Of a stretch of DNA of 64,000 nt, positions 1-64,000 are shown piece by piece (the first letter of the stretch is position 1; every line of letters begins with the position of its first letter). The DNA is taken from assembly GCA_905235685.1 (NCBI GenBank), contig CAJOMO010000005.1, positions 1 to 64,000 of the forward strand, read 5' to 3'. The notes under the pieces are model-generated. The model saw nothing but the letters and a program-made list of their open reading frames with translations. It was not told the DNA's origin and made no database searches. The position numbers and the translations under genes are program-made. This stretch comes from an uncultured Selenomonadaceae bacterium (GTDB lineage Bacteria > Bacillota > Negativicutes > Selenomonadales > Selenomonadaceae).

Positions 1-1047
1 GCCTAATTTCAAACTTGCCGTTGCCATTTTCTTTAGTTCGTCCGGAGCGGATAAAATTTCGTTTAAATTCGCGGACAAAATTTCGGCGGTTAAATCTTTA
101 TCCAAAATCATTCGCGCAGCGCCGACTTTCACCAACGCTTGAGCGTTAAATTCCTGGTGGTTTTCGGCGGCGTATGGATACGGAATTAAAATTGAGGGAA
201 CGCCGCGCGCCGTCAATTCCGCTAAACCGGTTGCTCCTGCGCGAAAAATCGCCAAATCCGCCATCGCCATTGCCTGAGGCATATTGTACAGGTACGGAAC
301 GATTTTAATTTTCGGATTGTCGAAGTCAAAATTTTTATCGCGCAGTTTTTGAGTAACGGCGTCAAATTCGGTTTTGCCGGTGACGTGCAGAAATTGAGCG
401 TTATCAGCGGCGTTGGCGAGTACGTCAATCATCGCGTTGTTAATCGAGCGCGCGCCCCTTGAGCCGCCGGAAATTAAAACCACGGGCAAATTTTCACTGA
501 AACCAAATTCTTTCAAGCCGTCCTCGCGTTTCGCCGTCAAAACATTTTCGCGAATCGGATTGCCGGTGTAAACTGTTTTATCGGCGGGAAAATTTTTCAG
601 CGCGGGTTCAGTACCGACAGCGATTTTATTTACAAATTTGGACAGAATTTTATTGGTGATACCGGCGACGGCGTTTTGCTCCTGAATGAGCGTGGGAACT
701 TTCATAAGGCTGGCGGCTAACAAAATCGGACCGCAAACGTAGCCGCCTGTGCCGACAACGACATTTGGCTGAAATTGCTTGACGATATTACCGGCGCGTT
801 TAACGCTCAAAATTGCGTTCGCCGCGCGCTTGAAATTTTCTAATGTAAAATGGCGCTCAAAACCACCTTCAAGGTTGAGCGCGGTAAAATTAATTCCGGC
901 TTTCGGTACAATATCGGATTCAAGCCCTTGCTCCGTGCCGACGTACAGAAATTCAGCCGCCGGAACTTTATTTTTAATGGCGTCAATCAGCGTCAGCGCA
1001 GGGTAAATGTGCCCGCCAGTGCCGCCGCCCGATACGATTATCTTCAT
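1..1047 (-). CDS. murG: UDP-GlcNAc:lipid-linked MurNAc-pentapeptide GlcNAc transferase MurG (3' end missing)
   Basis: MurG adds GlcNAc to lipid I to make lipid II on the inner face of the cytoplasmic membrane. The ATG is at 1045-1047 and the frame stays open for 349 codons to the window edge, so only the last few residues are missing (family members are about 355-370 aa). The N-terminus reads MKIIVSGGGTGGHIYPAL, the glycine-rich loop of GT28 enzymes; LISGGSRGARSIN and the C-terminal ELTARGVPSILIPYP donor-site region with a following NAQAL are also present. The ATG overlaps the murD stop in an ATGA, so the two are translationally coupled. The identification is firm; only the 3' end is unseen. 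Confidence 0.96.
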   Translation of the reverse strand, partial: MKIIVSGGGTGGHIYPALTLIDAIKNKVPAAEFLYVGTEQGLESDIVPKAGINFTALNLEGGFERHFTLENFKRAANAILSVKRAGNIVKQFQPNVVVGTGGYVCGPILLAASLMKVPTLIQEQNAVAGITNKILSKFVNKIAVGTEPALKNFPADKTVYTGNPIRENVLTAKREDGLKEFGFSENLPVVLISGGSRGARSINNAMIDVLANAADNAQFLHVTGKTEFDAVTQKLRDKNFDFDNPKIKIVPYLYNMPQAMAMADLAIFRAGATGLAELTARGVPSILIPYPYAAENHQEFNAQALVKVGAARMILDKDLTAEILSANLNEILSAPDELKKMATASLKLG

Positions 1048-2405
1048 AGCGCGTTAACTATCCTCTTGAAGTCTCTGCCGCGTTCTTCGAAATTATTGTA
1101 CATATCGAAACTCGCGCACGCCGGACTTAACAACACAACTTGCATCGGCTTAGAAATTTTCTTGGCAATTTCAACCGCTTTTTCCATTGAATGCCCCGCG
1201 TCAAAAATTATCGTCGGGTCAATGCCGCGCTGAATCGCATAAGTTTTAAAACGCTCCGCCGCGTCGCCAATTAAAATAAGCCCTTCAACGCGGTCGTAAA
1301 CCAAATTCATAAAATCTGCTAAATCCGTGAGTTTATCGTCGCCGCCCGCTATCAAAATTATGTGCCCTTCAAAAGTTTCAAGCGCTTTAATCGCCGAATC
1401 CGTATTCGTCGCCTTCGAATCGTTGTAATATTTCACGCCGTCCAATTCGCGCACAAATTCAATCCGGTGTTCGACGCCTTTAAAACTCTTTAAAACCTTG
1501 CGAATATCCTTAGCATTGACGCCCGCCAAAAACGCCATAAGCGACGCCGCCAGCGCATTTTCAACGTTATGCCCGCCTTTAATTCCGAGTTCGTCAATCG
1601 TACAGAGCGCGTGAATTTTGCTGCCGTACTTGATAATCAATTTATTGCCGTGAAGGTAAGCGCCTTCGTCCAGCTGAATTTTGCGGCTGAAAAACAGCAC
1701 TTTACAATGCGCGTGATCTTTCATAAGCCGGAGCGCGGGGTCGTCCAAATTCAAAATCAGAAAATCGTCCTTGCCTTCCTGCTCAAAAATTTTTTCCTTA
1801 ATCTTGCTGTACATTTCCATAGTGCCGTGGCGTTTCAAATGGTCGGGCGTCACGTTCAAAACAGCCGAAATGTGCGGCTTAAAATTATTCGTGGCCTCCA
1901 TCTGGTAACTGGAAATTTCCGCCGCAATGTAGCCGCCTTCGCCAATGTCAAGCACAACTTCACTGAGCGGCACGCCGATATTTCCGCCAATGCCGGTTTT
2001 CTCATATTTCGTTTCAAGCAACAGCCCGAGCAAAGTTGTCGTGGTAGTTTTGCCGTTCGTGCCGGTAACCGCGCAAATCGGCGATTTAGCCAAACTGTAA
2101 GCAAGCTCAATTTCGCTGATGATCGGAATTTTTTTATTAGCCGCCGTCTGCAAAATCGGAATACGCACCGGTACGGCGGGCGACACGATTATTAAATCGA
2201 CGCCCTTAAGCAAGCTGTCATTTTGCGGACCGAAAACTAAATTTATTCCCAATTCGCGCAGAGGGCTAAAATCTTCATTCAAATCGCGTTCGTTTTTGGC
2301 GTCGCTCAAAGTTACATTCGCGCCAAAATGTTTCGCAACTCGCGCCGCCGCAAAGCCGCTTATCCCCGCGCCGATAACCAATACATTTTTGTTTTTAAAA
2401 TCCAT
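1044..2405 (-). CDS. murD: UDP-N-acetylmuramoyl-L-alanine--D-glutamate ligase MurD
   Basis: MurD adds D-glutamate to UDP-MurNAc-L-Ala in the cytoplasm, using ATP. The 453 aa protein has the usual length. It shows the N-terminal nucleotide-fold loop GAGISGFAAARVA (residues about 12-24), the Mur ligase P-loop GTNGKTTT (115-122), the central NVTPDHLKRH region and the C-terminal YNDSKATN with its conserved lysine. The ATG at 2403-2405 directly abuts the stop of the upstream aminopeptidase gene, and its own stop overlaps the murG start. The murD-murG pairing is a remnant of the dcw cell-wall cluster; the upstream neighbours here (aminopeptidase, mutS, queH) are not usual dcw genes. Confidence 0.97.
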   Translation of the reverse strand: MDFKNKNVLVIGAGISGFAAARVAKHFGANVTLSDAKNERDLNEDFSPLRELGINLVFGPQNDSLLKGVDLIIVSPAVPVRIPILQTAANKKIPIISEIELAYSLAKSPICAVTGTNGKTTTTTLLGLLLETKYEKTGIGGNIGVPLSEVVLDIGEGGYIAAEISSYQMEATNNFKPHISAVLNVTPDHLKRHGTMEMYSKIKEKIFEQEGKDDFLILNLDDPALRLMKDHAHCKVLFFSRKIQLDEGAYLHGNKLIIKYGSKIHALCTIDELGIKGGHNVENALAASLMAFLAGVNAKDIRKVLKSFKGVEHRIEFVRELDGVKYYNDSKATNTDSAIKALETFEGHIILIAGGDDKLTDLADFMNLVYDRVEGLILIGDAAERFKTYAIQRGIDPTIIFDAGHSMEKAVEIAKKISKPMQVVLLSPACASFDMYNNFEERGRDFKRIVNAL

Positions 2406-3809
2406 TTAAATCTCCTTCAGAAAAGCAACGTAGCCGTTTTTAGTTTCGTAAACGTCAATCTTGCTGGTGGTTTCCCAGGGCGCGTGCATACTCAATACCG
2501 CAACGCCGCTGTCGATAACTTCCATACCGTAAACCGCCATGATATGGGCAATAGTGCCGCCGCCGCCTAAGTCGACTTTGCCCAGTTCGGAAAATTGATA
2601 GCGGACATTATTTTTATCAAGAATTTCGCGCAGTTTGCCGACAAACTCAGCATTGGCTTCGCTCGCTCCGGATTTGCCGCGGCTGCCCGTGAATTTATTG
2701 AAAACCATACCTTTGCCAACGTACGCAACGTTTTTCTTATCGTAAGCGCTAGCGTAAAGCGCGTCATAGGCACTGGAAACGTCAGAACTGAGCATATAAG
2801 AATTTTGCAACGCGCGGCGCAGTCCCAGTTCGGTATATTGCCCGCAAGCGTTCATCAATTCAGCAAGCGCATTTTCAAAGAAATGTGAGCGCATGCCAGT
2901 CGCGCCGTAACTGCCGATTTCTTCTTTATCGACGAGCAAACAGCACGCGGTTTTATCCAAAGTCATATTCGCAACTTCCAACATAGCGACCAGCGAAGTG
3001 TAGGAGCAAACGCGATCGTCTTGCCCGTAGCCGAGAATCATACTGCGGTCAAAGCCCAATTCGCGCGCCTTGCCCGCCGGTACAAGCGCCAATTCCGCCG
3101 ACATAAAATCTTCCGGCTCAATATTATAATTGTCCTTGAGAAGTTTCAACACGCCCGCCTTGACGGATTCTTTATCGCCGTCCTTCAGCGGATAATTCCC
3201 AACAAGAATATCAAGATTTTCGCCTTCGACAACTTTGGTCGCGTCCTTTTTCATTTGCTCCTGCGCGAGATGAATCAATAAATCCGTCACGCAAAAAACA
3301 GGGTCGCCGTCATTTTCGCCGATAACGATATTTAAAACTGTGCCGTCTTTTTTGACAACAACGCCGTGCATAGCCAGCGGCAACGTCACCCACTGATATT
3401 TTTTGATGCCGCCGTAATAATGCGTATCGAGATAAGCCAAGCCGCCGTCTTCATAGAGCGGATTTTGTTTAAGATCAAGTCGGCAGGTGTCAATGTGCGC
3501 GCCCAAAATTTTCAGCCCATTTTGCAACGGCTCACTGCCAATTTGGAACAGCGCGATAGATTTTTTCATAAAAGCATAATAAACTTTGTCGCCCGCCTGC
3601 AGACGTTGACGATTGCTGATAATTTCGCGCAGGTCTTTATAACCAACCGCCTCAGCCTGTTTAATCGCCTCTGTTACGCATTCGCGCTCGGTTTTGCAGC
3701 GGCTAATAAAATCAATGTAGCCGCGGTTCAGCGTTTCAAGTTTCTGCTTATCTTCGTCGGTGTACGTGCTCCAAATCGAAGGTTTTTTATCTTTGTCTTT
3801 GTCAGCCAT
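2406..3809 (-). CDS. M18 family aminopeptidase
   Basis: This 467 aa zinc aminopeptidase of the M18 (aspartyl aminopeptidase / aminopeptidase I) family would trim acidic N-terminal residues from peptides in the cytoplasm. Visible family motifs are ILGAHIDTCRLDL with the metal-binding His-x-Asp near residues 105-107, DKEEIGSYGATGM, LSSDVSSAYD and the C-terminal LSMHAPWE histidine. An in-frame ATG lies 18 bases upstream and overlaps the mutS stop, but the ATG at 3807-3809 is preferred because GGAAG sits 7 bases before it and the protein then starts MADKDKDKKP. The substrate is inferred from the family only. Confidence 0.92.
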   Translation of the reverse strand: MADKDKDKKPSIWSTYTDEDKQKLETLNRGYIDFISRCKTERECVTEAIKQAEAVGYKDLREIISNRQRLQAGDKVYYAFMKKSIALFQIGSEPLQNGLKILGAHIDTCRLDLKQNPLYEDGGLAYLDTHYYGGIKKYQWVTLPLAMHGVVVKKDGTVLNIVIGENDGDPVFCVTDLLIHLAQEQMKKDATKVVEGENLDILVGNYPLKDGDKESVKAGVLKLLKDNYNIEPEDFMSAELALVPAGKARELGFDRSMILGYGQDDRVCSYTSLVAMLEVANMTLDKTACCLLVDKEEIGSYGATGMRSHFFENALAELMNACGQYTELGLRRALQNSYMLSSDVSSAYDALYASAYDKKNVAYVGKGMVFNKFTGSRGKSGASEANAEFVGKLREILDKNNVRYQFSELGKVDLGGGGTIAHIMAVYGMEVIDSGVAVLSMHAPWETTSKIDVYETKNGYVAFLKEI

Positions 3810-3823
3810 GTAAAAACTTCCTT

Positions 3824-6382
3824 TCATTGCGCGCCGGAAATCAGCCGCGCTTGCTCTTGCAATTCGTACAGTTTATTCAATGCTTCAATCGGTGTCAAGG
3901 TTGCCACGTCCAAATTTAACAAATTTTCGATTCCGCGCGATATGAATAAATTTTGCGAAGGCGGCGGCGCTGTTGTCGGCTCATATTTTACCGGAACGGA
4001 ATTTTCCAAATCGGTTAAAATTTCCTCGGCGCGTTTCATAACAAATTTGGGCAAACCCGCCAATTTCGCAACCTGCAAACCGTAAGATTTATCAGAGCCG
4101 CCGCGCTGAATCCTGCGCAGAAAAATAACGTCTTTGCCGCGCTCCTTGACTGCCGTACAAAAATTTTCAATGCTGGCGGAATTATCGGCAAGGTCTGTCA
4201 ATTCGTGGTAATGCGTTGCAAACAAAGTTTTGGCGCGAATTTTTTTGTCAATGTACTCAATTACCGCGCGCGCAATGCTCATACCGTCGAAAGTCGAAGT
4301 GCCGCGCCCAACTTCGTCCAAAATTATCAAGCTGCGTTCAGTGGCGTATTTCAAAATCTGCGCGACTTCGTTCATTTCAACCATAAAAGTTGACTGCCCG
4401 CTGACTAAATCGTCGCTCGCCCCAATGCGCGTAAAAATCCTGTCAACCGGCGAAATATCCGCGCGCGCCGCCGGAATAAAGCTGCCCGCCTGCGCCATCA
4501 AAACTATCAATGCCACCTGCCGCATATAAGTTGATTTGCCCGCCATATTCGGTCCGGTTATAATCATCAGCCGACAGCGATTCGGATTCAAATTCGTGTC
4601 ATTCGGAACAAATAAGCTGCTCGTCAAAATTTTTTCGACAAGCGGGTGGCGTCCGTCTTTAATCGTGATTTTGCCGTCAATGTTCAAATCGGGACGCACG
4701 TAATTATTCACCGCCGCCGCCTCAGCTAAGCTTGCCACAACGTCCATTAGCGCAATTCTTTTAGCCGTGTCTTGAATATTCGCCAACTGAATTTTGATTT
4801 TATCGCGCACTTCGCAAAAAAGATTGTACTCAAGATTTACAATTTTTTCTTGCGCGCCCAAAATTTTCGTCTCAAAATCCTTGAGTTCGGGCGTCACGTA
4901 CCGCTCGGCGTTCGACAAAGTTTGTCTGCGAATATAATTTTCCGGAATTTTATCCGCGCCGCTGTGCCGAATTTCAATGTAATATCCGAAAACGCGATTG
5001 TAACCGACTTTCAACGACCGAATGCCGGTGCGGGTTTTTTCGCTGTCTTCAAATTCCTGCAAAAAACCGCGGCTGTCTTGTGAAATTTTCCGGTATTCGT
5101 CAAGTTCCGCGTTGTAACCGCGATTAATCATTCCGCCGTCCCGAACTGTAAGCGGCGCAGCTTCGGAAATGGCGCGTTCAATCAAATCAACTTCCGCCGA
5201 ATAATCCTTCAAGCCGTCGCGGCAGGCAAGCAAAATATCAGAATCAACTTTCGCCAGCGCCGCCCGAATTTTGGGAAGAATCCGCAGAGAAATTTTCAGC
5301 GCCGTTAAATCCCGCGCGTTCGCACTGCCAATTTCAATTTTCGTCATCAGCCGTTCAAGGTCGTGCATTTCCTTCAAAATTTCGCGCAGATTTTTTCGCG
5401 TGGTAAAATTTTTAAAAAGTTCGTCGACAGCCTCAAGGCGGCGATTAATGGCGGCAATGTCAATCAGCGGATTTTCCAGCCAGCGCCGCAAAAGTCTGTT
5501 GCCGAGCGGCGTCCGCGTATAATCCAGCACCGAAAACAGCGTATCTTTTTTAGAGCCGTCGCGCAGGTTTCGCACGACTTCCAAATTTCGCAGGGTATTT
5601 GCGTCCAAAATCAAATGGTGGCAGATGTCAAGCCGCGTCAACTTCGACAGATGATTTAAATCTGCGCGAACGGTTTTGTGCAAATAATTCAGCAGATATT
5701 CAACGGCGGCAGTGGCGTTTTCCGAAACCGGCAAATCTTTTTCGCTGAAATGTTGCGGCAGAAAATTGGACTTATCGTCGGCGTCAATTTTCGTGAACAG
5801 GCAATTTTCCAGTTTCAGCTTGACAAAATTTTTCAGCTTATCGGCAAAAGTCAATTCGCCCGCAATCAAAATTTCGTGCGGCGTCAAGCGGTAAATTTCG
5901 TCGAACAAAATCTGCGTGCGGTCTTTGCCCTCGTACAGGCAATAAAAAATTTCGCCGGTCGAAACATCCGCGCCCGCAAACGCAATTTCGCCGCCGCTCT
6001 CCAAAATCAGCGCAATGTAATTGTTATTCGCGTCAGTCAGCGTATCGTCGGTTAAAATCGTGCCAGGCGTGACAATTTTTGTAATTTCGCGCTCCGTCAA
6101 ACCTTTGCCCTTCGGGTCGCCAACCTGGTCAACAACTGCCACGCGGTAGCCTTTGTTAACCAATTTCTGCAAATAATTTTCGATAGCGTGAGCCGGTACG
6201 CCGCACATTGGCGCGTCCTGCCGCTTTGTCAACGTCAAGCCCAATTCGCGCGAACCCGTCGCCGCGTCTTCAAAAAACATTTCAAAAAAATCGCCCAATC
6301 GGAAAAATAAAAGCGCATCTTGATTTTGCCGTTTCGCCGCGAGGTACTGTTCCATCATCGGCGTCAAATTTTTTTCGCTCAA
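3824..6382 (-). CDS. mutS: DNA mismatch repair protein MutS
   Basis: MutS recognises mismatches and small loops and recruits MutL. The 852 aa protein has the Phe-x-Glu mismatch-reading motif in GDFFEMF (Phe32, Glu34), the connector, lever and clamp domains, then the ABC ATPase with Walker A GPNMAGKST (610-618) and Walker B LIILDEVGRGTSTFDG (685-700). The start codon is TTG at 6380-6382; no in-frame ATG or GTG precedes the conserved TPMMEQYL segment, and the ribosome binding site is weak. It lies 23 bases after queH, so it is probably read from the queH promoter. No mutL is in the window. Confidence 0.97.
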   Translation of the reverse strand: MSEKNLTPMMEQYLAAKRQNQDALLFFRLGDFFEMFFEDAATGSRELGLTLTKRQDAPMCGVPAHAIENYLQKLVNKGYRVAVVDQVGDPKGKGLTEREITKIVTPGTILTDDTLTDANNNYIALILESGGEIAFAGADVSTGEIFYCLYEGKDRTQILFDEIYRLTPHEILIAGELTFADKLKNFVKLKLENCLFTKIDADDKSNFLPQHFSEKDLPVSENATAAVEYLLNYLHKTVRADLNHLSKLTRLDICHHLILDANTLRNLEVVRNLRDGSKKDTLFSVLDYTRTPLGNRLLRRWLENPLIDIAAINRRLEAVDELFKNFTTRKNLREILKEMHDLERLMTKIEIGSANARDLTALKISLRILPKIRAALAKVDSDILLACRDGLKDYSAEVDLIERAISEAAPLTVRDGGMINRGYNAELDEYRKISQDSRGFLQEFEDSEKTRTGIRSLKVGYNRVFGYYIEIRHSGADKIPENYIRRQTLSNAERYVTPELKDFETKILGAQEKIVNLEYNLFCEVRDKIKIQLANIQDTAKRIALMDVVASLAEAAAVNNYVRPDLNIDGKITIKDGRHPLVEKILTSSLFVPNDTNLNPNRCRLMIITGPNMAGKSTYMRQVALIVLMAQAGSFIPAARADISPVDRIFTRIGASDDLVSGQSTFMVEMNEVAQILKYATERSLIILDEVGRGTSTFDGMSIARAVIEYIDKKIRAKTLFATHYHELTDLADNSASIENFCTAVKERGKDVIFLRRIQRGGSDKSYGLQVAKLAGLPKFVMKRAEEILTDLENSVPVKYEPTTAPPPSQNLFISRGIENLLNLDVATLTPIEALNKLYELQEQARLISGAQ

Positions 6383-6405
6383 ATAATCAACCCATTTTTA
6401 TCTTA

Positions 6406-7020
6406 TTATAGCACGTTTTTTGGGCGCGTCGATAATTTTTTGCGCAAATGCTTAATTTCTTTGCTGAAACGCTCCTCTTCGCTGAAAATGCAGCCGCAGT
6501 AATTTTGCCGGTAAAGTTCCAGTTCCAGGCTAATGTCAATTCCGCGCTGCCAACCTGCGCGAAAATCTTCATAGTAAAAATCGACGCCGAACTGTTTTGC
6601 AAAATTCTCGGCAATTTTTTTCATAAGCTCGTGGTTTTGGTGAATGCTGTAAAAAAGCGTGGACGTAAACGCCGAAAAATCATTTTCCGCCGCAAATCGC
6701 GCCGCCTCGCCCAGCCGCCACGCATAACAAATTTTACAGCGCGCGTGCCAGCCGTCCGCAAAGCGCGCCGAATCTTCCACGTCAACCACGCTTGAAACTT
6801 TCGACAAATATTCGCGCAGCCCGTAATGATTTTCCGCGAAAAATTCAATTCCAACTTTCGCCGCAAACTCTCGCGCAGTTTTCAGCCGCTGATGCCATTC
6901 CTTGTACGGGTGAATATTCGGGTTGAAAAAATATCCGACCGGCTCAAAGCCAATTTCGCGCAGCCGCTCCGTCGGATAACACGAACACGGTCCGCAGCAC
7001 ATATGCATTAAAATTTTCAA
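6406..7020 (-). CDS. queH: Epoxyqueuosine reductase QueH
   Basis: QueH catalyses the last step of queuosine synthesis on tRNA, reducing epoxyqueuosine; it is the non-cobalamin alternative to QueG. The 204 aa protein has the family (old DUF208) cysteine pattern: HMCCGPCS at residues 6-13, HARCKIC in the middle and YCGC near the C-terminus, which ligate iron-sulfur clusters in this family. The frame stays open to 7110, but the TTG at 7018-7020 is chosen because AAGAAGG lies about 8 bases upstream and because a longer product would run across its own promoter. It heads the queH-mutS-M18-murD-murG run. Confidence 0.9.
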   Translation of the reverse strand: MKILMHMCCGPCSCYPTERLREIGFEPVGYFFNPNIHPYKEWHQRLKTAREFAAKVGIEFFAENHYGLREYLSKVSSVVDVEDSARFADGWHARCKICYAWRLGEAARFAAENDFSAFTSTLFYSIHQNHELMKKIAENFAKQFGVDFYYEDFRAGWQRGIDISLELELYRQNYCGCIFSEEERFSKEIKHLRKKLSTRPKNVL

Positions 7021-7035
7021 ATCGTCGCCTTCTTG

Positions 7036-7064
7036 TTGACTTGCTAAATCAAAATTGGTATCAT
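7036..7064 (+). promoter_or_regulatory. Promoter for the rseP operon
   Basis: TTGACT (7036-7041) and TATCAT (7059-7064) are separated by 17 bases. The expected start near 7071 gives a leader of about 40 bases before the rseP TTG. The same -10 hexamer serves the tRNA-Ala promoter at 36458. It interlocks with the opposing queH promoter. Confidence 0.72.
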
Positions 7065-7069
7065 TTAAA

Positions 7070-7098
7070 ATTGTAGCGGTTAATTGTATTTTTGTAAA
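7070..7098 (-). promoter_or_regulatory. Promoter for the queH-mutS-murDG run
   Basis: Read on the minus strand, TTTACA (7093-7098) and TACAAT (7070-7075) are 17 bases apart. Transcription would start near 7063 and run left into queH with a leader of about 43 bases. The -10 boxes of this and the rseP promoter are only five bases apart, so two polymerases could not occupy them together. Confidence 0.65.
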
Positions 7099-7111
7099 GT
7101 GAGGAATCAAA

Positions 7112-8149
7112 TTGATAATATCGATAATAGCAGCGGTTTTCGTCTTCGGTCTGTTGGTGCTGGTTCACGAATTTGGACATTTTATCACGGCTAAATTAAC
7201 GGGAATGCGCGTTGACGAATTTGCAATAGGTTTCGGTCCGAAAATTTTCAGCACGAAATACGGCGAAACAAAATATTCATTGCGGGCGATACCATTGGGC
7301 GGCTTTAACGACATTGCCGGAATGGACCCAAACGACAATCCGGCAGGCGAACGCGGCTACTGTGAAAAGCCGGTTTTTTCGCGAATGATTGTAATTTTAG
7401 CCGGCGTGGCAATGAATTTCTTGATGCCGATAATTTTGTTTTTCGGAATTTATTCCACGGTCGGCGTTTCGAAACCCTCAGTTGAGCCGATAATTGGCGG
7501 CGTGATTAGCGGTATGCCCGCGGAAACTGCCGGTATTAAAATTGGCGATAAAATTTTGAGCGTCGACGGCGAAAAAATTACCACGTGGCTTGAGTTCACC
7601 GAAAAAATCAAAGAAACTGCCGCCGATAAACCAATCACGATTGAATATGAGCGCGATAATAAAATTTCCGAAGTTTCCTTGACGCCGAAATTTGACGAAA
7701 AGTCTAAGCGCGCGTTGGTCGGCGTGCAAAGTTCCGCGGTTTATGAGCCGCAGGATTTAACCACGTCGCTAAAAATGGCTGTCGAACATACCGTAGGAAT
7801 TTTGGCTTTTATGGTAAATGCGCTGGTTGACATTTTCAAAGCGCCGTCGCAGGCAGAATTAGCCGGACCGATAGGAATTGCGCAAATGGCGGGGCAAGTC
7901 GCCGAAACGGGCTTTGTGCCGCTGTTAAATTTCGCGGCGCTCTTGAGTTTGAATTTGGGTTTGCTGAATTTGTTGCCAGTACCGGCGCTGGACGGCGGAC
8001 ATTTCGTCAGCCTGGTAATTGAAGCGGTGCGCGGCAAACCGATGAGTTCAAAGGCAATGATGTACACTCAGCGCGTAGGAATTGCGCTTTTATTGGCGCT
8101 GACGCTTTACGCCACAATGAGCGATTTGGTAAGGGTGTTTTTCAAATGA
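7112..8149 (+). CDS. rseP: RIP (site-2) zinc metalloprotease RseP
   Basis: RseP cuts transmembrane anti-sigma factors and remnant signal peptides inside the membrane. The 345 aa protein has the zinc motif HEFGH (residues 19-23) in its first membrane helix, a PDZ domain at about 115-200 with GIKIGDKILSVDG, and the second catalytic motif NLLPVPALDGGH (Asp294 as third zinc ligand) between C-terminal helices. The start is TTG at 7112 with GTGAGG 7 bases upstream. In many Firmicutes the gene follows dxr and precedes ispG; here dxr is absent and a DUF488 gene is inserted before ispG. Confidence 0.95.
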   Translation: MIISIIAAVFVFGLLVLVHEFGHFITAKLTGMRVDEFAIGFGPKIFSTKYGETKYSLRAIPLGGFNDIAGMDPNDNPAGERGYCEKPVFSRMIVILAGVAMNFLMPIILFFGIYSTVGVSKPSVEPIIGGVISGMPAETAGIKIGDKILSVDGEKITTWLEFTEKIKETAADKPITIEYERDNKISEVSLTPKFDEKSKRALVGVQSSAVYEPQDLTTSLKMAVEHTVGILAFMVNALVDIFKAPSQAELAGPIGIAQMAGQVAETGFVPLLNFAALLSLNLGLLNLLPVPALDGGHFVSLVIEAVRGKPMSSKAMMYTQRVGIALLLALTLYATMSDLVRVFFK

Positions 8150-8730
8150 GCGAAATTTACACGATTGGCTATTCGGGTTTCGGCGTTGAAGATTTTGTTG
8201 CCACGCTGAAAAAGCATTCGATAAATTTGCTGATTGACGTTCGGAGTTGCCCGCATTCGGCTTATCGCAAAGATTTTAATCGGCGAAATATTTTGCACGT
8301 GCTTGAGGCTGACGGGATTATTTATCGACATTTCGGCAGGGAATTTGGCGCACGGCAATTTAATCCGGAATTTTTTACCGACGGCGTTTTGGATTTTGAA
8401 AAATTCGCGCAGAGTACCCAATTTCTTGACGGCGTTAAAAAATTTGAAGAAGCTGTCAAGCTTGGATATAAAATTGCGTTTATGTGCGCGGAAAAGCATC
8501 CGAAAAATTGTCACCGATGCATTTTGGTTGCCAGAGCCTTTCACGACAAAAAATATGAAATTCGCCACATTTTGGACGCGGAAAATTTTATCACCCAGGC
8601 GGACGTTGAAAAAATTCTTGTCGACGAACATTACAAAAATTTTTCGCTGTTCGAGCCGTTCGATTATGATAAGGCGGTCAAGCAAAGTTACATTTGGCAA
8701 AGCTGGAAAATTTTACACAAATTCAGGTGA
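8146..8730 (+). CDS. DUF488 domain protein
   Basis: A 194 aa soluble protein of the DUF488 family, whose biochemical role is not established. Family hallmarks are the start YTIGYSGFGVEDF, the acidic-basic pair in LLIDVRSCPHS, a central GREFGARQFNPEF and the cysteine motif MCAEKHPKNCHR. Its ATG overlaps the rseP stop by four bases (ATGA), so the two are coupled, and ispG follows six bases later. Its place between a membrane protease and an isoprenoid enzyme gives no clear hint of function. Confidence 0.88.
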   Translation: MSEIYTIGYSGFGVEDFVATLKKHSINLLIDVRSCPHSAYRKDFNRRNILHVLEADGIIYRHFGREFGARQFNPEFFTDGVLDFEKFAQSTQFLDGVKKFEEAVKLGYKIAFMCAEKHPKNCHRCILVARAFHDKKYEIRHILDAENFITQADVEKILVDEHYKNFSLFEPFDYDKAVKQSYIWQSWKILHKFR

Positions 8731-8736
8731 AGTGCT

Positions 8737-9786
8737 ATGAACAGAAAAATTACGCGGCAGATTAGCGTTGGAAAAATTAAAATTGGAGGCGGCGCGCCGG
8801 TTAGCGTGCAGTCCATGACGAATACCAAAACAACCGATACGAAATCTACCGTTGAACAGATTTTGAAATTGCAGGCGGCGGGCTGTGATATTGTGCGGGT
8901 TGCCGTGCCGGATATGGCGGCAGCGAAAAATTTGCGCGAGATTATTTCCGCCGTGGAAGTGCCGATTGTTGCCGATATCCATTTCGATTATAAATTGGCG
9001 CTTGAAAGTATCGCGCAGGGCGTGGCGGCTTTGCGGCTAAATCCTGGCAATATTGGCGGCGCGGCTCACGTTCGTGAAGTCGTTGCGGCGGCTAAGGACA
9101 AAAATATTCCAATCCGAATCGGCGTCAACGCGGGCTCTTTGAGCAGAAAACTTTTACAAAAATACGGCGGCGTAACGGCGGAGGCGCTCGTTGAATCTGC
9201 GCTTGAACACGTAAAAATTCTTGAGGCTGAAAATTTCTTCAACATAAAAATTTCGCTGAAGGCTCACGACGTGCCGCTGACTTTGGCGGCATATCGATTA
9301 ATCAGCGAAAAAGTCAATTACCCGCTGCATTTGGGAATAACCGAGGCGGGAACTGTCAATACCGGCGTGATAAAATCTGCGGTCGGAATTGGCGCGCTGT
9401 TGGCTGAAGGTATCGGCGATACCATCAGAGTTTCATTGACGGGCGATCCGGTTGTCGAAGTCAAAGTTGCCAACGAAATTTTGAAATCTTTGGGACTGCG
9501 CGAATATGGCGCGAATCTGATAGCTTGTCCGACGTGCGGGCGTACGAGCATTGATTTAAATAAAATCGCCGCGGAAGTTGAAAAAAAATTAGCCGCTGTC
9601 AACAAAAATATCACGGTTGCCGTTATGGGCTGTATTGTCAATGGACCAGGCGAAGCCAGGAGTGCTGACGTTGGAATTGCGGGCGCGGACGGCGAAGGAA
9701 TTATTTTTCGCAAAGGCAAAATCATCCGCAAAGTTCCGGAGGCTGAACTTGTTGCCGAACTTTTCAAAGAAATTGACGCGTGCTAA
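8737..9786 (+). CDS. ispG: 4-hydroxy-3-methylbut-2-enyl diphosphate synthase IspG
   Basis: IspG converts methylerythritol cyclodiphosphate to HMBPP in the MEP isoprenoid pathway, with a [4Fe-4S] cluster. The 349 aa protein has the TIM-barrel N-terminus (PVSVQSMTNTKTTDT) and the three cluster cysteines at about Cys264 and Cys267 (CPTCGRTSID) and Cys299 (GCIVNGPGEA). It is the short bacterial form without the extra domain of the plant enzyme. AGGTGAAG lies just before the ATG. A hairpin terminator follows the stop directly, ending the rseP-DUF488-ispG transcript. Confidence 0.97.
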   Translation: MNRKITRQISVGKIKIGGGAPVSVQSMTNTKTTDTKSTVEQILKLQAAGCDIVRVAVPDMAAAKNLREIISAVEVPIVADIHFDYKLALESIAQGVAALRLNPGNIGGAAHVREVVAAAKDKNIPIRIGVNAGSLSRKLLQKYGGVTAEALVESALEHVKILEAENFFNIKISLKAHDVPLTLAAYRLISEKVNYPLHLGITEAGTVNTGVIKSAVGIGALLAEGIGDTIRVSLTGDPVVEVKVANEILKSLGLREYGANLIACPTCGRTSIDLNKIAAEVEKKLAAVNKNITVAVMGCIVNGPGEARSADVGIAGADGEGIIFRKGKIIRKVPEAELVAELFKEIDAC

Positions 9787-9829
9787 AAAAAGAGCGCCTC
9801 CGCTAACTGCAGGGGCGCTCAAATTTTTT
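9785..9829. terminator. Bidirectional terminator after ispG
   Basis: GAGCGCCTC (9792-9800) pairs with GGGGCGCTC (9812-9820) around an 11-base loop. On the plus strand it is followed by six T (9824-9829) and ends the ispG operon. On the minus strand it is followed by seven T (complement of 9785-9791) and would end the short RNA proposed for this gap. Confidence 0.82.
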
Positions 9830-9912
9830 GTTGGATAGAAACTATGTTTTATAAATGTGGGTTTTTATGGAATGGGCTAAGTTATCGCGCGTCAATTCTC
9901 CGCGACTCTCTT
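9785..9912 (-). ncRNA. Candidate small RNA between ispG and the hybrid kinase
   Basis: No reading frame fits this gap, but the minus strand has a near-consensus promoter (9919-9947) and an intrinsic terminator (9785-9820) about 127 bases apart. The predicted RNA starts near 9912, forms a small 5' stem (TCGCG with CGCGA), runs through an unstructured A/U/C-rich stretch with CCCA and ACCCAC, and ends in a strong hairpin with seven U. This is the general design of trans-acting small RNAs. It could instead be the leader of nothing, since no gene follows in that direction: it would run antisense to ispG. Prediction only. Confidence 0.5.
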
Positions 9913-9918
9913 GATTGA

Positions 9919-9947
9919 AGTATAACATTCGATATATTCAGCGTCAA
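9919..9947 (-). promoter_or_regulatory. Promoter of the candidate small RNA
   Basis: On the minus strand TTGACG (9942-9947) and TATACT (9919-9924) are 17 bases apart, among the best matches in the window. It reads away from the kinase gene, whose 3' end lies upstream, and toward the ispG terminator, so it serves no protein gene. Confidence 0.6.
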
Positions 9948-9985
9948 GAATTTCAGCCCATTTTTAATGTTAATTTAATCTTTGC

Positions 9986-10001
9986 AAAAAAGGGCTAGCC
10001 C
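9986..10001 (-). terminator. Possible terminator of the envelope operon
   Basis: The perfect palindrome GGGCTAGCCC (9992-10001) is followed on the minus strand by six T, about 25 bases after the kinase stop. The stem is short (three to four pairs), so termination here is plausible but weak. Confidence 0.4.
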
Positions 10002-10024
10002 AAAACTTTTACAAAAAATCCGCG

Positions 10025-12745
10025 TCATTTCAACAACTGCGCGACTTTTTCCCAGTCAAGTTTTTCAGCTGCGGATTTAATCTGCTTAATTTTTTCTGTT
10101 TCATTTTGCGGAAAACTATAATCTTCCAGTGACTGCAAAACAAATTCAAGCGAATCATAATCGAAAGTTGCCGCCGCCTCGCGCATTGCCTCATAAGCCT
10201 CGGCAAGCGAATCAGAGTCAATCAGCGGCTTATCGGAATTATCTTCCTCAGTTTCAGTTTCAATGAGCGGTGAAAGTTTTTCCGCATAACTTCGATACAA
10301 CTGCAAAAGCGGCGCGGTATCTTGCTGAATTTCGTTGATATAGCCGGAATTTCCCGCGTCTTCAAGCCGCCGTGCTTTTTCCGACAATTCCAGCGCCCCG
10401 ATAACTCGCGCAGAACTTTTGAGCGCGTGAACTTTGGTCGTGTAATTTTTCCAGTCAGCATTTTTAAAATAATTTTCGATTTCGTCAGCGCCGCCGGTAA
10501 TTGCATTTGCAAAAACTTTCAGCGCGGCCATGTACGAATCGACGTCGCCGCAATGTTCAACGCCCTCTTTTAAATTTAAACAGTCGGCTCTTGTCAACCA
10601 GTCCGGCAAATTCAATTCTTCCGCGGGCGCAATTTCTTCTTCGGACGCTGCTTTTATTTTTTCTGCGGGCAAATATTTCATTATCAGCTCTTCCAATTTC
10701 GCGCTGTTTATCGGTTTCGTCAAATAATCGCTGAAACCCGCCGAAATGTATTGTTCCCGCGCGCCACTTATCGCATTCGCCGTCAACGATATTACCGGCG
10801 TCGTTTCGTTTAAATTCTCCGGCATATTTTGCATTTTTCGTAATGTTTCTATCCCGTCCATTTCCGGCATACGATGATCTAAGAATATTATATCGTAAAT
10901 ATTTTTCGCAACCAATTTTAAACATTCGTAGCCGCTGTCTGCAGTGTCGATTTTAATTTTCGTCTGCTTCAATAAGCCTTTTACCACAGTCAAATTCATT
11001 ACCGTATCGTCGACTACCAAAATTTTCGCGTCCGGCGCGGTAAATTTCTCGTGATATTTTTTATGCTGTTTCAGCGAATTTCTAAACGCCTCTTCAAAAT
11101 CGCCTATCGGCTCGTCCTTTATTATTTTTTGCTCTATCTCAAACCAAAAATTTGAGCCCTCGCCGTATACGCTTTCAACCTGCAAAACCGTTCCCATCAT
11201 ATTCAGCAACTTTTTCGTAATATTCATACCTAAGCCCGTGCCTTCAATTGTGCGGTTGCGTTTTTCCTCAATCCGCTCAAATGCGCTGAACAACTTTTGA
11301 ATATCCTGCTGCTTTATCCCTATGCCCGTGTCCTTGACGCCGAACTTCAATGTGATTTTATCGGCGCTTTTTTGCGTGCACTCAACGCTTAACGTCACGC
11401 TGCCTTTTTCCGTATACTTTACCGCGTTGGTTAAAATGTTCGTCACGACTTGCTTTAATCTGATTTCGTCGCCGAACAGTATCGTCGGCAAATTTTTATC
11501 TGCATTCACAATTAACTCTAAATGTTTTTTGTCCGCGCGCGGCTTTATCATATTCACCAAATCATTCAAAAGCGAACTCAATTCATATTCCACCGGTATT
11601 ATTTCCATTTTCCCTGCTTCTATTTTTGAAAAATCGAGTATGTCATTGACTATGCCCAATAAGTTGTTGCTGGCGTTGCGAATATTCTCCGCGTATTCAA
11701 GTATCGTTTCATCGCGGCTCTCGCGCAGGATCATTTCGTTCATACCGAGAATAGCGTTAATCGGCGTGCGTATTTCATGGCTCATATTTGACAAAAATTC
11801 AGATTTAGTTTTACTGGCTTGAAGGGCGGATTCACGCTCAACTTTCAATTCCCGATTCTCCGCATTTTTTATCGACGAACGCGTGTAAGTTATCAAAATC
11901 AAGCAAACGGCAATTGTCGCGCCTATCATCCCCAGGTGCATAAGTTCCAGCCCCGCCGATATCGCGTCGCGCGTCACAAGCCCGAACAGCGCCATTTCTC
12001 CATTGTAAATTTTCGCGCCAAAGCCCATAAAAATTTGCCCATTATAATCGTATTGTGCAACCGCACGCTCCCGATTTTGCACCATCAATTTTTTCCCAAT
12101 TTGTTCGTAAAAAAATTCAGCGAACCCTGGCGATTTATACAATGAGTCATACAGCGCGTCATTTTTCGATTCCGTTATTTCTATCCATTCGCCGCGTTTG
12201 CTCGCCAATGTTATTCTGCCCAGCCCGTCGTAACTCACTACCCCAAATAAATCTATCAAATGCTCCTTCGCGTAATATTGATACAGCGCGCAATTCTCGC
12301 CGTTTATCGTAACCGGTACGGCAAATGTCATGCCCTTTTCGCCGTGATACGACAGCACGTCTTCGCCTTCAAAGACTTCTTTAATGTCGTCAAATTCTTC
12401 CGCAGACAATATAAAATCATTGCCGCCCAAATATTCGTGGCGCGCGTTCACTATTCCGCTTTTAAACGTGTGCTCTTCGAACGTCCGAAAAAATATCGCC
12501 GTGTTTTCGGAGTCCAATTCGCCGTGCTCAATCGCTCCCGCTATTATGTGCATATCGCCGAAGGTGTTCTTTATCGTATTTTCAATCGAATATGACACCG
12601 TGCCGATGTGCCGCGATACGCTTTCCTCCAGCGCTGCATTCAATTTGTGCGTTATTTGGCAATGTATGAAGTAGCCGATTGAGCAAAGTACCGCCGCCAT
12701 TAATAAAAAATCGATGACTACGCGCTTTGTTATATTTTTCAGCAT
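10025..12745 (-). CDS. Membrane hybrid sensor histidine kinase with receiver and Hpt domains
   Basis: A 906 aa phosphorelay protein. In order: a membrane helix (about 9-28), a roughly 235-residue extracytoplasmic sensor, a second helix (about 269-288), a HisKA domain with phospho-accepting His323 in MSHEIRTPINA, an HATPase domain (DTGIGIKQQD and EGTGLGMNI), a receiver (ILVVDDT, phospho-Asp in FLDHRMPEMDG, switch Lys in DYLTKPI) and a C-terminal Hpt domain with VHALKSSARVIGA. A separate output regulator is needed and is not nearby. The ATG overlaps the hldD stop by seven bases, so it is the last gene of the heptose operon and may be linked to envelope state. The signal is unknown. Confidence 0.93.
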   Translation of the reverse strand: MLKNITKRVVIDFLLMAAVLCSIGYFIHCQITHKLNAALEESVSRHIGTVSYSIENTIKNTFGDMHIIAGAIEHGELDSENTAIFFRTFEEHTFKSGIVNARHEYLGGNDFILSAEEFDDIKEVFEGEDVLSYHGEKGMTFAVPVTINGENCALYQYYAKEHLIDLFGVVSYDGLGRITLASKRGEWIEITESKNDALYDSLYKSPGFAEFFYEQIGKKLMVQNRERAVAQYDYNGQIFMGFGAKIYNGEMALFGLVTRDAISAGLELMHLGMIGATIAVCLILITYTRSSIKNAENRELKVERESALQASKTKSEFLSNMSHEIRTPINAILGMNEMILRESRDETILEYAENIRNASNNLLGIVNDILDFSKIEAGKMEIIPVEYELSSLLNDLVNMIKPRADKKHLELIVNADKNLPTILFGDEIRLKQVVTNILTNAVKYTEKGSVTLSVECTQKSADKITLKFGVKDTGIGIKQQDIQKLFSAFERIEEKRNRTIEGTGLGMNITKKLLNMMGTVLQVESVYGEGSNFWFEIEQKIIKDEPIGDFEEAFRNSLKQHKKYHEKFTAPDAKILVVDDTVMNLTVVKGLLKQTKIKIDTADSGYECLKLVAKNIYDIIFLDHRMPEMDGIETLRKMQNMPENLNETTPVISLTANAISGAREQYISAGFSDYLTKPINSAKLEELIMKYLPAEKIKAASEEEIAPAEELNLPDWLTRADCLNLKEGVEHCGDVDSYMAALKVFANAITGGADEIENYFKNADWKNYTTKVHALKSSARVIGALELSEKARRLEDAGNSGYINEIQQDTAPLLQLYRSYAEKLSPLIETETEEDNSDKPLIDSDSLAEAYEAMREAAATFDYDSLEFVLQSLEDYSFPQNETEKIKQIKSAAEKLDWEKVAQLLK

Positions 12746-13698
12746 TTGTAATAGCCGCCTTCATTTAAAAACGCGCAATATTCTTTAACCGCGTCCTCAA
12801 TCGACGTAAAATCGCCCTTAAAGCCCGTGTCCAATAATTTTTTCGTGTCAGCTTGCGTGAAAGATTGATATTTGCCGATTAATTCTGCCGGCATGTCGAT
12901 ATATTCAATTTTGCCCGCGCCAACCGCTTTTATAACCGCCTGCGCGAGGGCGTTGTAAGTCGTCGCATTGCCCGTCCCGCAATTGTAAATTCCATTCGCA
13001 ACGTCATTTTCGCCGCAGAAAATATTTATCCGCGCTACGTCTTTAACATAAATAAAATCGCGTTTCTGTTCGCCGTCCGCGTAGCCGTCCGTGCCTTTGA
13101 ACAATTTTATCACGCCGCCATTTTTTATCTGCTGATACATTTGATAGGCTATTGACGCCATTTTGCCTTTGTGCTGTTCCTGCGGTCCAAAGACATTAAA
13201 GTACCTCAAGCCGATTAATTTGCTCTTAGCCAAATGCATATTGCGCCGCACGTACCGGTCAAACAACAATTTTGAAAAAGCATAAGGATTCAGCGCGCTT
13301 TCGCATTCGTCGACTTCGCGGAAACCATTTGCGCCCGCCCCGTACGTTGACGCACTCGACGCATAAATAAAATCAACCCGATTGGCAATGCAATAATTCA
13401 GCAGCGCCTTCGAATATTCGTAATTCGTTTTAATCATATAATCAACGTCATACTCCATCGTGTCGGAGCAAGCGCCCTCGTGGAAAATAACCGTCGCGCC
13501 GTGAATCCGATAATCCGTTATCGCTTTCAAAAATTCTTCAATGCTAATGCAGTCTTCGAACGTCAAACCCACCAAATTTTTGTACTTGTCGCCCTTGCCG
13601 AAATTGTCGACAATCAAAATGTCTCTGTAATTGCGTTCATTCATCGCGCGAACAATGTTACTTCCGATAAATCCTGCTCCACCCGTTACAATAATCAT
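12739..13698 (-). CDS. hldD: ADP-L-glycero-D-manno-heptose 6-epimerase HldD
   Basis: HldD makes the last step of ADP-L,D-heptose synthesis for the LPS inner core, an NADP-dependent epimerisation. The 319 aa protein has the Rossmann loop TGGAGFIG at residues 5-12, the HEGACSDTM segment typical of HldD, SSASTYGAG and the catalytic Tyr-x-x-x-Lys in NPYAFSK, then RYFNVFGPQEQHKGKMAS. It is an extended short-chain dehydrogenase close in length to the E. coli enzyme (310 aa). It lies 15 bases after the heptose kinase gene. Together with that gene it shows that the organism has an LPS-bearing outer membrane. Confidence 0.96.
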   Translation of the reverse strand: MIIVTGGAGFIGSNIVRAMNERNYRDILIVDNFGKGDKYKNLVGLTFEDCISIEEFLKAITDYRIHGATVIFHEGACSDTMEYDVDYMIKTNYEYSKALLNYCIANRVDFIYASSASTYGAGANGFREVDECESALNPYAFSKLLFDRYVRRNMHLAKSKLIGLRYFNVFGPQEQHKGKMASIAYQMYQQIKNGGVIKLFKGTDGYADGEQKRDFIYVKDVARINIFCGENDVANGIYNCGTGNATTYNALAQAVIKAVGAGKIEYIDMPAELIGKYQSFTQADTKKLLDTGFKGDFTSIEDAVKEYCAFLNEGGYYKC

Positions 13699-13713
13699 TT
13701 TTAATTTCCCCTT

Positions 13714-14658
13714 TCATAATGCGTTTATAAGTTCTTCGCGGCTGACTGCGTAAGTGCCGACCTTCGCCACAACCACGCCCGCCGCCACATTTGCCAAATG
13801 CGCCGCCTTTTCCGAATCCAATTTGCCCGCTAAGCCCAATGTGAATACCGCAATGACTGTGTCGCCCGCGCCCGATACGTCGAACACTTCCTGCGCCTTC
13901 GCCCGTATGTGCGCTATTTTTTTGCCGTCTATCACGCTTAAACCTTCAGCCGAACGCGTTACCACTAAGCCCTTCAATTTAAATTTTTCAATGACAAAAT
14001 GCGCCGCTTGTTCCACTTCAACGTCGGCATTCGCAATTTTTTTCGGCAATATGGCGTTTAATTCTTTTAAATTGGGCGTGATGAAATTCGCGCCGGTATA
14101 TTTCGCCCAATCGTCGCCTTTCGGGTCGACTACCACGATTTTATTTTTTTCGCGGCAAAGATTGATAATTTCGCGGCAAATTTCTTCGGTGCAGACGCCT
14201 TTGCCATAATCCGAAATGATAATCGCGTCGACTTGCGGCACTCGCGCCGTTATTTTCGGCAAAAATTTTTCAATATCAGCCGCCGCGGTATCTTCAAAGT
14301 CCAATCGCAGCATTTGCTGATGTCCGCTTATCACGCGAATTTTCGTGGTTGTGGGCTTATCGCTTTTCACCACGCCGCTTATGTCAATCCTGCGCGAATT
14401 TAATTTTTCGGTTAAAGTATCGCCGTGATTTTCGTTGCCAATTTGCGCGATTAATGAAGTTTGACAGCCCAGCAGCGCCAAATTGTGAGCAACATTAGCC
14501 GCGCCGCCCAATTGCTCTTTAATTTTCGTCACGTGATTAATCGGTACGGGCGCTTCCGGCGATATTCGCGTCACTTCCCCGAAATAATATTTATCCAACA
14601 TTGCGTCGCCTATTACCAACACGCGGCAATTTTTTATTTTGTCAATAAAATTTATCAT
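13714..14658 (-). CDS. D-glycero-beta-D-manno-heptose-7-phosphate kinase (HldE N-terminal domain type)
   Basis: A PfkB/ribokinase-fold kinase of 314 aa that phosphorylates heptose-7-phosphate at O1 on the way to ADP-heptose. It matches the N-terminal half of E. coli HldE: VLVIGDAMLDKYYFGEVTRISPEAP at the N-terminus region, GGAANVAHNLALLG, and the anion-hole GAGDTVIAVF with catalytic Asp. The nucleotidyltransferase half of HldE is missing, so that step must come from a separate protein (HldC type) outside the window. The ATG at 14656-14658 follows GGAGG and overlaps the preceding stop as ATGA; a longer frame to 14679 lacks its own binding site. Confidence 0.9.
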   Translation of the reverse strand: MINFIDKIKNCRVLVIGDAMLDKYYFGEVTRISPEAPVPINHVTKIKEQLGGAANVAHNLALLGCQTSLIAQIGNENHGDTLTEKLNSRRIDISGVVKSDKPTTTKIRVISGHQQMLRLDFEDTAAADIEKFLPKITARVPQVDAIIISDYGKGVCTEEICREIINLCREKNKIVVVDPKGDDWAKYTGANFITPNLKELNAILPKKIANADVEVEQAAHFVIEKFKLKGLVVTRSAEGLSVIDGKKIAHIRAKAQEVFDVSGAGDTVIAVFTLGLAGKLDSEKAAHLANVAAGVVVAKVGTYAVSREELINAL

Positions 14659-15758
14659 ACGACCTCCACTACGCGGCATTGAAAATTAGTCGGGCGCGGT
14701 AAATTTTTCGCGGGTTGCCCGTACTTTGCAAGTAATTCTTCAACGCATTTCATTACCACTTCGACGGGAATTTTTTTCATGCAGGCAAAATTATCTTCGC
14801 CGCTATTTGGGCAAATGTGTTTACCGCACGGATGACATTTCGCGGGCGAACGAATTGCAATATCCTTTGAATCATATGGCGAAAAGCCGAGGACGGGCGA
14901 CGCGCCGAACATACAAACCACGGGAATATTACGCGCAACGCCAACGTGCATTGGGCCGGAGTCCGTCGTCAACATAACCGCGCAATTATCCAAAAACCCC
15001 GCCAATTCCGCCAAAGTGAAATCGCCGGTAAAAATTTTGAGCAATGGATTATTTTTTTGGCGCATTTGTTCAACGCACGCGCTTACAATTCCTTTGTCCA
15101 TTTCGCCGCCCAAAAATGCTACGCCGAGCCCGCGCCCGATTAAAATATCCGCGCATTCGGCAAAGTAGCTGTCAATCCAGCGTTTTGTCATCCAACTCGC
15201 ACCGATATTAAACGCCACCACCTTTGTACCGGCGGGGTAATTCGCCGCAAAAATTTTTTCTGCGGTAATTTTCGCTTCCTCGTCAATCCACATTTCCAAT
15301 CCGCGGTCGTCAATTCGCTCAATACCGAGCGCCTCGCGCAGGACGTCAAAGTGCGAATCAACTTGATGTTCCGTCTGATTTAAATTCGGCAAAACTTTAT
15401 TGAAGAATAGCGAAAAGCCAGGCTTAGCGTAGCCGACTATTTTTTTACCGCCGCTGAAAGCCGCCAATGTCGACGCGCGCTCATTTCTGTGCAAATTTAT
15501 CACCAAATCAAAGTGTTGGTCGCGAACCTTTTTAATAAATTGCACGAAATTGGGTATATTGTTATCGTCGCCCTTTTTGTCGATGAAGAAGCATTCGTCG
15601 AGATTTTCATTTAACCTCACCAAATCCGCCAATTTTTTATCTGCCAGCAATGCGATATGCGAATCTGGAAAATTCGTGCGCAAAGTGCGTAATACCGGCG
15701 TTGTCAAAAGTAAATCGCCTATGTGCATCAGATTTATTACTAAAATTTTGTCATACAT
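14655..15758 (-). CDS. Glycosyltransferase family 9 (heptosyltransferase-like)
   Basis: A 367 aa GT-B transferase of family 9, which moves heptose from ADP-heptose onto the LPS core. Features are the N-terminal VINLMHIGDLLLTTPVLRTL, the LVINLHRNERAS segment and the C-terminal donor-site stretch LTTDSGPMHVGVARNIPVVCMFG. A cysteine cluster near the end (CHPCGKHIC) is common in this family. The ATG at 15758 is chosen over a GTG at 15770 because GGTGAT lies five bases upstream; the first eight bases overlap the end of the GIY-YIG gene. It resembles WaaF/RfaF generally, but the exact acceptor cannot be told. Confidence 0.9.
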   Translation of the reverse strand: MYDKILVINLMHIGDLLLTTPVLRTLRTNFPDSHIALLADKKLADLVRLNENLDECFFIDKKGDDNNIPNFVQFIKKVRDQHFDLVINLHRNERASTLAAFSGGKKIVGYAKPGFSLFFNKVLPNLNQTEHQVDSHFDVLREALGIERIDDRGLEMWIDEEAKITAEKIFAANYPAGTKVVAFNIGASWMTKRWIDSYFAECADILIGRGLGVAFLGGEMDKGIVSACVEQMRQKNNPLLKIFTGDFTLAELAGFLDNCAVMLTTDSGPMHVGVARNIPVVCMFGASPVLGFSPYDSKDIAIRSPAKCHPCGKHICPNSGEDNFACMKKIPVEVVMKCVEELLAKYGQPAKNLPRPTNFQCRVVEVV

Positions 15759-16605
15759 TATTATCACCAAAAAATTTTTTTAGAGTAATGCCATCCGCGG
15801 TTTTCCAAACTTCCGGACCTTGCGCAGATTGCGTTCCCGTGACAAATTCGGCGGCACTTGAAGACGTATCGAAAATTATATCTTCCAACAAAATATTATC
15901 AAAACCTATCTTAGCTTTACGGCGCGCTTTTTTTACTTTATCCGAAGCATTTTTTGAGAAATTAGGAGAGATTTTACTTCCCGCCAATAACATAAATTTA
16001 CCGGCAAGCGCTTTACATCTGGCTTCAACCACAAAACCCGTCGTTTTATTTCTACGTGAAAGGTAAAAAATTGGCTCATTGGGAATTTCAGCGGGCGGAG
16101 TTTCTTCAATCGGCTCAAAAATTTTATAGCCCAAAATAGAAATTACCGTAATAACATAATCGGCAAATTCTTCAAGTTCGCTCTCCTTTTCCTCAGTGAT
16201 ATTGCCGAGCGACGGCTCATTATTATTTTTAACGGTATAGCGTCCGGCGTCCAGGGCGAGTTTGCAGAATTTATTTTCAAGAAAGCTAATTTCCGTTGCG
16301 CCAAAAGATTTATCGGTAATGACAATAGCCTCTTGCCAAAAATCTTTATCCGAATTTTTTTTGTGCTCAAGCAGTCTGTGCAGAATTCCATCGCCATTTT
16401 TGCGGTTGCCGGCTTGCCCAATATAAACCGTTTCCTTGCCGAAAAGAAAATAAACGCCGCTCTGCCTCAAATCTTCGCGATTTTTGCAGCGTTCAACATC
16501 TGCGCGAGGAATTTTATAAACAACGCCCGTCCAATTGGCAACCGTGCATTTAATTCGCCCCGCTGCAATGTCATCAATCAAAAACATTGTCAAAATTTTT
16601 CCCAT
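15751..16605 (-). CDS. GIY-YIG nuclease-fold protein with C-terminal DUF4357
   Basis: A 284 aa protein. Residues about 48-70 carry GVYFLFG and TVYIGQAG, the GIY-YIG core, followed by the basic ILHRLLEHKK and an acidic-aromatic helix ending in LENKFCKLA. The C-terminal 50 residues (SAAEFVTGTQSAQGPEVWKTA) match DUF4357. Proteins of this make-up are poorly characterised; some are found near restriction or mobile genes. Here it sits between a membrane transferase and a heptosyltransferase in the envelope operon. The ATG at 16603-16605 is preferred to the one six bases upstream because GAGGA is then at proper distance. Confidence 0.8.
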   Translation of the reverse strand: MGKILTMFLIDDIAAGRIKCTVANWTGVVYKIPRADVERCKNREDLRQSGVYFLFGKETVYIGQAGNRKNGDGILHRLLEHKKNSDKDFWQEAIVITDKSFGATEISFLENKFCKLALDAGRYTVKNNNEPSLGNITEEKESELEEFADYVITVISILGYKIFEPIEETPPAEIPNEPIFYLSRRNKTTGFVVEARCKALAGKFMLLAGSKISPNFSKNASDKVKKARRKAKIGFDNILLEDIIFDTSSSAAEFVTGTQSAQGPEVWKTADGITLKKFFGDNNV

Positions 16606-16614
16606 TCGCATTCC

Positions 16615-18537
16615 TCACTTCAAATTCAAACCGTTATTCAAAATCCACCAGGCGACGGTGCGCGCCGCGCTGATAATTTTCTCCGCCCCTTCGCGTTCCG
16701 CCGAAAGATTTATGCTGTCCAAATCGGCGCTTGCCACTTGCGGCAATATTTCAATCACATCGAAATCGATTTTGCCGGCAACATTTTCGGTAATGAAATT
16801 TTCGCGATTAAACGCCACGCCCGCACTTTCAAAAAGGCTCGGCGCTATCGTATGATATTTAAAATTTTCCGGCGCGATAAGTTCAATAATCGTCGGCGCA
16901 ATGGAAATGTGCCCGCCAACCACATCGGGCGGCAAGATATTTTTATCAATGCCCGCGCCATACATTATCAGCGGCACGCTTTGACTTTCAAAAATCGTCG
17001 GGTGAGAATTGGGCAAAATCTGATTGGCGCAGTCGCCCGTCACGACGAAGAGGCTATTCGGGTAATTGGCGGTTGTGTTGCGAATAAAATTTGAAATAAC
17101 TTTATCCATCTGCCAATAATTACCGAGCGCGGCGGTTAAATTTTCGGCGTCAGCCACATTCGGCAAATTTTTTATTTTCGCCAAAAGGACATTGCGCTCA
17201 AAACCGGATTTAGCGGGAGTAAGATTTTGCGGCAAATGATCCGTCGCCATAATCAAGTGGACAGTGGGGGGCTCTTCGGCGATATTTTTTTCAAGCATTT
17301 CAAAGAGATTGTAATAGCTGTGGAAATTATCAAAGCCCTGCGCGAGAGCCATTTTGGAAAGATTTTCGGCGTTGGGGGTGCCGCCGTACCAGAAATCAAC
17401 TTTGTAGCCTAATTCTTTAAAAGCGGGCGCGAGAGCCGAAATATAAATTTCCTCGAAAGTTTTGGGCTGATAATTCAAAAGGACGTTAAGGTCGGGCAAA
17501 CCGGTGATAATACCGGAAATAGCGCCGATAGACGAATCGCTGTTCGGGAAAAAATTTCTGGAATAATAAGCGTTGGGCTCGGCGATAATTCCCTTCAAAC
17601 CGTCGGCGACGTGAAGATTTTCGTACTTGCCGAGCATTTGCCATTGCCCGAGGTTTTCGCCGATAATTATAAAAATGTGCCGCGGCTTGTCGATACGCGC
17701 GCCGCCTGCGCTTTTTTCCAGGTACGGTTTCAAATTTCGGGCGTTAAGATTTTTCCTCTGCGCGAGTAATTCAGCTTCCGCCAAAATATTATCTTTGTCT
17801 ACGTGTGAAATTTCGCCCGGACGCATATATTTCGCCATAGCAATTACGCGGCACAGCGCCTGCCCGTCGTCCAATATACTTTCATTCAAAAAATTATCGT
17901 TGGTAATGGCGGCGTTGCTGTAATTTAGCGCTTTTTCCGCCGTGAAACTCCCGCCGTACCAAACGAAAAATGCAAACGCCCCCGTCAAAAATATCATCAA
18001 GTCCGCGAAAATAAATTGTTCCGCCTTGCTTTTAAATTCCGGCAACGGTATCGGCTTTATCAGCAACAATCGGCTTATCACCGCAATGCACAATATCGTT
18101 AAAATCAGCGCGACCGGAAATCTCCAAAAAAATCCATAGTCTATAAATATTTTTTCCAATATCGCCAAAAAGCCGTTGTCCAGTCCCTGCACCATTTCCA
18201 ACCCAAATGTCGAATGAAATTCTCTGTAATACGCGAAACGGAACATAAACAGCGTCGAAAATATCAGCGCCGCCAATATCGCCACTATCAGCCGCAAATG
18301 CCGCGTCAAATTCCCCGCCGTCACCAACGCAAACGAGATTAACGCAACCGCCCCCGCCGTCTTCATACTCAATTTTAATCCCGTCCACAGCGCCGCCGGT
18401 ATCTGCGCCGAATTTGTTATTTCGTCCGAAAACCAAAAAATAAATATCGCGCGGTATATTTCCAACAATATCAATATGAACAGAAATATTCTTGCGTCCC
18501 GCTGTATTCCTTCAAACATTCTCTTCAATAATTTCAA
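16615..18537 (-). CDS. Sulfatase-fold membrane transferase (LTA synthase / phosphoethanolamine transferase-like)
   Basis: A 640 aa integral membrane protein with about five N-terminal helices (residues 15-200) and a large extracytoplasmic alkaline phosphatase/sulfatase-fold domain. IFIIIGENLGQ gives the first metal site, PNSDSSIGAISGIITG fits the nucleophile region and FVVTGDCANQILPN the metal-binding Asp. Relatives move phosphoglycerol or phosphoethanolamine onto envelope glycans or lipid A. As first gene of the heptose operon it probably decorates LPS, though the donor is not known. Of two closely spaced TTG codons, 18535-18537 is used because GGAG is then eight bases away. Confidence 0.82.
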   Translation of the reverse strand: MKLLKRMFEGIQRDARIFLFILILLEIYRAIFIFWFSDEITNSAQIPAALWTGLKLSMKTAGAVALISFALVTAGNLTRHLRLIVAILAALIFSTLFMFRFAYYREFHSTFGLEMVQGLDNGFLAILEKIFIDYGFFWRFPVALILTILCIAVISRLLLIKPIPLPEFKSKAEQFIFADLMIFLTGAFAFFVWYGGSFTAEKALNYSNAAITNDNFLNESILDDGQALCRVIAMAKYMRPGEISHVDKDNILAEAELLAQRKNLNARNLKPYLEKSAGGARIDKPRHIFIIIGENLGQWQMLGKYENLHVADGLKGIIAEPNAYYSRNFFPNSDSSIGAISGIITGLPDLNVLLNYQPKTFEEIYISALAPAFKELGYKVDFWYGGTPNAENLSKMALAQGFDNFHSYYNLFEMLEKNIAEEPPTVHLIMATDHLPQNLTPAKSGFERNVLLAKIKNLPNVADAENLTAALGNYWQMDKVISNFIRNTTANYPNSLFVVTGDCANQILPNSHPTIFESQSVPLIMYGAGIDKNILPPDVVGGHISIAPTIIELIAPENFKYHTIAPSLFESAGVAFNRENFITENVAGKIDFDVIEILPQVASADLDSINLSAEREGAEKIISAARTVAWWILNNGLNLK

Positions 18538-18565
18538 TATCAATGCTCCTATTTTTTTTTGTAAA

Positions 18566-18594
18566 ATTTTATATCAGCGGCGGCTTTTTTGCAA
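18566..18594 (-). promoter_or_regulatory. Promoter of the envelope (heptose) operon
   Basis: On the minus strand TTGCAA (18589-18594) and TAAAAT (18566-18571) are separated by 17 bases, giving a short leader before the sulfatase-fold gene. No other clear promoter is seen down to 10025, so the six genes are probably one transcript. Confidence 0.6.
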
Positions 18595-18624
18595 CTTAGC
18601 AAATTGTTGGAAAGAATAAAAATC

Positions 18625-18655
18625 TTGCACAACGAAAAAATATTTGTGCTATAAT
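18625..18655 (+). promoter_or_regulatory. Promoter of yitT with a possible operator
   Basis: A perfect TATAAT (18650-18655) has a TTGCAC 19 bases upstream (18625-18630). The spacer contains the inverted repeat GCACAA ... TTGTGC (18627-18649), which overlaps both hexamers and could be a repressor site. The long spacer lowers confidence in the -35. Confidence 0.5.
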
Positions 18656-18684
18656 ATGCGCTGTTTTGAGAGGGGAATTTTTCA

Positions 18685-19572
18685 ATGAGATTAACCGCCG
18701 CTATTTCGCAGTGGCAATCGCTGAGATATTTGGGCGTGGTTTTGGGCTGTTTAATCGCCGCGTGTTCAATAAATTTATTCGTCGTACCGAGCCACTTTCT
18801 GACGGGCGGCGCAACCGGAATTGCAATGATAGTTTACTACCTGGCGGATTTTCCAATCGGACTGCAAACTTTCATTTACAATATCCCGCTTTTAATTGCC
18901 TCGTACAAATTGTTGGGGAAAGATTATACAATCGACGTGATAATTGGGACGGTGATATTTTCTGGTTGCATTGATGCTACTCGATTTTTGAACGCATACG
19001 CTCCGGTTGACGATTTGATGCTGGCGTCGATTTACGGCGGCGTTTGCAACGGCATTGGTTACGGAATAGTTTTTCGCATGAACAGTTCGACGGGCGGCTT
19101 TGATATTCTCGGCGCGATAGTCAAAAAATATTATTCGCTGAATATGGGCGCGGCGATATTTGCTTTTAATTTTTGTATCGTGGCGGTAGCCGGATTTTTA
19201 TTTGGAATAGAGCCGGCGCTGTTTACGCTGATTTGTATGTATGTCAATTCGCACGTGACGGACAAAGTGATAGCGGGTTTAAATCGGAGCAAGGCGGTTT
19301 TAATCATTTCCGAGAACATTGAAGATATTTCCGAAGCGATAATGTATGAGCTGAAGCGCGGGGTAACATATTTGCACGGGCAGGGCGGATTCAGTCGAAA
19401 TGAGCGCGATGTGGCAATGGTAGTTGTCAGTTTAACGCAAATGGCGAAACTTAAGCTGATAGTGTACACGCTGGACAAGAACGCCTTTATGATAATAATG
19501 TCGGCAAATGAAGTTATGGGTCGAGGATTTACCCTACCGCGCAAGACGAAAGAATTTATTTCAATGCACTGA
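18685..19572 (+). CDS. YitT family membrane protein
   Basis: A 295 aa inner-membrane protein of the YitT/DUF2179 family. It has five or six hydrophobic segments over about residues 12-185 (GVVLGCLIAACSINLFVVPS, FLTGGATGIAMIVYYLA, FRMNSSTGGFDILGAIV) and a soluble C-terminal domain of about 90 residues (DUF2179, GVTYLHGQGGFSRNERDVAMVV). The glycine-rich STGGFDILG repeat is characteristic of the family, whose transport role is not established. The ATG follows GAGAGGGGA. A metallo-hydrolase gene starts 19 bases after the stop, probably in the same transcript. Confidence 0.88.
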   Translation: MRLTAAISQWQSLRYLGVVLGCLIAACSINLFVVPSHFLTGGATGIAMIVYYLADFPIGLQTFIYNIPLLIASYKLLGKDYTIDVIIGTVIFSGCIDATRFLNAYAPVDDLMLASIYGGVCNGIGYGIVFRMNSSTGGFDILGAIVKKYYSLNMGAAIFAFNFCIVAVAGFLFGIEPALFTLICMYVNSHVTDKVIAGLNRSKAVLIISENIEDISEAIMYELKRGVTYLHGQGGFSRNERDVAMVVVSLTQMAKLKLIVYTLDKNAFMIIMSANEVMGRGFTLPRKTKEFISMH

Positions 19573-19591
19573 AACGGGGGAATTTTCGGCA

Positions 19592-20323
19592 ATGGAAATA
19601 TTTTATTTGCTGAACAGTGGATTTATGATTCGGGACGGAAAAACTTTGCTGGTGTTCGACGACTACGAAGATACTAAAAAAGTAGTCGACCGCGCGATTA
19701 AAGCGGGTAATTTTGATTATTTATATATTTTTGTAAGTCACGCGCATTTTGACCATTTCGACACGCACATTCGGGCTTATGCCAAGGAAGTTACGCGTTA
19801 TATTTTCAGCAATGATGTTAAGCGTACCAAGCGGGTAAAAAATTTTCCTGCGGAGGATATAACATATATGCGTAAATACAGCGAATGGAGCGGCTCTGGC
19901 GTCAAAGTGTGGACTTATGATTCGACAGACGTTGGAGTATCATTTTTGGTAGAAACAGATTCAGGGGCGCGAATATTTCATGCGGGCGATTTTAATTGGT
20001 GGCATTGGGCAGAGGATACGCCGGAGAAGCAAATTTTAGCGCGTAAAGATTTTGAGCGTCAAATGAAACGTCTTAAAGGGTTAGAAGTGGATGTAGCCTT
20101 TTTTCCGGTAGACGGGCGGCTGGGCGCTTTTCAAGAGTTAGGCGTCACGGAATTTGTGAAAAAAACAGACATTAAAAGTTTAGTGGCGATGCACCGTGTA
20201 GGCTATCCGGCGTGGATACCGTCGCATAAATTTTTAAGTGAAACGAAGGCGCTGCCGATATGGTCGCCGGTGGAAGCAGGAGAAAAACGTATGCTGGTTG
20301 ACGGCAAATTTGTAGAAAAATAA
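19592..20323 (+). CDS. MBL-fold metallo-hydrolase
   Basis: A 243 aa cytoplasmic protein of the metallo-beta-lactamase fold. The metal motif is SHAHFDHFD (His-x-His-x-Asp-His, about residues 51-59); HAGDFNWWHW supplies another histidine-aspartate pair and VAMHRVGYP the last histidine. It resembles the UlaG-like branch with a reduced core, so its substrate cannot be named. The frame is open from 19508 inside yitT, but the ATG at 19592 has GGGGGAA upstream and gives the expected MEIFYLLNSGF start. greA follows 17 bases after the stop. Confidence 0.82.
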   Translation: MEIFYLLNSGFMIRDGKTLLVFDDYEDTKKVVDRAIKAGNFDYLYIFVSHAHFDHFDTHIRAYAKEVTRYIFSNDVKRTKRVKNFPAEDITYMRKYSEWSGSGVKVWTYDSTDVGVSFLVETDSGARIFHAGDFNWWHWAEDTPEKQILARKDFERQMKRLKGLEVDVAFFPVDGRLGAFQELGVTEFVKKTDIKSLVAMHRVGYPAWIPSHKFLSETKALPIWSPVEAGEKRMLVDGKFVEK

Positions 20324-20340
20324 ATTGGAGGCTAATTGAT

Positions 20341-20811
20341 ATGGCGGAAAAGAAAGTAATGTTGACGCAGGAAGGGTACAACAAGCTGGTAGACAAGCTG
20401 AATTATTTAAAAAGCGTGCGTCGAATAGAAGTAGCGGACCGTTTAAAGGCGGCAATAGCATTGGGCGACCTTAGCGAAAACTCCGAGTACGTCGACGCGA
20501 AAAACGAACAGGCATTTCTCGAAGGCGAGATAATGGATTTGGAGGCGCAAATTCACAACAGCGGCATCATTCAAGAAGAGGGCGGCGATTTGGTTGCTCT
20601 CGGCAGCACAGTTCGGATTTTGTTCCCCGACGGTCACGAAGACACCTATATGATTGTCGGCTCGACCGAGGCTGACCCCGACGAAATGCGGATCTCCGAC
20701 GAATCGCCGATTGGCGCGGCCATGATTGGGCAAACTGCCGGTAGTACGGTTATGGTTCATGCCCCCGCCGGTGTCCTCCAATATAAAATTCTTGAGATCG
20801 TGCATAATTAA
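20341..20811 (+). CDS. greA: Transcription elongation factor GreA
   Basis: GreA reaches through the secondary channel of RNA polymerase and triggers cleavage of backtracked transcripts. The 156 aa protein has the usual length, an N-terminal coiled coil with the acidic tip LGDLSENSEY (Asp43 and Glu46, matching Asp41/Glu44 of E. coli) and a C-terminal FKBP-like domain ending GVLQYKILEIVHN. The ATG has GGAGG 11 bases upstream. Its stop is followed after eight bases by the first copy of the three-hairpin repeat. lysS follows, an arrangement common in Firmicutes. Confidence 0.96.
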   Translation: MAEKKVMLTQEGYNKLVDKLNYLKSVRRIEVADRLKAAIALGDLSENSEYVDAKNEQAFLEGEIMDLEAQIHNSGIIQEEGGDLVALGSTVRILFPDGHEDTYMIVGSTEADPDEMRISDESPIGAAMIGQTAGSTVMVHAPAGVLQYKILEIVHN

Positions 20812-20818
20812 TGTTAAT

Positions 20819-20922
20819 CAACTTTCTTTTATCGTAAAAGAAAGTTGCAAAGAAAAGCGCGGCGCGGATTGTCACATCACGTGACAAGCGCGCCGCATTG
20901 GGCGCTCATCCTTGAGCGCCTC
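20819..20922 (+). repeat. Three-hairpin intergenic repeat, copy 1
   Basis: Lies between greA and lysS. Hairpin A is a 13-bp stem with TCG loop (20819-20847). Hairpin B (20859-20896) is a GCGGCGC-clamped stem with inner TTGTCAC / GTGACAA and loop ATCAC. Hairpin C (20900-20920) is GGCGCTC / GAGCGCC with loop ATCCTT. B and C are identical, base for base, to copy 3 on the other strand. It starts eight bases past the greA stop and lacks coding capacity. Confidence 0.88.
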
Positions 20923-20958
20923 TTAGTTCGATTTTTTAATTCAGCAAGGAGTCTTTTT

Positions 20959-22446
20959 ATGACCAATGAAATTCAAGTTGACGAAAATATTTTGATACAG
21001 GCACGCCACGAAAAATTGCAGGCGTTCCTCGACAAGGGCGTTGCGCCTTTCGGGCATCGTTATGAAGTTACTCACCACGCCGCCGACATTCGCGCAGAAT
21101 TTGGCGATATCGAAAATGAACAAGACGCGGGCGAGGTCAAAATCGCGGGGCGCATTATGGCAATTCGCGGACACGGCAAAGCCAGTTTCGCAACAATCGC
21201 CGACCGCTCCGGCAACATTCAAATTTATTTTAAGCTGGATATTCTCGGCGAAAATAAGTACAGCGAATTCAAACTTTTGGATATCGGCGATATAATTGGG
21301 CTGCGCGGGCAAGTTTTCAAGACAAAGCGCGGCGAATTAACCGTTCGCGTTGAAGATTTTGATTTGCTGTCTAAATCTTTGCGTCCTTTGCCGGAAAAAT
21401 TTCACGGTTTGAAAGACGTTGAGATTCGCTATCGTCAGCGCTATTTAGATTTGATTGTCAATCCCGAAGTTCGCGACACTTTTTTAAAGCGCACGAAAAT
21501 TATTCAAGCGATACGGCAATATTTAGACGAACGCAATTTTGTTGAAGTCGAAACGCCGATTTTGTCGACGATAGCGGGCGGCGCGGCGGCGCGTCCGTTT
21601 ATCACTCACCACAATACGCTTGACACCGATTTATATTTGCGCATTGCTACCGAATTAAATTTGAAGCGGCTGATAGTTGGCGGTTTCGAACGAGTTTATG
21701 AAATTGGGCGCATTTTCCGCAACGAGGGCATGGACAATCGCCACAACCCCGAATTTACCAGCGTTGAAATTTATCAAGCCTACGCCGATTATAACGACCT
21801 TATTGACGTTACCGAGGGCATTTGTTGTTTGGCGGCTGAAAAAATTTTTGGAACGACGAAAATTACGTATCAAGGCGTGGAGATGGATTTGAAAAATCCG
21901 CCGCGAATCAGCATGAATGACGCCGTGAAAAATAAAACCGGCAAAGATTTTCTGTCCTGCGCGAATGTCGAAGAGGCGCGGGCGATGGCTGAGGAAATTG
22001 GCGTTGCGTATGAAAAGCGTTTCGGTATCGGCGGGATTTTGAATGCGGCGTTCGAACAAAAAGTTGAGGAAGATTTGATTCAGCCGATTTTTATAACCGG
22101 ACACCCGACGGAAATTTCGCCGCTTGCCAAAAAAAATCCGATTGACCCGCGCATTACTGACCGCTTTGAATTTTATGTTTACGGGCGCGAATTGGCTAAC
22201 GGTTTCACCGAACTTAACGATCCGATTGACCAAAAGGCTCGTTTCGAAGAGCAACTCAAGGCGCGCGAAGCCGGCGACGACGAGGCTCACGTTATGGATA
22301 CAGATTATGTTCGTGCGCTTGAATATGGCTTGCCGCCGACCGGTGGGCTGGGTATCGGCGTTGACAGGCTCGTTATGTTTTTGACTGATTCGGCGTCTAT
22401 TCGTGACGTTTTGCTTTTCCCGACAATGAAAGTTATTGCGGATTGA
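20959..22446 (+). CDS. lysS: Lysyl-tRNA synthetase (class II)
   Basis: LysS charges tRNA-Lys. The 495 aa protein has an N-terminal OB-fold anticodon-binding domain (about 55-155, [19 protein letters not shown]) and a class II catalytic domain with motif 2 [17 protein letters not shown] and motif 3 [15 protein letters not shown] longer frame begins at 20845 inside the intergenic repeat; the ATG at 20959 is used because AAGGAG is eight bases upstream and the protein then starts [10 protein letters not shown]. Since the repeat lies in the greA-lysS gap, read-through from greA may be reduced, but no separate promoter is obvious. Confidence 0.97.
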
Positions 22447-22479
22447 GGGGCGATTTTTATTCTGAAGGCAAGCGAAATT

Positions 22480-23223
22480 TTGGCGGATATGCACACGCAC
22501 ACAATTTTTTCGTTGCACGCCTATTCGACGGTTTTTGAAAATATGCAGGCGGCGCGGCTGTGCGGCTTAAATTTTTTGGCGATAACCGACCATTTTTATC
22601 AAGATGGCACGCCGTTGAATCGCAAAAATGAAGTCAATCGCATTCGCTATCTTGAAGGCGCGATTAATGGCTTCGACGAAGATTTTTATATTATTTCGAG
22701 CGCCGAATTTAATATCGGGCAAAAAATAAATTGCTGGAACAGGCTTAAAAATTTGAAATGGCGTCCGATTGGTTTGCACGCGTGGTTTGTCGAACGCGAA
22801 ACTATGACGCTGAAAAATCTGTTCGACCTGTTCGAAGAATCCGCGGAACGCCACAACGCTTTTGTTCACATTGAGCGGGAAATTCACGAACTGGACAATA
22901 AACGGCACGGCGCTAATCTTGACGACGAAGTTAAAGATTTTTTCAAATTGATGGTGGCGCTCGCCAAAGAGCGGGATATTTGGCTTGAAGTCAATGAATC
23001 TTCGCTGGTTCGGCATTGCGGCGGCGATGTTGAGCGTTTAAAATATTGGATTAAGCTTGCTAAGGAAAATCGGAACAAAATTTATTTGGGTACGGACGCG
23101 CATTTTGCGGGGCGGGTTGGCAATTTCAATTTGTCGTTGCAACTTTTGAATGAAATTGAATATCCGCGCGATTTGATTTTAAATTGTGATTATGAGCAAC
23201 TCGCCGCGTTGCGCAATATTTGA
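22480..23223 (+). CDS. PHP-domain metal-dependent phosphoesterase
   Basis: A 247 aa protein of the PHP superfamily, close to the YcdX branch. Metal-binding histidines are visible in ADMHTHTIFSLHAYST (near the start), LAITDHF, the central HIEREIHE and the C-terminal LGTDAHFAG. Such proteins hydrolyse phosphate esters with three metals; the substrate is unknown. The start is uncertain: TTG at 22480 is given, ATG at 22489 is possible, and the only well-placed binding site (GAGGGG) sits eight bases before an in-frame ATT at 22459. It lies between lysS and serA, 33 bases from lysS. Confidence 0.8.
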   Translation: MADMHTHTIFSLHAYSTVFENMQAARLCGLNFLAITDHFYQDGTPLNRKNEVNRIRYLEGAINGFDEDFYIISSAEFNIGQKINCWNRLKNLKWRPIGLHAWFVERETMTLKNLFDLFEESAERHNAFVHIEREIHELDNKRHGANLDDEVKDFFKLMVALAKERDIWLEVNESSLVRHCGGDVERLKYWIKLAKENRNKIYLGTDAHFAGRVGNFNLSLQLLNEIEYPRDLILNCDYEQLAALRNI

Positions 23224-23236
23224 TGGGGGAATGAAA

Positions 23237-24808
23237 ATGTATAATATTTTGGCAGTTGACGGGATTGCCGCTGAAGGTATCGAGATTCTCAAGAAAGACT
23301 TTAGCGTTGAAGTTCGCGATAAAATTTCCGCCGAGGAATTGATTAACATTATCCCAAAATTTGACGCGCTGATTGTGCGTTCGGCATCGAAGGTTACGGC
23401 TGAAGTTTTGGACGCGGCTAAGAATTTGAAAATAATTGGACGCGCGGGCGTGGGCGTTGACAATATCGACGTGAAGGCGGCGACTGAGCGCGGTATCATT
23501 GTTATAAATTCGCCGGACGGAAATACAATCGCGGCGACCGAACACACTTTCGCAATGATGTTGGCCGTGAGCCGCAATATTCCGCAGGCAAATAAAACTA
23601 TTCACGAGGGCGGCTGGGACAGGAAAAAATTTGTCGGCGTTGAGTTGCGCAATAAAATTTTGGGCGTCATTGGATTGGGCAGGATTGGCGCGGGCGTTGC
23701 CAAGCGGGCGCAGGCTTTTGAAATGAGCGTTATTGCCTATGACCCGTTCGTTAGTGAAGAGCGCGCTGAAAGTTTGGGCGTCAAATTGGTTGAGCTCGAA
23801 GAACTTTTCAAAACCGCTGATTTTATAACTGTGCACATGCCGCTCACCAAAAAAACTGAAAATATGATTGCGCTTGACCAAATGAAATTGATGAAACCGA
23901 CGGTTCGGTTGATAAATTGCGCGCGCGGCGGAATTATCAATGAGGCAGATTTGGCGACGGCTCTGCAAGAAAAAATAATTGCGGGCGCGGCTATCGACGT
24001 TTTCACGACTGAGCCGATTGACAAAAATTCTCCGCTGATTAATTTGCCGAATATTATTTTGACGCCGCATTTGGGCGCTTCGACGATTGAGGCGCAGATT
24101 GGCGTATCGGTTGACGTTGCCAATGGAATTGTCGACGCGTTGAGTAACAAGCCGGTTTCTACCGCGGTTAATATGCCGCATATTCCTGCGCATATTCTTA
24201 GAAAATTGACGCCGTATCTTGATTTAGCTGAAAGGCTCGGGCGGACGATTACCGCGCTTAGTAAATCGCCGATCGCGAATCTTCAAGTCAAAGTCAATGG
24301 CGCAATTGCTGACGGTAATTCTTCGTTGATTTCCACGGCGGTACTTACGGGCGTTTTGTCGGCGGCTCTCGATGCTCATGTTAATCTTGTCAATGCAAAT
24401 ATTTTGGCGCAAGACCGCGGGATTAATCTTTCCGAAATTACCTCGAAAGTTGCGGGCGATTTTTCAAATACGGTTACGGTTTCGGCGAATGGAAATTCTG
24501 TTACCGGTACGCTTTTTGGCAACGAAGGGCGAATTGTGCTGATTAATAATTTCCGCGTCGATGTTGACCCGCACTCAAGAATTTTGATTTGCCCGCACAT
24601 TAACCGCCCTGGCGTTATCGGTGAAGTCGGTACAATCCTTGCTGATTATGGAATTAATATTTCGAGTATGCAGGTTGGCAAGACTGATGTTGGCGGCAAA
24701 AATTTAATGGTGCTTACCGTCGATAATCCGATTTCTCGCGCAGTCATTGATAAAGTTAGGAGTTCCGAGGCTATCTTTGACGCTACACTTGTTGCTTTTG
24801 AAGATTGA
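23237..24808 (+). CDS. serA: D-3-phosphoglycerate dehydrogenase SerA
   Basis: SerA oxidises 3-phosphoglycerate to 3-phosphohydroxypyruvate, the first step of serine synthesis. The 523 aa protein is the long form: substrate and NAD domains (GVIGLGRIGAGVA near residue 140, catalytic Arg in NCARGGIINE, and LTPHLGAST with the catalytic His), an allosteric substrate-binding domain, then a C-terminal ACT domain (RPGVIGEVGTILADYGINIS) that usually senses serine. The frame is open from 23186, but ATG 23237 has GGGGGA six bases upstream. Copy 2 of the three-hairpin repeat follows 14 bases after the stop. Confidence 0.96.
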   Translation: MYNILAVDGIAAEGIEILKKDFSVEVRDKISAEELINIIPKFDALIVRSASKVTAEVLDAAKNLKIIGRAGVGVDNIDVKAATERGIIVINSPDGNTIAATEHTFAMMLAVSRNIPQANKTIHEGGWDRKKFVGVELRNKILGVIGLGRIGAGVAKRAQAFEMSVIAYDPFVSEERAESLGVKLVELEELFKTADFITVHMPLTKKTENMIALDQMKLMKPTVRLINCARGGIINEADLATALQEKIIAGAAIDVFTTEPIDKNSPLINLPNIILTPHLGASTIEAQIGVSVDVANGIVDALSNKPVSTAVNMPHIPAHILRKLTPYLDLAERLGRTITALSKSPIANLQVKVNGAIADGNSSLISTAVLTGVLSAALDAHVNLVNANILAQDRGINLSEITSKVAGDFSNTVTVSANGNSVTGTLFGNEGRIVLINNFRVDVDPHSRILICPHINRPGVIGEVGTILADYGINISSMQVGKTDVGGKNLMVLTVDNPISRAVIDKVRSSEAIFDATLVAFED

Positions 24809-24822
24809 TATTTATTACAGCA

Positions 24823-24962
24823 TTTCTTTCTTTTTGGAAAGAAAGAAACGCTTGCGCGGTTTGCGTAGCAAAGCGTGCTCTTTAGTGCAAAGAAAGAAAA
24901 CTTACCCGCTGTAGTCACATCACGTGACTAGCGCGGTGGGGCGCGCGTCCGTGCGCGCCTCT
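24823..24962 (+). repeat. Three-hairpin intergenic repeat, copy 2
   Basis: Lies between serA and comEA. Hairpin A is TTTCTTTC / GAAAGAAA (from 24823). An extra stem follows (ACGCTT with AAGCGT). The shared GCAAAGAAA spacer leads to hairpin B with inner TAGTCAC / GTGACTA and the same ATCAC loop, and hairpin C (24940-24959) is GGCGCGC / GCGCGCC with loop GTCCGT. Compared with copies 1 and 3, changed bases in B and C are paired changes that keep the stems intact. Confidence 0.82.
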
Positions 24963-24994
24963 CTATTGCTTGAATTTTTGTTACGGGTTAAAAT

Positions 24995-25552
24995 ATGAAA
25001 AATAAAATTGTCGTAATAATTGCGTTGATTGTTATTCTGGTTGCGGCGTCGCTCTTCATATTCACCGGCAACGAAGAAGTTGCAGTCAATGTTCCGGAAG
25101 TTCCGCCGCCTAAAAAAATTAGCGTCTACGTTTCCGGTCAAGTAAAAACTACAGCGGTTGTTAATTTGGAAGACAACGGAAATTTGCGCGCTGTCGACGC
25201 CGTTAACGCCGTCGGCGGGCTTACCGAATTTGCCGATGTCGAACTCATAAATCTCGCCGAGCCCATTTCTGACGGGCAGCACATTCACATTCCCACCAAA
25301 GAAATTTTTTTGCTGGAAAATCCCGCTTCAAATAAAATCGGCGGTGCTACAAATTACGCGCGAATTAATATCAACACGGCGGACGAACAGGAACTTCAAA
25401 ATATCCGCGGCGTCGGTCCGGCTATCGCCAAAAGAATCGTCGATTACCGCGAGCAAAACGGCGCGTTCACTGCCATTGAGGAGCTCAAAAAAGTTCGCGG
25501 CATCGGCAATAAAACTTTCGAGAAAATGAAGGACACCATTACCGTGCAATGA
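24995..25552 (+). CDS. comEA: Competence protein ComEA
   Basis: ComEA binds incoming double-stranded DNA outside the inner membrane during transformation. The 185 aa protein has one N-terminal membrane helix (residues 4-23), a proline-rich linker, an SLBB domain (KISVYVSGQVK to IHIPTKE, about 41-103) and a C-terminal helix-hairpin-helix pair (ININTADEQELQNIRGVGPAIAKRIVDYR and LKKVRGIGNKTFEK). That is the full length and domain order of Gram-positive ComEA. Its stop overlaps the comEC start by four bases. The ribosome binding site (ACGGGTTA) is weak. Confidence 0.94.
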   Translation: MKNKIVVIIALIVILVAASLFIFTGNEEVAVNVPEVPPPKKISVYVSGQVKTTAVVNLEDNGNLRAVDAVNAVGGLTEFADVELINLAEPISDGQHIHIPTKEIFLLENPASNKIGGATNYARININTADEQELQNIRGVGPAIAKRIVDYREQNGAFTAIEELKKVRGIGNKTFEKMKDTITVQ

Positions 25553-27861
25553 AAATCAAAATCTCAAACACAATGCTGAATTGCCTGTTAGCCGCGCTGG
25601 CTGCGGGCATTCTTTTTATGGAATATGTTTCGCCACTGCTGAAAATTTTCGTCGAAGTCTGCGCGATTTTGATAATTGCCGCGATAATTGCTACCTGGAA
25701 AAAAAATTCCGCCGCCGCCAAAATTATTTCGTTGATAATTTTTTTCGCATTGGGCGCGCTCAGATTTTACGCCGTCGACACTTTGCCCGCCAATGACATT
25801 TCCAAATTCGAAGGGCAAACTTTGCGCGTAACCGGATTTATTCGTGACGAGCCGCAGATTAAAAACTTGCCCAATGGTTTGACGCAGCAGCGCTTTATCG
25901 TCGAAGTTTCCGGCGTCAAAGTCAAAACTGAAAATGTTCCGGCGCGCGGCGCGCTGATTTTGACTTCATACAGCGGCGTTGTTCCTGCGCGAATTGGCGA
26001 TAAAATTACCGCCGAGGGCAATATAAAATTTATCACAAATTATAAAAATCCGGGGCAAATTGACAGCGTGACGCGGCTCAAATCGGACGGGATAACTGCG
26101 CGAATGTCGGCGGGCAAAAACGGCGTTGAGATTGAAAAGGTTGACGGAAATTTTTGGACGAAATTTTTAAGATTCGTGGCGGCGATACGCGAACATTACC
26201 GGCAATCGATGTCGAAAGTTATGTACAACGAAGACGCGGCGGCGATCTTCGCAATGCTGTTCGGCGGCTACGCGGGCTTGAATCCGGAACTCGTCGAGGA
26301 TTTTCAAACGACGGGAATTGTGCATATCTTATCCGTCAGCGGCTCGCATATGAGCATGTTGGCGGCGGCGACGGCGGCGGTGTGTTTGCTGTTAAAATTT
26401 CCGCGCTGGGCGACGGTTGCGCTGGGAATTTTCGTCATTTGCACGTACACGCTTTTATCGGGAATGCTGCCGCAAGTCATACGTTCGGCGATTATGGGCG
26501 TTTTGGTTTTCACGGGCATGGCGTTTCAGTTCGACAATTTGAGCGAAAGATTTTTAGCGTTCGCGGCAATGGGTATGCTGATTTGGCAGCCGCTGTTAAT
26601 TTTCGACGTGAGCTTCCAACTGAGTTTTTCGTCCACGGCGGGGCTGATTTATTTATCGGAAAATCTGCGCGAAAAAATGTTCAGACTGCCGCGGTGGTTT
26701 GCGTATCCGGCGGCAATGACTTTGGCAGCGCAAATCGCCAGTTTGCCAATCATCATTTGGTATTTCAATCAAGTATCGCTGTCGTCGGTTTTCGCCAACG
26801 CGTTTGTCATGCCGCTGTTGGAAATTGTAATCGTCGGCGGCTTATTGGGCGGAATTGTGGCGCTAATCCTGCCGTTTTTGGGAAAAATAATTTTCGTGGC
26901 AGAGGCGCTAATTTTCGGCGCGGGCGCAGAATTAAATCACATATTCGCGCAGCTGCCGTTCAGCACGGTACAAGTCCCGACGCTGGGCTTTGCGTCAATG
27001 GCGATTTATTATTTGGCGCTGATATTTCGTCGCGCAGAAATTTTATTTTTGTTGCTGATAATTTTTGCGGTAAATTTTTTCAAAGGCGGCGTTGTCGAAG
27101 TAAATTTTGTTGACGTTGGACAAGGAGATTGCGCGGTGGTTTTGACGCCGAATCGCCACTGCATAATTTTGGATACGGGCGGCGTTCGTGAAAAAGTTTT
27201 TGACGTAGGCGGGCGGGTTGTCCTGCCTTACTTGAAACACGAGGGCGTTCGGGAAATTGACGCGATTTTTTTGACGCACGCGCATGAAGATCATTCGGCG
27301 GGCGCCGGCACTTTGATAAAAAAATTGCCCGTCCGTGAAATTATCACGGCGAGCGAGCCCAAATCTGAATATGCGGCGGTTTTCGGTATCAGCGCCGATA
27401 AATTGAAAAATCTTCGCGCAGGTCGTCAAGGCGAAAAATTTAAAATTGACGGCGTCGAAGTTGAAATTGTTTACGCGCCAAAAATCGGTACGGGCAACGA
27501 AATTTCTAATATTTACCGCGTCAGCTACGGCGGCGTGAGTTTTTTGATAACCGGCGATTTGGTGACGGACGTTGAAAATCAAATGCTCCGCGAAAATATC
27601 AACGTTCAAAGTACCGTGCTGAAAGTTGCTCACCACGGCAGCAAAACCAGTTCGAGCCTGGAATTTTTGCGCGCCGTCAATCCTGTTTGCGCCGTGATTT
27701 GCGTTGGTTACGGAAATAATTTCGGTCACCCTCGCGCAGAAGTTTTGAAAAATCTTGAACAGATTCACGCGAAAATTTATCGCACAGATATTCACGGCTT
27801 GATTAAATTTACGACGGACGGAAAAAAATTAACCGTCAGCACTTTCACAGCACGCCTTTAG
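25549..27861 (+). CDS. comEC: Competence channel protein ComEC/Rec2
   Basis: ComEC forms the inner-membrane channel that takes up single-stranded DNA. The 770 aa protein has an N-terminal membrane pair, an OB-like domain (about 80-190), the multi-helix competence domain (about 210-490, starting VHILSVSGSHMSMLA) and a C-terminal metallo-beta-lactamase domain with DVGQGDCAVV and HAHEDHSAG (about 577-585) and VAHHGSKTS. All three domains are present, so the gene looks intact. It is coupled to comEA by ATGA, and its last 17 bases overlap the 3' end of hisB on the other strand. Confidence 0.95.
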   Translation: MKIKISNTMLNCLLAALAAGILFMEYVSPLLKIFVEVCAILIIAAIIATWKKNSAAAKIISLIIFFALGALRFYAVDTLPANDISKFEGQTLRVTGFIRDEPQIKNLPNGLTQQRFIVEVSGVKVKTENVPARGALILTSYSGVVPARIGDKITAEGNIKFITNYKNPGQIDSVTRLKSDGITARMSAGKNGVEIEKVDGNFWTKFLRFVAAIREHYRQSMSKVMYNEDAAAIFAMLFGGYAGLNPELVEDFQTTGIVHILSVSGSHMSMLAAATAAVCLLLKFPRWATVALGIFVICTYTLLSGMLPQVIRSAIMGVLVFTGMAFQFDNLSERFLAFAAMGMLIWQPLLIFDVSFQLSFSSTAGLIYLSENLREKMFRLPRWFAYPAAMTLAAQIASLPIIIWYFNQVSLSSVFANAFVMPLLEIVIVGGLLGGIVALILPFLGKIIFVAEALIFGAGAELNHIFAQLPFSTVQVPTLGFASMAIYYLALIFRRAEILFLLLIIFAVNFFKGGVVEVNFVDVGQGDCAVVLTPNRHCIILDTGGVREKVFDVGGRVVLPYLKHEGVREIDAIFLTHAHEDHSAGAGTLIKKLPVREIITASEPKSEYAAVFGISADKLKNLRAGRQGEKFKIDGVEVEIVYAPKIGTGNEISNIYRVSYGGVSFLITGDLVTDVENQMLRENINVQSTVLKVAHHGSKTSSSLEFLRAVNPVCAVICVGYGNNFGHPRAEVLKNLEQIHAKIYRTDIHGLIKFTTDGKKLTVSTFTARL

Positions 27862-28429
27862 TTGACGGAATTCCGCTGATTTTTTCGTCGTAAGCAACGG
27901 CAATTCGCAGAGCGTGACCGAGCGCCTTAAAAATCGCCTCGACTTTGTGATGTGAATTTTTACCGTACAAAATCTTGACGTGCAAAGTCAATCCGGCGTT
28001 GAAGGCAAGCGCCCGCAAAAATTCTTCAGTCAGCTCCGTGTCGAAGCCGCCAATCATCGGCGCTAATTCGCCCGCGTCATAAACCAAAAACGGACGCCCG
28101 CTAATATCCAGGCTTACCAACGCCAAAGTTTCGTCCATTGGCAGAAAAAACGTTCCATATCGATTAATCCCGCGCTTTTCACCGAGCGCATTTTTTATTG
28201 CCTGTCCGAGCGCAATTCCGATATCTTCAACGCTGTGGTGACCGTCAACTTCCAAATCGCCGGCGCAGTCCACAGTCAAATCAAATTGCCCGTGCGCCGC
28301 AAACAAATTCAGCATGTGGTTGAAAAAGCCAATCCCGCTGTCGATTGAATTTTTGCCGCTGCCGTCCAAATTTATCTCGACGCTGATTTTAGTTTCGTTC
28401 GTTTCGCGAAAAATTTTCCCAACGCGCAT
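27845..28429 (-). CDS. hisB: Imidazoleglycerol-phosphate dehydratase HisB
   Basis: HisB dehydrates imidazoleglycerol phosphate in histidine synthesis, with two manganese ions. The 194 aa monofunctional form lacks the phosphatase domain of enteric HisB. Metal-binding motifs are GFFNHMLNLFAAHG, DGHHSVEDIGIALG, the middle VSLDISGRPF and the C-terminal LYGKNSHHKVEAIFKALG. Two ATG codons are adjacent (28432 and 28429); the second is given because GGAGGG is then six bases away. It overlaps the hisC stop. Only hisC and hisB of the pathway are here, so the histidine genes are scattered. Confidence 0.95.
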   Translation of the reverse strand: MRVGKIFRETNETKISVEINLDGSGKNSIDSGIGFFNHMLNLFAAHGQFDLTVDCAGDLEVDGHHSVEDIGIALGQAIKNALGEKRGINRYGTFFLPMDETLALVSLDISGRPFLVYDAGELAPMIGGFDTELTEEFLRALAFNAGLTLHVKILYGKNSHHKVEAIFKALGHALRIAVAYDEKISGIPSTKGVL

Positions 28430-29490
28430 CATTTGCCCTCCACGAAATTTTTTATTGCCGCGAAAACTTCATCGTTTTCAATTCGCGTGCCGATTGATAT
28501 TCTCAAACAATTTTTCAAGCCCGCCGCATTCGCCGAAAAATGACGCACGCCGATATTCAAACTTTCGAGATATTCATTGAGCGCCGCCGCCTTTTCCAAT
28601 CGGATTAGCAAAAAATTTGTTTGCGACGGAAAAACTTCGACGCCACGCAATTTTTTTAACTGCTCGAAAATTCTTTGCCGCTCCGCCACCGTCATTTGGA
28701 TTCGCGGCACAAATTCATCGCGCATTTGGTAAACTATATCCGCCGCCGCCAAACTTAAAACGTTCATGTGGTATGGCATAAAAGTTTTGTTAACCATTCG
28801 CGTAACGGCGTCCTGCGCGAGCATATATCCGACGCGCGCGCCCGCCAATCCGTAAGCTTTGGAAAATGTCCGCGCCACAATCAAATTCGGATAATTTTTT
28901 ATCAATCCGAACGCCGAATGTCCATAAAATTCTACGTAAGCCTCGTCAAGCAACAGCGCGCAGTCAACCGATTTTGCAATTTCCTCAATCTGCGCGACGG
29001 TTAAAACATTTCCGGTCGGATTATTCGGGTTGCAAATCACCGCCAAATCCGCCTTGACTTCACGAATTTTTTTGATAAACGCGCCGACGTCCAAATCAAA
29101 TTTTTTATCCAAATCGAAAGGCACGCCTTCAGACTCCGCCGCCTTCGCGTAAATTTTGTACATTGAAAAACTCGGCTGAGGATAAACAACTTTCTTGCCC
29201 GCGCCGCCGAACGCGTGAAAAACTTTTTCGATAATTTCACTTGAGCCGCTGCCCAACAAAACTTGAGATTTAGCCACGCCGAAATTTTTTGCAATCTGTT
29301 CGACGAGCAAGTCATATTCTTCATTTGGATAACGATTGAGCGCCAAATAGCCCAGCCGATTTGAAACGCGCTCTTCGACAAGCGGCGGCAAATTCATCGT
29401 GCTCTCGTTGGCGTTAACTTTGATTCTAAAATCGCGCTCGACGCCATCGTACGACGGCATTTCGCCCAAACCATTTCTGTAATTCAGCAT
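28429..29490 (-). CDS. hisC: Histidinol-phosphate aminotransferase HisC
   Basis: HisC transfers the amino group of glutamate to imidazole-acetol phosphate, a PLP enzyme of aminotransferase class I/II. The 353 aa protein has the expected length, KVNANESTMNLPP at the N-terminus, LGSGSSEII, CNPNNPTGNV with the conserved Asn, DEAYVEFYG, and the PLP-binding lysine in TFSKAYGLAGARVGY. The ATG has GAGGGGGAA upstream and a promoter with extended -10 lies 25-33 bases away. hisB follows with overlapping stop and start. Confidence 0.95.
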   Translation of the reverse strand: MLNYRNGLGEMPSYDGVERDFRIKVNANESTMNLPPLVEERVSNRLGYLALNRYPNEEYDLLVEQIAKNFGVAKSQVLLGSGSSEIIEKVFHAFGGAGKKVVYPQPSFSMYKIYAKAAESEGVPFDLDKKFDLDVGAFIKKIREVKADLAVICNPNNPTGNVLTVAQIEEIAKSVDCALLLDEAYVEFYGHSAFGLIKNYPNLIVARTFSKAYGLAGARVGYMLAQDAVTRMVNKTFMPYHMNVLSLAAADIVYQMRDEFVPRIQMTVAERQRIFEQLKKLRGVEVFPSQTNFLLIRLEKAAALNEYLESLNIGVRHFSANAAGLKNCLRISIGTRIENDEVFAAIKNFVEGK

Positions 29491-29514
29491 AAAAATTCCC
29501 CCTCAAACGCCGAA

Positions 29515-29523
29515 ATTATATCA
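29515..29523 (-). promoter_or_regulatory. hisC-hisB promoter, extended -10 type
   Basis: On the minus strand TGATATAAT combines a perfect TATAAT (29515-29520) with an extended TG (29522-29523). There is no good -35 at 17 bases, as expected for extended -10 promoters. Confidence 0.55.
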
Positions 29524-29538
29524 GATTTGCAAAATTTA

Positions 29539-29547
29539 TGGTATACT
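29539..29547 (+). promoter_or_regulatory. Promoter of the 29569 gene, extended -10 type
   Basis: TGGTATACT places TATACT (29542-29547) behind a TG at 29539-29540. It is divergent from the hisC promoter, with the two -10 elements about 20 bases apart, and gives a leader of roughly 15 bases. Confidence 0.5.
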
Positions 29548-29568
29548 TTAGCCGAATTGGAGGGCATT

Positions 29569-30018
29569 ATGCGAAAGATTTTTTTAGCAATCGGAATTAT
29601 TTTGATGTTGGTTGGAATTTTCGGCATTTCGTTTACGTACAGCCACGACCACCGCCGCGTCAACACTTTGGAAGAATACGCCACGCTGAATTTTCAATCT
29701 TCGCGCGACGAAACCGGCGCATTGGAAGGCGCAGTTTTAAGTTTGTGGGATTATCGATACGACAACGCGCGCCTGTTGAAAAAAGCCGTGCTGTTCACAA
29801 ACGGCGTGCCGTGGGAAATGGTTGCCGCCACAAAACAAACGCCGGTTGATTGGCAATACGAAAATAAGTTGTTCGTGAATTTCCCGAAGTCGAGCCTGAA
29901 AGATATGCTGACGGCGCGGGAGATTCGATTTAAATTTTTTTACGACAATGGACAATCAATCGATTTGCCGCTCGGGCAGAAAGAAATGGTCGCGTGGCAG
30001 CGGAAGTTGCGGTGGTAA
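29569..30018 (+). CDS. Small single-pass membrane protein, function unknown
   Basis: A 149 aa protein with one N-terminal hydrophobic segment (about residues 3-22, KIFLAIGIILMLVGIFGIS) and a hydrophilic domain rich in aromatic residues that probably faces outside. No family is recognised. The ATG at 29569 has GGAGGG immediately upstream; a longer frame from 29527 would cross the promoter. The ChbG-like gene starts about where this one stops, so the three genes up to gtrA form one unit. That context points to surface polysaccharide or lipid-linked sugar work, by inference only. Confidence 0.72.
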   Translation: MRKIFLAIGIILMLVGIFGISFTYSHDHRRVNTLEEYATLNFQSSRDETGALEGAVLSLWDYRYDNARLLKKAVLFTNGVPWEMVAATKQTPVDWQYENKLFVNFPKSSLKDMLTAREIRFKFFYDNGQSIDLPLGQKEMVAWQRKLRW

Positions 30019-30020
30019 AT

Positions 30021-30866
30021 TTGAAACAGTTGATTATAAACGCGGACGATTTTGGGCGGCACGAATTGATAAATTTGGCGGTGGACAAAGCCGTTAAATT
30101 TGGCTGCGTGCGTTCGGCGTCGATTATGGCGGGCGGAAAATTTTTTGCTCACGCCGTGAAAATTGCTGAGCAGAATCCGAATTTGGGCGTGGGCGTGCAT
30201 TTTACTTTGGCGAATGGAAATCCGATTTTGCCGCCGGAGGAAATTCCTTCGCTGGTTCGGGCGGACGGAACTTTTCACGAAAATTATATCGATTTTTTGA
30301 AATTGTACGTGCAGGGCAAAATTTCAAATGAAGAAATTAAATCCGAATTGGCGGCGCAGTTGGAAAAAATTTCTCGCGCAGGACTGAGATTGACGCACTT
30401 TGACAGCCACCAGCATTTGCATCATTTCCCTGGGATAATCGGCATAGTTTTGGAAATGGCGGCGGCAGCGAAAATTCCCGCAATGCGCGTAGCCGGAACG
30501 AAAATTTTTGACGGCGAATTTGGCGTTGGAAAATTAATCGGGCGGCTGGGCTTAGGCTCATTGGCGAAATATGCGGCACATTTGGCACACAAAAAAAATA
30601 TCGCCACGCCGGAGCATTTTTCCGGAATAGTGGCGGGTGAATCTGTCAGCGAAAATTTTTTAGCGAAACTGATTGAAAATCTGCGCGAAGGCACGACTGA
30701 AATTATGTTGCACCCTGGCACGGACAATCAGATTTTGCAAAATTTTTGTGATTGGCAGCACGACTTTGAAAAAGAACTTGCGGCGGTGACTTCGGCTAAG
30801 ATTTTAAATTTATTGGCGGAGAAAAATATCGCGGCGGTGAATTTTGGGGCGTTGGTGAAAAAATGA
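30021..30866 (+). CDS. ChbG/HpnK-family carbohydrate deacetylase
   Basis: A 281 aa YdjC-like protein. Members remove acetyl groups from chitooligosaccharides (ChbG) or act in hopanoid synthesis (HpnK). The metal and catalytic motifs are LIINADDFGRH at the N-terminus, GVHFTL, THFDSHQHLHHFP and the C-terminal EIMLHPGTDN. The start is taken as TTG at 30021 because it gives the family-typical M-K-Q-LIINADDFG; GTG codons at 30012 and 29994 are alternatives. Next to gtrA the likely substrate is a lipid-linked or envelope sugar, but this is not shown by the sequence. Confidence 0.85.
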   Translation: MKQLIINADDFGRHELINLAVDKAVKFGCVRSASIMAGGKFFAHAVKIAEQNPNLGVGVHFTLANGNPILPPEEIPSLVRADGTFHENYIDFLKLYVQGKISNEEIKSELAAQLEKISRAGLRLTHFDSHQHLHHFPGIIGIVLEMAAAAKIPAMRVAGTKIFDGEFGVGKLIGRLGLGSLAKYAAHLAHKKNIATPEHFSGIVAGESVSENFLAKLIENLREGTTEIMLHPGTDNQILQNFCDWQHDFEKELAAVTSAKILNLLAEKNIAAVNFGALVKK

Positions 30867-31246
30867 GCGAGCGATTTTTGGAAATAGTAAGATTCTGCGT
30901 AGTTGGCGGGCTGTCGTTGTTGGTGGACTGCGCGATACTTTTTGGGCTGACGGAATTTTTTGGCGTGCATTATCTGTATTCGGCGGCGGTATCGTTTACG
31001 GCGTCGGTGATATTCAATTATTGGCTGTGCGTGGCGTATGTTTTTAAAAATGCGCGAAAGCAGACGGCGCGGCAGGCGACGATATTTATTGGCTCAAGCA
31101 TCATTGGATTGGGGCTAAATCAGCTGTGTATGTGGTTTTTCGTGGAAATAATTTTGTTGCATTACATGTTGGCGAAAATATTTGCGACGGCGATTGTCAC
31201 GATCTGGAATTACATAATGAAACGCAAAGCAATATCCACAAACTAA
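30863..31246 (+). CDS. GtrA family membrane protein
   Basis: A 127 aa protein with four membrane helices typical of GtrA, which is thought to help flip polyprenyl-phosphate-linked sugars across the inner membrane. It begins FLEIVRFCVVGGLSLLVDCA, contains the family pattern SFTASVIFNYWLCVAYVF and ends in a basic tail. The ATG overlaps the deacetylase stop as ATGA. The third copy of the three-hairpin repeat begins five bases after its stop. Confidence 0.88.
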   Translation: MSERFLEIVRFCVVGGLSLLVDCAILFGLTEFFGVHYLYSAAVSFTASVIFNYWLCVAYVFKNARKQTARQATIFIGSSIIGLGLNQLCMWFFVEIILLHYMLAKIFATAIVTIWNYIMKRKAISTN

Positions 31247-31250
31247 AAAA

Positions 31251-31349
31251 GGCGCTCAAGGATGAGCGCCCCCGCGGCGCGCTTGTCACGTGATGTGACA
31301 ATCCGCGCCGCCCTTTTCTTTGCTAGGCGTTTCTTTTCGTGAAAAGAAA
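31251..31349 (-). repeat. Three-hairpin intergenic repeat, copy 3
   Basis: Inverted relative to copies 1 and 2. Hairpin C (31251-31271) and hairpin B (31274-31311) match copy 1 exactly on the opposite strand. Hairpin A (31330-31349) is TTTCTTTTC / GAAAAGAAA and touches the stop codon of the minus-strand GGDEF/EAL gene. Read with that gene, hairpin C is followed by six T, so this copy could act as its terminator. Confidence 0.88.
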
Positions 31350-33005
31350 TCAGATATTATCAATGACTTCAGACAAAGGCAATTCCGGCGAATAAAAATT
31401 ACCTTGAAAATTATCGATTGGGAAATTTTTTAATTCGTCGCGAATGTGTTGGTTATCGATGCCTTCAATCAAAACTTTAGTACCGAGAGCCGCTGCCAAT
31501 TCGGACAGGCAACGCACAATCAGCCGATTTTCCAGCTTATAAAAATTGTACGGATATTTTTTGTTGAACTTGATATATTCGGGCGAAAGTTCGCGCAGAA
31601 AATCAATGGACGCAAGCCCGCTGCCAAAATCATTTAGAATAATTTTAACGCGCCGCGCCCGCAATTCTTCAACGATATTTTTTAAAAAGTTCATATTTAG
31701 AAGGCGGCAACTGCTGCTGAGTTCAAGGCAAAGATTATTCAGCGGAAAACCCGTCTGATTTGCAATTTTCTGCAGTTCGTCAACAAAATATTCGTCCTCA
31801 AGCTGAACCTGCATAATGCTGACGCTGATTATGAGTTCCGGCTTTTTCTCAAGAAGTTTTTTCCCGTCCGTCATAGCCTGCTGCAAAATCCAATATCCAA
31901 GTTCCTCGAAAACAAAATCGCGCTCCAAAATCGGCAAATATTTTTCAGAGGGAACTTTGCCGTAACGCTCACTGCGCCACGTCACAGCCGCTTTGACGCC
32001 GGTAATTTTTTCAGTGTGCGCATTCACCACAACTTGATAATTCAGCGAAAAGCCCGCGCAATTCAAAAGTACGCTGTTTCGAATAGCATCAATAACTTCA
32101 AGCGACTCGTGATCTCTGTGCTCCAAATTGCCGTCGAAATTCACCAGCCGCCCGTTTTTGTGAATCCTGGATTCGCGGCAAATATAATTCAGCGAAGAAT
32201 AAATCGTACGTTCGTCAACGGCATTGCCACGAACAGAAATCATTCCGCCGCTCGCAATCAAATTCTGCTTGACATTTCCAACCTGCAAACCATTCAGCAA
32301 AGATTGACGCACCTGCTCATATTTTTTAGCAACTTCTTCGGGCTGAAGGCTATCAGTAAGAAATGCAAATTTCGCGCCGTCAATTCGGTAAATCGTGCCG
32401 TACGGACCGAGATTTTCTTGAAGAAACCAGCCAATTTGCTGCAAAATTTTATTGCCGTAGCCGTAGCCGTGCATTTCGTTCAATTCGCTCATCTTCGACA
32501 GAGCAATCATCAAAATCGTACATTTGGACTGCATTTCAATCACGGCGGTTAAATCCTGGAAAAATCCGTACTGATTGCGCAAAACAGTAACAGGGTCGGT
32601 ATTTTCCATTAAACCCTCGTTAAGCGTGATACCGCCGATAATTTCCGGCTTACCATTTTGGTCGCGCAGAACCGAGCCCATAAATCTCATCAGCGTATAA
32701 CTGCCGTCTTTAAGTTTGACGCGGTAATGCAAATCATAATAACGCACAGCGCCGCTAATAAGTTTCGACATAACGGATTCGTAATGAGCGCGATCTTCGG
32801 GGTGAACCAATTCGCTCCAAATGTCAGAGCCGTTTGGAACATATTCACCAGGCAAATCAAATAAATCGACGTACGACGGGCTGTAACGCGTCATTTGCCC
32901 GACGGTATCGTATAGCGAAACGTACGCGCCCCTGCTCAAAATCGTGTAAGCGTCGAACAAATCATCAAGAATTTGCCGCCTGTGTGGCTGTATATTTTCT
33001 GACAT
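31350..33005 (-). CDS. PAS protein with degenerate GGDEF and EAL domains
   Basis: A 551 aa cytoplasmic protein: a PAS domain (about 15-130), a diguanylate cyclase-fold domain and an EAL-fold domain. Both catalytic signatures are lost. GGDEF is replaced by DGAKF, the EAL motif by AAVTW, the DDFG metal motif by NDFGSG, the usual E-L-T-E-S by ELSSS and the EGVE motif by EGID. It is therefore likely to be a non-enzymatic sensor or partner rather than a c-di-GMP enzyme. The ATG at 33003-33005 follows GAGG; a longer frame comes from duplicated kinase sequence. It lies directly downstream of the large hybrid kinase. Confidence 0.85.
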   Translation of the reverse strand: MSENIQPHRRQILDDLFDAYTILSRGAYVSLYDTVGQMTRYSPSYVDLFDLPGEYVPNGSDIWSELVHPEDRAHYESVMSKLISGAVRYYDLHYRVKLKDGSYTLMRFMGSVLRDQNGKPEIIGGITLNEGLMENTDPVTVLRNQYGFFQDLTAVIEMQSKCTILMIALSKMSELNEMHGYGYGNKILQQIGWFLQENLGPYGTIYRIDGAKFAFLTDSLQPEEVAKKYEQVRQSLLNGLQVGNVKQNLIASGGMISVRGNAVDERTIYSSLNYICRESRIHKNGRLVNFDGNLEHRDHESLEVIDAIRNSVLLNCAGFSLNYQVVVNAHTEKITGVKAAVTWRSERYGKVPSEKYLPILERDFVFEELGYWILQQAMTDGKKLLEKKPELIISVSIMQVQLEDEYFVDELQKIANQTGFPLNNLCLELSSSCRLLNMNFLKNIVEELRARRVKIILNDFGSGLASIDFLRELSPEYIKFNKKYPYNFYKLENRLIVRCLSELAAALGTKVLIEGIDNQHIRDELKNFPIDNFQGNFYSPELPLSEVIDNI

Positions 33006-33434
33006 AATTTCAACCTCATTTGTTGGCAAGATTTTTCCCAATCAGTTCCTGCAAAGTTTGAAACATATTTTCCGGCTCAACCGGCTTTGACAAATGCGCA
33101 TTCATACCGGCTTGAAGTGAGCGCTGAACATCTTCATCAAAGGCGTTTGCAGTCATAACGATAATTGGAATGGTTTTGGCGTCGGGGCGGTCGAGCGCGC
33201 GAATTGCCGCCTGTGTGGCTGTGTATTTTCTGACATAATTTCAACCTCATTTGTTGGCAAGATTTTTCCCAATCAATTCCTGCAAAGTCTGAAACATATT
33301 TTCCGGCTCAACCGGCTTTGACAAATGCGCATTCATACCGGCTTGGAGCGAGCGCTGAACATCTTCGTCAAAGGCGTTTGCTGTCATTGCGATAATCGGA
33401 ATTGTTTTAGCGTCGGGACGATTGAGCGCGCGAA
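32973..33434. repeat. 231-bp tandem duplication at the kinase/EAL junction
   Basis: Two units, 32973-33203 and 33204-33434, each begin with TTGCCGCC, and a third TTGCCGCC lies at 33435-33442. Each unit joins the 3' end of the hybrid kinase gene to the first bases of the EAL gene. By eye they differ at 15 of 231 positions. The eight-base microhomology marks the crossover. Confidence 0.9.
33016..33211 (-). pseudogene. Detached 3' fragment of the hybrid kinase receiver domain
   Basis: This fragment encodes the last 65 or so residues of the second receiver domain of the upstream kinase, with the same stop, but has no start codon in frame. Against the intact copy (33247-33442), 12 codons differ and 10 of these changes are synonymous; the two replacements are Asn to Asp and Ala to Val. 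A copied ribosome binding site and ATG (33236) at its upstream edge open a 27-codon out-of-frame reading frame down to 33153. Confidence 0.85.
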
Positions 33435-36360
33435 TTGCCGCCGTCGCCTGTAAGCCGTCCATTTCCGGCATTCGTATATCCATTAAAATCGCGTCATAAT
33501 AATTCGGCTCGGATTTAGCGAACATTTCAACCGCAACTTTGCCGTTTTCCGCGTGCTCGGACTCAACTTCGCGCATTTCCAAAAGCATCATTACAATTTC
33601 CGCGTTAACCGGCATATCTTCAGCGATTAAAACTTTGCGCCCTTCCAATTCGGCAAGCGGCGTTTCTTTTTCGACTGATTTTTTGCGGTGGAAAATCTGC
33701 TGAATCTCGTAAAACATATTGTACGAAGACAGCGGCTTGGAAATGAAACCGTCAACGCCCGCTTCAATCGCCTCGTCGCGCAGTGCAAATAAATCGCTGG
33801 CGGTTATCATTATGATTGTAATGTCATTGCCCAAAATTTTTCTAATTTCGCGCGTGACTTCGATACCATTAAGGCTCGGCATATGATAATCGACAAGAAT
33901 CAAATTGTATTCGGTGCGGCGGGCGTTGTGAAGAGTAACCAGTTTCAAAGCGTCCGCGCCGGTTTCAACGGTTTCAAGTTCAACGCCGGATTCTTGCAAA
34001 ATCGCCTTAGCATGGTCGCGGCTGACTTCGTCGTCGTCGATAACCAAAACATTCAAATCTTGCGGGCGAATAGTCATTTCGTTATTGTCCATGCTTTGAC
34101 TGGAATTTTTCAGCGGCAAATTGACAACGAAAGTTGAGCCAACGCCTTTTTCGGATTCGACGCTGATTGAGCCGTTCATCATTTCGACGATATTTTTAGT
34201 TATCGCCAAACCTAAACCAGAGCCGCCGTAGCTTGAAGTGGTTGTAGCGTCTTCCTGGCTGAAAGCGTCAAAAATTTTCGGCAGGTAAGATTTTTCCATA
34301 CCAATGCCGGTATCTTTCATTGTGAAGCGGAAATTGGACTGCCCTTCGTAATTGGCGGTACATTCGACTTCGAGCGTAATATCGCCGCCCGCGTTCGTGA
34401 ATTTAACCGCGTTGCCGAGAATATTTATCAGAATCTGCTTGAGTTTGGTATCGTCGCCGATGTAGTACTGATTGATTTTGCCGATAATGTTGCAGTAAAA
34501 ATGCAAGCCCTTATCGCGGCACTGCCCGCCGACCATAATTTTAATCTGCTCAAGAAAATCTTCAAAGGAAAATTCTTCGCTCTTGACGGTGACGCGCCCG
34601 CTCTCAATGCGGCTCATATCAAGAATATCATTAATCAAGCTGAGAAGATACCGCGCGCTGTGTCCGATTTGTTCAAGGTGTTTGCGAATTGTCGGCGAAA
34701 GATCCGGCTCGTGCAGGGCGATATTGTCTAAGCCGATAATTGCGTTCATAGGAGTTCGGATTTCGTGGCTCATTCGCGAAAGGAAGGCAGATTTGGCAAC
34801 GTTAGCCTGCCGCGCCTCTTTCAAAGCCTCGCGCAGTCGTTCATTCTGCTCGATTTGTTTGCGCTGAATTTCCGTCGTATCGCTTTTCAGCAAAATAAAA
34901 AATTTCGCCTTAGGGTCGAGGCTGTAAAAATCCAGCCGCTTATAATAATTTTCGCCGTCAATCGCGCAGGAAATATTTACAATGTACGGCTTATCGGGCG
35001 CGATATTTTTTTCGATTGATTCAAGCTTGAGCGCGTCTTTCATAGTGGAAATTTGCTCGTCCGTGCCGCTCAAAACTGGGTAAACTTGATTTGCAAGATA
35101 TTCGGAATAAACGCCGTTTCTTGACAGCGGAAAAATACTGCCCTTGCCAATGAGCGCAGAATCGCCCAAAACCACGCCGTATTTGCCGTTGACAATGTAA
35201 GCAACCATATCGAATTGCCGCGCCAAAATTTTATCCAGCAACGCCGATTGAACTTTCTCGTGGCTTGCCTCCTGTTCGGAAATAAACGCGATAATCTCAT
35301 TTGAAATCGGGTGGCGCGTCATCATTGCGATAAAATTAACGTAACAAAAGCGCCCGTCTTTCCTGCGCGAGAAAAAATATTCGGAAACGCGATTTTTGCC
35401 TTCCATATAGCCGGACATTAATTTTTCCCTGCCGAAAATTTCAAGGAAACGCGCGCGCTCTTCGAGAATAGGATAATTGGCGGCGCGCAATTTCATAACT
35501 TCGGAGTACGGGCGGACGGTTGAGTCCGTGCCGAATAAATCTTTGCCGCGCATATCTTCAATAACATTTCTGGTAAGATTTACGCGGAACATTCCCAGCG
35601 TCAAATTATTTTCGCGGTAAAAAGTATCGCCAATTGCAACGTAAGACGCGCGCAGCCGGTCAGCGTAAACGCGCGTGGTCGTCACGTCAAAATATGTGCA
35701 GTAAATATAATTTTCGTGGTAGTCGTCGATAAAAGCGTAATGAATATTACACCAAATCGTATTGCCTTGCTGCGTGATTTTGCGAATTGTTAAATCTTTG
35801 GTATGATTTTCAGAAACGCGGCGGCGCAACATTCGCCGGACGGAAAGCCTGTCGTCGGGGTGCGTGGTTTCAAGGTAGCCAATGCCGTTCATAATTCTTG
35901 CGGTTTCAAATTCCGCGCACTCCATCATTTTGGCAAATTCTTTCGTGGCAAAAACGGTTTCCAATTCGCCGTTGCCCTTGTCGCTGAAAAGTACCGCCGC
36001 ATTTTGGATTTGCTTAATCGACTGAAGAAAATGTATCTTCGCAGATTTGGATTCGTATTCGGATACATTCGTCAAGAAAAATCCAATGTACGGCGCGGGA
36101 AGATTTTTAATCGGCTGAAAATGCACGTGAATATCTTTGTCTTCGATATAATACGAAAAAGCAGTACCCCAGCGCGAATGTTCGTCCATCATTTTCCGCA
36201 CGACTTCATTTGGTCGGTAAAAACTCCAATCAGCGGCGAAAGTGTCATTAATGTAGACAATTCGATATTCCGCGGACAAAGTATTGAAGTTCATGTAAGG
36301 CTCATAAATCACAGTGCCTATCGGCAAATCATCATACTTGGAAGTGTTAAATGGTAGCAT
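33247..36360 (-). CDS. Large hybrid sensor histidine kinase with two receiver domains
   Basis: A 1037 aa protein without membrane helices. The N-terminal 500 residues hold PAS-like sensor modules. A HisKA domain follows with His532 in RMSHEIRTPMNAI, an HATPase (DTGIGMEKSY, GGSGLGLAIT), a first receiver (VLVIDDDEVS, LILVDYHMP) and a second receiver (VLIAEDMPVN, ILMDIRMPEMDG, HLSKPVEP). There is no Hpt or DNA-binding domain. The ATG at 36358-36360 is chosen because GAGGG lies five bases before it. The degenerate GGDEF/EAL protein follows, and a copy of this gene's 3' end sits in between. A role in a phosphorelay coupled to c-di-GMP-like signalling is inferred. Confidence 0.93.
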   Translation of the reverse strand: MLPFNTSKYDDLPIGTVIYEPYMNFNTLSAEYRIVYINDTFAADWSFYRPNEVVRKMMDEHSRWGTAFSYYIEDKDIHVHFQPIKNLPAPYIGFFLTNVSEYESKSAKIHFLQSIKQIQNAAVLFSDKGNGELETVFATKEFAKMMECAEFETARIMNGIGYLETTHPDDRLSVRRMLRRRVSENHTKDLTIRKITQQGNTIWCNIHYAFIDDYHENYIYCTYFDVTTTRVYADRLRASYVAIGDTFYRENNLTLGMFRVNLTRNVIEDMRGKDLFGTDSTVRPYSEVMKLRAANYPILEERARFLEIFGREKLMSGYMEGKNRVSEYFFSRRKDGRFCYVNFIAMMTRHPISNEIIAFISEQEASHEKVQSALLDKILARQFDMVAYIVNGKYGVVLGDSALIGKGSIFPLSRNGVYSEYLANQVYPVLSGTDEQISTMKDALKLESIEKNIAPDKPYIVNISCAIDGENYYKRLDFYSLDPKAKFFILLKSDTTEIQRKQIEQNERLREALKEARQANVAKSAFLSRMSHEIRTPMNAIIGLDNIALHEPDLSPTIRKHLEQIGHSARYLLSLINDILDMSRIESGRVTVKSEEFSFEDFLEQIKIMVGGQCRDKGLHFYCNIIGKINQYYIGDDTKLKQILINILGNAVKFTNAGGDITLEVECTANYEGQSNFRFTMKDTGIGMEKSYLPKIFDAFSQEDATTTSSYGGSGLGLAITKNIVEMMNGSISVESEKGVGSTFVVNLPLKNSSQSMDNNEMTIRPQDLNVLVIDDDEVSRDHAKAILQESGVELETVETGADALKLVTLHNARRTEYNLILVDYHMPSLNGIEVTREIRKILGNDITIIMITASDLFALRDEAIEAGVDGFISKPLSSYNMFYEIQQIFHRKKSVEKETPLAELEGRKVLIAEDMPVNAEIVMMLLEMREVESEHAENGKVAVEMFAKSEPNYYDAILMDIRMPEMDGLQATAAIRALNRPDAKTIPIIAMTANAFDEDVQRSLQAGMNAHLSKPVEPENMFQTLQELIGKNLANK

Positions 36361-36457
36361 ATTATCCCTCATAACAAATATCACGCATTTAAAACTTAAT
36401 CCGAAAATCACCTGCACATTTTACATTAGCCGCCACGAAATTACAAGAAATTTTATC

Positions 36458-36486
36458 TTGACAATGAGCGCCAAATAATTTATCAT
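36458..36486 (+). promoter_or_regulatory. tRNA-Ala promoter
   Basis: A perfect TTGACA (36458-36463) is separated by 17 bases from TATCAT (36481-36486), with the tRNA starting 11 bases later. It is the strongest promoter match in the window. Confidence 0.85.
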
Positions 36487-36496
36487 ACAGTCCAAC

Positions 36497-36569
<73 letters not shown>

Positions 36570-36582
36570 CTAACAAGAAATT

Positions 36583-36606
36583 CTCGGAATAGCCGAGTTT
36601 TTTTTT
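36583..36606 (+). terminator. Terminator after tRNA-Ala
   Basis: CTCGG and CCGAG pair around AATAG, followed by nine T. It ends about 14 bases past the tRNA and only 25 bases before the speD start, so speD may be fed by read-through or by an unseen promoter. Confidence 0.78.
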
Positions 36607-36630
36607 GCCTGTTGTTGGAGGAATGCCACT

Positions 36631-37392
36631 TTGGAAGAAAAACTTAAGCTCTACGGTTTTAACAATCTGACAAAATCGTTGAGCTTTAATATTTACGATA
36701 TCTGCTACGCGAAAAGCCGCCGCGAACAGCAAGATTACGTTGACTACATCGACGAGCAATATAATTCCGAGCGGCTGACAAATATTTTAACGACGGTAAC
36801 TGAAATGATTGGCGCGAGGATTCTAAATATTTCTACGCAGGATTACGACCCGCAGGGCGCGAGCGTTACAATTTTAATTGCCGAAGAGGCTGCCATTGCC
36901 GCCGGTCAAAAATTGCCGCGCGAAAAGCCCGAAATTATTTTGGCGCATTTGGATAAAAGCCACGTAACCGTTCACACTTACCCAGAATTTCATCCGGAAA
37001 CGAGCATTGCAACTTTCCGCGTGGATATTGACGTTTCGACGTGCGGGGAAATTACGCCGCTGCAAACTTTGGATTTTCTAATCAGCAGTTTTGACTCTGA
37101 TATTATCACAATGGATTACCGCGTGCGCGGCTTTACGCGCGATTTGTCCGGCAAAAAAATTTTTATGGACAGCGAAATGACTTCCATTCAAGAATTTATC
37201 AGCCCCGAAACCCTAAGCGATTATGACGCCGTTGACATTAATATGTACCAGGCGAATCTTTTTCATACGCGAATGCTGATTAAGGAGCGCGACCTGCAGA
37301 ATTATCTTTTCAACACAGACAGTTACGAAATTCCGCCGAAAACCAGGCTTGAAATTTCTTCGAATTTGCGCGATCGAAATTTTCAGCGGTAA
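36631..37392 (+). CDS. speD: S-adenosylmethionine decarboxylase proenzyme SpeD (enteric type)
   Basis: SpeD makes decarboxylated SAM, the aminopropyl donor for spermidine. The 253 aa protein is the long class seen in E. coli (264 aa), not the short Bacillus/Thermotoga form: KLYGFNNLTKSLSFNIYDICYAK, QDYDPQGASVTIL and DYRVRGFTRDLSGKK are nearly the enteric sequence in segments. Self-cleavage should occur before Ser110 in HLDKSHVTVHTYPE to give the pyruvoyl group. The start is TTG at 36631 with GGAGGA nine bases upstream. Its partner speE lies about 9 kb away, past the nitrogen operon. Confidence 0.95.
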   Translation: MEEKLKLYGFNNLTKSLSFNIYDICYAKSRREQQDYVDYIDEQYNSERLTNILTTVTEMIGARILNISTQDYDPQGASVTILIAEEAAIAAGQKLPREKPEIILAHLDKSHVTVHTYPEFHPETSIATFRVDIDVSTCGEITPLQTLDFLISSFDSDIITMDYRVRGFTRDLSGKKIFMDSEMTSIQEFISPETLSDYDAVDINMYQANLFHTRMLIKERDLQNYLFNTDSYEIPPKTRLEISSNLRDRNFQR

Positions 37393-37407
37393 AAATATTT
37401 ATTGAAC

Positions 37408-37437
37408 AAAAAAAATCGCGCAGATTTTCACCCGCGC
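37408..37437 (-). terminator. Terminator of the glutamate synthase operon
   Basis: On the minus strand GCGCGG pairs with CTGCGC (one G-U) around an eight-base loop and is followed by A and eight T. It lies about 30 bases after the last gene of the glnA-glutamate synthase run. Confidence 0.62.
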
Positions 37438-37465
37438 TGATATTTTCAACAAAATTTTTAATCGG

Positions 37466-39796
37466 TCAGCCCATTATCCGGTACATTGCAATTTCCTCGG
37501 TGTTGTCGCGAATATTCCACACGCCGCAAGGACAAACGCCCGCGCAAATCCCGCAGCCAATACACTTCGCGGCGTCCGAAACATATTCCCAAGTGCCGTC
37601 TTCGTGCTCAATGCGGCTAATCGCTTTTTCGGGGCAAGAATTTATGCACATTTTACAATCGCGGCAAGTACCGCAACTTACACAGCGCAAATGCTCATGC
37701 ATTGGGTCGGGCAAATCGCAGTGATGACATTTTTCAAAAAGTTTCTTCGACAAATTTTCGGGCGGAATAATTTTTTTCTGCGGAATCGGCGTAATTTTTT
37801 CCCCGCGCAAAAATTGATTAATCATAAGCGCAGTCAACCTTGCGTCGCCAATCGCGTCAGTCAATCTTCCAGGTTTGATAACATCGCCCGCCGCAAAAAC
37901 TTTCGGCAAAATTTGTTTTTCCGGCGAAGGTATCAGCCACGTGTCACGAAATTTTTTGATACCGGCGTTTTCCGGCAGATAATCAAGCACCGGCGCTTCG
38001 CCAATCGAAACGATAACTTGATCCGCAGGGATAAATTTTCCGTTATCGGCGAAAATTCCTTCGTCGGTAATTTTTTTTGTCATGAAAGGCCAAACGATTT
38101 TGCCGCCAAATTCTTCAAGCCGCCGAATTTCCTTGTCGAACGCCGCGGGCTTAACCACGTCAACCACAACGACACTTTCAGCGCCCTGCTCGTACGCCGA
38201 AGTTGCAACGTCCATTCCGGAATTGCCACCGCCAATCACCACGACGTTTTTGCCAACAACGGGCTTTTCGCCGCGGTTTATCGTTTTCAAAAATTCAATC
38301 CCGAAAGTCAACTTTTCCGCGCCTTCCCAATTGAAATAGCGCGCCTTGTGTCCGCCGGTTGCCACAAGCACCGCGTCATTTTCTGCGCAAATTTCGTTGA
38401 ATTTGCCGCTGTCGACTTTGCAATTAGTAACAAATTTCACGCCGATTTTTTCAATGCGCTTAAGTTCGGCTTGTAAAATTTCTTGAGGCATGCGCGAATG
38501 TGGAATAACCTGCGCGAGTTTGCCGCCAATTTGCGCCGCGTCGTCGTAAACCGTGACGCTGTGCCCGAGAAGAGCCAATTGCCACGCCGCACTCAAGCCC
38601 GCAACACCGCCGCCAATTATACCAACTTTTTTGCCGGTAAGATTTTCCGGCGGTTCAATTTCCGTGTAAGCCGATTCCAAACCGAGCGCGCCGATTTTAA
38701 TGCTCTCGTCAATCGTGCCGCGCGTGCAGCCGTCCATACAAGGATTCGGGCAAAGCGTTCCGCAAACCGAGCCAGGAAACGGCGTATATTTCAAAACCAA
38801 TTTCAGCGCGTCAGCAATTTTCCCTTGACGCAAAAGATTGAGCCGTTGCTGAGTTGGAATACCGGTCGGGCAGAAAAATTGACACGGCGCAGAAAATTTC
38901 GCATTGTCCCAACTGGGAACGCGCAGACGATACAGCCCGCGGTTAACCGTATTCAAGACAACAAAATCGTCAACCGCCACATCAGAAAAAATGCCGCCTT
39001 TAACCCAATCGTTTTTTCGAAAAGCCGCCAAATCCGGCAAAACTTTGGGCTTTTTTTCGTCGAAAGTCAGCGGGCGAAGTTTTTTCCATTCGCGCCAATT
39101 CGAAAGTTCGGCGATAAGTTCAGATTTTTCAATGGCGTTCAAAAAATTATTCATGCCGCCTTTTAGAAAAGCAATATCGTCGTCGTTCAGTTCAAGGCAA
39201 AGAATATCTTCCGGATAATCGGAAATTTCGCCGCGAAAATAAACAATTCCGCCGACCATTCCGACGCAGGCGCGTTCGCCCAAAACCGAAGAAAATTCTG
39301 CGCTGTCAACGCCGCAAACAACCGCGCGCCCGCCGCCCATAAATTCAAATGAGAAACTGCCAACATTTTTCAAAACCCAAAGTTCCGGCTCTTCATAAAG
39401 CGGGTCGTGTTTCATCAATGAGCCTGTGCGTGTTCCCGCGCGCCCGCCGATATAAATTTTTCCGCCGCTGGAACAATGCCCCGCGGTATCGCCGGCGTCG
39501 CCTTTAACCGTGATAATTCCGCCCGCGTTCAGCCAGCCAACGTCAGCCGAAGTCGAGCCTTCAACAACAATTTCGGTATTCGGCAGGCACATTGAGCCGA
39601 CGCGTTGCCCCGCATTCGTCACGTGGAATTTTAAAGTTTTGCCTTCGGGATGCCACAAAGATCCGCCAATATCGTGTTGCCCGCTCGCCGCAATTTCAAA
39701 ATCAGTTTCGCCGGATTTTACCGCGTCTTCAATTTGCAACAACAAATCTTGCGTCGACATTCGCTCGTTGTTTCGTATCGTATCAATTTTCAACAT
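37466..39796 (-). CDS. Glutamate synthase GXGXG domain fused to GltD-like FAD oxidoreductase
   Basis: A 776 aa fusion. Residues about 25-230 form the GXGXG beta-helix that is the C-terminal part of bacterial GltB (GGIITVKGDAGDTAGHC, GGKIYIGGRAG). Residues about 300-690 are a GltD-like unit with an N-terminal Fe-S segment (CGTLCPNPCMDGC), an FAD loop GIIGGGVAGLSAAW and an NAD(P) loop VVVIGGGNSGMDVA. The C-terminus has two ferredoxin-type clusters (CVSCGTCRDCKMC..C and CIGCGICAGVC). It should pass electrons to the FMN subunit encoded just upstream. The ATG has AGGAG nine bases before it. Confidence 0.9.
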   Translation of the reverse strand: MLKIDTIRNNERMSTQDLLLQIEDAVKSGETDFEIAASGQHDIGGSLWHPEGKTLKFHVTNAGQRVGSMCLPNTEIVVEGSTSADVGWLNAGGIITVKGDAGDTAGHCSSGGKIYIGGRAGTRTGSLMKHDPLYEEPELWVLKNVGSFSFEFMGGGRAVVCGVDSAEFSSVLGERACVGMVGGIVYFRGEISDYPEDILCLELNDDDIAFLKGGMNNFLNAIEKSELIAELSNWREWKKLRPLTFDEKKPKVLPDLAAFRKNDWVKGGIFSDVAVDDFVVLNTVNRGLYRLRVPSWDNAKFSAPCQFFCPTGIPTQQRLNLLRQGKIADALKLVLKYTPFPGSVCGTLCPNPCMDGCTRGTIDESIKIGALGLESAYTEIEPPENLTGKKVGIIGGGVAGLSAAWQLALLGHSVTVYDDAAQIGGKLAQVIPHSRMPQEILQAELKRIEKIGVKFVTNCKVDSGKFNEICAENDAVLVATGGHKARYFNWEGAEKLTFGIEFLKTINRGEKPVVGKNVVVIGGGNSGMDVATSAYEQGAESVVVVDVVKPAAFDKEIRRLEEFGGKIVWPFMTKKITDEGIFADNGKFIPADQVIVSIGEAPVLDYLPENAGIKKFRDTWLIPSPEKQILPKVFAAGDVIKPGRLTDAIGDARLTALMINQFLRGEKITPIPQKKIIPPENLSKKLFEKCHHCDLPDPMHEHLRCVSCGTCRDCKMCINSCPEKAISRIEHEDGTWEYVSDAAKCIGCGICAGVCPCGVWNIRDNTEEIAMYRIMG

Positions 39797-39811
39797 AATG
39801 GTTTACTCCTT

Positions 39812-41443
39812 TTAGCAAACGTACTGAATACCGAGTTTATCGGCAATGGCTTTGTCCGTCGAAACAAGCGCGTCGCTCCTGCCAACCGGAAGTGAACTGT
39901 TGCCAATGGGCGCCATCAATTTTCTGAGTTCAGCGTCGAACGCCAAAACGTAGTCAACAATTTTCTGCGCGCCTCTGTCAACATCGAGCCGCTTAACAAG
40001 GCGCGGATTCTGCGTACAAATTCCGGTTGGACATTTGCCGGTGTTGCAGGCGTTACAGCGCCCCTGCTCATTTCCGATACAGCCCAAAAGTTGAATTAAA
40101 ATTTTCCCGCAAAAAACGCCGTTAGCGCCGAGGCAAATCATTTTGAAAGCGTCAGCCGCGGCGTTGCCCGTCATTCCGATACCGCCGCCGCCGTAAAGCG
40201 GAATTTGCCCTTGCGCGCCCTGTTCGACTGCCGCGTTGTAACAATCGCGAATTTTCGAAACCACGGGGTGACCGGTATGGTCAAGCGAAATTTCATTCGC
40301 CGCGCCCGTGCCGCCTTGTATACCGTCAATAAAAAATCCGCCGCAAATTTTGTAAGGATCGCGCAGAAGATTATTGTAAACCGAAACCGAGGTTGAAGAC
40401 GCCGCGCATTTTATTGCCACGGGAACTCTGAAACCGAACGCCGCATTCAACGACAAATGCATTTTCTGAACGGATTCTTCGATTGAGTACAAACCTTGAT
40501 GATTGGGCGGCGAAGCTAAAGTTGCTTTCGGGACGCCGCGAATTGCCTGAACGTGCGGCGCAACTTTTTCTGCTTGAAGTAAGCCGCCGTCGCCTGGTTT
40601 CGCGCCCTGTCCAATTTTTATCAGCACGCCCGCGGGGTCGGTTTTCATTTTCGGCATTGCCTTGATTATTCTGTTCCAACCGAAATGTCCCGACGCGATT
40701 TGGATTATAAAATATTTCAGATAATCGGACTCCATCAATTTGACGGGCATACCGCCTTCGCCGGAGCTCATTCGTACCGGCAAGCCGCAACGCTCATTCA
40801 AATAAGCCGCTGCCATTGCAACCGCTTCCCACGCCCGCGTTGACAGCGCGCCGATTGACATATCCGAAAAAATCAGCGGATAAATCCAACGAACCGGCGG
40901 CGTTTTTTTCATTGAGATAAGTTCACCGTCAACCATTTTGAACGGTAATTCTTTCGGCGAAAGGACGCGCCCCAACGGCGAACGAATGTCAAAGGTGTGT
41001 CGCACGGAATCCAGCGACGGGTCAGTCATTTGTGAAATTCTGCCGACGATAATTTTGTCCAAAGTTCGCTGCGAATTTAAATTCGTACGCCCGCCGCGCT
41101 TAATCGGACCATTGTCACGGGCAAGCAAAGTTTTTCGGCTGTCGGGATTTCGCACTGCGCGAATAGCATTGTTCGGGCAAACTTTTTCGCACATTCCACA
41201 GCCGCGGCAAAAATTTTCGATACTCGCAACCTGCTTGATAACCGGAATGGCGCATTGGTGGTGAACCGGCGCGGGCTGATTTTCCTCCGAAAAAGTTACG
41301 GATTTGCGCTGCACGTCAACTTTAATTGCTTTGAAAGTGCAAGACGCAACGCAACTTCCGCACATTGTACAGCGCTCGGAATTATATTCAATTTTCCACG
41401 GCAAATCATTAACCGCGATATCCTGAACCTTCACTGCTTCCAT
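39812..41443 (-). CDS. Glutamate synthase FMN/Fe-S central subunit
   Basis: A 543 aa protein with the glutamate-forming barrel of glutamate synthase and an N-terminal ferredoxin domain (CTMCGSCVASC and CRGCGMCEKVC, residues about 25-85). The barrel has SSGEGGMPVK, KIGQGAKPGDGG, the FMN-site GIQGGTGAA and GGGGIGMTG, and a 3Fe-4S-type cysteine group (CNACNTGKCPTGIC). It lacks both the amidotransferase and GXGXG domains, which are encoded by the neighbouring genes. Its ATG overlaps the end of the amidotransferase gene by 13 bases. This is the split, archaeal-like arrangement known from anaerobes. Confidence 0.92.
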   Translation of the reverse strand: MEAVKVQDIAVNDLPWKIEYNSERCTMCGSCVASCTFKAIKVDVQRKSVTFSEENQPAPVHHQCAIPVIKQVASIENFCRGCGMCEKVCPNNAIRAVRNPDSRKTLLARDNGPIKRGGRTNLNSQRTLDKIIVGRISQMTDPSLDSVRHTFDIRSPLGRVLSPKELPFKMVDGELISMKKTPPVRWIYPLIFSDMSIGALSTRAWEAVAMAAAYLNERCGLPVRMSSGEGGMPVKLMESDYLKYFIIQIASGHFGWNRIIKAMPKMKTDPAGVLIKIGQGAKPGDGGLLQAEKVAPHVQAIRGVPKATLASPPNHQGLYSIEESVQKMHLSLNAAFGFRVPVAIKCAASSTSVSVYNNLLRDPYKICGGFFIDGIQGGTGAANEISLDHTGHPVVSKIRDCYNAAVEQGAQGQIPLYGGGGIGMTGNAAADAFKMICLGANGVFCGKILIQLLGCIGNEQGRCNACNTGKCPTGICTQNPRLVKRLDVDRGAQKIVDYVLAFDAELRKLMAPIGNSSLPVGRSDALVSTDKAIADKLGIQYVC

Positions 41444-42531
41444 CTAATCACCTTCAAATCATTATCGATAACAACAACTTCGCGCTCATTCGGGTAAATA
41501 TCGCGCTCCATATTTCGGTCGGGCAAAATTTCATTGATACCGCAAACTTCCGAAGAAATTGCCACGGTGGTATCGTCGCCGCCAACAACTACCGGACGCA
41601 ACTTTTTGGAATCGCAGCAAGTCATCATTCGCCCGTCCGGCAAACCCGCAATAATCGTATTCGGTCCGTTAATTTCCAAATGAGCCAGCGATTGACGAAT
41701 TGACAGCAAAATATCTTTGTCGGCGCGCTGTGCAATTTCGGCGAAAGGCAGCGGCGTTATCACGTGCTTGTAGTACGGAATTGACCATTTCAGTTCGTGC
41801 AAAACGTAATGCAGGGTGTACAAAAAATTTTGCGAATCGGATTCAAAGCCGATATATCCGCGGTGAAGATTTTTTTGAAATTCCTTGTTTTTGGTGTAAA
41901 ATGTATTTTCGCCATTCGCGCAGAGCGTGTAACCCTGCAGGAAAAAAGGATGCGCCGCGTATCGAACGATTTTGTAATTGGTATTTTGGCGGCACTGAAC
42001 TATGATATTTTTCGACATAAGCACGCCGTTATCGTCCCAAAGTCTGAAGTACGTGGCAATATCGCGCGGGTCGCCAATTTCCTTCAGCGTCAAAACGTCC
42101 GGCCAAAACGAATAGACGTAGCCCTGTTTGGACTCCGTCAAAATTTTTCTAAGCTCAAGCCGCGTATCCAAAAGTAACGCCTCGCGCTTTTCAATATCTT
42201 CAATGTGCTCCGGATAATCATAATTTCTGAAAATGTAATAGGGCATTGCCTGGATATCCAAATTCGGCTTTTTATTTGGCACGGGTAGCCACTCAGCCAT
42301 TTTTATAAAATTCTGCGCCGCCATATAATCTTCGACGAGCCGCGCGCCCTGTTTCGTGCAAGCCATCGATAATAGCGGCTTGTCCTTGTATAAAGCGAAT
42401 ACCCCGAATAGATCTTGCATAACCATTGCAAATCCGGAATTGTCGTGACCTTCTTGTTGCGGCAACATTAACCTTAGCGCCGTCGAAGGATATACCGGCT
42501 TTTTGCTTTTTATTGCGCCGATTCTGCACAT
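41431..42531 (-). CDS. Class II glutamine amidotransferase subunit of glutamate synthase
   Basis: A 366 aa Ntn hydrolase that would release ammonia from glutamine for the FMN subunit. The start is set at the ATG 42529-42531, one codon inside the open frame, so that Cys2 becomes the N-terminal nucleophile (MCRIGAIKSK). GHDNSGFAMV and the FESDSQNFLYTLHY region resemble the GltB glutaminase fold. It matches the stand-alone GlxB/GltB1 type. GGAGGG lies upstream. A hairpin terminator separates it from glnA, so it may be transcribed at a lower level than glnA. Confidence 0.88.
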   Translation of the reverse strand: MCRIGAIKSKKPVYPSTALRLMLPQQEGHDNSGFAMVMQDLFGVFALYKDKPLLSMACTKQGARLVEDYMAAQNFIKMAEWLPVPNKKPNLDIQAMPYYIFRNYDYPEHIEDIEKREALLLDTRLELRKILTESKQGYVYSFWPDVLTLKEIGDPRDIATYFRLWDDNGVLMSKNIIVQCRQNTNYKIVRYAAHPFFLQGYTLCANGENTFYTKNKEFQKNLHRGYIGFESDSQNFLYTLHYVLHELKWSIPYYKHVITPLPFAEIAQRADKDILLSIRQSLAHLEINGPNTIIAGLPDGRMMTCCDSKKLRPVVVGGDDTTVAISSEVCGINEILPDRNMERDIYPNEREVVVIDNDLKVIRWKQ

Positions 42532-42542
42532 CAAAATCCCTC

Positions 42543-42592
42543 CTAAAAAATAAAACGGGGGTAGAGAGCAATTTTACATACTCGCTACCCCC
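42543..42592 (-). terminator. Terminator or attenuator between glnA and the glutamate synthase genes
   Basis: GGGGGTAG (42557-42564) and CTACCCCC (42585-42592) form an eight-pair stem, extended by GAG/CTC. On the minus strand GTTTTATTTTTT follows. It ends 11 bases before the amidotransferase start and overlaps its leader, so partial read-through would set the glnA to glutamate synthase ratio. Confidence 0.75.
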
Positions 42593-42606
42593 CTCGAAGT
42601 TTAAGT

Positions 42607-44490
42607 TTAAAACATATTTTTGGCGTATTCGTCGTAAAGTTTTTTGAGTTCTTCAATTTTGTCGTACATTTCAACTTGCAATTTTGACGCGGTTGCAAAA
42701 TCGCCACTCGTCAGGGCAGCCGTCAAGCGCGTAAACAGCGATTTTTTGTCAATTGAATCTTTCGCAAGAAATTCGCGCGCCGCTTTGATTTTGTTCCAAT
42801 TGTAAGAATCTTGATCGGTGCGAAAATCGGTTTCAATTCTGTGAGATTTGCGGACGATATTTCGCATTTCCGGCAAAATTCGCGAAATCAATTCGGTTTT
42901 CCAACGCAACAACGCGCCTTCGCGGAAAGATTTTATAATTTGCGGACGAAGAGCCCCGCCCGCCGTGATAACTTTGACTTTCGCAGGATATTTCTCAAAA
43001 GCCTCCATATTTTCCCAAACGGTAGACGGAGGCGCGCCAAACATGCTGTCGCGTTCCTCGGCGGTGTAATCTTCGAAAACATCTTCTTCGCTGCGATAAG
43101 CCCGATTTTTTTCAAGATAAACGCTGTCTTGACCGGCTTTTTTGCTAAGTTCGGTGAGCAAATCAATCGTCGGACGCTCAATCGCCGCTTTAATTCCGTC
43201 CAGAATCGCCGAATATACCGCGGCAAGCACCAAATAAGTATTCGTGTAGGGGTTACACGCGCGCAATTCAAAACGCGTCGCCATGGGATTTTTCAAATCG
43301 CGAATCAAGCCCGCCAAAATCGTACGGTTGCGGCTCGGAATTTTCGGCGTATGACCCAGCGAAGTAACAATGCAAACCGGCGCCTCAAATCCAGGCTTTA
43401 ACCGATTGAGCGAATCATTCGTCGCGCTGACAAACGGATTTATGACTTCATAATTTTTGAGCAAGCCCATAATCGAGCCGTAGCCAATGGCGTTCATAAA
43501 ATCTTCGTAAGGATTTTTGGCGGCGAAAAGATTATGCAATTTGCCGTCCGAAGTAACCGCGGCAAGCCCAATGTGCGTGTGTTCACCGTTTCCGGCAAGC
43601 CCAATCATCGGCTTTGCTTTGAAACTGACTTCAAGCCCCTCGGAGCGGAAAATTTCCTTGACAATGGTACGAACGAACATTTCATTATCAGCCGCCTGTA
43701 CCGCGTCGGCAAAGCGCCAATCAATTTCAAGCTGTTCACAAACGTGCGTCAAATGTCCGGATTCGTCAATCTGCGCCTTCAAGCCGCCAACTTCTTTGTG
43801 CCCCATCTCAACGTTCAAATCGTAGTTGTCAAGTTCAACAACGCACTTTTCCAACGCGCAACGTACCGCGCCGTGCGTGCGTTCCCAATATTGCTCCTGC
43901 ATAACTTGAGAGGCGCTCATTTCCTCGATAGCTGCCTCTTCAAGCGGCGTCTTTACCCAAAATTCAAGTTCCGTCGCCGAAGTAAAGCAAATGTCGGTGA
44001 TATCGCTGCCGCTGACTTCAAGCCCCTCAATCGCCGGATGAGCATGAAACAAATCAAGAAGTTCACGCTTAACAAAAGACAAAGTATCGGTTAAAACTGC
44101 GCGCGAATCCACGCGTTTGCCTTCGTGAATAAGAAAACTGGGAATGCGCAAAGTTCCAACCGGTTTGTTGGTGTCGTCGTCGAAGTATTCAAAATTGTAG
44201 TCAATGAACCAATTCACGTTAGAATCCACCGGCATATCAACCTTCGCGTTATTGAGCGTGGCGATACCAGGCAAAACGACGCTTGAGCCGTCCGTCTGCA
44301 CAGCCGTTCCTGCGTAAAATTCGTCAATGTCCTTCAAAAAAACCTTCATAGGAATTTTCTCGTCGGTGTCGTTGCCCGCCAAATCAATTCCAACCAACGA
44401 CACAAATTTTATTTCGGGGTGTTCCTTCAAAATTTTTACGATTTCATCTTTGGGCGTGTTCGCTTTTATCGTGTAAATCAAATTCTTCAT
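42607..44490 (-). CDS. glnA: Glutamine synthetase, long divergent form
   Basis: A 627 aa glutamine synthetase, longer than type I (about 450 aa) and shorter than classical type III (about 700 aa). Recognisable pieces are SATELEFWVKTP (metal-binding glutamates), the ammonia-site region NGEHTHIGLAAV, RNRTILAGLIRD and NPYTNTYLVLAAV. The C-terminal 100 residues form a helical, charged tail ending in LKKLYDEYAKNMF. The ATG at 44488-44490 is preferred because GGGGGC lies six bases upstream; the frame is open to 44541. It heads a run with the three glutamate synthase pieces, giving a complete GS-GOGAT module. Confidence 0.88.
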   Translation of the reverse strand: MKNLIYTIKANTPKDEIVKILKEHPEIKFVSLVGIDLAGNDTDEKIPMKVFLKDIDEFYAGTAVQTDGSSVVLPGIATLNNAKVDMPVDSNVNWFIDYNFEYFDDDTNKPVGTLRIPSFLIHEGKRVDSRAVLTDTLSFVKRELLDLFHAHPAIEGLEVSGSDITDICFTSATELEFWVKTPLEEAAIEEMSASQVMQEQYWERTHGAVRCALEKCVVELDNYDLNVEMGHKEVGGLKAQIDESGHLTHVCEQLEIDWRFADAVQAADNEMFVRTIVKEIFRSEGLEVSFKAKPMIGLAGNGEHTHIGLAAVTSDGKLHNLFAAKNPYEDFMNAIGYGSIMGLLKNYEVINPFVSATNDSLNRLKPGFEAPVCIVTSLGHTPKIPSRNRTILAGLIRDLKNPMATRFELRACNPYTNTYLVLAAVYSAILDGIKAAIERPTIDLLTELSKKAGQDSVYLEKNRAYRSEEDVFEDYTAEERDSMFGAPPSTVWENMEAFEKYPAKVKVITAGGALRPQIIKSFREGALLRWKTELISRILPEMRNIVRKSHRIETDFRTDQDSYNWNKIKAAREFLAKDSIDKKSLFTRLTAALTSGDFATASKLQVEMYDKIEELKKLYDEYAKNMF

Positions 44491-44523
44491 GACGTTGCCC
44501 CCTAAAACTATATTGCATTTATT

Positions 44524-44540
44524 TATCAGCTGATATATCA
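44524..44540. promoter_or_regulatory. Overlapping palindromes upstream of glnA
   Basis: The perfect 12-base palindrome TATCAGCTGATA (44524-44535) overlaps a second, TGATATATCA (44531-44540), followed by a repeated ATCATATC. They lie 34-50 bases before the glnA ATG. They do not match the GlnR consensus, but their place suits a nitrogen-responsive operator. No proof. Confidence 0.35.
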
Positions 44541-44683
44541 ATCATATCATATCAAAAAAAATAAGTAAATCGCCCGAAGTATTGTATTCTAGTATACATA
44601 AGTTTCGGCGGCTGAAAAAGTTTCGCTGATTAAAGGAAATTTCGAAGCCGCGGGGAATATTTGAATTGTCGAGGTGATAAATT

Positions 44684-46141
44684 TTGGCGATAGAATATTT
44701 GACGCAAGACAGAGCGCCGATACTTGAGGCACTTGAAAAAATGAAGGCGGCGCGGCTTGTACCTTTTGACGTACCAGGACACAAACGCGGGCGCGGCAAT
44801 CGTGAGCTGGCTGAATTTCTTGGGCAAGACTGCCTTGACGTGGACGTTAATTCAATGAAAATGCTGGATAATCTTTGCCATCCAATTTCAGTGATTCGCG
44901 ACGCTGAAAAATTGGCGGCTGAGGCGTTCGGCGCGGCGAATAGTTTTCTTATGGTCGGCGGCACGACTTCCTCTGTGCAGGCAATGATTTTGTCGACGGT
45001 TAAGCCTGGCGAAAAAATTATTTTGCCGCGAAATGTTCACCGCAGCGCAATTAACGCGCTGATTCTATGCGGGGCAACGCCGGTTTATGTCAATCCGCAG
45101 GTGGATAATCGGCTCGGAATTTCGCTCGGTATGAAAACCGCTGAAGTTATCGCCGCCATGGAAAAAAATCCCGAAGCTAAGGCGGTGCTTGTCAACAATC
45201 CGACTTACTACGGGATTTGCTCTGACATTGAATCTTTGACGAAGGCGGCGCACGCGCACGGTATGAAACTTTTGGCGGACGAGGCGCACGGCACGCAACT
45301 TTATTTCAGCTCGAAATTGCCCAAATCTGCAATGAGCGTCGGCGCGGATATGGCGGCGGTTTCTGTGCATAAATCCGGCGGCTCACTTACGCAGAGTTCG
45401 ATTTTGTTAACCGGCGAAAATATCAACACCGGCTACGTTCACCAAATTATAAACCTTACGCAGTCGACAAGCGCCTCATATCTTTTAATGAGCAGCCTGG
45501 ATATTTCGCGCAGAAATTTAGCCTTGCACGGCGAAGAAATTTTTGACGGCGTGATTGATTTGGTTGAATACGCGCGCGACGAAATTAACTCATTGGGCGG
45601 CTATTACGCTTACGGCAAAGAGCTGATTGACGGCGACGCGGTTTTTGATTTTGACATTACGAAACTTTCAATTTACACGCGGACAATCGGGCTGGCGGGC
45701 ATTGAAGTTTATGATATTCTGCGCGACGATTACGATATTCAAATGGAATTGGGCGACATTGCAAATATTTTAGCGTATATCTCGATTGGCGACCGCAAGA
45801 AAGACATTGAGCGGCTCGTATCGGCGCTGGCTGACATTAAGCGAAATTACCGCAAAGATCCTTCCAAACTTTTGAAAATGGAATACATTGACCCGATTGT
45901 CGACGCGACGCCCAAAGAGGCTTTTTACGCGAAGAAAAAATCTTTGCCGCTGGACGAGGCGGTTGGTGAAACGGCGGCGGAATTTTTGATGTGTTATCCG
46001 CCTGGTATTCCGGTGCTTGCGCCTGGCGAGCGCGTTACCCGTGAAATTCTCGATTATATTCACTACGCGAAACGCAAGGGTTGCCAAATCACCGGTCCGG
46101 AAGATATGACGATACGCCGCTTACAAGTGATTAGGAGTTAG
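44684..46141 (+). CDS. speA: Arginine decarboxylase, B. subtilis SpeA type
   Basis: A 485 aa PLP decarboxylase of the Orn/Lys/Arg group (fold I, short form). It would turn arginine into agmatine. Features are the N-terminal FDVPGHKRGRG, MVGGTTSSVQAM, DEAHGTQLYF and the PLP lysine in SVHKSGGSLTQSS, then a small C-terminal domain (MCYPPGIPVLAPGE). Lysine or ornithine as substrate cannot be excluded by sequence, but speE and an agmatinase-like gene downstream support arginine. The start is TTG with GAGGTGA eight bases upstream. The last three residues (IRS) and the stop come from a short repeat. Confidence 0.92.
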   Translation: MAIEYLTQDRAPILEALEKMKAARLVPFDVPGHKRGRGNRELAEFLGQDCLDVDVNSMKMLDNLCHPISVIRDAEKLAAEAFGAANSFLMVGGTTSSVQAMILSTVKPGEKIILPRNVHRSAINALILCGATPVYVNPQVDNRLGISLGMKTAEVIAAMEKNPEAKAVLVNNPTYYGICSDIESLTKAAHAHGMKLLADEAHGTQLYFSSKLPKSAMSVGADMAAVSVHKSGGSLTQSSILLTGENINTGYVHQIINLTQSTSASYLLMSSLDISRRNLALHGEEIFDGVIDLVEYARDEINSLGGYYAYGKELIDGDAVFDFDITKLSIYTRTIGLAGIEVYDILRDDYDIQMELGDIANILAYISIGDRKKDIERLVSALADIKRNYRKDPSKLLKMEYIDPIVDATPKEAFYAKKKSLPLDEAVGETAAEFLMCYPPGIPVLAPGERVTREILDYIHYAKRKGCQITGPEDMTIRRLQVIRS

Positions 46142-46204
46142 GAGTTAGGGGTTAGTGAATAGGGAGAAATCCCTAAATCCTGTCTCCTGAATCCTAAATC
46201 CTAA
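46131..46204. repeat. Heptamer-type repeat forming an imperfect hairpin
   Basis: Tandem TTAGGAG-like units on the left arm and CCTAAAT / CCTGAAT units on the right arm face each other around GGGAGAAATCCC, so the whole can fold as a long imperfect hairpin. It overlaps the last codons of speA and lies before speE. Similar short units occur between genes in many bacteria. Confidence 0.75.
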
Positions 46205-46232
46205 AAAACTGACTGAAAGGAAGTTTTTCCCC

Positions 46233-47090
46233 ATGGAGCTGTGGTTTACGGAACAGCACACGCCGAACGTTAGATTTTCAATAAAAGTTGATAAGCAGCT
46301 TTTCAGCGAAACCAGCGAATTTCAGCGCATAGATATTTTTGAATCGGCTGAGTTCGGCAGAATTTTGGTATTGGACGGGCGCGTGCAAATCACCGAGAAA
46401 GACGAATTTGTTTACCACGAAATGATAACTCACGTGGCAATGTGCGTGAATCCTGCGATTAAAAAAATCTTGCTTGTTGGCGGCGGCGACGGTGGCACTG
46501 CGCGAGAACTTTTAAAATATGATACCGTTGAAAAAATTGATTTGGTCGAAATTGACGCAATGGTAGTTGAGGCTTGCCAAAAATTTATTCCGCAAACCGC
46601 CGGCTGTCTGGATAATCCGCGCGTGCATATTTTTTTCGAAGACGGCTTGAAATTTATTCGCCGCGTAGAAAATGAGTACGATTTGATTATCGTTGACTCG
46701 ACAGATCCTTTTGGTCCAGGCGAAGGCTTGTTCACCAAAGAATTTTACGGCAACTGCTACAATGCGCTGACGGCGGACGGAATTATGGTAAATCAGCACG
46801 AAAACCCGTACTACAGCCGCGACGCCGTGGCAATGCAGCGCGCTCATAAAAGAATTGTCAACTCGTTTTTAATAAGCCGCGTTTATCAGTGCCACATTCC
46901 GACGTATCCATCGGGGCATTGGCTTTTCGGTTTTGCGTCGAAAAAATTTCACCCAATTTCCGACGTGGATTTTAAACGCTGGAAGTCATTAAATCTGCAA
47001 ACAAAATATTACAACACAAAATTACATCGCGGCGCATTTTCATTGCCGACGTACGTTGAAAAACTTCTGCGCGAGGTTGAGGAATCATGA
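46233..47090 (+). CDS. speE: Spermidine synthase SpeE
   Basis: SpeE moves the aminopropyl group from decarboxylated SAM to putrescine. The 285 aa protein has the usual length, an N-terminal beta domain (MELWFTEQHTPNVRFSIKV), the SAM-binding loop LLVGGGDGGTARELL with the acidic LVEIDAMVV, and the catalytic loop IIVDSTDPFGPGEGLF with the key aspartates. GAAAGGAAG precedes the ATG. It follows speA across the heptamer repeat and is coupled to the next gene by ATGA. Together with speD at 36631 it completes spermidine synthesis. Confidence 0.96.
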   Translation: MELWFTEQHTPNVRFSIKVDKQLFSETSEFQRIDIFESAEFGRILVLDGRVQITEKDEFVYHEMITHVAMCVNPAIKKILLVGGGDGGTARELLKYDTVEKIDLVEIDAMVVEACQKFIPQTAGCLDNPRVHIFFEDGLKFIRRVENEYDLIIVDSTDPFGPGEGLFTKEFYGNCYNALTADGIMVNQHENPYYSRDAVAMQRAHKRIVNSFLISRVYQCHIPTYPSGHWLFGFASKKFHPISDVDFKRWKSLNLQTKYYNTKLHRGAFSLPTYVEKLLREVEES

Positions 47091-47647
47091 ACGTTATGAG
47101 AAAATTTATCGCGGCAATTTTTTTAGTGATATTTTCGGTAACAACAGCGTTTGCCGCCGCGCCGCTTTCGCCCGAACAAATGCAGGCGATTTTGGCAACG
47201 CCCAAAGGTCAGCGTCCCGCGCCCGAAACTTACCTTAGCCAAAGTTACATTCGCCATCACTTGAGAAAATTCCGCAAGGGCGTTTCAATCGTCACCAGCG
47301 TTAACAGTTTTGAAAAATTTATGCTCCACGCAGATAAAATCGGGCACGAAGATAACACTTGCTTTGTCATGCCAAAAACCGTGTGCGACGCTATCGAACG
47401 CGAGGCGGGCGGCGATATTTCCGTTTGGGAACGCAAACTTTCTTTCGACGAAGGCTATTTCAAAAATCAAGGCGGTTTGGTGCGAATTGACATTCTAAAT
47501 TTCGGCGATTTGCATTTGCGAATACCTAGCGGCAACGAAGCCGGCGCAAATGATTATTGGATACCTGGCGGTTGGACTGTCGGCGATACGCCCGAAGCCG
47601 TCACCGACCAAATACCGAAAACCAGAATCATTGTGAGATTTTTGTAA
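47087..47647 (+). CDS. Secreted protein of unknown function in the polyamine cluster
   Basis: A 186 aa protein with a clear signal peptide (residues 1-23, ending TAFAAAPL, probable cleavage after AFA). The mature part has no family that can be recognised; it has two cysteines, a WERKLSFDEGYF segment and a C-terminal GDTPEAVTDQIPKTRIIVRFL. It is coupled to speE through ATGA, which suggests a shared transcript. A 71-base copy of its 3' end occurs 113 bases downstream. Location and coupling hint at a link with polyamine export or sensing, but that is conjecture. Confidence 0.75.
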   Translation: MNVMRKFIAAIFLVIFSVTTAFAAAPLSPEQMQAILATPKGQRPAPETYLSQSYIRHHLRKFRKGVSIVTSVNSFEKFMLHADKIGHEDNTCFVMPKTVCDAIEREAGGDISVWERKLSFDEGYFKNQGGLVRIDILNFGDLHLRIPSGNEAGANDYWIPGGWTVGDTPEAVTDQIPKTRIIVRFL

Positions 47648-47693
47648 ATCGATTCTTATTAAAAAAAATTTTTTAGATTGAATTTATAAATTC

Positions 47694-47764
47694 CGGCGAT
47701 ACGCCCGAAGCCGTCATCGATCGAATTCCGAAAACCAGAATCACTGTAAGATTTTTGTAAATCG
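47694..47764 (+). pseudogene. Detached copy of the 3' end of the preceding gene
   Basis: These 71 bases repeat 47581-47651 (the last codons, stop and a few bases beyond) with six differences. In frame they encode TPEAVIDRIPKTRITVRFL and stop, against TPEAVTDQIPKTRIIVRFL in the intact gene. The frame is closed upstream by TAG and has no start, so it is a remnant. The surrounding gap, 47648-47817, is otherwise A/T-rich without a gene. Confidence 0.82.
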
Positions 47765-47817
47765 GCGCTTGCAAAAAAATTTTTCTGCTGATAAAATCAA
47801 CCAAAGGAGTTGATAAA

Positions 47818-48333
47818 ATGCTGAACGAAATTAATTGGCCGCATGAATATTTGCCTGGCACAACTGACAATTTCGCCTCGAACGAGATTATTGTTAAGGG
47901 TATCACGGCGCAGGACGTTTTCGAAAATCTGATTGACACGGCGATTTGGACAACTTATTACAAAAACGCCTCCGATATCGAATTTTACAACACGAAAGGC
48001 ACGAAATTGGCGGCTGACACGCGCTTTAAGTTCAAGACTTTTGGATTTCCGATTGAAGCTGAAATTGTCGAATTTGAAGCGCCGACGGACGGCAAACCCG
48101 GGCGTCTTGCATGGCACGGCTGGGCTGAAGGTGATGCGGAACATCGCCTTGACGTAATTCATGCGTGGCTGCTTGAAGATTTGCCCGAGGGGCGCGTTAG
48201 AATTTTGACGCAGGAATCGCAGAAAGGCAAACCCGCCAAAGATTTATTCAACACCGAGCCCGACATTATGAATCAAGGGCATCAAGATTGGATTAAGGGC
48301 TTGGCGCGCACGGTTTTAGCCGACAAAGCTTAA
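47818..48333 (+). CDS. SRPBCC (START-like) domain protein
   Basis: A 171 aa soluble protein with the helix-grip pattern of the SRPBCC / polyketide cyclase superfamily: an N-terminal strand (NEIIVKGITAQDVFENLID), the WTTYYKNASDIEFYN segment, alternating strands and a C-terminal helix (HQDWIKGLARTVLADKA). Members bind hydrophobic ligands or modify small molecules; the ligand here cannot be named. AAAGGAG lies just before the ATG. It lies between the secreted protein and the ureohydrolase gene of the polyamine cluster and is followed by a terminator-like hairpin. Confidence 0.75.
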   Translation: MLNEINWPHEYLPGTTDNFASNEIIVKGITAQDVFENLIDTAIWTTYYKNASDIEFYNTKGTKLAADTRFKFKTFGFPIEAEIVEFEAPTDGKPGRLAWHGWAEGDAEHRLDVIHAWLLEDLPEGRVRILTQESQKGKPAKDLFNTEPDIMNQGHQDWIKGLARTVLADKA

Positions 48334-48355
48334 TTGAATATTTTTAGCAATATCA

Positions 48356-48378
48356 GCCCCGCGGGGCGATTTTTTTTT
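48356..48378 (+). terminator. Terminator-like hairpin abutting the speB ribosome binding site
   Basis: GCCCCGCGGGGC (48356-48367) is a perfect palindrome followed by GA and nine T, and the T run leads straight into GGAGG for the next gene. It can end the SRPBCC transcript. No promoter lies between it and the next start, so read-through must supply that gene. Confidence 0.65.
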
Positions 48379-48390
48379 GGAGGAAATTTT

Positions 48391-49254
48391 ATGCACAGGA
48401 ACGTTGAAACTTTTTTGGGCTGCGACGCCGGATACGCCGAGGCGCAGATTGTGATTTTTGGCGCGCCGTTTGATTCGACGACTTCATATCGTCCAGGCGC
48501 GCGTTTTGCGTCAAAGGTTATGCGCGCGGAGTCTTACGGATTGGAAACTTACAGCCCCTATCAAGATTTGGATTTGACGGATTTTAAAATTTTCGACGGC
48601 GGCGATTTGGAACTTTGTTTTGGCGATACGAATTTGGCGCTGAATGACATTGAGAATTTCGCGCAGAAAATTTTTGCCGATAAAAAAATGCCGCTGATGA
48701 TCGGCGGCGAGCATTTGGTTACTTTGGGAATGTTCAGGGCGGCTGTTAAAAAATTTCCCGATATCCGCGTGATACATTTCGACGCCCATACCGACCTGCG
48801 CGACGATTATTTGGGCGCGAAACTTTCACACGCAACGGTGATTCGCAGGATTTATGACATTATCGGCGACGGCAAGATTTTTCAATTTGGAATACGCAGC
48901 GGCGACCGTCCCGAATTTGAATTTGCCGCGAAACACACCCGCCTAAAAAAATTCAACTTCAACGGGCTCGATAAAGCCATTGCCGAAGTTGCCGATAAGC
49001 CGGTTTATTTGACGATTGACCTTGACGTGCTCGACCCCGCGGTTTTTCCTGGCACCGGCACGCCCGAAGCCGGCGGCGTAACTTTTCCGGAACTTATGAA
49101 CGCCGCGCTCAGCGTCATTAAAAATTGTAATGTTATGGCGGCTGATTTGCTTGAACTTTCGCCGCCGTACGATCCGAGCGGAATTTCGACTGCCACAGCT
49201 TTAAAAATCCTGCGCGAAATTTTAATCGCCGCCGCCCAATTTAAAATCGCTTGA
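48391..49254 (+). CDS. speB: Agmatinase / ureohydrolase family protein
   Basis: A 287 aa binuclear manganese hydrolase. Motifs are GGEHLVTLG, IHFDAHTDLRDDY and LTIDLDVLDPAVFPGTGTPE, which supply all six metal ligands of the arginase/agmatinase family. The nearby arginine decarboxylase and spermidine synthase make agmatinase (agmatine to putrescine and urea) the best call, rather than arginase or formimidoylglutamase. The frame opens at 48334, but the ATG at 48391 has GGAGG at the right distance and gives the normal length. The last 33 bases overlap the 3' end of the glycosyltransferase gene on the other strand. Confidence 0.9.
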   Translation: MHRNVETFLGCDAGYAEAQIVIFGAPFDSTTSYRPGARFASKVMRAESYGLETYSPYQDLDLTDFKIFDGGDLELCFGDTNLALNDIENFAQKIFADKKMPLMIGGEHLVTLGMFRAAVKKFPDIRVIHFDAHTDLRDDYLGAKLSHATVIRRIYDIIGDGKIFQFGIRSGDRPEFEFAAKHTRLKKFNFNGLDKAIAEVADKPVYLTIDLDVLDPAVFPGTGTPEAGGVTFPELMNAALSVIKNCNVMAADLLELSPPYDPSGISTATALKILREILIAAAQFKIA

Positions 49255-50385
49255 CAATTTCAGCGAATTATCCTGCCCAAAAACCGGCGCGCTGCTGACA
49301 TTTTCAGCGGGGCTGTTTAATTTTTTCTGAATCTGCGCCAATTCCAAATCATTAATTTTCGACTGCAACGCCTTTTGCTCTTCGGTCATTTGCCAAAGTT
49401 TGAACCGGTAAAATGTTAAATTCGCGAAAAAATATGACGTAACCGCCGGAGACAGATTTTGCAGTTTCGAAAAAAATTCGCGCCGGAATGAATTTTCGAC
49501 TTCCTGAGCTGACATATTCCATTCGCGATAAAGCGCAATGCAAATGTAATTCAGCCGGTTTTGAAAATGCCAGTCGAGCAGTTCATACCGCACTTGTGGA
49601 TTTTTCGCAAAGTATTCGTGGCGGCTCATAAATTCGTCCAGCACAGAAATAACGCCAATCAGATTGTTCAGCATACTAAACTGATCTGAAGGTCTGTGCG
49701 ACAGCGAATCTTTGCGGACGCGGTAATAGTAAAAAATATTCGGCACGCGCACATACTTTTTCGCGCAGACAACCAGAAAAATCGTGAAGCACATATCTTC
49801 CCAAACATTCATCGACGGAAAATTAATTGCGTTCTTGACAAGGAGCTCGCGGCGAATTAATTTATTAGTACTCCACCACAAAAAATTGCGCTCGGTGAAT
49901 TTTCTTATGCGCACGCCAATATTTTCAGTTTCAAAAGTCGGCTGATTGACAAACGCGCCCTGCTGAAATGTTTTGATTGAAATTTTGTCGTTCGCGCCGT
50001 CCATAAAACTAAAACATTTTTCAGAGTGAATAACGTCCGCGTCGGTGGCTTCGGCAATCTGGTACATTTCCTGCAGAGCGGTCGGCTGAAAATAATCGTC
50101 GCTGTCCAGGAAAGTTATATATTTGCCCTGCGCGGCTTTCAACGCGGTATTTCGAGGAATGCCCGGGCAACCGCTATTTTTTTTGTGGTGAATGAGTTTC
50201 AGCCTGCCGCCCAATTTTGGGGCAAATTGGTTGACGATATCAACGGATTTATCGGTGCTACAGTCGTCAACAACGATCACTTCAAAATCGGTGAAAGTCT
50301 GAAGCCTCAAACTGTCCAGGCACTGCGCGATATATTTTTCAGCGTTGTATAGGGCGATAATCACCGAAATTTTTTTGTCTGCCAT
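49222..50385 (-). CDS. Glycosyltransferase family 2
   Basis: A 387 aa GT-A transferase. The N-terminus reads ISVIIALYNAEKYIAQCLDSL with VVDDCSTDKS, and the DxD metal motif is in TFLDSDDYF (about residues 92-100). After the 230-residue catalytic domain comes a helical region and a short coiled coil near the end (LQSKINDLELAQIQKKLN). It probably adds a sugar to a surface polysaccharide; donor and acceptor are unknown. The ATG at 50383-50385 has GGAG eight bases upstream; an ATG two codons earlier lies too close to it. Confidence 0.87.
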   Translation of the reverse strand: MADKKISVIIALYNAEKYIAQCLDSLRLQTFTDFEVIVVDDCSTDKSVDIVNQFAPKLGGRLKLIHHKKNSGCPGIPRNTALKAAQGKYITFLDSDDYFQPTALQEMYQIAEATDADVIHSEKCFSFMDGANDKISIKTFQQGAFVNQPTFETENIGVRIRKFTERNFLWWSTNKLIRRELLVKNAINFPSMNVWEDMCFTIFLVVCAKKYVRVPNIFYYYRVRKDSLSHRPSDQFSMLNNLIGVISVLDEFMSRHEYFAKNPQVRYELLDWHFQNRLNYICIALYREWNMSAQEVENSFRREFFSKLQNLSPAVTSYFFANLTFYRFKLWQMTEEQKALQSKINDLELAQIQKKLNSPAENVSSAPVFGQDNSLKLSSDFKLGGGD

Positions 50386-50403
50386 AAACATTCTCCTAAA
50401 AAT

Positions 50404-50820
50404 TTACCTGCACAAAGAAACGGTTTTTTCGTCGAGCTGACCGGAATAATATTTGTCGATAACTTTTTTGAAAGTTTCGCAGGTCGGCTCTGCCAAATGA
50501 AACAGCGTCATTGAGGAAAGTAATTTTCGGGCGTCAATCGCGCTGCCCATAATCCACTTGATATTATCGCCTTCGAGATTCAACAGCGCCCCGCTGATTT
50601 CCAAAAGGCGCTCGCGCAGAATTTCATTGGAAAGATATTCTTTCGCCTCGGACAAATTTTCGATACCGTAATATTTCGCGTTTGGACTTGAACCCAAATC
50701 TTTCAGCTGCGGAAAAATATACCAAATCCAATGCGTGGTTTTGCGCCCACGTCTAATTTCGGCAAGCGCGGTTTCGTAATCCGATTCCTGCGCCTCCAAA
50801 AATCTTGATAAATCGTACAT
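50404..50820 (-). CDS. DUF1810 family protein
   Basis: A 138 aa soluble protein of the DUF1810 family, whose role is not known. The conserved pattern is clear: DLSRFLEAQESDYETALAEIRRGRKTTHWIWYIFPQL, then LGSSPNAKYYGI and DARKLLSSMTLF. The ATG at 50818-50820 has GGAGG 11 bases upstream; the TTG at 50838 overlaps that binding site. It is placed between an LCP protein and a glycosyltransferase, 18 bases from each neighbour or fewer, so it belongs to the same transcript. Confidence 0.88.
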   Translation of the reverse strand: MYDLSRFLEAQESDYETALAEIRRGRKTTHWIWYIFPQLKDLGSSPNAKYYGIENLSEAKEYLSNEILRERLLEISGALLNLEGDNIKWIMGSAIDARKLLSSMTLFHLAEPTCETFKKVIDKYYSGQLDEKTVSLCR

Positions 50821-50840
50821 AAAAAAATTCGCCTCCAAAT

Positions 50841-52220
50841 TTACCTGTCATAGTTATCATAGTAATAATTTTCGCGGCGGTCGCTGTAATTTGACGGGTT
50901 ATCGTAGTAATAATTTTCGCGGCGGTCGTCATAATTCGAGTCGTAATTTCTGCGCGGCGTCGGCGAAATTTCTTCCGGCTCGTCATAATAGTTTTCGTCG
51001 CGGCGGCTGTCTTCGTAATAATTTTCGTCACGGCGATTGTCTTGTTCGTCGTAATAATTATCTTCGCGGTGGTTTTCTTCGTCGTAATTATCTTCGCGGT
51101 GGTTTTCTTCGTCGTAATTATCTTCGCGGCGGCTGTCGTCTTCGTAGTCAAAATTTGGCGGATAATCCCTTGTTGGCTCGCCGATATTTTCAGCGTCGTC
51201 TGGAATTTTTTTCGCGTTGGTAGGAATTGACTCGTTGTATTCGCTGGCAACTCTTTCGACGCGGCTTTTTATGCGATTGTCAACCGAAACGTCCAAGAGT
51301 TGAGCCATGGCGTATTGCAATTCGTCAACGTACGGTATCCAATAGCTTATCTCGTCAATGTAAAGCGGATAGCCAGGAACCATATCAGTTTCAAGCCCGT
51401 TTTGCTGAGCCGCCTTCATAGCTCCGGCTAATTCCAAAAGTTGGCGGAAAGTCATATCGGTATCGATAGCGTCAACCACTTCGCGCAGGACTGACGGAAT
51501 ACGCGGAATAAACGACGGCGAAGTAACTTTTTCCAAACACGCCTCAATAAATTTTTGCTGGCGTTTAATTCGTCCGATATCGCCTTCAGAATCGCGGTAT
51601 CGAACGTAAGTCACAGCTTTTTTGCCGTCCATGTGCTGAAGTCCGGGATAAATATTAATGTACAGCCCGCCGTTATCGTCCCAGGGGTCTTCGTACTTCA
51701 TGCGCTTTTCCACGTCAATGTCAATGCCGCCGATAGCGTCAATAATTTTAACAAAGCTGTTGGTGTTGATAATCACGTAATGATCGATATCGATTCCGAG
51801 AAAATTTTCAACGGTTTTTTCGGCAAGAGGCTCGCCGCCGTAAGCATAAGCCGCATTGATTTTATCGTAGCCGTAGCCATAAATCCGGACGCGCGTATCT
51901 CGCGGTATCGACATAAGCGCCGCCTGATCGTATTTCGGATCAACCATCGCAATCATCATTGTATCGGAGCGCCCAACGTCATCTTCGCGCATATCCACGC
52001 CCATTATCAGAATCGTGGATTTATCCTTAGCCTTGATTAATTCGGTATCGAAATTCATTCGGTCGATTTGCTGAATCGGTTCTTTTTTTAAATCGAAAAG
52101 GCTTGACGACGCCAAAAGTGAGCCTGCCGCCGCCGAAGCAAAGAAACACAGCACTAATAAAATTATGGGCCAAATGCGCCGCTTAGTCTTTCGACGGGAC
52201 GGCAGATTTTCATTTTCCAA
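50841..52220 (-). CDS. LytR-CpsA-Psr family protein with a Tyr/Asp/Arg-rich repeat tail
   Basis: LCP enzymes join polyprenyl-linked glycans to the cell wall. This 459 aa protein has a cytoplasmic basic start (SRRKTKRR), one membrane helix (about 14-38) and the LCP catalytic domain (about 65-235) with LIMGVDMREDDVGRSDTMMI, SIPRDTRVRI, INAAYAYGG, KKAVTYVRYRDSEGDIGRIKRQQ. A C-terminal region of about 115 residues is made of Tyr, Asp, Glu, Asn and Arg in repeats such as REDNYDEENH. The TTG at 52218-52220 follows GGTGGGG and is preferred to a TTG at 52244 that lies inside the previous gene's end. Confidence 0.92.
   Translation of the reverse strand: MENENLPSRRKTKRRIWPIILLVLCFFASAAAGSLLASSSLFDLKKEPIQQIDRMNFDTELIKAKDKSTILIMGVDMREDDVGRSDTMMIAMVDPKYDQAALMSIPRDTRVRIYGYGYDKINAAYAYGGEPLAEKTVENFLGIDIDHYVIINTNSFVKIIDAIGGIDIDVEKRMKYEDPWDDNGGLYINIYPGLQHMDGKKAVTYVRYRDSEGDIGRIKRQQKFIEACLEKVTSPSFIPRIPSVLREVVDAIDTDMTFRQLLELAGAMKAAQQNGLETDMVPGYPLYIDEISYWIPYVDELQYAMAQLLDVSVDNRIKSRVERVASEYNESIPTNAKKIPDDAENIGEPTRDYPPNFDYEDDSRREDNYDEENHREDNYDEENHREDNYYDEQDNRRDENYYEDSRRDENYYDEPEEISPTPRRNYDSNYDDRRENYYYDNPSNYSDRRENYYYDNYDR
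51061..51120. repeat. 30-bp tandem repeat in the LCP gene tail
   Basis: Two perfect 30-bp units (51061-51090 and 51091-51120) sit in a longer run of imperfect units reaching about 50840-51160. Being a multiple of three, unit gain or loss would lengthen or shorten the tail without a frameshift. Confidence 0.85.
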
Positions 52221-52237
52221 GGAATCCCCACCTTGCT

Positions 52238-53239
52238 TTAACAATAAAAAATTCTATCTTCGAGCGCCGAAATAATTTCCACGTCAGTATCGTACAAATG
52301 GCTCAAACATTCCAGCGTCACCATTTCGCGGGTAGTGATAAAATGCGTCGCCTGTCTAAGATTTTGCGGAGTAAAATCCAGTTTCAAAATATTTTCGCCG
52401 AGAAATTCATTGAGCGCCTTCAAATCTTTAGCGCGGAATTTTTTATCCGGAAAAATAATCAGCAGCGCATTTTTTAAATCTGCGCGATTAAATTCAGCGA
52501 TAATTTTTTTCCACAGCGGAATTTTCGCGCCAAAATCCGCCACCAATGCATAAATTTTCCAACCGGCTTTACGCTTGGCAATTATTTCAGAATCGGCGGC
52601 AGTTTCAATTTCCGGCGCGTAATGTTTAGCTAAAAATTTTTCGGTGTCGTAAATCAGCGGCAGATTTTTATAAATTTTTTTAATGCTCCAATTCCACCAC
52701 TTAACCGCCATAAATTTTTTAATCGTCGCGGCGTCGAATCGATATTTGACAATTCGCGCAGGATTCCCGACAACCACCGCGTAAGGCGGAACATTTTTAG
52801 TAACCATGGCGTTCGTGCCGATAATCGCGCCGTCGCCAATCCGCACGCCGCCAATAATCGTCGCGCCCTGCCCAATCCAAACGTCATTGCCCACGATAAT
52901 TTGATAATGATTGTCGCAACGCCGCTCTTCCGGCTCATAATTCGGCGCGGTGATTTTCGCGCCTGCACAAATTTTTTCCATAACAAAATCCACGTCGAAC
53001 GGATAAGTCGTAACCACATTTTTATAATTGTGATTGAGCCCGAGCAGAAATGAAGTATCGCGCGCAATCGAACAGAAACGCCCGATTAAAACGTGCGCGG
53101 TTTTATTCCACTCAACGACGCTGTCAATGGCGTAGGAACAAGCGCCGAGCGTCAGAAACGGGAAAATTTTTTTATTCAGCAAATGGGTATAGGGGCGGTC
53201 GATTGGCACAAAGCTATCGTCAGAAAACGGGACGCGCAT
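52238..53239 (-). CDS. CatB-like hexapeptide acetyltransferase with an extra C-terminal domain
   Basis: A 333 aa protein. Residues about 30-205 form a left-handed beta-helix acetyltransferase of the xenobiotic/VatD type: IGRFCSIA, HNYKNVVTTYPF, IIVGNDVWIGQGATIIGGVRIGDGAIIGT and YAVVVGNPARIV. Residues about 215-333 are an extension of unknown fold (IYALVADFGAKIPLWKKI, ALLIIFPDKKF). In this surface gene cluster it more likely acetylates a glycan than a drug. The ATG at 53237-53239 has GAGGTG five bases upstream. Confidence 0.86.
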   Translation of the reverse strand: MRVPFSDDSFVPIDRPYTHLLNKKIFPFLTLGACSYAIDSVVEWNKTAHVLIGRFCSIARDTSFLLGLNHNYKNVVTTYPFDVDFVMEKICAGAKITAPNYEPEERRCDNHYQIIVGNDVWIGQGATIIGGVRIGDGAIIGTNAMVTKNVPPYAVVVGNPARIVKYRFDAATIKKFMAVKWWNWSIKKIYKNLPLIYDTEKFLAKHYAPEIETAADSEIIAKRKAGWKIYALVADFGAKIPLWKKIIAEFNRADLKNALLIIFPDKKFRAKDLKALNEFLGENILKLDFTPQNLRQATHFITTREMVTLECLSHLYDTDVEIISALEDRIFYC

Positions 53240-53254
53240 TTTGTCACCTCGCAA

Positions 53255-54460
53255 TTATTTTTCAACGCAAGCTTCGAGTTTCGCCTTATTGGCGGCGATT
53301 GTTTTATTCGTGGTATTAATTTCGGCGGCAGTTTGAATTTCCTGCAAAGCCTCAAGATATTTTTGCTGTTTAAAATAGGCAATGGCAATTTCGTTGTGCG
53401 CGTCAACAAATCTGTCTTCAATTTCGAGCGTGCGGCGAAAATCCGCAATAGCCTCGTCGAATTTGCCTTGACTGAGTTTCAAATGCCCGCGGTTGTAATG
53501 AGCAACTTCAGATTTCGGCTCAAGTTTCAAATATTCGTCGTAAGCAGAAATAGCCGCGTCCGTCTGATTTAATTTTTCGTAAGTCAGCGCCAAATTGAGC
53601 CACGCCTCGGGAAGTGCAGAATCAATTTCCAGTGCCGTTTGAAAATCTTCCGCCGCGTCTGTAAATTTTTTCTGCGCGAAATAAACTAAGCCGCGATAAA
53701 CATAAGCCGCCGCCTTATCGTCGAGTGTTTCAAGCTGTTGATTTGCTTTGTCAAGAGATTCAGCCGAGCCGTCGGGAATTTGCGCCTGTTTCCAAAGGTT
53801 TAAAATATCCTGCCCGTACTGGTTGCCAGGAACAGCCCAAACGCCATTTAAGCCCGTCCAGGTTTTGATTTTGCCGAAAATCTGCGGACGCCACTTTTCA
53901 ATCAATTCATAACGCGGGTCAACGATTTTAACTTTGGGATGTTCAGTACTCGCATAAGCCAGCAAATGTTGAATATGAGCGCGCGCTCCGGTTTTGGGCG
54001 TTACGAAAGTTGCGCCCGGCTCTTTATTGCCGGTAGCGCCTAAGCCGCAAAAATTATTCTGTTTGGGCGAAACGTCGCCGCCGTAATTCCACGTGCCGGT
54101 TTCCTTAATCGCTTGACAAATCGCCACGTCCGGACGAATGCCTTCACGATTTGCCTCGGCGTAATAAAATCTTACAAGGTGTTCGACGCTGCAATTCAAT
54201 TTTGGATTTGGATTGCGCCGCTTGATGAAATTTACCATTTGTTTCTGCGGAACGACCGCCTCGCCCATTATCGTTATATCTTCAAGTCGCTCGCGCAGGA
54301 CGATAATTGGCGTACCCTTCGCGCCCGCGTCAATCAATTCAGTTCCGCGCAATTTTTTTTCGTCAAATTTAATTTCGTCAGATTTTTTTTCCGCGGCAAG
54401 ACAGCCCACGTTCAGCAAAATCAATAGCGCCGTCATTAACAAACCAAATAATTTTTTCAT
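53255..54460 (-). CDS. Secreted glucosaminidase with TPR repeats
   Basis: A 401 aa exported protein. The signal peptide (1-22) ends LLNVGCLAAEKK; the cysteine could be a lipid site, though the lipobox is poor. Residues about 95-235 are a glucosaminidase (lysozyme-like) domain, with VAICQAIKETGTWNYGG carrying the catalytic Glu and QNNFCGLGATG. Four TPR units follow (about 250-385; AAYVYRGLVYFAQKKFTDA, AWLNLALTYEKLNQTDAA, AHYNRGHLKLSQGKFDEA, AHNEIAIAYFKQQKYLEA). It would trim peptidoglycan in the periplasm, held in a complex by the TPRs. The ATG at 54458-54460 follows GGAGG. Confidence 0.87.
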   Translation of the reverse strand: MKKLFGLLMTALLILLNVGCLAAEKKSDEIKFDEKKLRGTELIDAGAKGTPIIVLRERLEDITIMGEAVVPQKQMVNFIKRRNPNPKLNCSVEHLVRFYYAEANREGIRPDVAICQAIKETGTWNYGGDVSPKQNNFCGLGATGNKEPGATFVTPKTGARAHIQHLLAYASTEHPKVKIVDPRYELIEKWRPQIFGKIKTWTGLNGVWAVPGNQYGQDILNLWKQAQIPDGSAESLDKANQQLETLDDKAAAYVYRGLVYFAQKKFTDAAEDFQTALEIDSALPEAWLNLALTYEKLNQTDAAISAYDEYLKLEPKSEVAHYNRGHLKLSQGKFDEAIADFRRTLEIEDRFVDAHNEIAIAYFKQQKYLEALQEIQTAAEINTTNKTIAANKAKLEACVEK

Positions 54461-54554
54461 AGCAGCCTCCAAATTTTTCAACAGGAAATTTTTTTTTGGT
54501 ATCGAATTTATAAGCAAAAGTTTTGCAATGTGTGAACCTTGAGGGGGAATTTGA

Positions 54555-55016
54555 ATGAAAATTGCAATGGCAAACGACCACGCGGGTACTCGGCTCAAAA
54601 ATGAGATTAAAGCTTACCTTGAGAGCCAGGGCTACGAAGTTAAAGATTTCGGCACGTACGACGAAAACGCCTGCGATTTGTCGGACTTTGTTTATCCGGC
54701 GTCTTTGGCGGTGGCTAAGGGCGAATGCGACCGCGGAATTTTCGTTGATGGCGTCGGCTACGGCAGCGCTTTAATCGCCAACAAAATTTACGGGATTTAC
54801 GCGGCGGTTTGTCAAGATCCTTTCTGCGCGCAACTTTCCCGCGAACACACCGATTCGAACGTGCTTTGCATTGGCGGAAAAATTATCGGCAGTGCAATCG
54901 CCATGGAGATTGTCAAAGTTTGGCTCAAGACTGAACCTTTGACGGCTGAAAAATATCGCCGCCGCGTCCAAAAAGTTGCCGATATCAACAACAAACATTG
55001 CGTGCCTGTGAAGTAA
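54555..55016 (+). CDS. RpiB/LacA/LacB-family sugar-phosphate isomerase
   Basis: A 153 aa protein that matches RpiB at both ends: MKIAMANDHAGTRLKNEI with the phosphate-site Asp-His, and HTDSNVLCIGGKIIGSAIA. In E. coli RpiB the middle holds the catalytic Cys in CGTGIGMS; here the same place reads DGVGYGS, with Asp instead of Cys, closer to LacA/LacB. Ribose-5-phosphate isomerase is possible but a different sugar phosphate is as likely. GAGGGGGA precedes the ATG. It is divergent from the glucosaminidase gene across 94 bases and ends at a bidirectional terminator. Confidence 0.85.
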   Translation: MKIAMANDHAGTRLKNEIKAYLESQGYEVKDFGTYDENACDLSDFVYPASLAVAKGECDRGIFVDGVGYGSALIANKIYGIYAAVCQDPFCAQLSREHTDSNVLCIGGKIIGSAIAMEIVKVWLKTEPLTAEKYRRRVQKVADINNKHCVPVK

Positions 55017-55063
55017 TTTCTAGACAGATTGTAGCAGAATATTTCTTTGTGTCAAATAAAAAA

Positions 55064-55097
55064 GCGCCGCCTTCCAATCAGCGGCGTTAATTTTTTT
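55064..55097. terminator. Bidirectional terminator between the RpiB-like and serpin genes
   Basis: CGCCGC (55065-55070) pairs with GCGGCG (55081-55086) around a ten-base loop. T runs follow on both strands (seven T after 55089 on plus, six T on minus). It serves two convergent genes. Confidence 0.78.
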
Positions 55098-55109
55098 GCG
55101 GAAAATTTT

Positions 55110-56333
55110 TCAAAGTTTGTTGACAGTGCCGGTGAACAAATTAATTTCATTCGGAACATCGCGAATCACGAAAACGAAAGGCATATCTGCGCGAAATTCA
55201 ATAATCTGCTTATATTCCGGCGAAAGTGCGGTTGTCTCAACCATATCAATCTCGGTGACGGCGGCGGCTTCAGTGCCCTGCTCGTCGACTTTGACTTTCG
55301 CCTGGTGAACGGCGGCGTCAATCTTCAAAGAAACGCCGTTGATAATGTTGTAAAATTCGGCGTAATCGGTTAGGGCGAGCTGAATCCCAACCTGCCACAA
55401 TTTTTCCATCAAATCAGTTTTAATGTCAAATTCGAATTTCGGCAAATCCAAATGAATCTCCCTGCCGTTAACCGGCGCGTTTTTAATCTGGTTCAAAAAA
55501 TTTTCGCGGTAGGAAATTTTTTCGGCGTCCCAATCGTCGGCGATATTCAAATTATTTTCGTCAACCGGCAGAATCACGTACATTGCCACGACGGTATCAT
55601 TCGCAGATTTTTTGTACGGCAATTCAATCCCGCGATATTTTTCGTCCGCGTAGTAGGAAATTTCTTCGTCGAAAATTTTGTGCATCATTTCAATCTTTGA
55701 AGTCGAAAAATCCTTGTTGTGGAAAATTCTTTCGCGCGTGTCGTTGGTTTTGAAAGCGCTGTTCCATTCGCCTTTGAAATAAATCACGTTCAGCAAATCG
55801 ACGGCGGTATCTTCCGTGGCGATAGATTGATAATTCGGGATTAAATGATTCGTAACTTTGTCAACCCAGCCGGTGATTTGTTTTTTTGTGGCGGTGATAT
55901 CATTTCGAAAATCGACAAGCGCGACTTCAGAGCCGTAATTTTTCTCGGCATTTTTTTTGAAGCGCAAATTTATTCCGTTGCCGGCGTAATCTTCGTCAAT
56001 GAGCAACAAATTGGATTCGCGCAGAAGCCGCCCGTCAGAATAATTATCAGCCATAGCGCCGTGAAATTTGGCAAAGCCGTCGTTCAATTCTTTCATGGAA
56101 TTGGCGTACAGCACGGCGAGAATTTCCTGCTTAGTTTTTCCAATCGCGCCATTCGCCAAAAGGCTAAGCGCGGCGGCTAAACTGTACGGCGAATAAAAAA
56201 TATTTTCGTCCTTATCGAGCGTCTTATAGTAATTCCAACCAAAATTATTCACGCCGTTGGAAAGTTCGGAGGCAAAAACCGTTGAAACATTCAGCGCGAA
56301 AATCAGCGCAATTATCAGCGTAAAAATTTTCAC
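55110..56333 (-). CDS. Secreted serpin (serine or cysteine protease inhibitor)
   Basis: A 407 aa serpin with a signal peptide (1-21, cleavage near VFA-SEL). The fold's marks are NIFYSPYSLAAALSLLANGA, LLNVIYFKGEW, LDLPKFEFD and the C-terminal ADMPFVFVIRDVPNEINLFTG. The hinge before the reactive loop reads DEQGTEAAAVT, with small residues at P12-P10, the pattern of inhibitory serpins; counting 17 from the hinge Glu puts P1 at about the Thr-Thr pair in MVETTA. It should trap proteases outside the cytoplasm, perhaps those of a host or competitors. Six bases separate it from pnp. Confidence 0.93.
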   Translation of the reverse strand: MKIFTLIIALIFALNVSTVFASELSNGVNNFGWNYYKTLDKDENIFYSPYSLAAALSLLANGAIGKTKQEILAVLYANSMKELNDGFAKFHGAMADNYSDGRLLRESNLLLIDEDYAGNGINLRFKKNAEKNYGSEVALVDFRNDITATKKQITGWVDKVTNHLIPNYQSIATEDTAVDLLNVIYFKGEWNSAFKTNDTRERIFHNKDFSTSKIEMMHKIFDEEISYYADEKYRGIELPYKKSANDTVVAMYVILPVDENNLNIADDWDAEKISYRENFLNQIKNAPVNGREIHLDLPKFEFDIKTDLMEKLWQVGIQLALTDYAEFYNIINGVSLKIDAAVHQAKVKVDEQGTEAAAVTEIDMVETTALSPEYKQIIEFRADMPFVFVIRDVPNEINLFTGTVNKL

Positions 56334-56339
56334 GGCAAA

Positions 56340-58571
56340 TCAAACCTTTCTGCGCGGCGGGCGGTTGCCGTTGCGGTCGTTGTTTTTGTCAAAAGGTTTC
56401 CTGTCAAAAGGTTTCTTGTCAAAGGGTTTCTTATCGCTGCGGCTGTCGAAATTTCTGCGGGCGTTGCGGCTCAAATCGGACGGCGGCAAAGTTGCTTTGT
56501 GGCTTACATTAACGCGCCCCTTTTCGTCAATCTCGACAACTTTAACCGTCAACGTATCGCCAATTTTAACAACGTCCTCGACTTTTTCAACGCGCTCATT
56601 TGCAAGCTGCGAAATATGACAAAGCCCTTCGCGCCCGGGCAACAAGTCAACAAATGCGCCGAAACTTTCAATGCGCGTAACCGGCGCGTTTTCGTAAATT
56701 TCGCCAATTTCAAAATCGTGAATGACATCTTCGATCATCTTGAGCGCGCGCTTAATTCCGTCAACGTCGGTGGAAGTGACGAAAATATTGCCGTCGTCTT
56801 TAATGTCAATCGTAACGCCGGTTTCGTCAATGATTTTGTTAACCATTTTGCCGCCCGTGCCGATAACTTCGCGGATTTTTTCAACGGGAATTTTCATAGT
56901 CATAACGCGCGGCGCATAGGGCGAAAGTTCCGCCGCCGGTTCGCTGATACATTCGAGCATTTTTCCGAGAATAAAACTCCTGCCGCGTTTCGCCTGCGCG
57001 AGGGCGTCGGATAAAATTTCGCGGGTTATACCGGCAATTTTAATATCCATTTGAATAGCAGTGACGCCTTCGGTCGTACCGGCGACTTTGAAGTCCATAT
57101 CGCCCAGCGCGTCCTCTAAGCCCTGTATGTCAGTCAATATGGTATATTTATCGTCAGACTTAACTAAACCCATTGCTACGCCGCTCACAGGGCGCTTAAT
57201 GGGCACGCCAGCCTGCATCAAACTCAAAGTACTGCCGCAAACGCTGCCCATTGAACTTGAGCCGTTCGATTCAAGCACTTCAGAGACGAGGCGGATTGTG
57301 TACGGAAAATCTTCAATCGAAGGAACAACCGGTTCAAGGGCGCGTTCAGCCAAAGCGCCGTGTCCAATTTCACGCCGCCCGGGACTGCGCGAAGGTCTTG
57401 CCTCACCAACCGAAAAGCCGGGGAAATTATAATGGTGCATATAATGTTTGGTATACTCGGGGTCGAGCCCGTCAACAATTTGTTCGTCGCCGATTGAGCC
57501 AAGCGTTGTGATTGTCAAAACTTGCGTCTGCCCGCGCGTAAAAAGTCCCGAGCCGTGCGTTCTTGCGAAAAGTCCAACTTCACAGCTGATTGGGCGCACT
57601 TCCTCAAGTTCCCTGCCGTCGGGACGAATTTTTTCGTGGGTAATCATACGGCGCACAACGTCTTTCTTGACTTTGTAAAAAACTTCGCCAATTTCCTGTT
57701 CGGCGGTAGGGTATTCTTCCGCGGGAAATTTTTCAAGGAGCGCGGCGGTAATTTCTTCCTGTACGGCGTCAATGGCGGCGTCGCGTGCAAGTTTATCGGG
57801 ATTGCGAATGGCGGCGTCAACTTTTTCCGGCGCAATTTCACGCACTGCCGCGTCAATTTCTTCATTCGGGTGGAAAAGCGGATAATCTTTCTTAGGCTTG
57901 CCAACCTGCGCGACAATTTCATTTTGGAAGGCAACGAGTTTCTTAATTTCCTCGTGCCCAAATAAAATCGCCTCAAGTACAACTTCCTCGGGCAATTCTT
58001 TCGCGCCTGCTTCAACCATCATAACCGCGTCAGCCGAACCGGCAACCATCAAATCCAAATCGGAAGTTTCGGCTTGTTCCTGCGTGGGGTTGATAATAAA
58101 TTCGCCGTTAATCCTGCCTACGCGCACGCCCGCAATCGGTCCGTTGAATGGAATATCTGAAATGCAAATCGCGCAGGACGCGCCGAGCATTGCGGGAATT
58201 TCGGGCGCATTATCGGGGTCGTAGCAAATGACGGTTGCGGTAACTTGCACGTCATTTCTAAAACCTTCGGGGAAAAGCGGGCGAATCGGTCTGTCGATTA
58301 AACGGCTGCGCAAAATTCCGCTGGTTTGCGGACGCCCTTCACGTTTCAAAAAACTGCCTGGAATTTTTCCGGACGAATACATTTTTTCTTCGTAGTCCAC
58401 GGTTAGCGGGAAAAAATCTGCGCCTTCACGCGGTTTCGCCGAAGAAGTCACGGCAACCAATACCGCTGTATCGCCGTATCTTACGAGCACCGCGCCGTTC
58501 GCCTGCTTAGCCATTTTGCCCTGTTCGACGATCAATTTTCTGCCGCCAAGATCTGTTTCAAAACAATTCAT
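56340..58571 (-). CDS. pnp: Polyribonucleotide nucleotidyltransferase (PNPase)
   Basis: PNPase degrades RNA 3' to 5' with phosphate and adds tails in the degradosome. The 743 aa protein has two RNase PH domains (the second with [24 protein letters not shown] and the catalytic [22 protein letters not shown]), a KH domain ([20 protein letters not shown]) and an S1 domain ([18 protein letters not shown]). A basic tail with three KPFDK-type five-residue repeats follows. GGAGGC lies ten bases before the ATG. The serpin gene follows closely and might share its transcript. Confidence 0.97.
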
Positions 58572-58652
58572 TAAAATAAAAGCCTCCTACAATATTTTGA
58601 CAATGTAAATTTCGACGCGAAAAAAATTCTTCCTGTAAAAGCCGTAATAAAT

Positions 58653-58681
58653 TTGACAATTTCGCGCAGGTTTGACATAAT
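58653..58681 (+). promoter_or_regulatory. Promoter of the thioesterase gene
   Basis: TTGACA (58653-58658) and CATAAT (58676-58681) are 17 bases apart, 25 bases before the TTG start. The 125-base gap to pnp holds no other clear feature. Confidence 0.68.
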
Positions 58682-58705
58682 CGTAAAAAATTTGGAGTGA
58701 TAAAT

Positions 58706-59107
58706 TTGACGCAGGAGCAGGTTATAAAATTTTGCCACGACAATACAATTTGCGATTATCTCGGCGTTGAAATTTTGCCGAACGAAGACGGCGGCGTCAA
58801 ATTGGCGCTGACTGTCGCGGAGAAACACTCAAATTGTTATGACATTTTGCACGGCGGCGTTTTAACCACGATGGCTGATACGGCTATGGGCGCGGCTTGT
58901 TTTGCGCGAAATAAAAAAGTCGTCACCGTTTCAATGACGATTGAATTTATGCGTCCTGTTTTAATCGGCACGAAAATTATTACCAACGCTCAAGTTTTGC
59001 ACAACGGCAACCAGATTATGATTTGCGAATGCGGCTTGCTTGACGACGCCGGAATTTTATTTGCGAAAGTCAACGCAACTTTTTTTGTGATTGAGCGGCT
59101 CACTTAA
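58706..59107 (+). CDS. PaaI-type hotdog-fold thioesterase
   Basis: A 133 aa hotdog-fold protein of the PaaI / YbgC-like acyl-CoA thioesterase group. The key region is NCYDILHGGVLTTMADTAMG, with the HGG motif and the helix that carries the catalytic acidic residue, then VVTVSMTIEFMRPV. The acyl substrate is not known. The frame opens at a GTG at 58697, but the TTG at 58706 has GGAG eight bases upstream. Its stop overlaps the 3' end of the heptosyltransferase gene by eight bases. Confidence 0.86.
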   Translation: MTQEQVIKFCHDNTICDYLGVEILPNEDGGVKLALTVAEKHSNCYDILHGGVLTTMADTAMGAACFARNKKVVTVSMTIEFMRPVLIGTKIITNAQVLHNGNQIMICECGLLDDAGILFAKVNATFFVIERLT

Positions 59108-60119
59108 TGCTCAAAATTTTATTGATAACCGCGTCAACCGTTACCGCCGATAAGCAATTTTCGCCTTTGGGACAAATGCGCTTGCGGCAATATTTACAAT
59201 CTCTGTCGACTTCCAGCGCATTTTGAATTTGCCCGTAAGGACCGGTGCGCGCGGCTTGAGTTGGACCCATAATCATCAGCGTGCGAACACCGAGCGCCGT
59301 CGATAAATGCGTCGTTCCGGTATCGCCGCCAATCACAATCCGCGAATTTTTCAACACGTGCGAAAGTTCCATCAGATTTGTTTTGCCAACAAGATTAATC
59401 GGCGGGATTTTTGACTTAGCCGAAATTTCAGCCGCGATTTGCTCTTCGGCAGCGCCGTTTCCAATCAGCACCGGCGTAACTTCGACGCTGTAAAACCAAT
59501 CGCTGAGCGCCGCGAAATTTTCAGCAGACCAGCGTTTGGTTTCCCAGCTCGCGCCAACCGCCAGCGCCACGTACGGATTTTCAACAACAAGACCGGCTTG
59601 CTCAGAAATGGCGTCGGCTTTTTTTATTGCGTCGGCGGGAATTTCCAGCGGAAAAACAACTTTATCGACGCGGCAGCCAATCGCCCGCGCCGTGTCCAAA
59701 TATCTGTCGACAATGTGACCGCGCGCATTTTCGCCAATCACCGGCTTTGAAATTTGCCCGCTCAATTCGCGCATATCGCACACGCCCAATTTGATATTCG
59801 ATTTTGCAAAAAAAGCTATCGCCGCCGATTTGAACAGCCCCTGCAAATCCAAAACCGCGTCATAATCTTCAGCTTGAATTTCGCTCTTGAACGGGAAAAA
59901 ATTTCGCGCAAAACCTTTCAGCGTCCGAAATTCTTTTTTGCGAAAAATAATAATTTTATCCACGCACGGATTCATTTTCACAATATCGTAAGCGGGCGGC
60001 TCGACAACCCAGGTTAAATGCGCGTCGGGGAAAGTTTCCTTAATCGCGTAGCTTACCGGCAAAGCGTGAATGACATCGCCCAGCGCGCTCAATTTCACAA
60101 CTAAAATTTTTTTGAGCAT
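59100..60119 (-). CDS. Glycosyltransferase family 9, heptosyltransferase I-like
   Basis: A 339 aa GT-B protein of family 9. The N-terminus KILVVKLSALGDVIHALPVSYAI is close to WaaC/RfaC, and VGASWETKRWSAENFAAL plus IGGDTGTTHLSTALGVRTLMIMGPT make up the ADP-heptose site. Cysteines near the end (CKYCRKRIC) are shared with the other family 9 gene at 14655. It probably adds the first heptose to Kdo in the LPS inner core, while the other may act next; which does which is inferred only. It stands alone, away from the heptose operon. Confidence 0.9.
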   Translation of the reverse strand: MLKKILVVKLSALGDVIHALPVSYAIKETFPDAHLTWVVEPPAYDIVKMNPCVDKIIIFRKKEFRTLKGFARNFFPFKSEIQAEDYDAVLDLQGLFKSAAIAFFAKSNIKLGVCDMRELSGQISKPVIGENARGHIVDRYLDTARAIGCRVDKVVFPLEIPADAIKKADAISEQAGLVVENPYVALAVGASWETKRWSAENFAALSDWFYSVEVTPVLIGNGAAEEQIAAEISAKSKIPPINLVGKTNLMELSHVLKNSRIVIGGDTGTTHLSTALGVRTLMIMGPTQAARTGPYGQIQNALEVDRDCKYCRKRICPKGENCLSAVTVDAVINKILSIK

Positions 60120-60185
60120 AACCAGTTCCTTTACATTTTCAAAATTAACCGTTAAAATAACAAGGTTATAAACATTTTAAACGCA

Positions 60186-60210
60186 CTTGCCGAGATTGGC
60201 AAGATTTTTT
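60186..60210 (+). terminator. Terminator-like hairpin just before the 60229 gene
   Basis: CTTGCC and GGCAAG pair around GAGATT and are followed by A and six T, then directly by GGAGGGAG, the ribosome binding site of the next gene. The layout is the same as at speB (48356) and could act as an attenuator. Confidence 0.55.
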
Positions 60211-60228
60211 GGAGGGAGATTTTTATCA

Positions 60229-60768
60229 ATGGTAATTCTCGAAGGGGTTTTAATCGCGGCGGTGGTATTTTGCCTGGCGATTTTTATTTATCTGAAGAAT
60301 CGCGGGCAGGAAAAAGTTGTGCCGAAACTTGAAAGTCGGACGCCTTTTAAAATCGAATCGCGCGACGATAAATCCGTTACACTTTCCACAACGATAGAAT
60401 TTCGCAACGAAGGGCAGCAAAGCGCAATGATTGTTGACGCGATTTGTAAGCCGCAGCTGCCGTTTGAGCAGTACGACGGAATTGCAGTTCGCGGCAAAGC
60501 TGAGCGTGAGGGCAAACCGCGCGAAGATGATTATTTCGAGGCGCTTGTTTTGGAACACCAGCAAAGCGTCAATCTGGTTGCGAAAGTTACGTTGACTGCG
60601 CGAAAAAATATGTCGCTCAATGAGGCGATTAGTCATATGGTGGATTTTCCGATAGAATTTATTTACCGCGAAGTAGGGCGGACGCCGATGCATTTTTCGA
60701 TAGCGCGAATGTTCTTGACGGCAGACGAACTTTCAAAGCTGACCGGCGTAAAATTGGTAAAGGAGTAA
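60229..60768 (+). CDS. Membrane-anchored protein of unknown function
   Basis: A 179 aa protein with one N-terminal membrane helix (about residues 3-22, ILEGVLIAAVVFCLAIFIYL) and a soluble beta-rich domain; no family is recognised. The sequence TLSTTIEFRNEGQQSAMIVDAIC is like an immunoglobulin-type or DUF-like beta sandwich. The ATG at 60229 has GGAGGGAG ten bases upstream. The CofE-like ligase gene starts six bases after its stop, so the pair (and the GH84 gene) are one unit. Confidence 0.72.
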   Translation: MVILEGVLIAAVVFCLAIFIYLKNRGQEKVVPKLESRTPFKIESRDDKSVTLSTTIEFRNEGQQSAMIVDAICKPQLPFEQYDGIAVRGKAEREGKPREDDYFEALVLEHQQSVNLVAKVTLTARKNMSLNEAISHMVDFPIEFIYREVGRTPMHFSIARMFLTADELSKLTGVKLVKE

Positions 60769-60774
60769 AAATTT

Positions 60775-61431
60775 ATGGCAGTAGAAACAATTCCGGTATC
60801 GACGCGCATTTTGACGCCGAAAGATGATATCGTTGACGTTATCGAGAAATACACGAAAAACCGCATTGGACCGGACGACGTCGTGACGGTGGCTGAAAGC
60901 GTCGTTGCGATTACGCAGGGCAATATTATTCGCCCCGACGAAATGCAGATTAGTTTGTTGGCGCGGTTTTGCTGCCGGTTCATTCCGGATTACGGCTCTT
61001 TGGCGACGCCGCACGGTATGCAGGCTCTTATGCGCAAGGAAGGCGAATGGCGCGTAGCATTTGCGCTGTTTGCCGGATTTTTGGGAAAAGTTATCGGGCA
61101 ACGCGGCTTGTTTTATAAATGGGGCGGGCGTCAAGCGGCGCTGATTGACGATGTTACCGGTACAATGCCGCCTTTCGACAAATGCGTTGTTTACGGACCG
61201 GAAAATCCCGAACAGGTTTGCAACGCGCTGAAAGAACGCCTCGGCTGTTTTGGCGCTATGATTGCCGATGTCAACGATTTGAAACGCTCAAGAATTGTTG
61301 GAGCGACGGCGGGTATGAATGCGCAATTGGCAAGCGATTTGTTGATTGATAATCCATTTGGCAACGCGTCAGAGAAACGCCCGATTTGCATTTTGAAAAA
61401 TTTCCGCCAATACCAGGAAAGCCAGCGATGA
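60775..61431 (+). CDS. CofE-like (F420-0:gamma-glutamyl ligase family) protein
   Basis: A 218 aa protein of the family that in methanogens and actinobacteria adds glutamate to coenzyme F420-0. Seen here are [35 protein letters not shown] and the C-terminal [26 protein letters not shown]. No other F420 gene is in the window and this lineage is not known for F420, so it is likely to ligate an amino acid to some other substrate. AAAGGAG is upstream. It is coupled by ATGA to the GH84 gene. Confidence 0.78.
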
Positions 61432-62819
61432 AAAAATTTTTATTGACAATGTTAATGGCGCTTTTAATTTCGGGAACGAGTTTTGCGACGCCAATACCAA
61501 TGCGCGGCGTTATTGAAGGTTTTTATGGCGAGCCGTGGACTTTCGAACAGCGGCTTGACTTGATGAAATTTTGTCGGCTGAATAATTTGAACGCCTACAT
61601 TTACGCGCCGAAAGACGATCCGTATCACCGCGAAAAGTGGCGCGTTGCTTATCCGCCCGAAAAACTTGCTGAGCTTTCTAAATTGGTTGACGCGGCGAAT
61701 CTAAACGGCGTGCGGTTTATTTTCGCAATTTCGCCCGGGCAAACTTTGAATTACTCCGGCGAGAAGGGCGATGCTGACTTCAAAAAAATTCTGCGCAAAA
61801 TCGAATCGGTTTACAAAATCGGCGTGCGCAATTTCGCGATTTTCTTTGACGATTTGAAAGACGAAAACGGCATTCACCACGAGGACGGCAAACTTCAAGC
61901 CGAATTTCTGAACAATTTGCAGGCGGCTCTGCGCGAAAAGCATTATGACATTGAGCCGCTAATCACCGTGCCGACGGAATATTACCGCGCGGATATGCTC
62001 CAAAACGCGAATAATTACACGGCGGATTTTGCGGGCGCGCTGAATAGGCGAATTGTGGTGCTGTACACGGGCGACGGCGTTGTTTGCGACGGTATCACGG
62101 ACGCGGATTTTCAAGCGGCGTGCAAAATTTACGGGCGCGATTTGGGGATTTGGTGGAATTATCCGGTGAACGATTACGCGGTGACGGACGGCGGCGATAA
62201 AAATGCTAAGCTGGCGCTCGGCGCGATTGAAAAATTGCCGACTAAAAATGTTCAAGCGATTTTTTTTAATCCAATGGGGCAATATGAGTTGTCGAAAATC
62301 GCATTGGCTACGGGCGCGGTTTATTCCAATTCGCCGGAAACTTACGACGCGGAAAAATCCTGGGACGCGGCTTTGAAGGCTCAATTCGGCAGATTGACGC
62401 CCGCAATGAAAATTTTTGCAAGCCATTCGCGGCACATGGAAAATTCCTGGGCGAAAGTTGGCGCAGCTGATTCGCCGGAATTTAAAGCGGCGGCGGACGC
62501 GGTTATCCAAAATTTTCTCGAAGGACAAAGATTAGATTCTTATCAACTGTCAAAAATGATAACCGAAATGGAAAAATCCGCCGCGATTTTGCTGAAAAAT
62601 TTACTGCCGGAAATTTTATCGGAATGTCAGCCGCAGCTTGAACAATTTCAAAGAATAGCCGCTGCCGACAGATTGGCGCTGGATTCGCTGATAAACAAAG
62701 CGCTTGACCCGCAATTAAAAATCCTGCGCGAAGAAATTCGACAGCACGAGCCGCGCGCCGTACTTTCGGAAAAATCCGCGCTGAAATTTATTGACGATGT
62801 AATTTTCTTGTTTGACTGA
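61428..62819 (+). CDS. Secreted GH84 beta-N-acetylglucosaminidase
   Basis: A 463 aa exported glycosidase of family GH84 (bacterial O-GlcNAcases / hyaluronidase-like enzymes). After a signal peptide (1-20, ending GTSFA) comes the family start [18 protein letters not shown], then [16 protein letters not shown] and the catalytic Asp pair in [12 protein letters not shown]. The [10 protein letters not shown] stretch is also conserved. The C-terminal 130 residues are helical. It would cut terminal GlcNAc from glycans in the periplasm or outside. The ATG at 61428 overlaps the ligase stop. A secretin gene follows. Confidence 0.88.
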
Positions 62820-62834
62820 CTGGGGGAATTGTTA

Positions 62835-64000
62835 ATGAAAAAATTGCTGTCGACAGCCGCGGCAGCTTTTTTTATTGCGTCGAATGTTTATGCCGCGCCG
62901 ATGGAGTTGAACGTGCACAATTCGGATTTGCGCTCGGCGATAATGTTGGTGGCGCGCACCGGCGGCTTGAATGTTTCTGTCGACGATTCGGTGAAGGGCA
63001 CGACTTCAATAACTTTAAACGGCGTTGAGCCCGAAAAGGCGCTTGAGATTATCGCCAAAACCAACGGCTTGAATTTGATTCGCGACGGAAATATCTATAT
63101 TGTGACGGCGAATATTTATGGCGGCGCGCCTATGAAAAGTTATGTTTTACCGATAAAATTTGGCGACGCTGAAATTTTGCGAAAAGCTGTTGTTGGAACA
63201 CTTGACCCAGACACTGAAAAAATTCCCGACCAAATGACGCGCACGCGAAACAATGACGGCAGTTATACTTATCGTTACAGTTTCAAAGACGGCGACGAAA
63301 CAACCACGCGCGAAAATATCAAACGCGAAGATAGAATTATGATTAACGCGGAAACAAACAGCTTAATTTTGTTTGGCACAGAAGCTGAATATGAGCGCGC
63401 GCGAAATTTATTGGCGCAGTTGGACGTGGAACTCAAGCAGGTTTCGGTTGAGGCGCAGATTTTGGCGATTGACAAAAACGCCAGCAAAAATTTAGGAATA
63501 AATTGGTTTTGGTCGACAGCGCCGCAATATCCGGAACGTGAAATTGAAATAAATGAAACCAACTCCGGCAGAATTATTGAAAAAGAAACCTACACGCGCA
63601 AATCTAACGATAGCACCGGCTACGGCATTATTCAATTTGGGCGCGGACCTTTGGGCATACCGTTTGAATTTTATTACGGCGCGCAGATTAACGCACTCGT
63701 TACGAACGGCAAAGCTAAAATTCTTTCCCGCCCGAACGTTACGACCATTCAAGGCAAAGAGGCTGTGATAAACATTGGCAGCTCCGTACCCGTGCCGCGA
63801 GAGTCAATTACAAATTCGACAACAACGACTTCGTTTGAATATCGCGACGCCGGAATTATTTTGAAGTACACGCCGCGCGTCAACGCCGATGGAACAATTA
63901 CCGCCACAATTCACACCGAAGTTAGCACGCCGCAATATGTTTCCGATTTGAAGGCGTATCAATTCAATACGCGCTCGGCAGATACGACGGTGACTGTGCG
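62835..64000 (+). CDS. Secretin (PilQ/GspD family), 3' end beyond the window
   Basis: The first 388 codons of an outer-membrane secretin. A signal peptide (1-20, ending VYA-APM) is followed by an STN/N0-like domain (about 21-90; ELNVHNSDLRSAIMLVAR), an N1-type domain with ETNSLILFGTEAEYERARNLLAQLD, and the start of the secretin domain (VSVEAQILAIDKNASKNLGINW, VLSRPNVTT-like KILSRPNVTTIQGKEAVINIGSSVPV). It may serve type IV pili or DNA uptake, which would suit comEA/comEC in the window, or type II secretion. GGGGGA precedes the ATG. Confidence 0.92.
   Translation, partial: MKKLLSTAAAAFFIASNVYAAPMELNVHNSDLRSAIMLVARTGGLNVSVDDSVKGTTSITLNGVEPEKALEIIAKTNGLNLIRDGNIYIVTANIYGGAPMKSYVLPIKFGDAEILRKAVVGTLDPDTEKIPDQMTRTRNNDGSYTYRYSFKDGDETTTRENIKREDRIMINAETNSLILFGTEAEYERARNLLAQLDVELKQVSVEAQILAIDKNASKNLGINWFWSTAPQYPEREIEINETNSGRIIEKETYTRKSNDSTGYGIIQFGRGPLGIPFEFYYGAQINALVTNGKAKILSRPNVTTIQGKEAVINIGSSVPVPRESITNSTTTTSFEYRDAGIILKYTPRVNADGTITATIHTEVSTPQYVSDLKAYQFNTRSADTTVTV

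Follow-up and report, generated by a model that had tools for sequence, protein, structure and literature searches.

A serpin gene directly downstream of pnp

In the window (the whole 64,000-nucleotide stretch of DNA that was analysed, from an uncultured gut bacterium belonging to the Selenomonadaceae), an open reading frame encoding 407 amino acids from a GTG start corresponds to a complete serpin, a fresh example of a known family (Table 1). The open reading frame listing returned, to the base, the coordinates given in the initial annotation, and the serpin identity proposed there agrees with both profile and fold. PF00079 matched as a full-length domain (258.8 bits against a cut-off of 27, E 1.2e-76, covering positions 2-369 of the 370-position profile). 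In the PDB, 195 distinct sequences matched the reading frame at E up to 0.001, with conserpin as the best of them (E 1.3e-43); together, these two values exclude a chance match. A search of the NCBIfam models with the same reading frame gave no match. Genome-wide, this is the only serpin in the 1.96 Mb of the organism's own assembly.

Table 1 Features of the serpin locus, with their positions in the window.
Feature	Position	Strand	Basis or remark
Serpin coding sequence	55110..56333	-	PF00079, conserpin match, model superposition on cleaved serpins
Signal peptide, residues 1-21	56271..56333	-	Sequence; likely cleavage between VFA and SE, no lipobox cysteine
Hinge P17-P8, E351-T360 (EQGTEAAAVT)	55254..55283	-	P15-P7 nearly invariant in 32 genus members
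Predicted P1-P1' scissile pair, Thr367-Thr368	55230..55235	-	Hinge counting and antitrypsin superposition
Primed side of the reactive loop, A369-R381	55191..55229	-	Longer than in most comparison serpins
pnp (polynucleotide phosphorylase), upstream neighbour	56340..58571	-	RNase_PH, PNPase, KH and S1 domains
AGAAAGG, ribosome-binding-like site inside the pnp end	56345..56351	-	By eye; 11 nt ahead of the GTG
Intrinsic-terminator-like hairpin behind the serpin gene	55065..55086	-	7-pair stem with 6 GC pairs, then CTTTTTTATT

A gap of only 6 nt separates the end of pnp from the serpin GTG, which suggests that the two genes are carried on one transcript. The hairpin behind the serpin lies where a terminator would be expected; since the region contains 12 terminator-like sites where 9.3 would be expected, it says little by itself. 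All nine genomes of the group to which the window belongs (see below) have the serpin behind pnp. Of the two other groups in the genus, 12 members of the group of 18 carry it within two reading frames of phosphoglucomutase- or phosphoglucose-isomerase-like genes, and in four members of the group of five it adjoins a thioesterase-like gene, these names having been assigned by eye. Since the serpin is sited elsewhere in these groups, the pnp neighbourhood provides no functional clue, and we rejected a functional link to pnp.

In one related genome (G040:C29:35578-37808), the pnp directly upstream of the serpin changes frame near residue 256, through either an assembly error or a frameshift. Two further genes in the window may be mentioned. 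In a 467-residue reading frame (50841-52244, minus strand), NYDEENHRED-like repeats form a long tail at the C-terminus, and about 5 kb from the serpin lies a beta-N-acetylglucosaminidase (NAGidase) gene (61386-62819, plus strand; PF07555, E 1.1e-95, with NagJ_C). NAGidases are known for acting on host glycans, and the gene may fit a mucosal life.

Predicted export to the periplasm

By inspection, the protein starts with a signal peptide, MKIFTLIIALIFALNVSTVFA, followed after the predicted cleavage by SE; its hydrophobic 12-mer has a mean Kyte-Doolittle value of 3.16. A signal peptide was likewise seen in the same reading frame in 30 of the 32 genus members. At one locus (L026, genome G015) a stop codon lies between the signal peptide and the serpin body, indicating a decaying gene or a sequencing error, and at another (L010, genome G016) the reading frame starts without a signal peptide.

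The organism encodes an Omp85 protein and hence has an outer membrane, so that the signal peptide alone would place the serpin in the periplasm. Neither an outer-membrane export signal nor an anchor signal was seen in the window serpin. The earlier description of the protein as secreted consequently stands for its predicted passage into the periplasm, and nothing was seen that would carry it beyond. The window serpin has no lipobox match; in the genus, a PS51257-like lipobox pattern matched 12 of 32 members, which may be anchored as lipoproteins, although many of the same sites also read as A-x-A signal peptidase I sites. In eight genomes (G008, G014, G021, G023, G026, G028, G037 and G053), Gly/Asp-repeat proteins of a single cluster (up to 2397 residues, RTX-like by eye) are encoded near the serpin as pieces or whole reading frames, either by coincidence or as candidate surface proteins under the serpin's protection.

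Intact hinge and small P1 residue

Inhibitory serpins carry the hinge motif ExGTEAAAA, as outlined in the available extract of PMC8233489, and the window serpin fits this motif from P17 to P9 (EQGTEAAAV) with small residues. Its P9 is Val and not Ala, as in 27 of the 31 genus members that have a residue at this alignment position. Across the 32 genus members, the hinge columns P15-P7 have a mean entropy of 0.21 bits, versus 1.39 for all columns.

Past the hinge, the loop reads E-I-D-M-V-E-T367-T368-A, with MVETTA corresponding to M364-A369. Counting from the hinge yields T367 as P1 and T368 as P1', and superposition agrees: in the rows for 8api and 7api, the last aligned model residue is 345 (T367), facing chain residue 358 of cleaved antitrypsin, which we take to be P1. 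Three proposals of the initial annotation, an intact inhibitory hinge (E351-Q-G-T-E-A-A-A-V-T360), a predicted Thr-Thr scissile pair and a P1 that does not match trypsin-like preference, were all supported, the last of them well beyond this one protein. Counted from P15, P1 in the genus is Thr in 18 members, Ala in nine, Gly in three and Asp in one (n=31; G063, which has lost its hinge, was omitted), and by alignment column the numbers are 17, 10, three and one, such that P1 is small in 30 of the 31 members with a readable hinge. The predicted P1 of the window serpin, T367, is of the small kind associated with elastase-type serpins. Threonine itself is not distinctive, because it occupies P1 in 15 of 37 comparison Bacillota serpins, mostly best-scoring rows of the class and phylum samples and no random draw (the others have Lys in 13, Ser in five, and Glu, Met, Ile and Ala in one each).

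The genus also shares a lengthened loop, with 30-33 residues from P15 to the residue preceding the PF motif in 31 of 32 members (27 in the remaining row, G063 or another), versus 25-30 in 36 of the 37 comparison serpins; only G119, with 32, departs from this. Within the genus, the core of the loop varies little, consisting of Met, Val or Leu, mostly Glu, Thr or Ala, mostly Thr, and Ala. One locus of the same genus (L036, genome G063) has a broken hinge, SEHDTK followed by a deletion, and is probably no longer inhibitory.

Structure model of the mature protein

The model of the mature protein, built from an eight-row alignment, had a mean pLDDT of 80.1; a model from a four-row alignment (pLDDT 34.6) was discarded and supports no conclusion. 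Foldseek matches of the retained model were serpins, and the best superposition was on cleaved equine leucocyte elastase inhibitor (1hle_A; 331 residues aligned with an rmsd of 2.0 and a Z of 37.6), with miropin also among the matches. The modelled chain thus has the serpin fold. Residues 331-344 of the model (P15-P2) are predicted as a strand, corresponding to the relaxed, loop-inserted state, and loop insertion appears plausible for this sequence, the model speaking to fit and not to inhibition.

Selection on the body and the loop

Compared with the nearest relative (G041), the mature protein has a dN of 0.052 and a dS of 0.367, purifying selection that supports a working gene, and in each of the 11 pairs tested the mature protein had a dN below its dS. 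In 10 of the 11 pairs, which are not independent, dN was higher for the segment P6-P12' than for the mature protein; it was lower than dS in all 10 pairs with a computable dS for this segment. We read these sequence comparisons as a loop that probably evolves faster than the body, yet is constrained. Positive selection in the loop was rejected, as dN lies below dS where both are computable, and the values are no proof of an arms race.

Distribution and descent in the genus

Half of the genus carries the serpin (33 of 66 genomes, one copy each), and when only genomes with a completeness of 90% or more and a contamination of 5% or less are counted, it is present in eight of 14 and absent in six. 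In the family, it was found in 34 of 189 genomes, the extra one (G119) belonging to another genus. The class sample contained serpins in 43 of 380 genomes, only 10 of 314 outside the genus, and the phylum sample in 75 of 398. The remark that serpins are uncommon in bacteria is therefore apt for the class outside the genus and loose for the phylum as sampled. A scan of named genomes returned two red deer Selenomonadaceae MAGs, whose best segments were 89% and 68% identical, and as a third match a Syntrophomonadaceae MAG with 28%; the two nearest named relatives are in line with the gut or rumen setting suggested at the outset. A red deer rumen metagenome study is available (PMC7820578, in extract).

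To place the gene, a serpin tree (n=69) included 32 genus members, G119, L033, the five top-ranking serpins from the class sample and the best serpins of the 30 phylum-sample genomes with loci returned, leaving out a fragment (G064). The genus and G119 form one side of a branch with an SH-aLRT of 100 and a long stem, and the genus serpins split into groups of five (support 87), nine (97) and 18 (100). In a PNPase tree covering 60 of the 66 genomes (three without a fetched pnp and three with fewer than 550 residues were omitted), the hosts fell into the same three groups, labelled by hand from the serpin neighbourhoods, with serpin-less genomes interspersed; serpin presence required 12 changes on this tree versus a shuffled mean of 20.2. 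As both trees contain the same three groups, the gene looks old and vertically inherited in the genus. Vertical descent with frequent losses and relocations appears to fit best, although separate gains from close donors may have occurred instead.

A recent phage or plasmid source is not supported, since no close relative was present in IMG/VR or in the phage and plasmid collections. A single-sequence scan of IMG/VR returned no serpin relative and a profile search only four (L171-L174, 26-31% identity), and matches in the phage and plasmid collections were all below 60% identity (26-32% among the matches listed). Two phage- or virus-labelled contigs carry serpin relatives at 26-31% identity (MT835510.1, 32656-33741; MT835777.1, 11160-12194), of which MT835510.1 has no annotation and could be mislabelled bacterial DNA. 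A serpin with 32% identity lies on a 13.7 kb Psychrobacter plasmid (NZ_CP029790.1, 9349-10494), whose listed source is a pure culture from shrimp.

Discussion

The family, the fold, the intact hinge, the insertion-compatible sequence, the signal peptide, purifying selection and the conserved small P1 are shown by the analysis; inhibition, a location beyond the periplasm and the target are inferred. Our preferred reading, to which we assign a probability of roughly 60%, is an exported inhibitory serpin directed against foreign elastase- or subtilisin-like proteases. The pre-protein would cross the inner membrane via its signal peptide, and the serpin would fold to its metastable native state outside that membrane, in the periplasm, perhaps being released further. 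On cleaving the exposed loop, at the Thr367-Thr368 bond or close to it, a protease would become trapped as an acyl-enzyme; at the same time, insertion of the hinge as a strand into sheet A would pull the enzyme to the far pole, where it would be inactivated.

The protease families covered by the search were S8, C1 and Trypsin_2. An own subtilisin or papain was rejected as the target, as neither an S8 (subtilisin-family) nor a C1 (papain-family) protease was found in the organism's own genome; in the genus, S8 proteases occur in three of 66 genomes (G018, G061 and G065), and G018 and G061 also have a serpin. This absence makes a foreign protease of the ruminant gut, from host, protozoa, fungi or bacteria, the likeliest target, and the genus-wide small P1 suggests serine proteases of an elastase-like or subtilisin-like kind. 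In the extracts available, elastases are inhibited by the gut serpin of B. longum (PMC8012564), by the siropins (PMC5127057) and by saburopin (PMC8201313), the latter two being gut bacterial serpins as well. The siropins are cut by elastase at P3-P2 and P6-P5 (PMC5127057, in extract), so a P1 obtained by counting can mislead. Further observations count against the preferred reading: no outer-membrane export signal was seen, though a foreign protease would be met beyond that membrane, the serpin is absent from half of the genus, such that the need for it is not general, and one genus member that has it (G063) no longer has an intact hinge.

A rather unlikely alternative is a broad-spectrum trap resembling miropin, which would offer several bonds in its long loop to serine and cysteine proteases of neighbours and host. 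Miropin inhibits a broad set of proteases, according to the extract of PMC6718151, and is among both the structural matches and the profile-matched PDB sequences of a protein whose primed-side loop is longer than usual; the loop core, however, is narrow and conserved in the genus rather than varied.

We consider it quite unlikely that the serpin stays periplasmic and caps the cell's own periplasm-facing HtrA. The genome encodes one Trypsin_2/HtrA protein, which is probably a lipoprotein (LFGGC) and, on visual inspection, retains its His, Asp and Ser motifs; it may share the serpin's compartment, and the organism has an outer-membrane assembly factor. HtrA prefers small aliphatic P1 residues, which the small P1 residues here would suit, but its oligomeric form and gated active site make it poorly suited to a serpin trap, and Trypsin_2 matches occur in 62 of 66 genus genomes versus 33 with a serpin.

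That the serpin fold serves here without inhibition, in a substrate-type or binding serpin, is very unlikely. Some serpins have diverged from inhibition (PMC8233489, in extract), and G063 of the same genus has a broken hinge; against this, P17-P8 is kept in the window serpin and nearly all of the genus, and in the model the loop forms a strand inserted in the sheet. It is highly improbable that the genus-wide serpin lineage, marked by its longer primed side of the loop and its fixed small P1, restrains the cell's HtrA inside the envelope; this would, if true, be a bacterial serpin whose target lies in the same cell.

The locus extends the exported gut serpins to Selenomonadaceae, which are absent from the five Firmicutes families named in the extract of PMC6718151, a review that also counts rare families, unnamed there. 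In the open-licence part of PubMed Central, titles and abstract openings contained no paper on a Selenomonas, Negativicutes or rumen-bacterial serpin besides those on cellulosomes. As to what bacterial serpins do in their natural setting, a genus divided into halves with and without one provides a natural contrast, in a single lineage congruent with the host phylogeny and having a conserved small P1, for asking which protease pressure selects a serpin.

Among known systems, the best PDB sequence match is conserpin (5cdx, 5cdz). This we take to be an artificial consensus serpin, so that the match reflects generic serpin features and not kinship. Miropin of Tannerella forsythia (5nct, 5ncu, 5ncw) is alike in structure (Z about 36), with about 28% identity to the window serpin, broad inhibition being miropin's feature, and its host has two membranes, as here. 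By contrast, the serpin BL0108, compared by description and not by sequence, comes from a single-membrane host, Bifidobacterium longum being an actinobacterium with one membrane. The siropins of Eubacterium siraeum, as far as their published description extends, are likewise gut Bacillota serpins with an intact hinge; siropin 2 is predicted to be extracellular, and the siropins have neutrophil elastase and proteinase 3 as target enzymes (PMC5127057). Cleavage by these enzymes falls at P3-P2 or P6-P5, whereas the bond predicted for the serpin described here is the Thr-Thr pair at P1-P1'.
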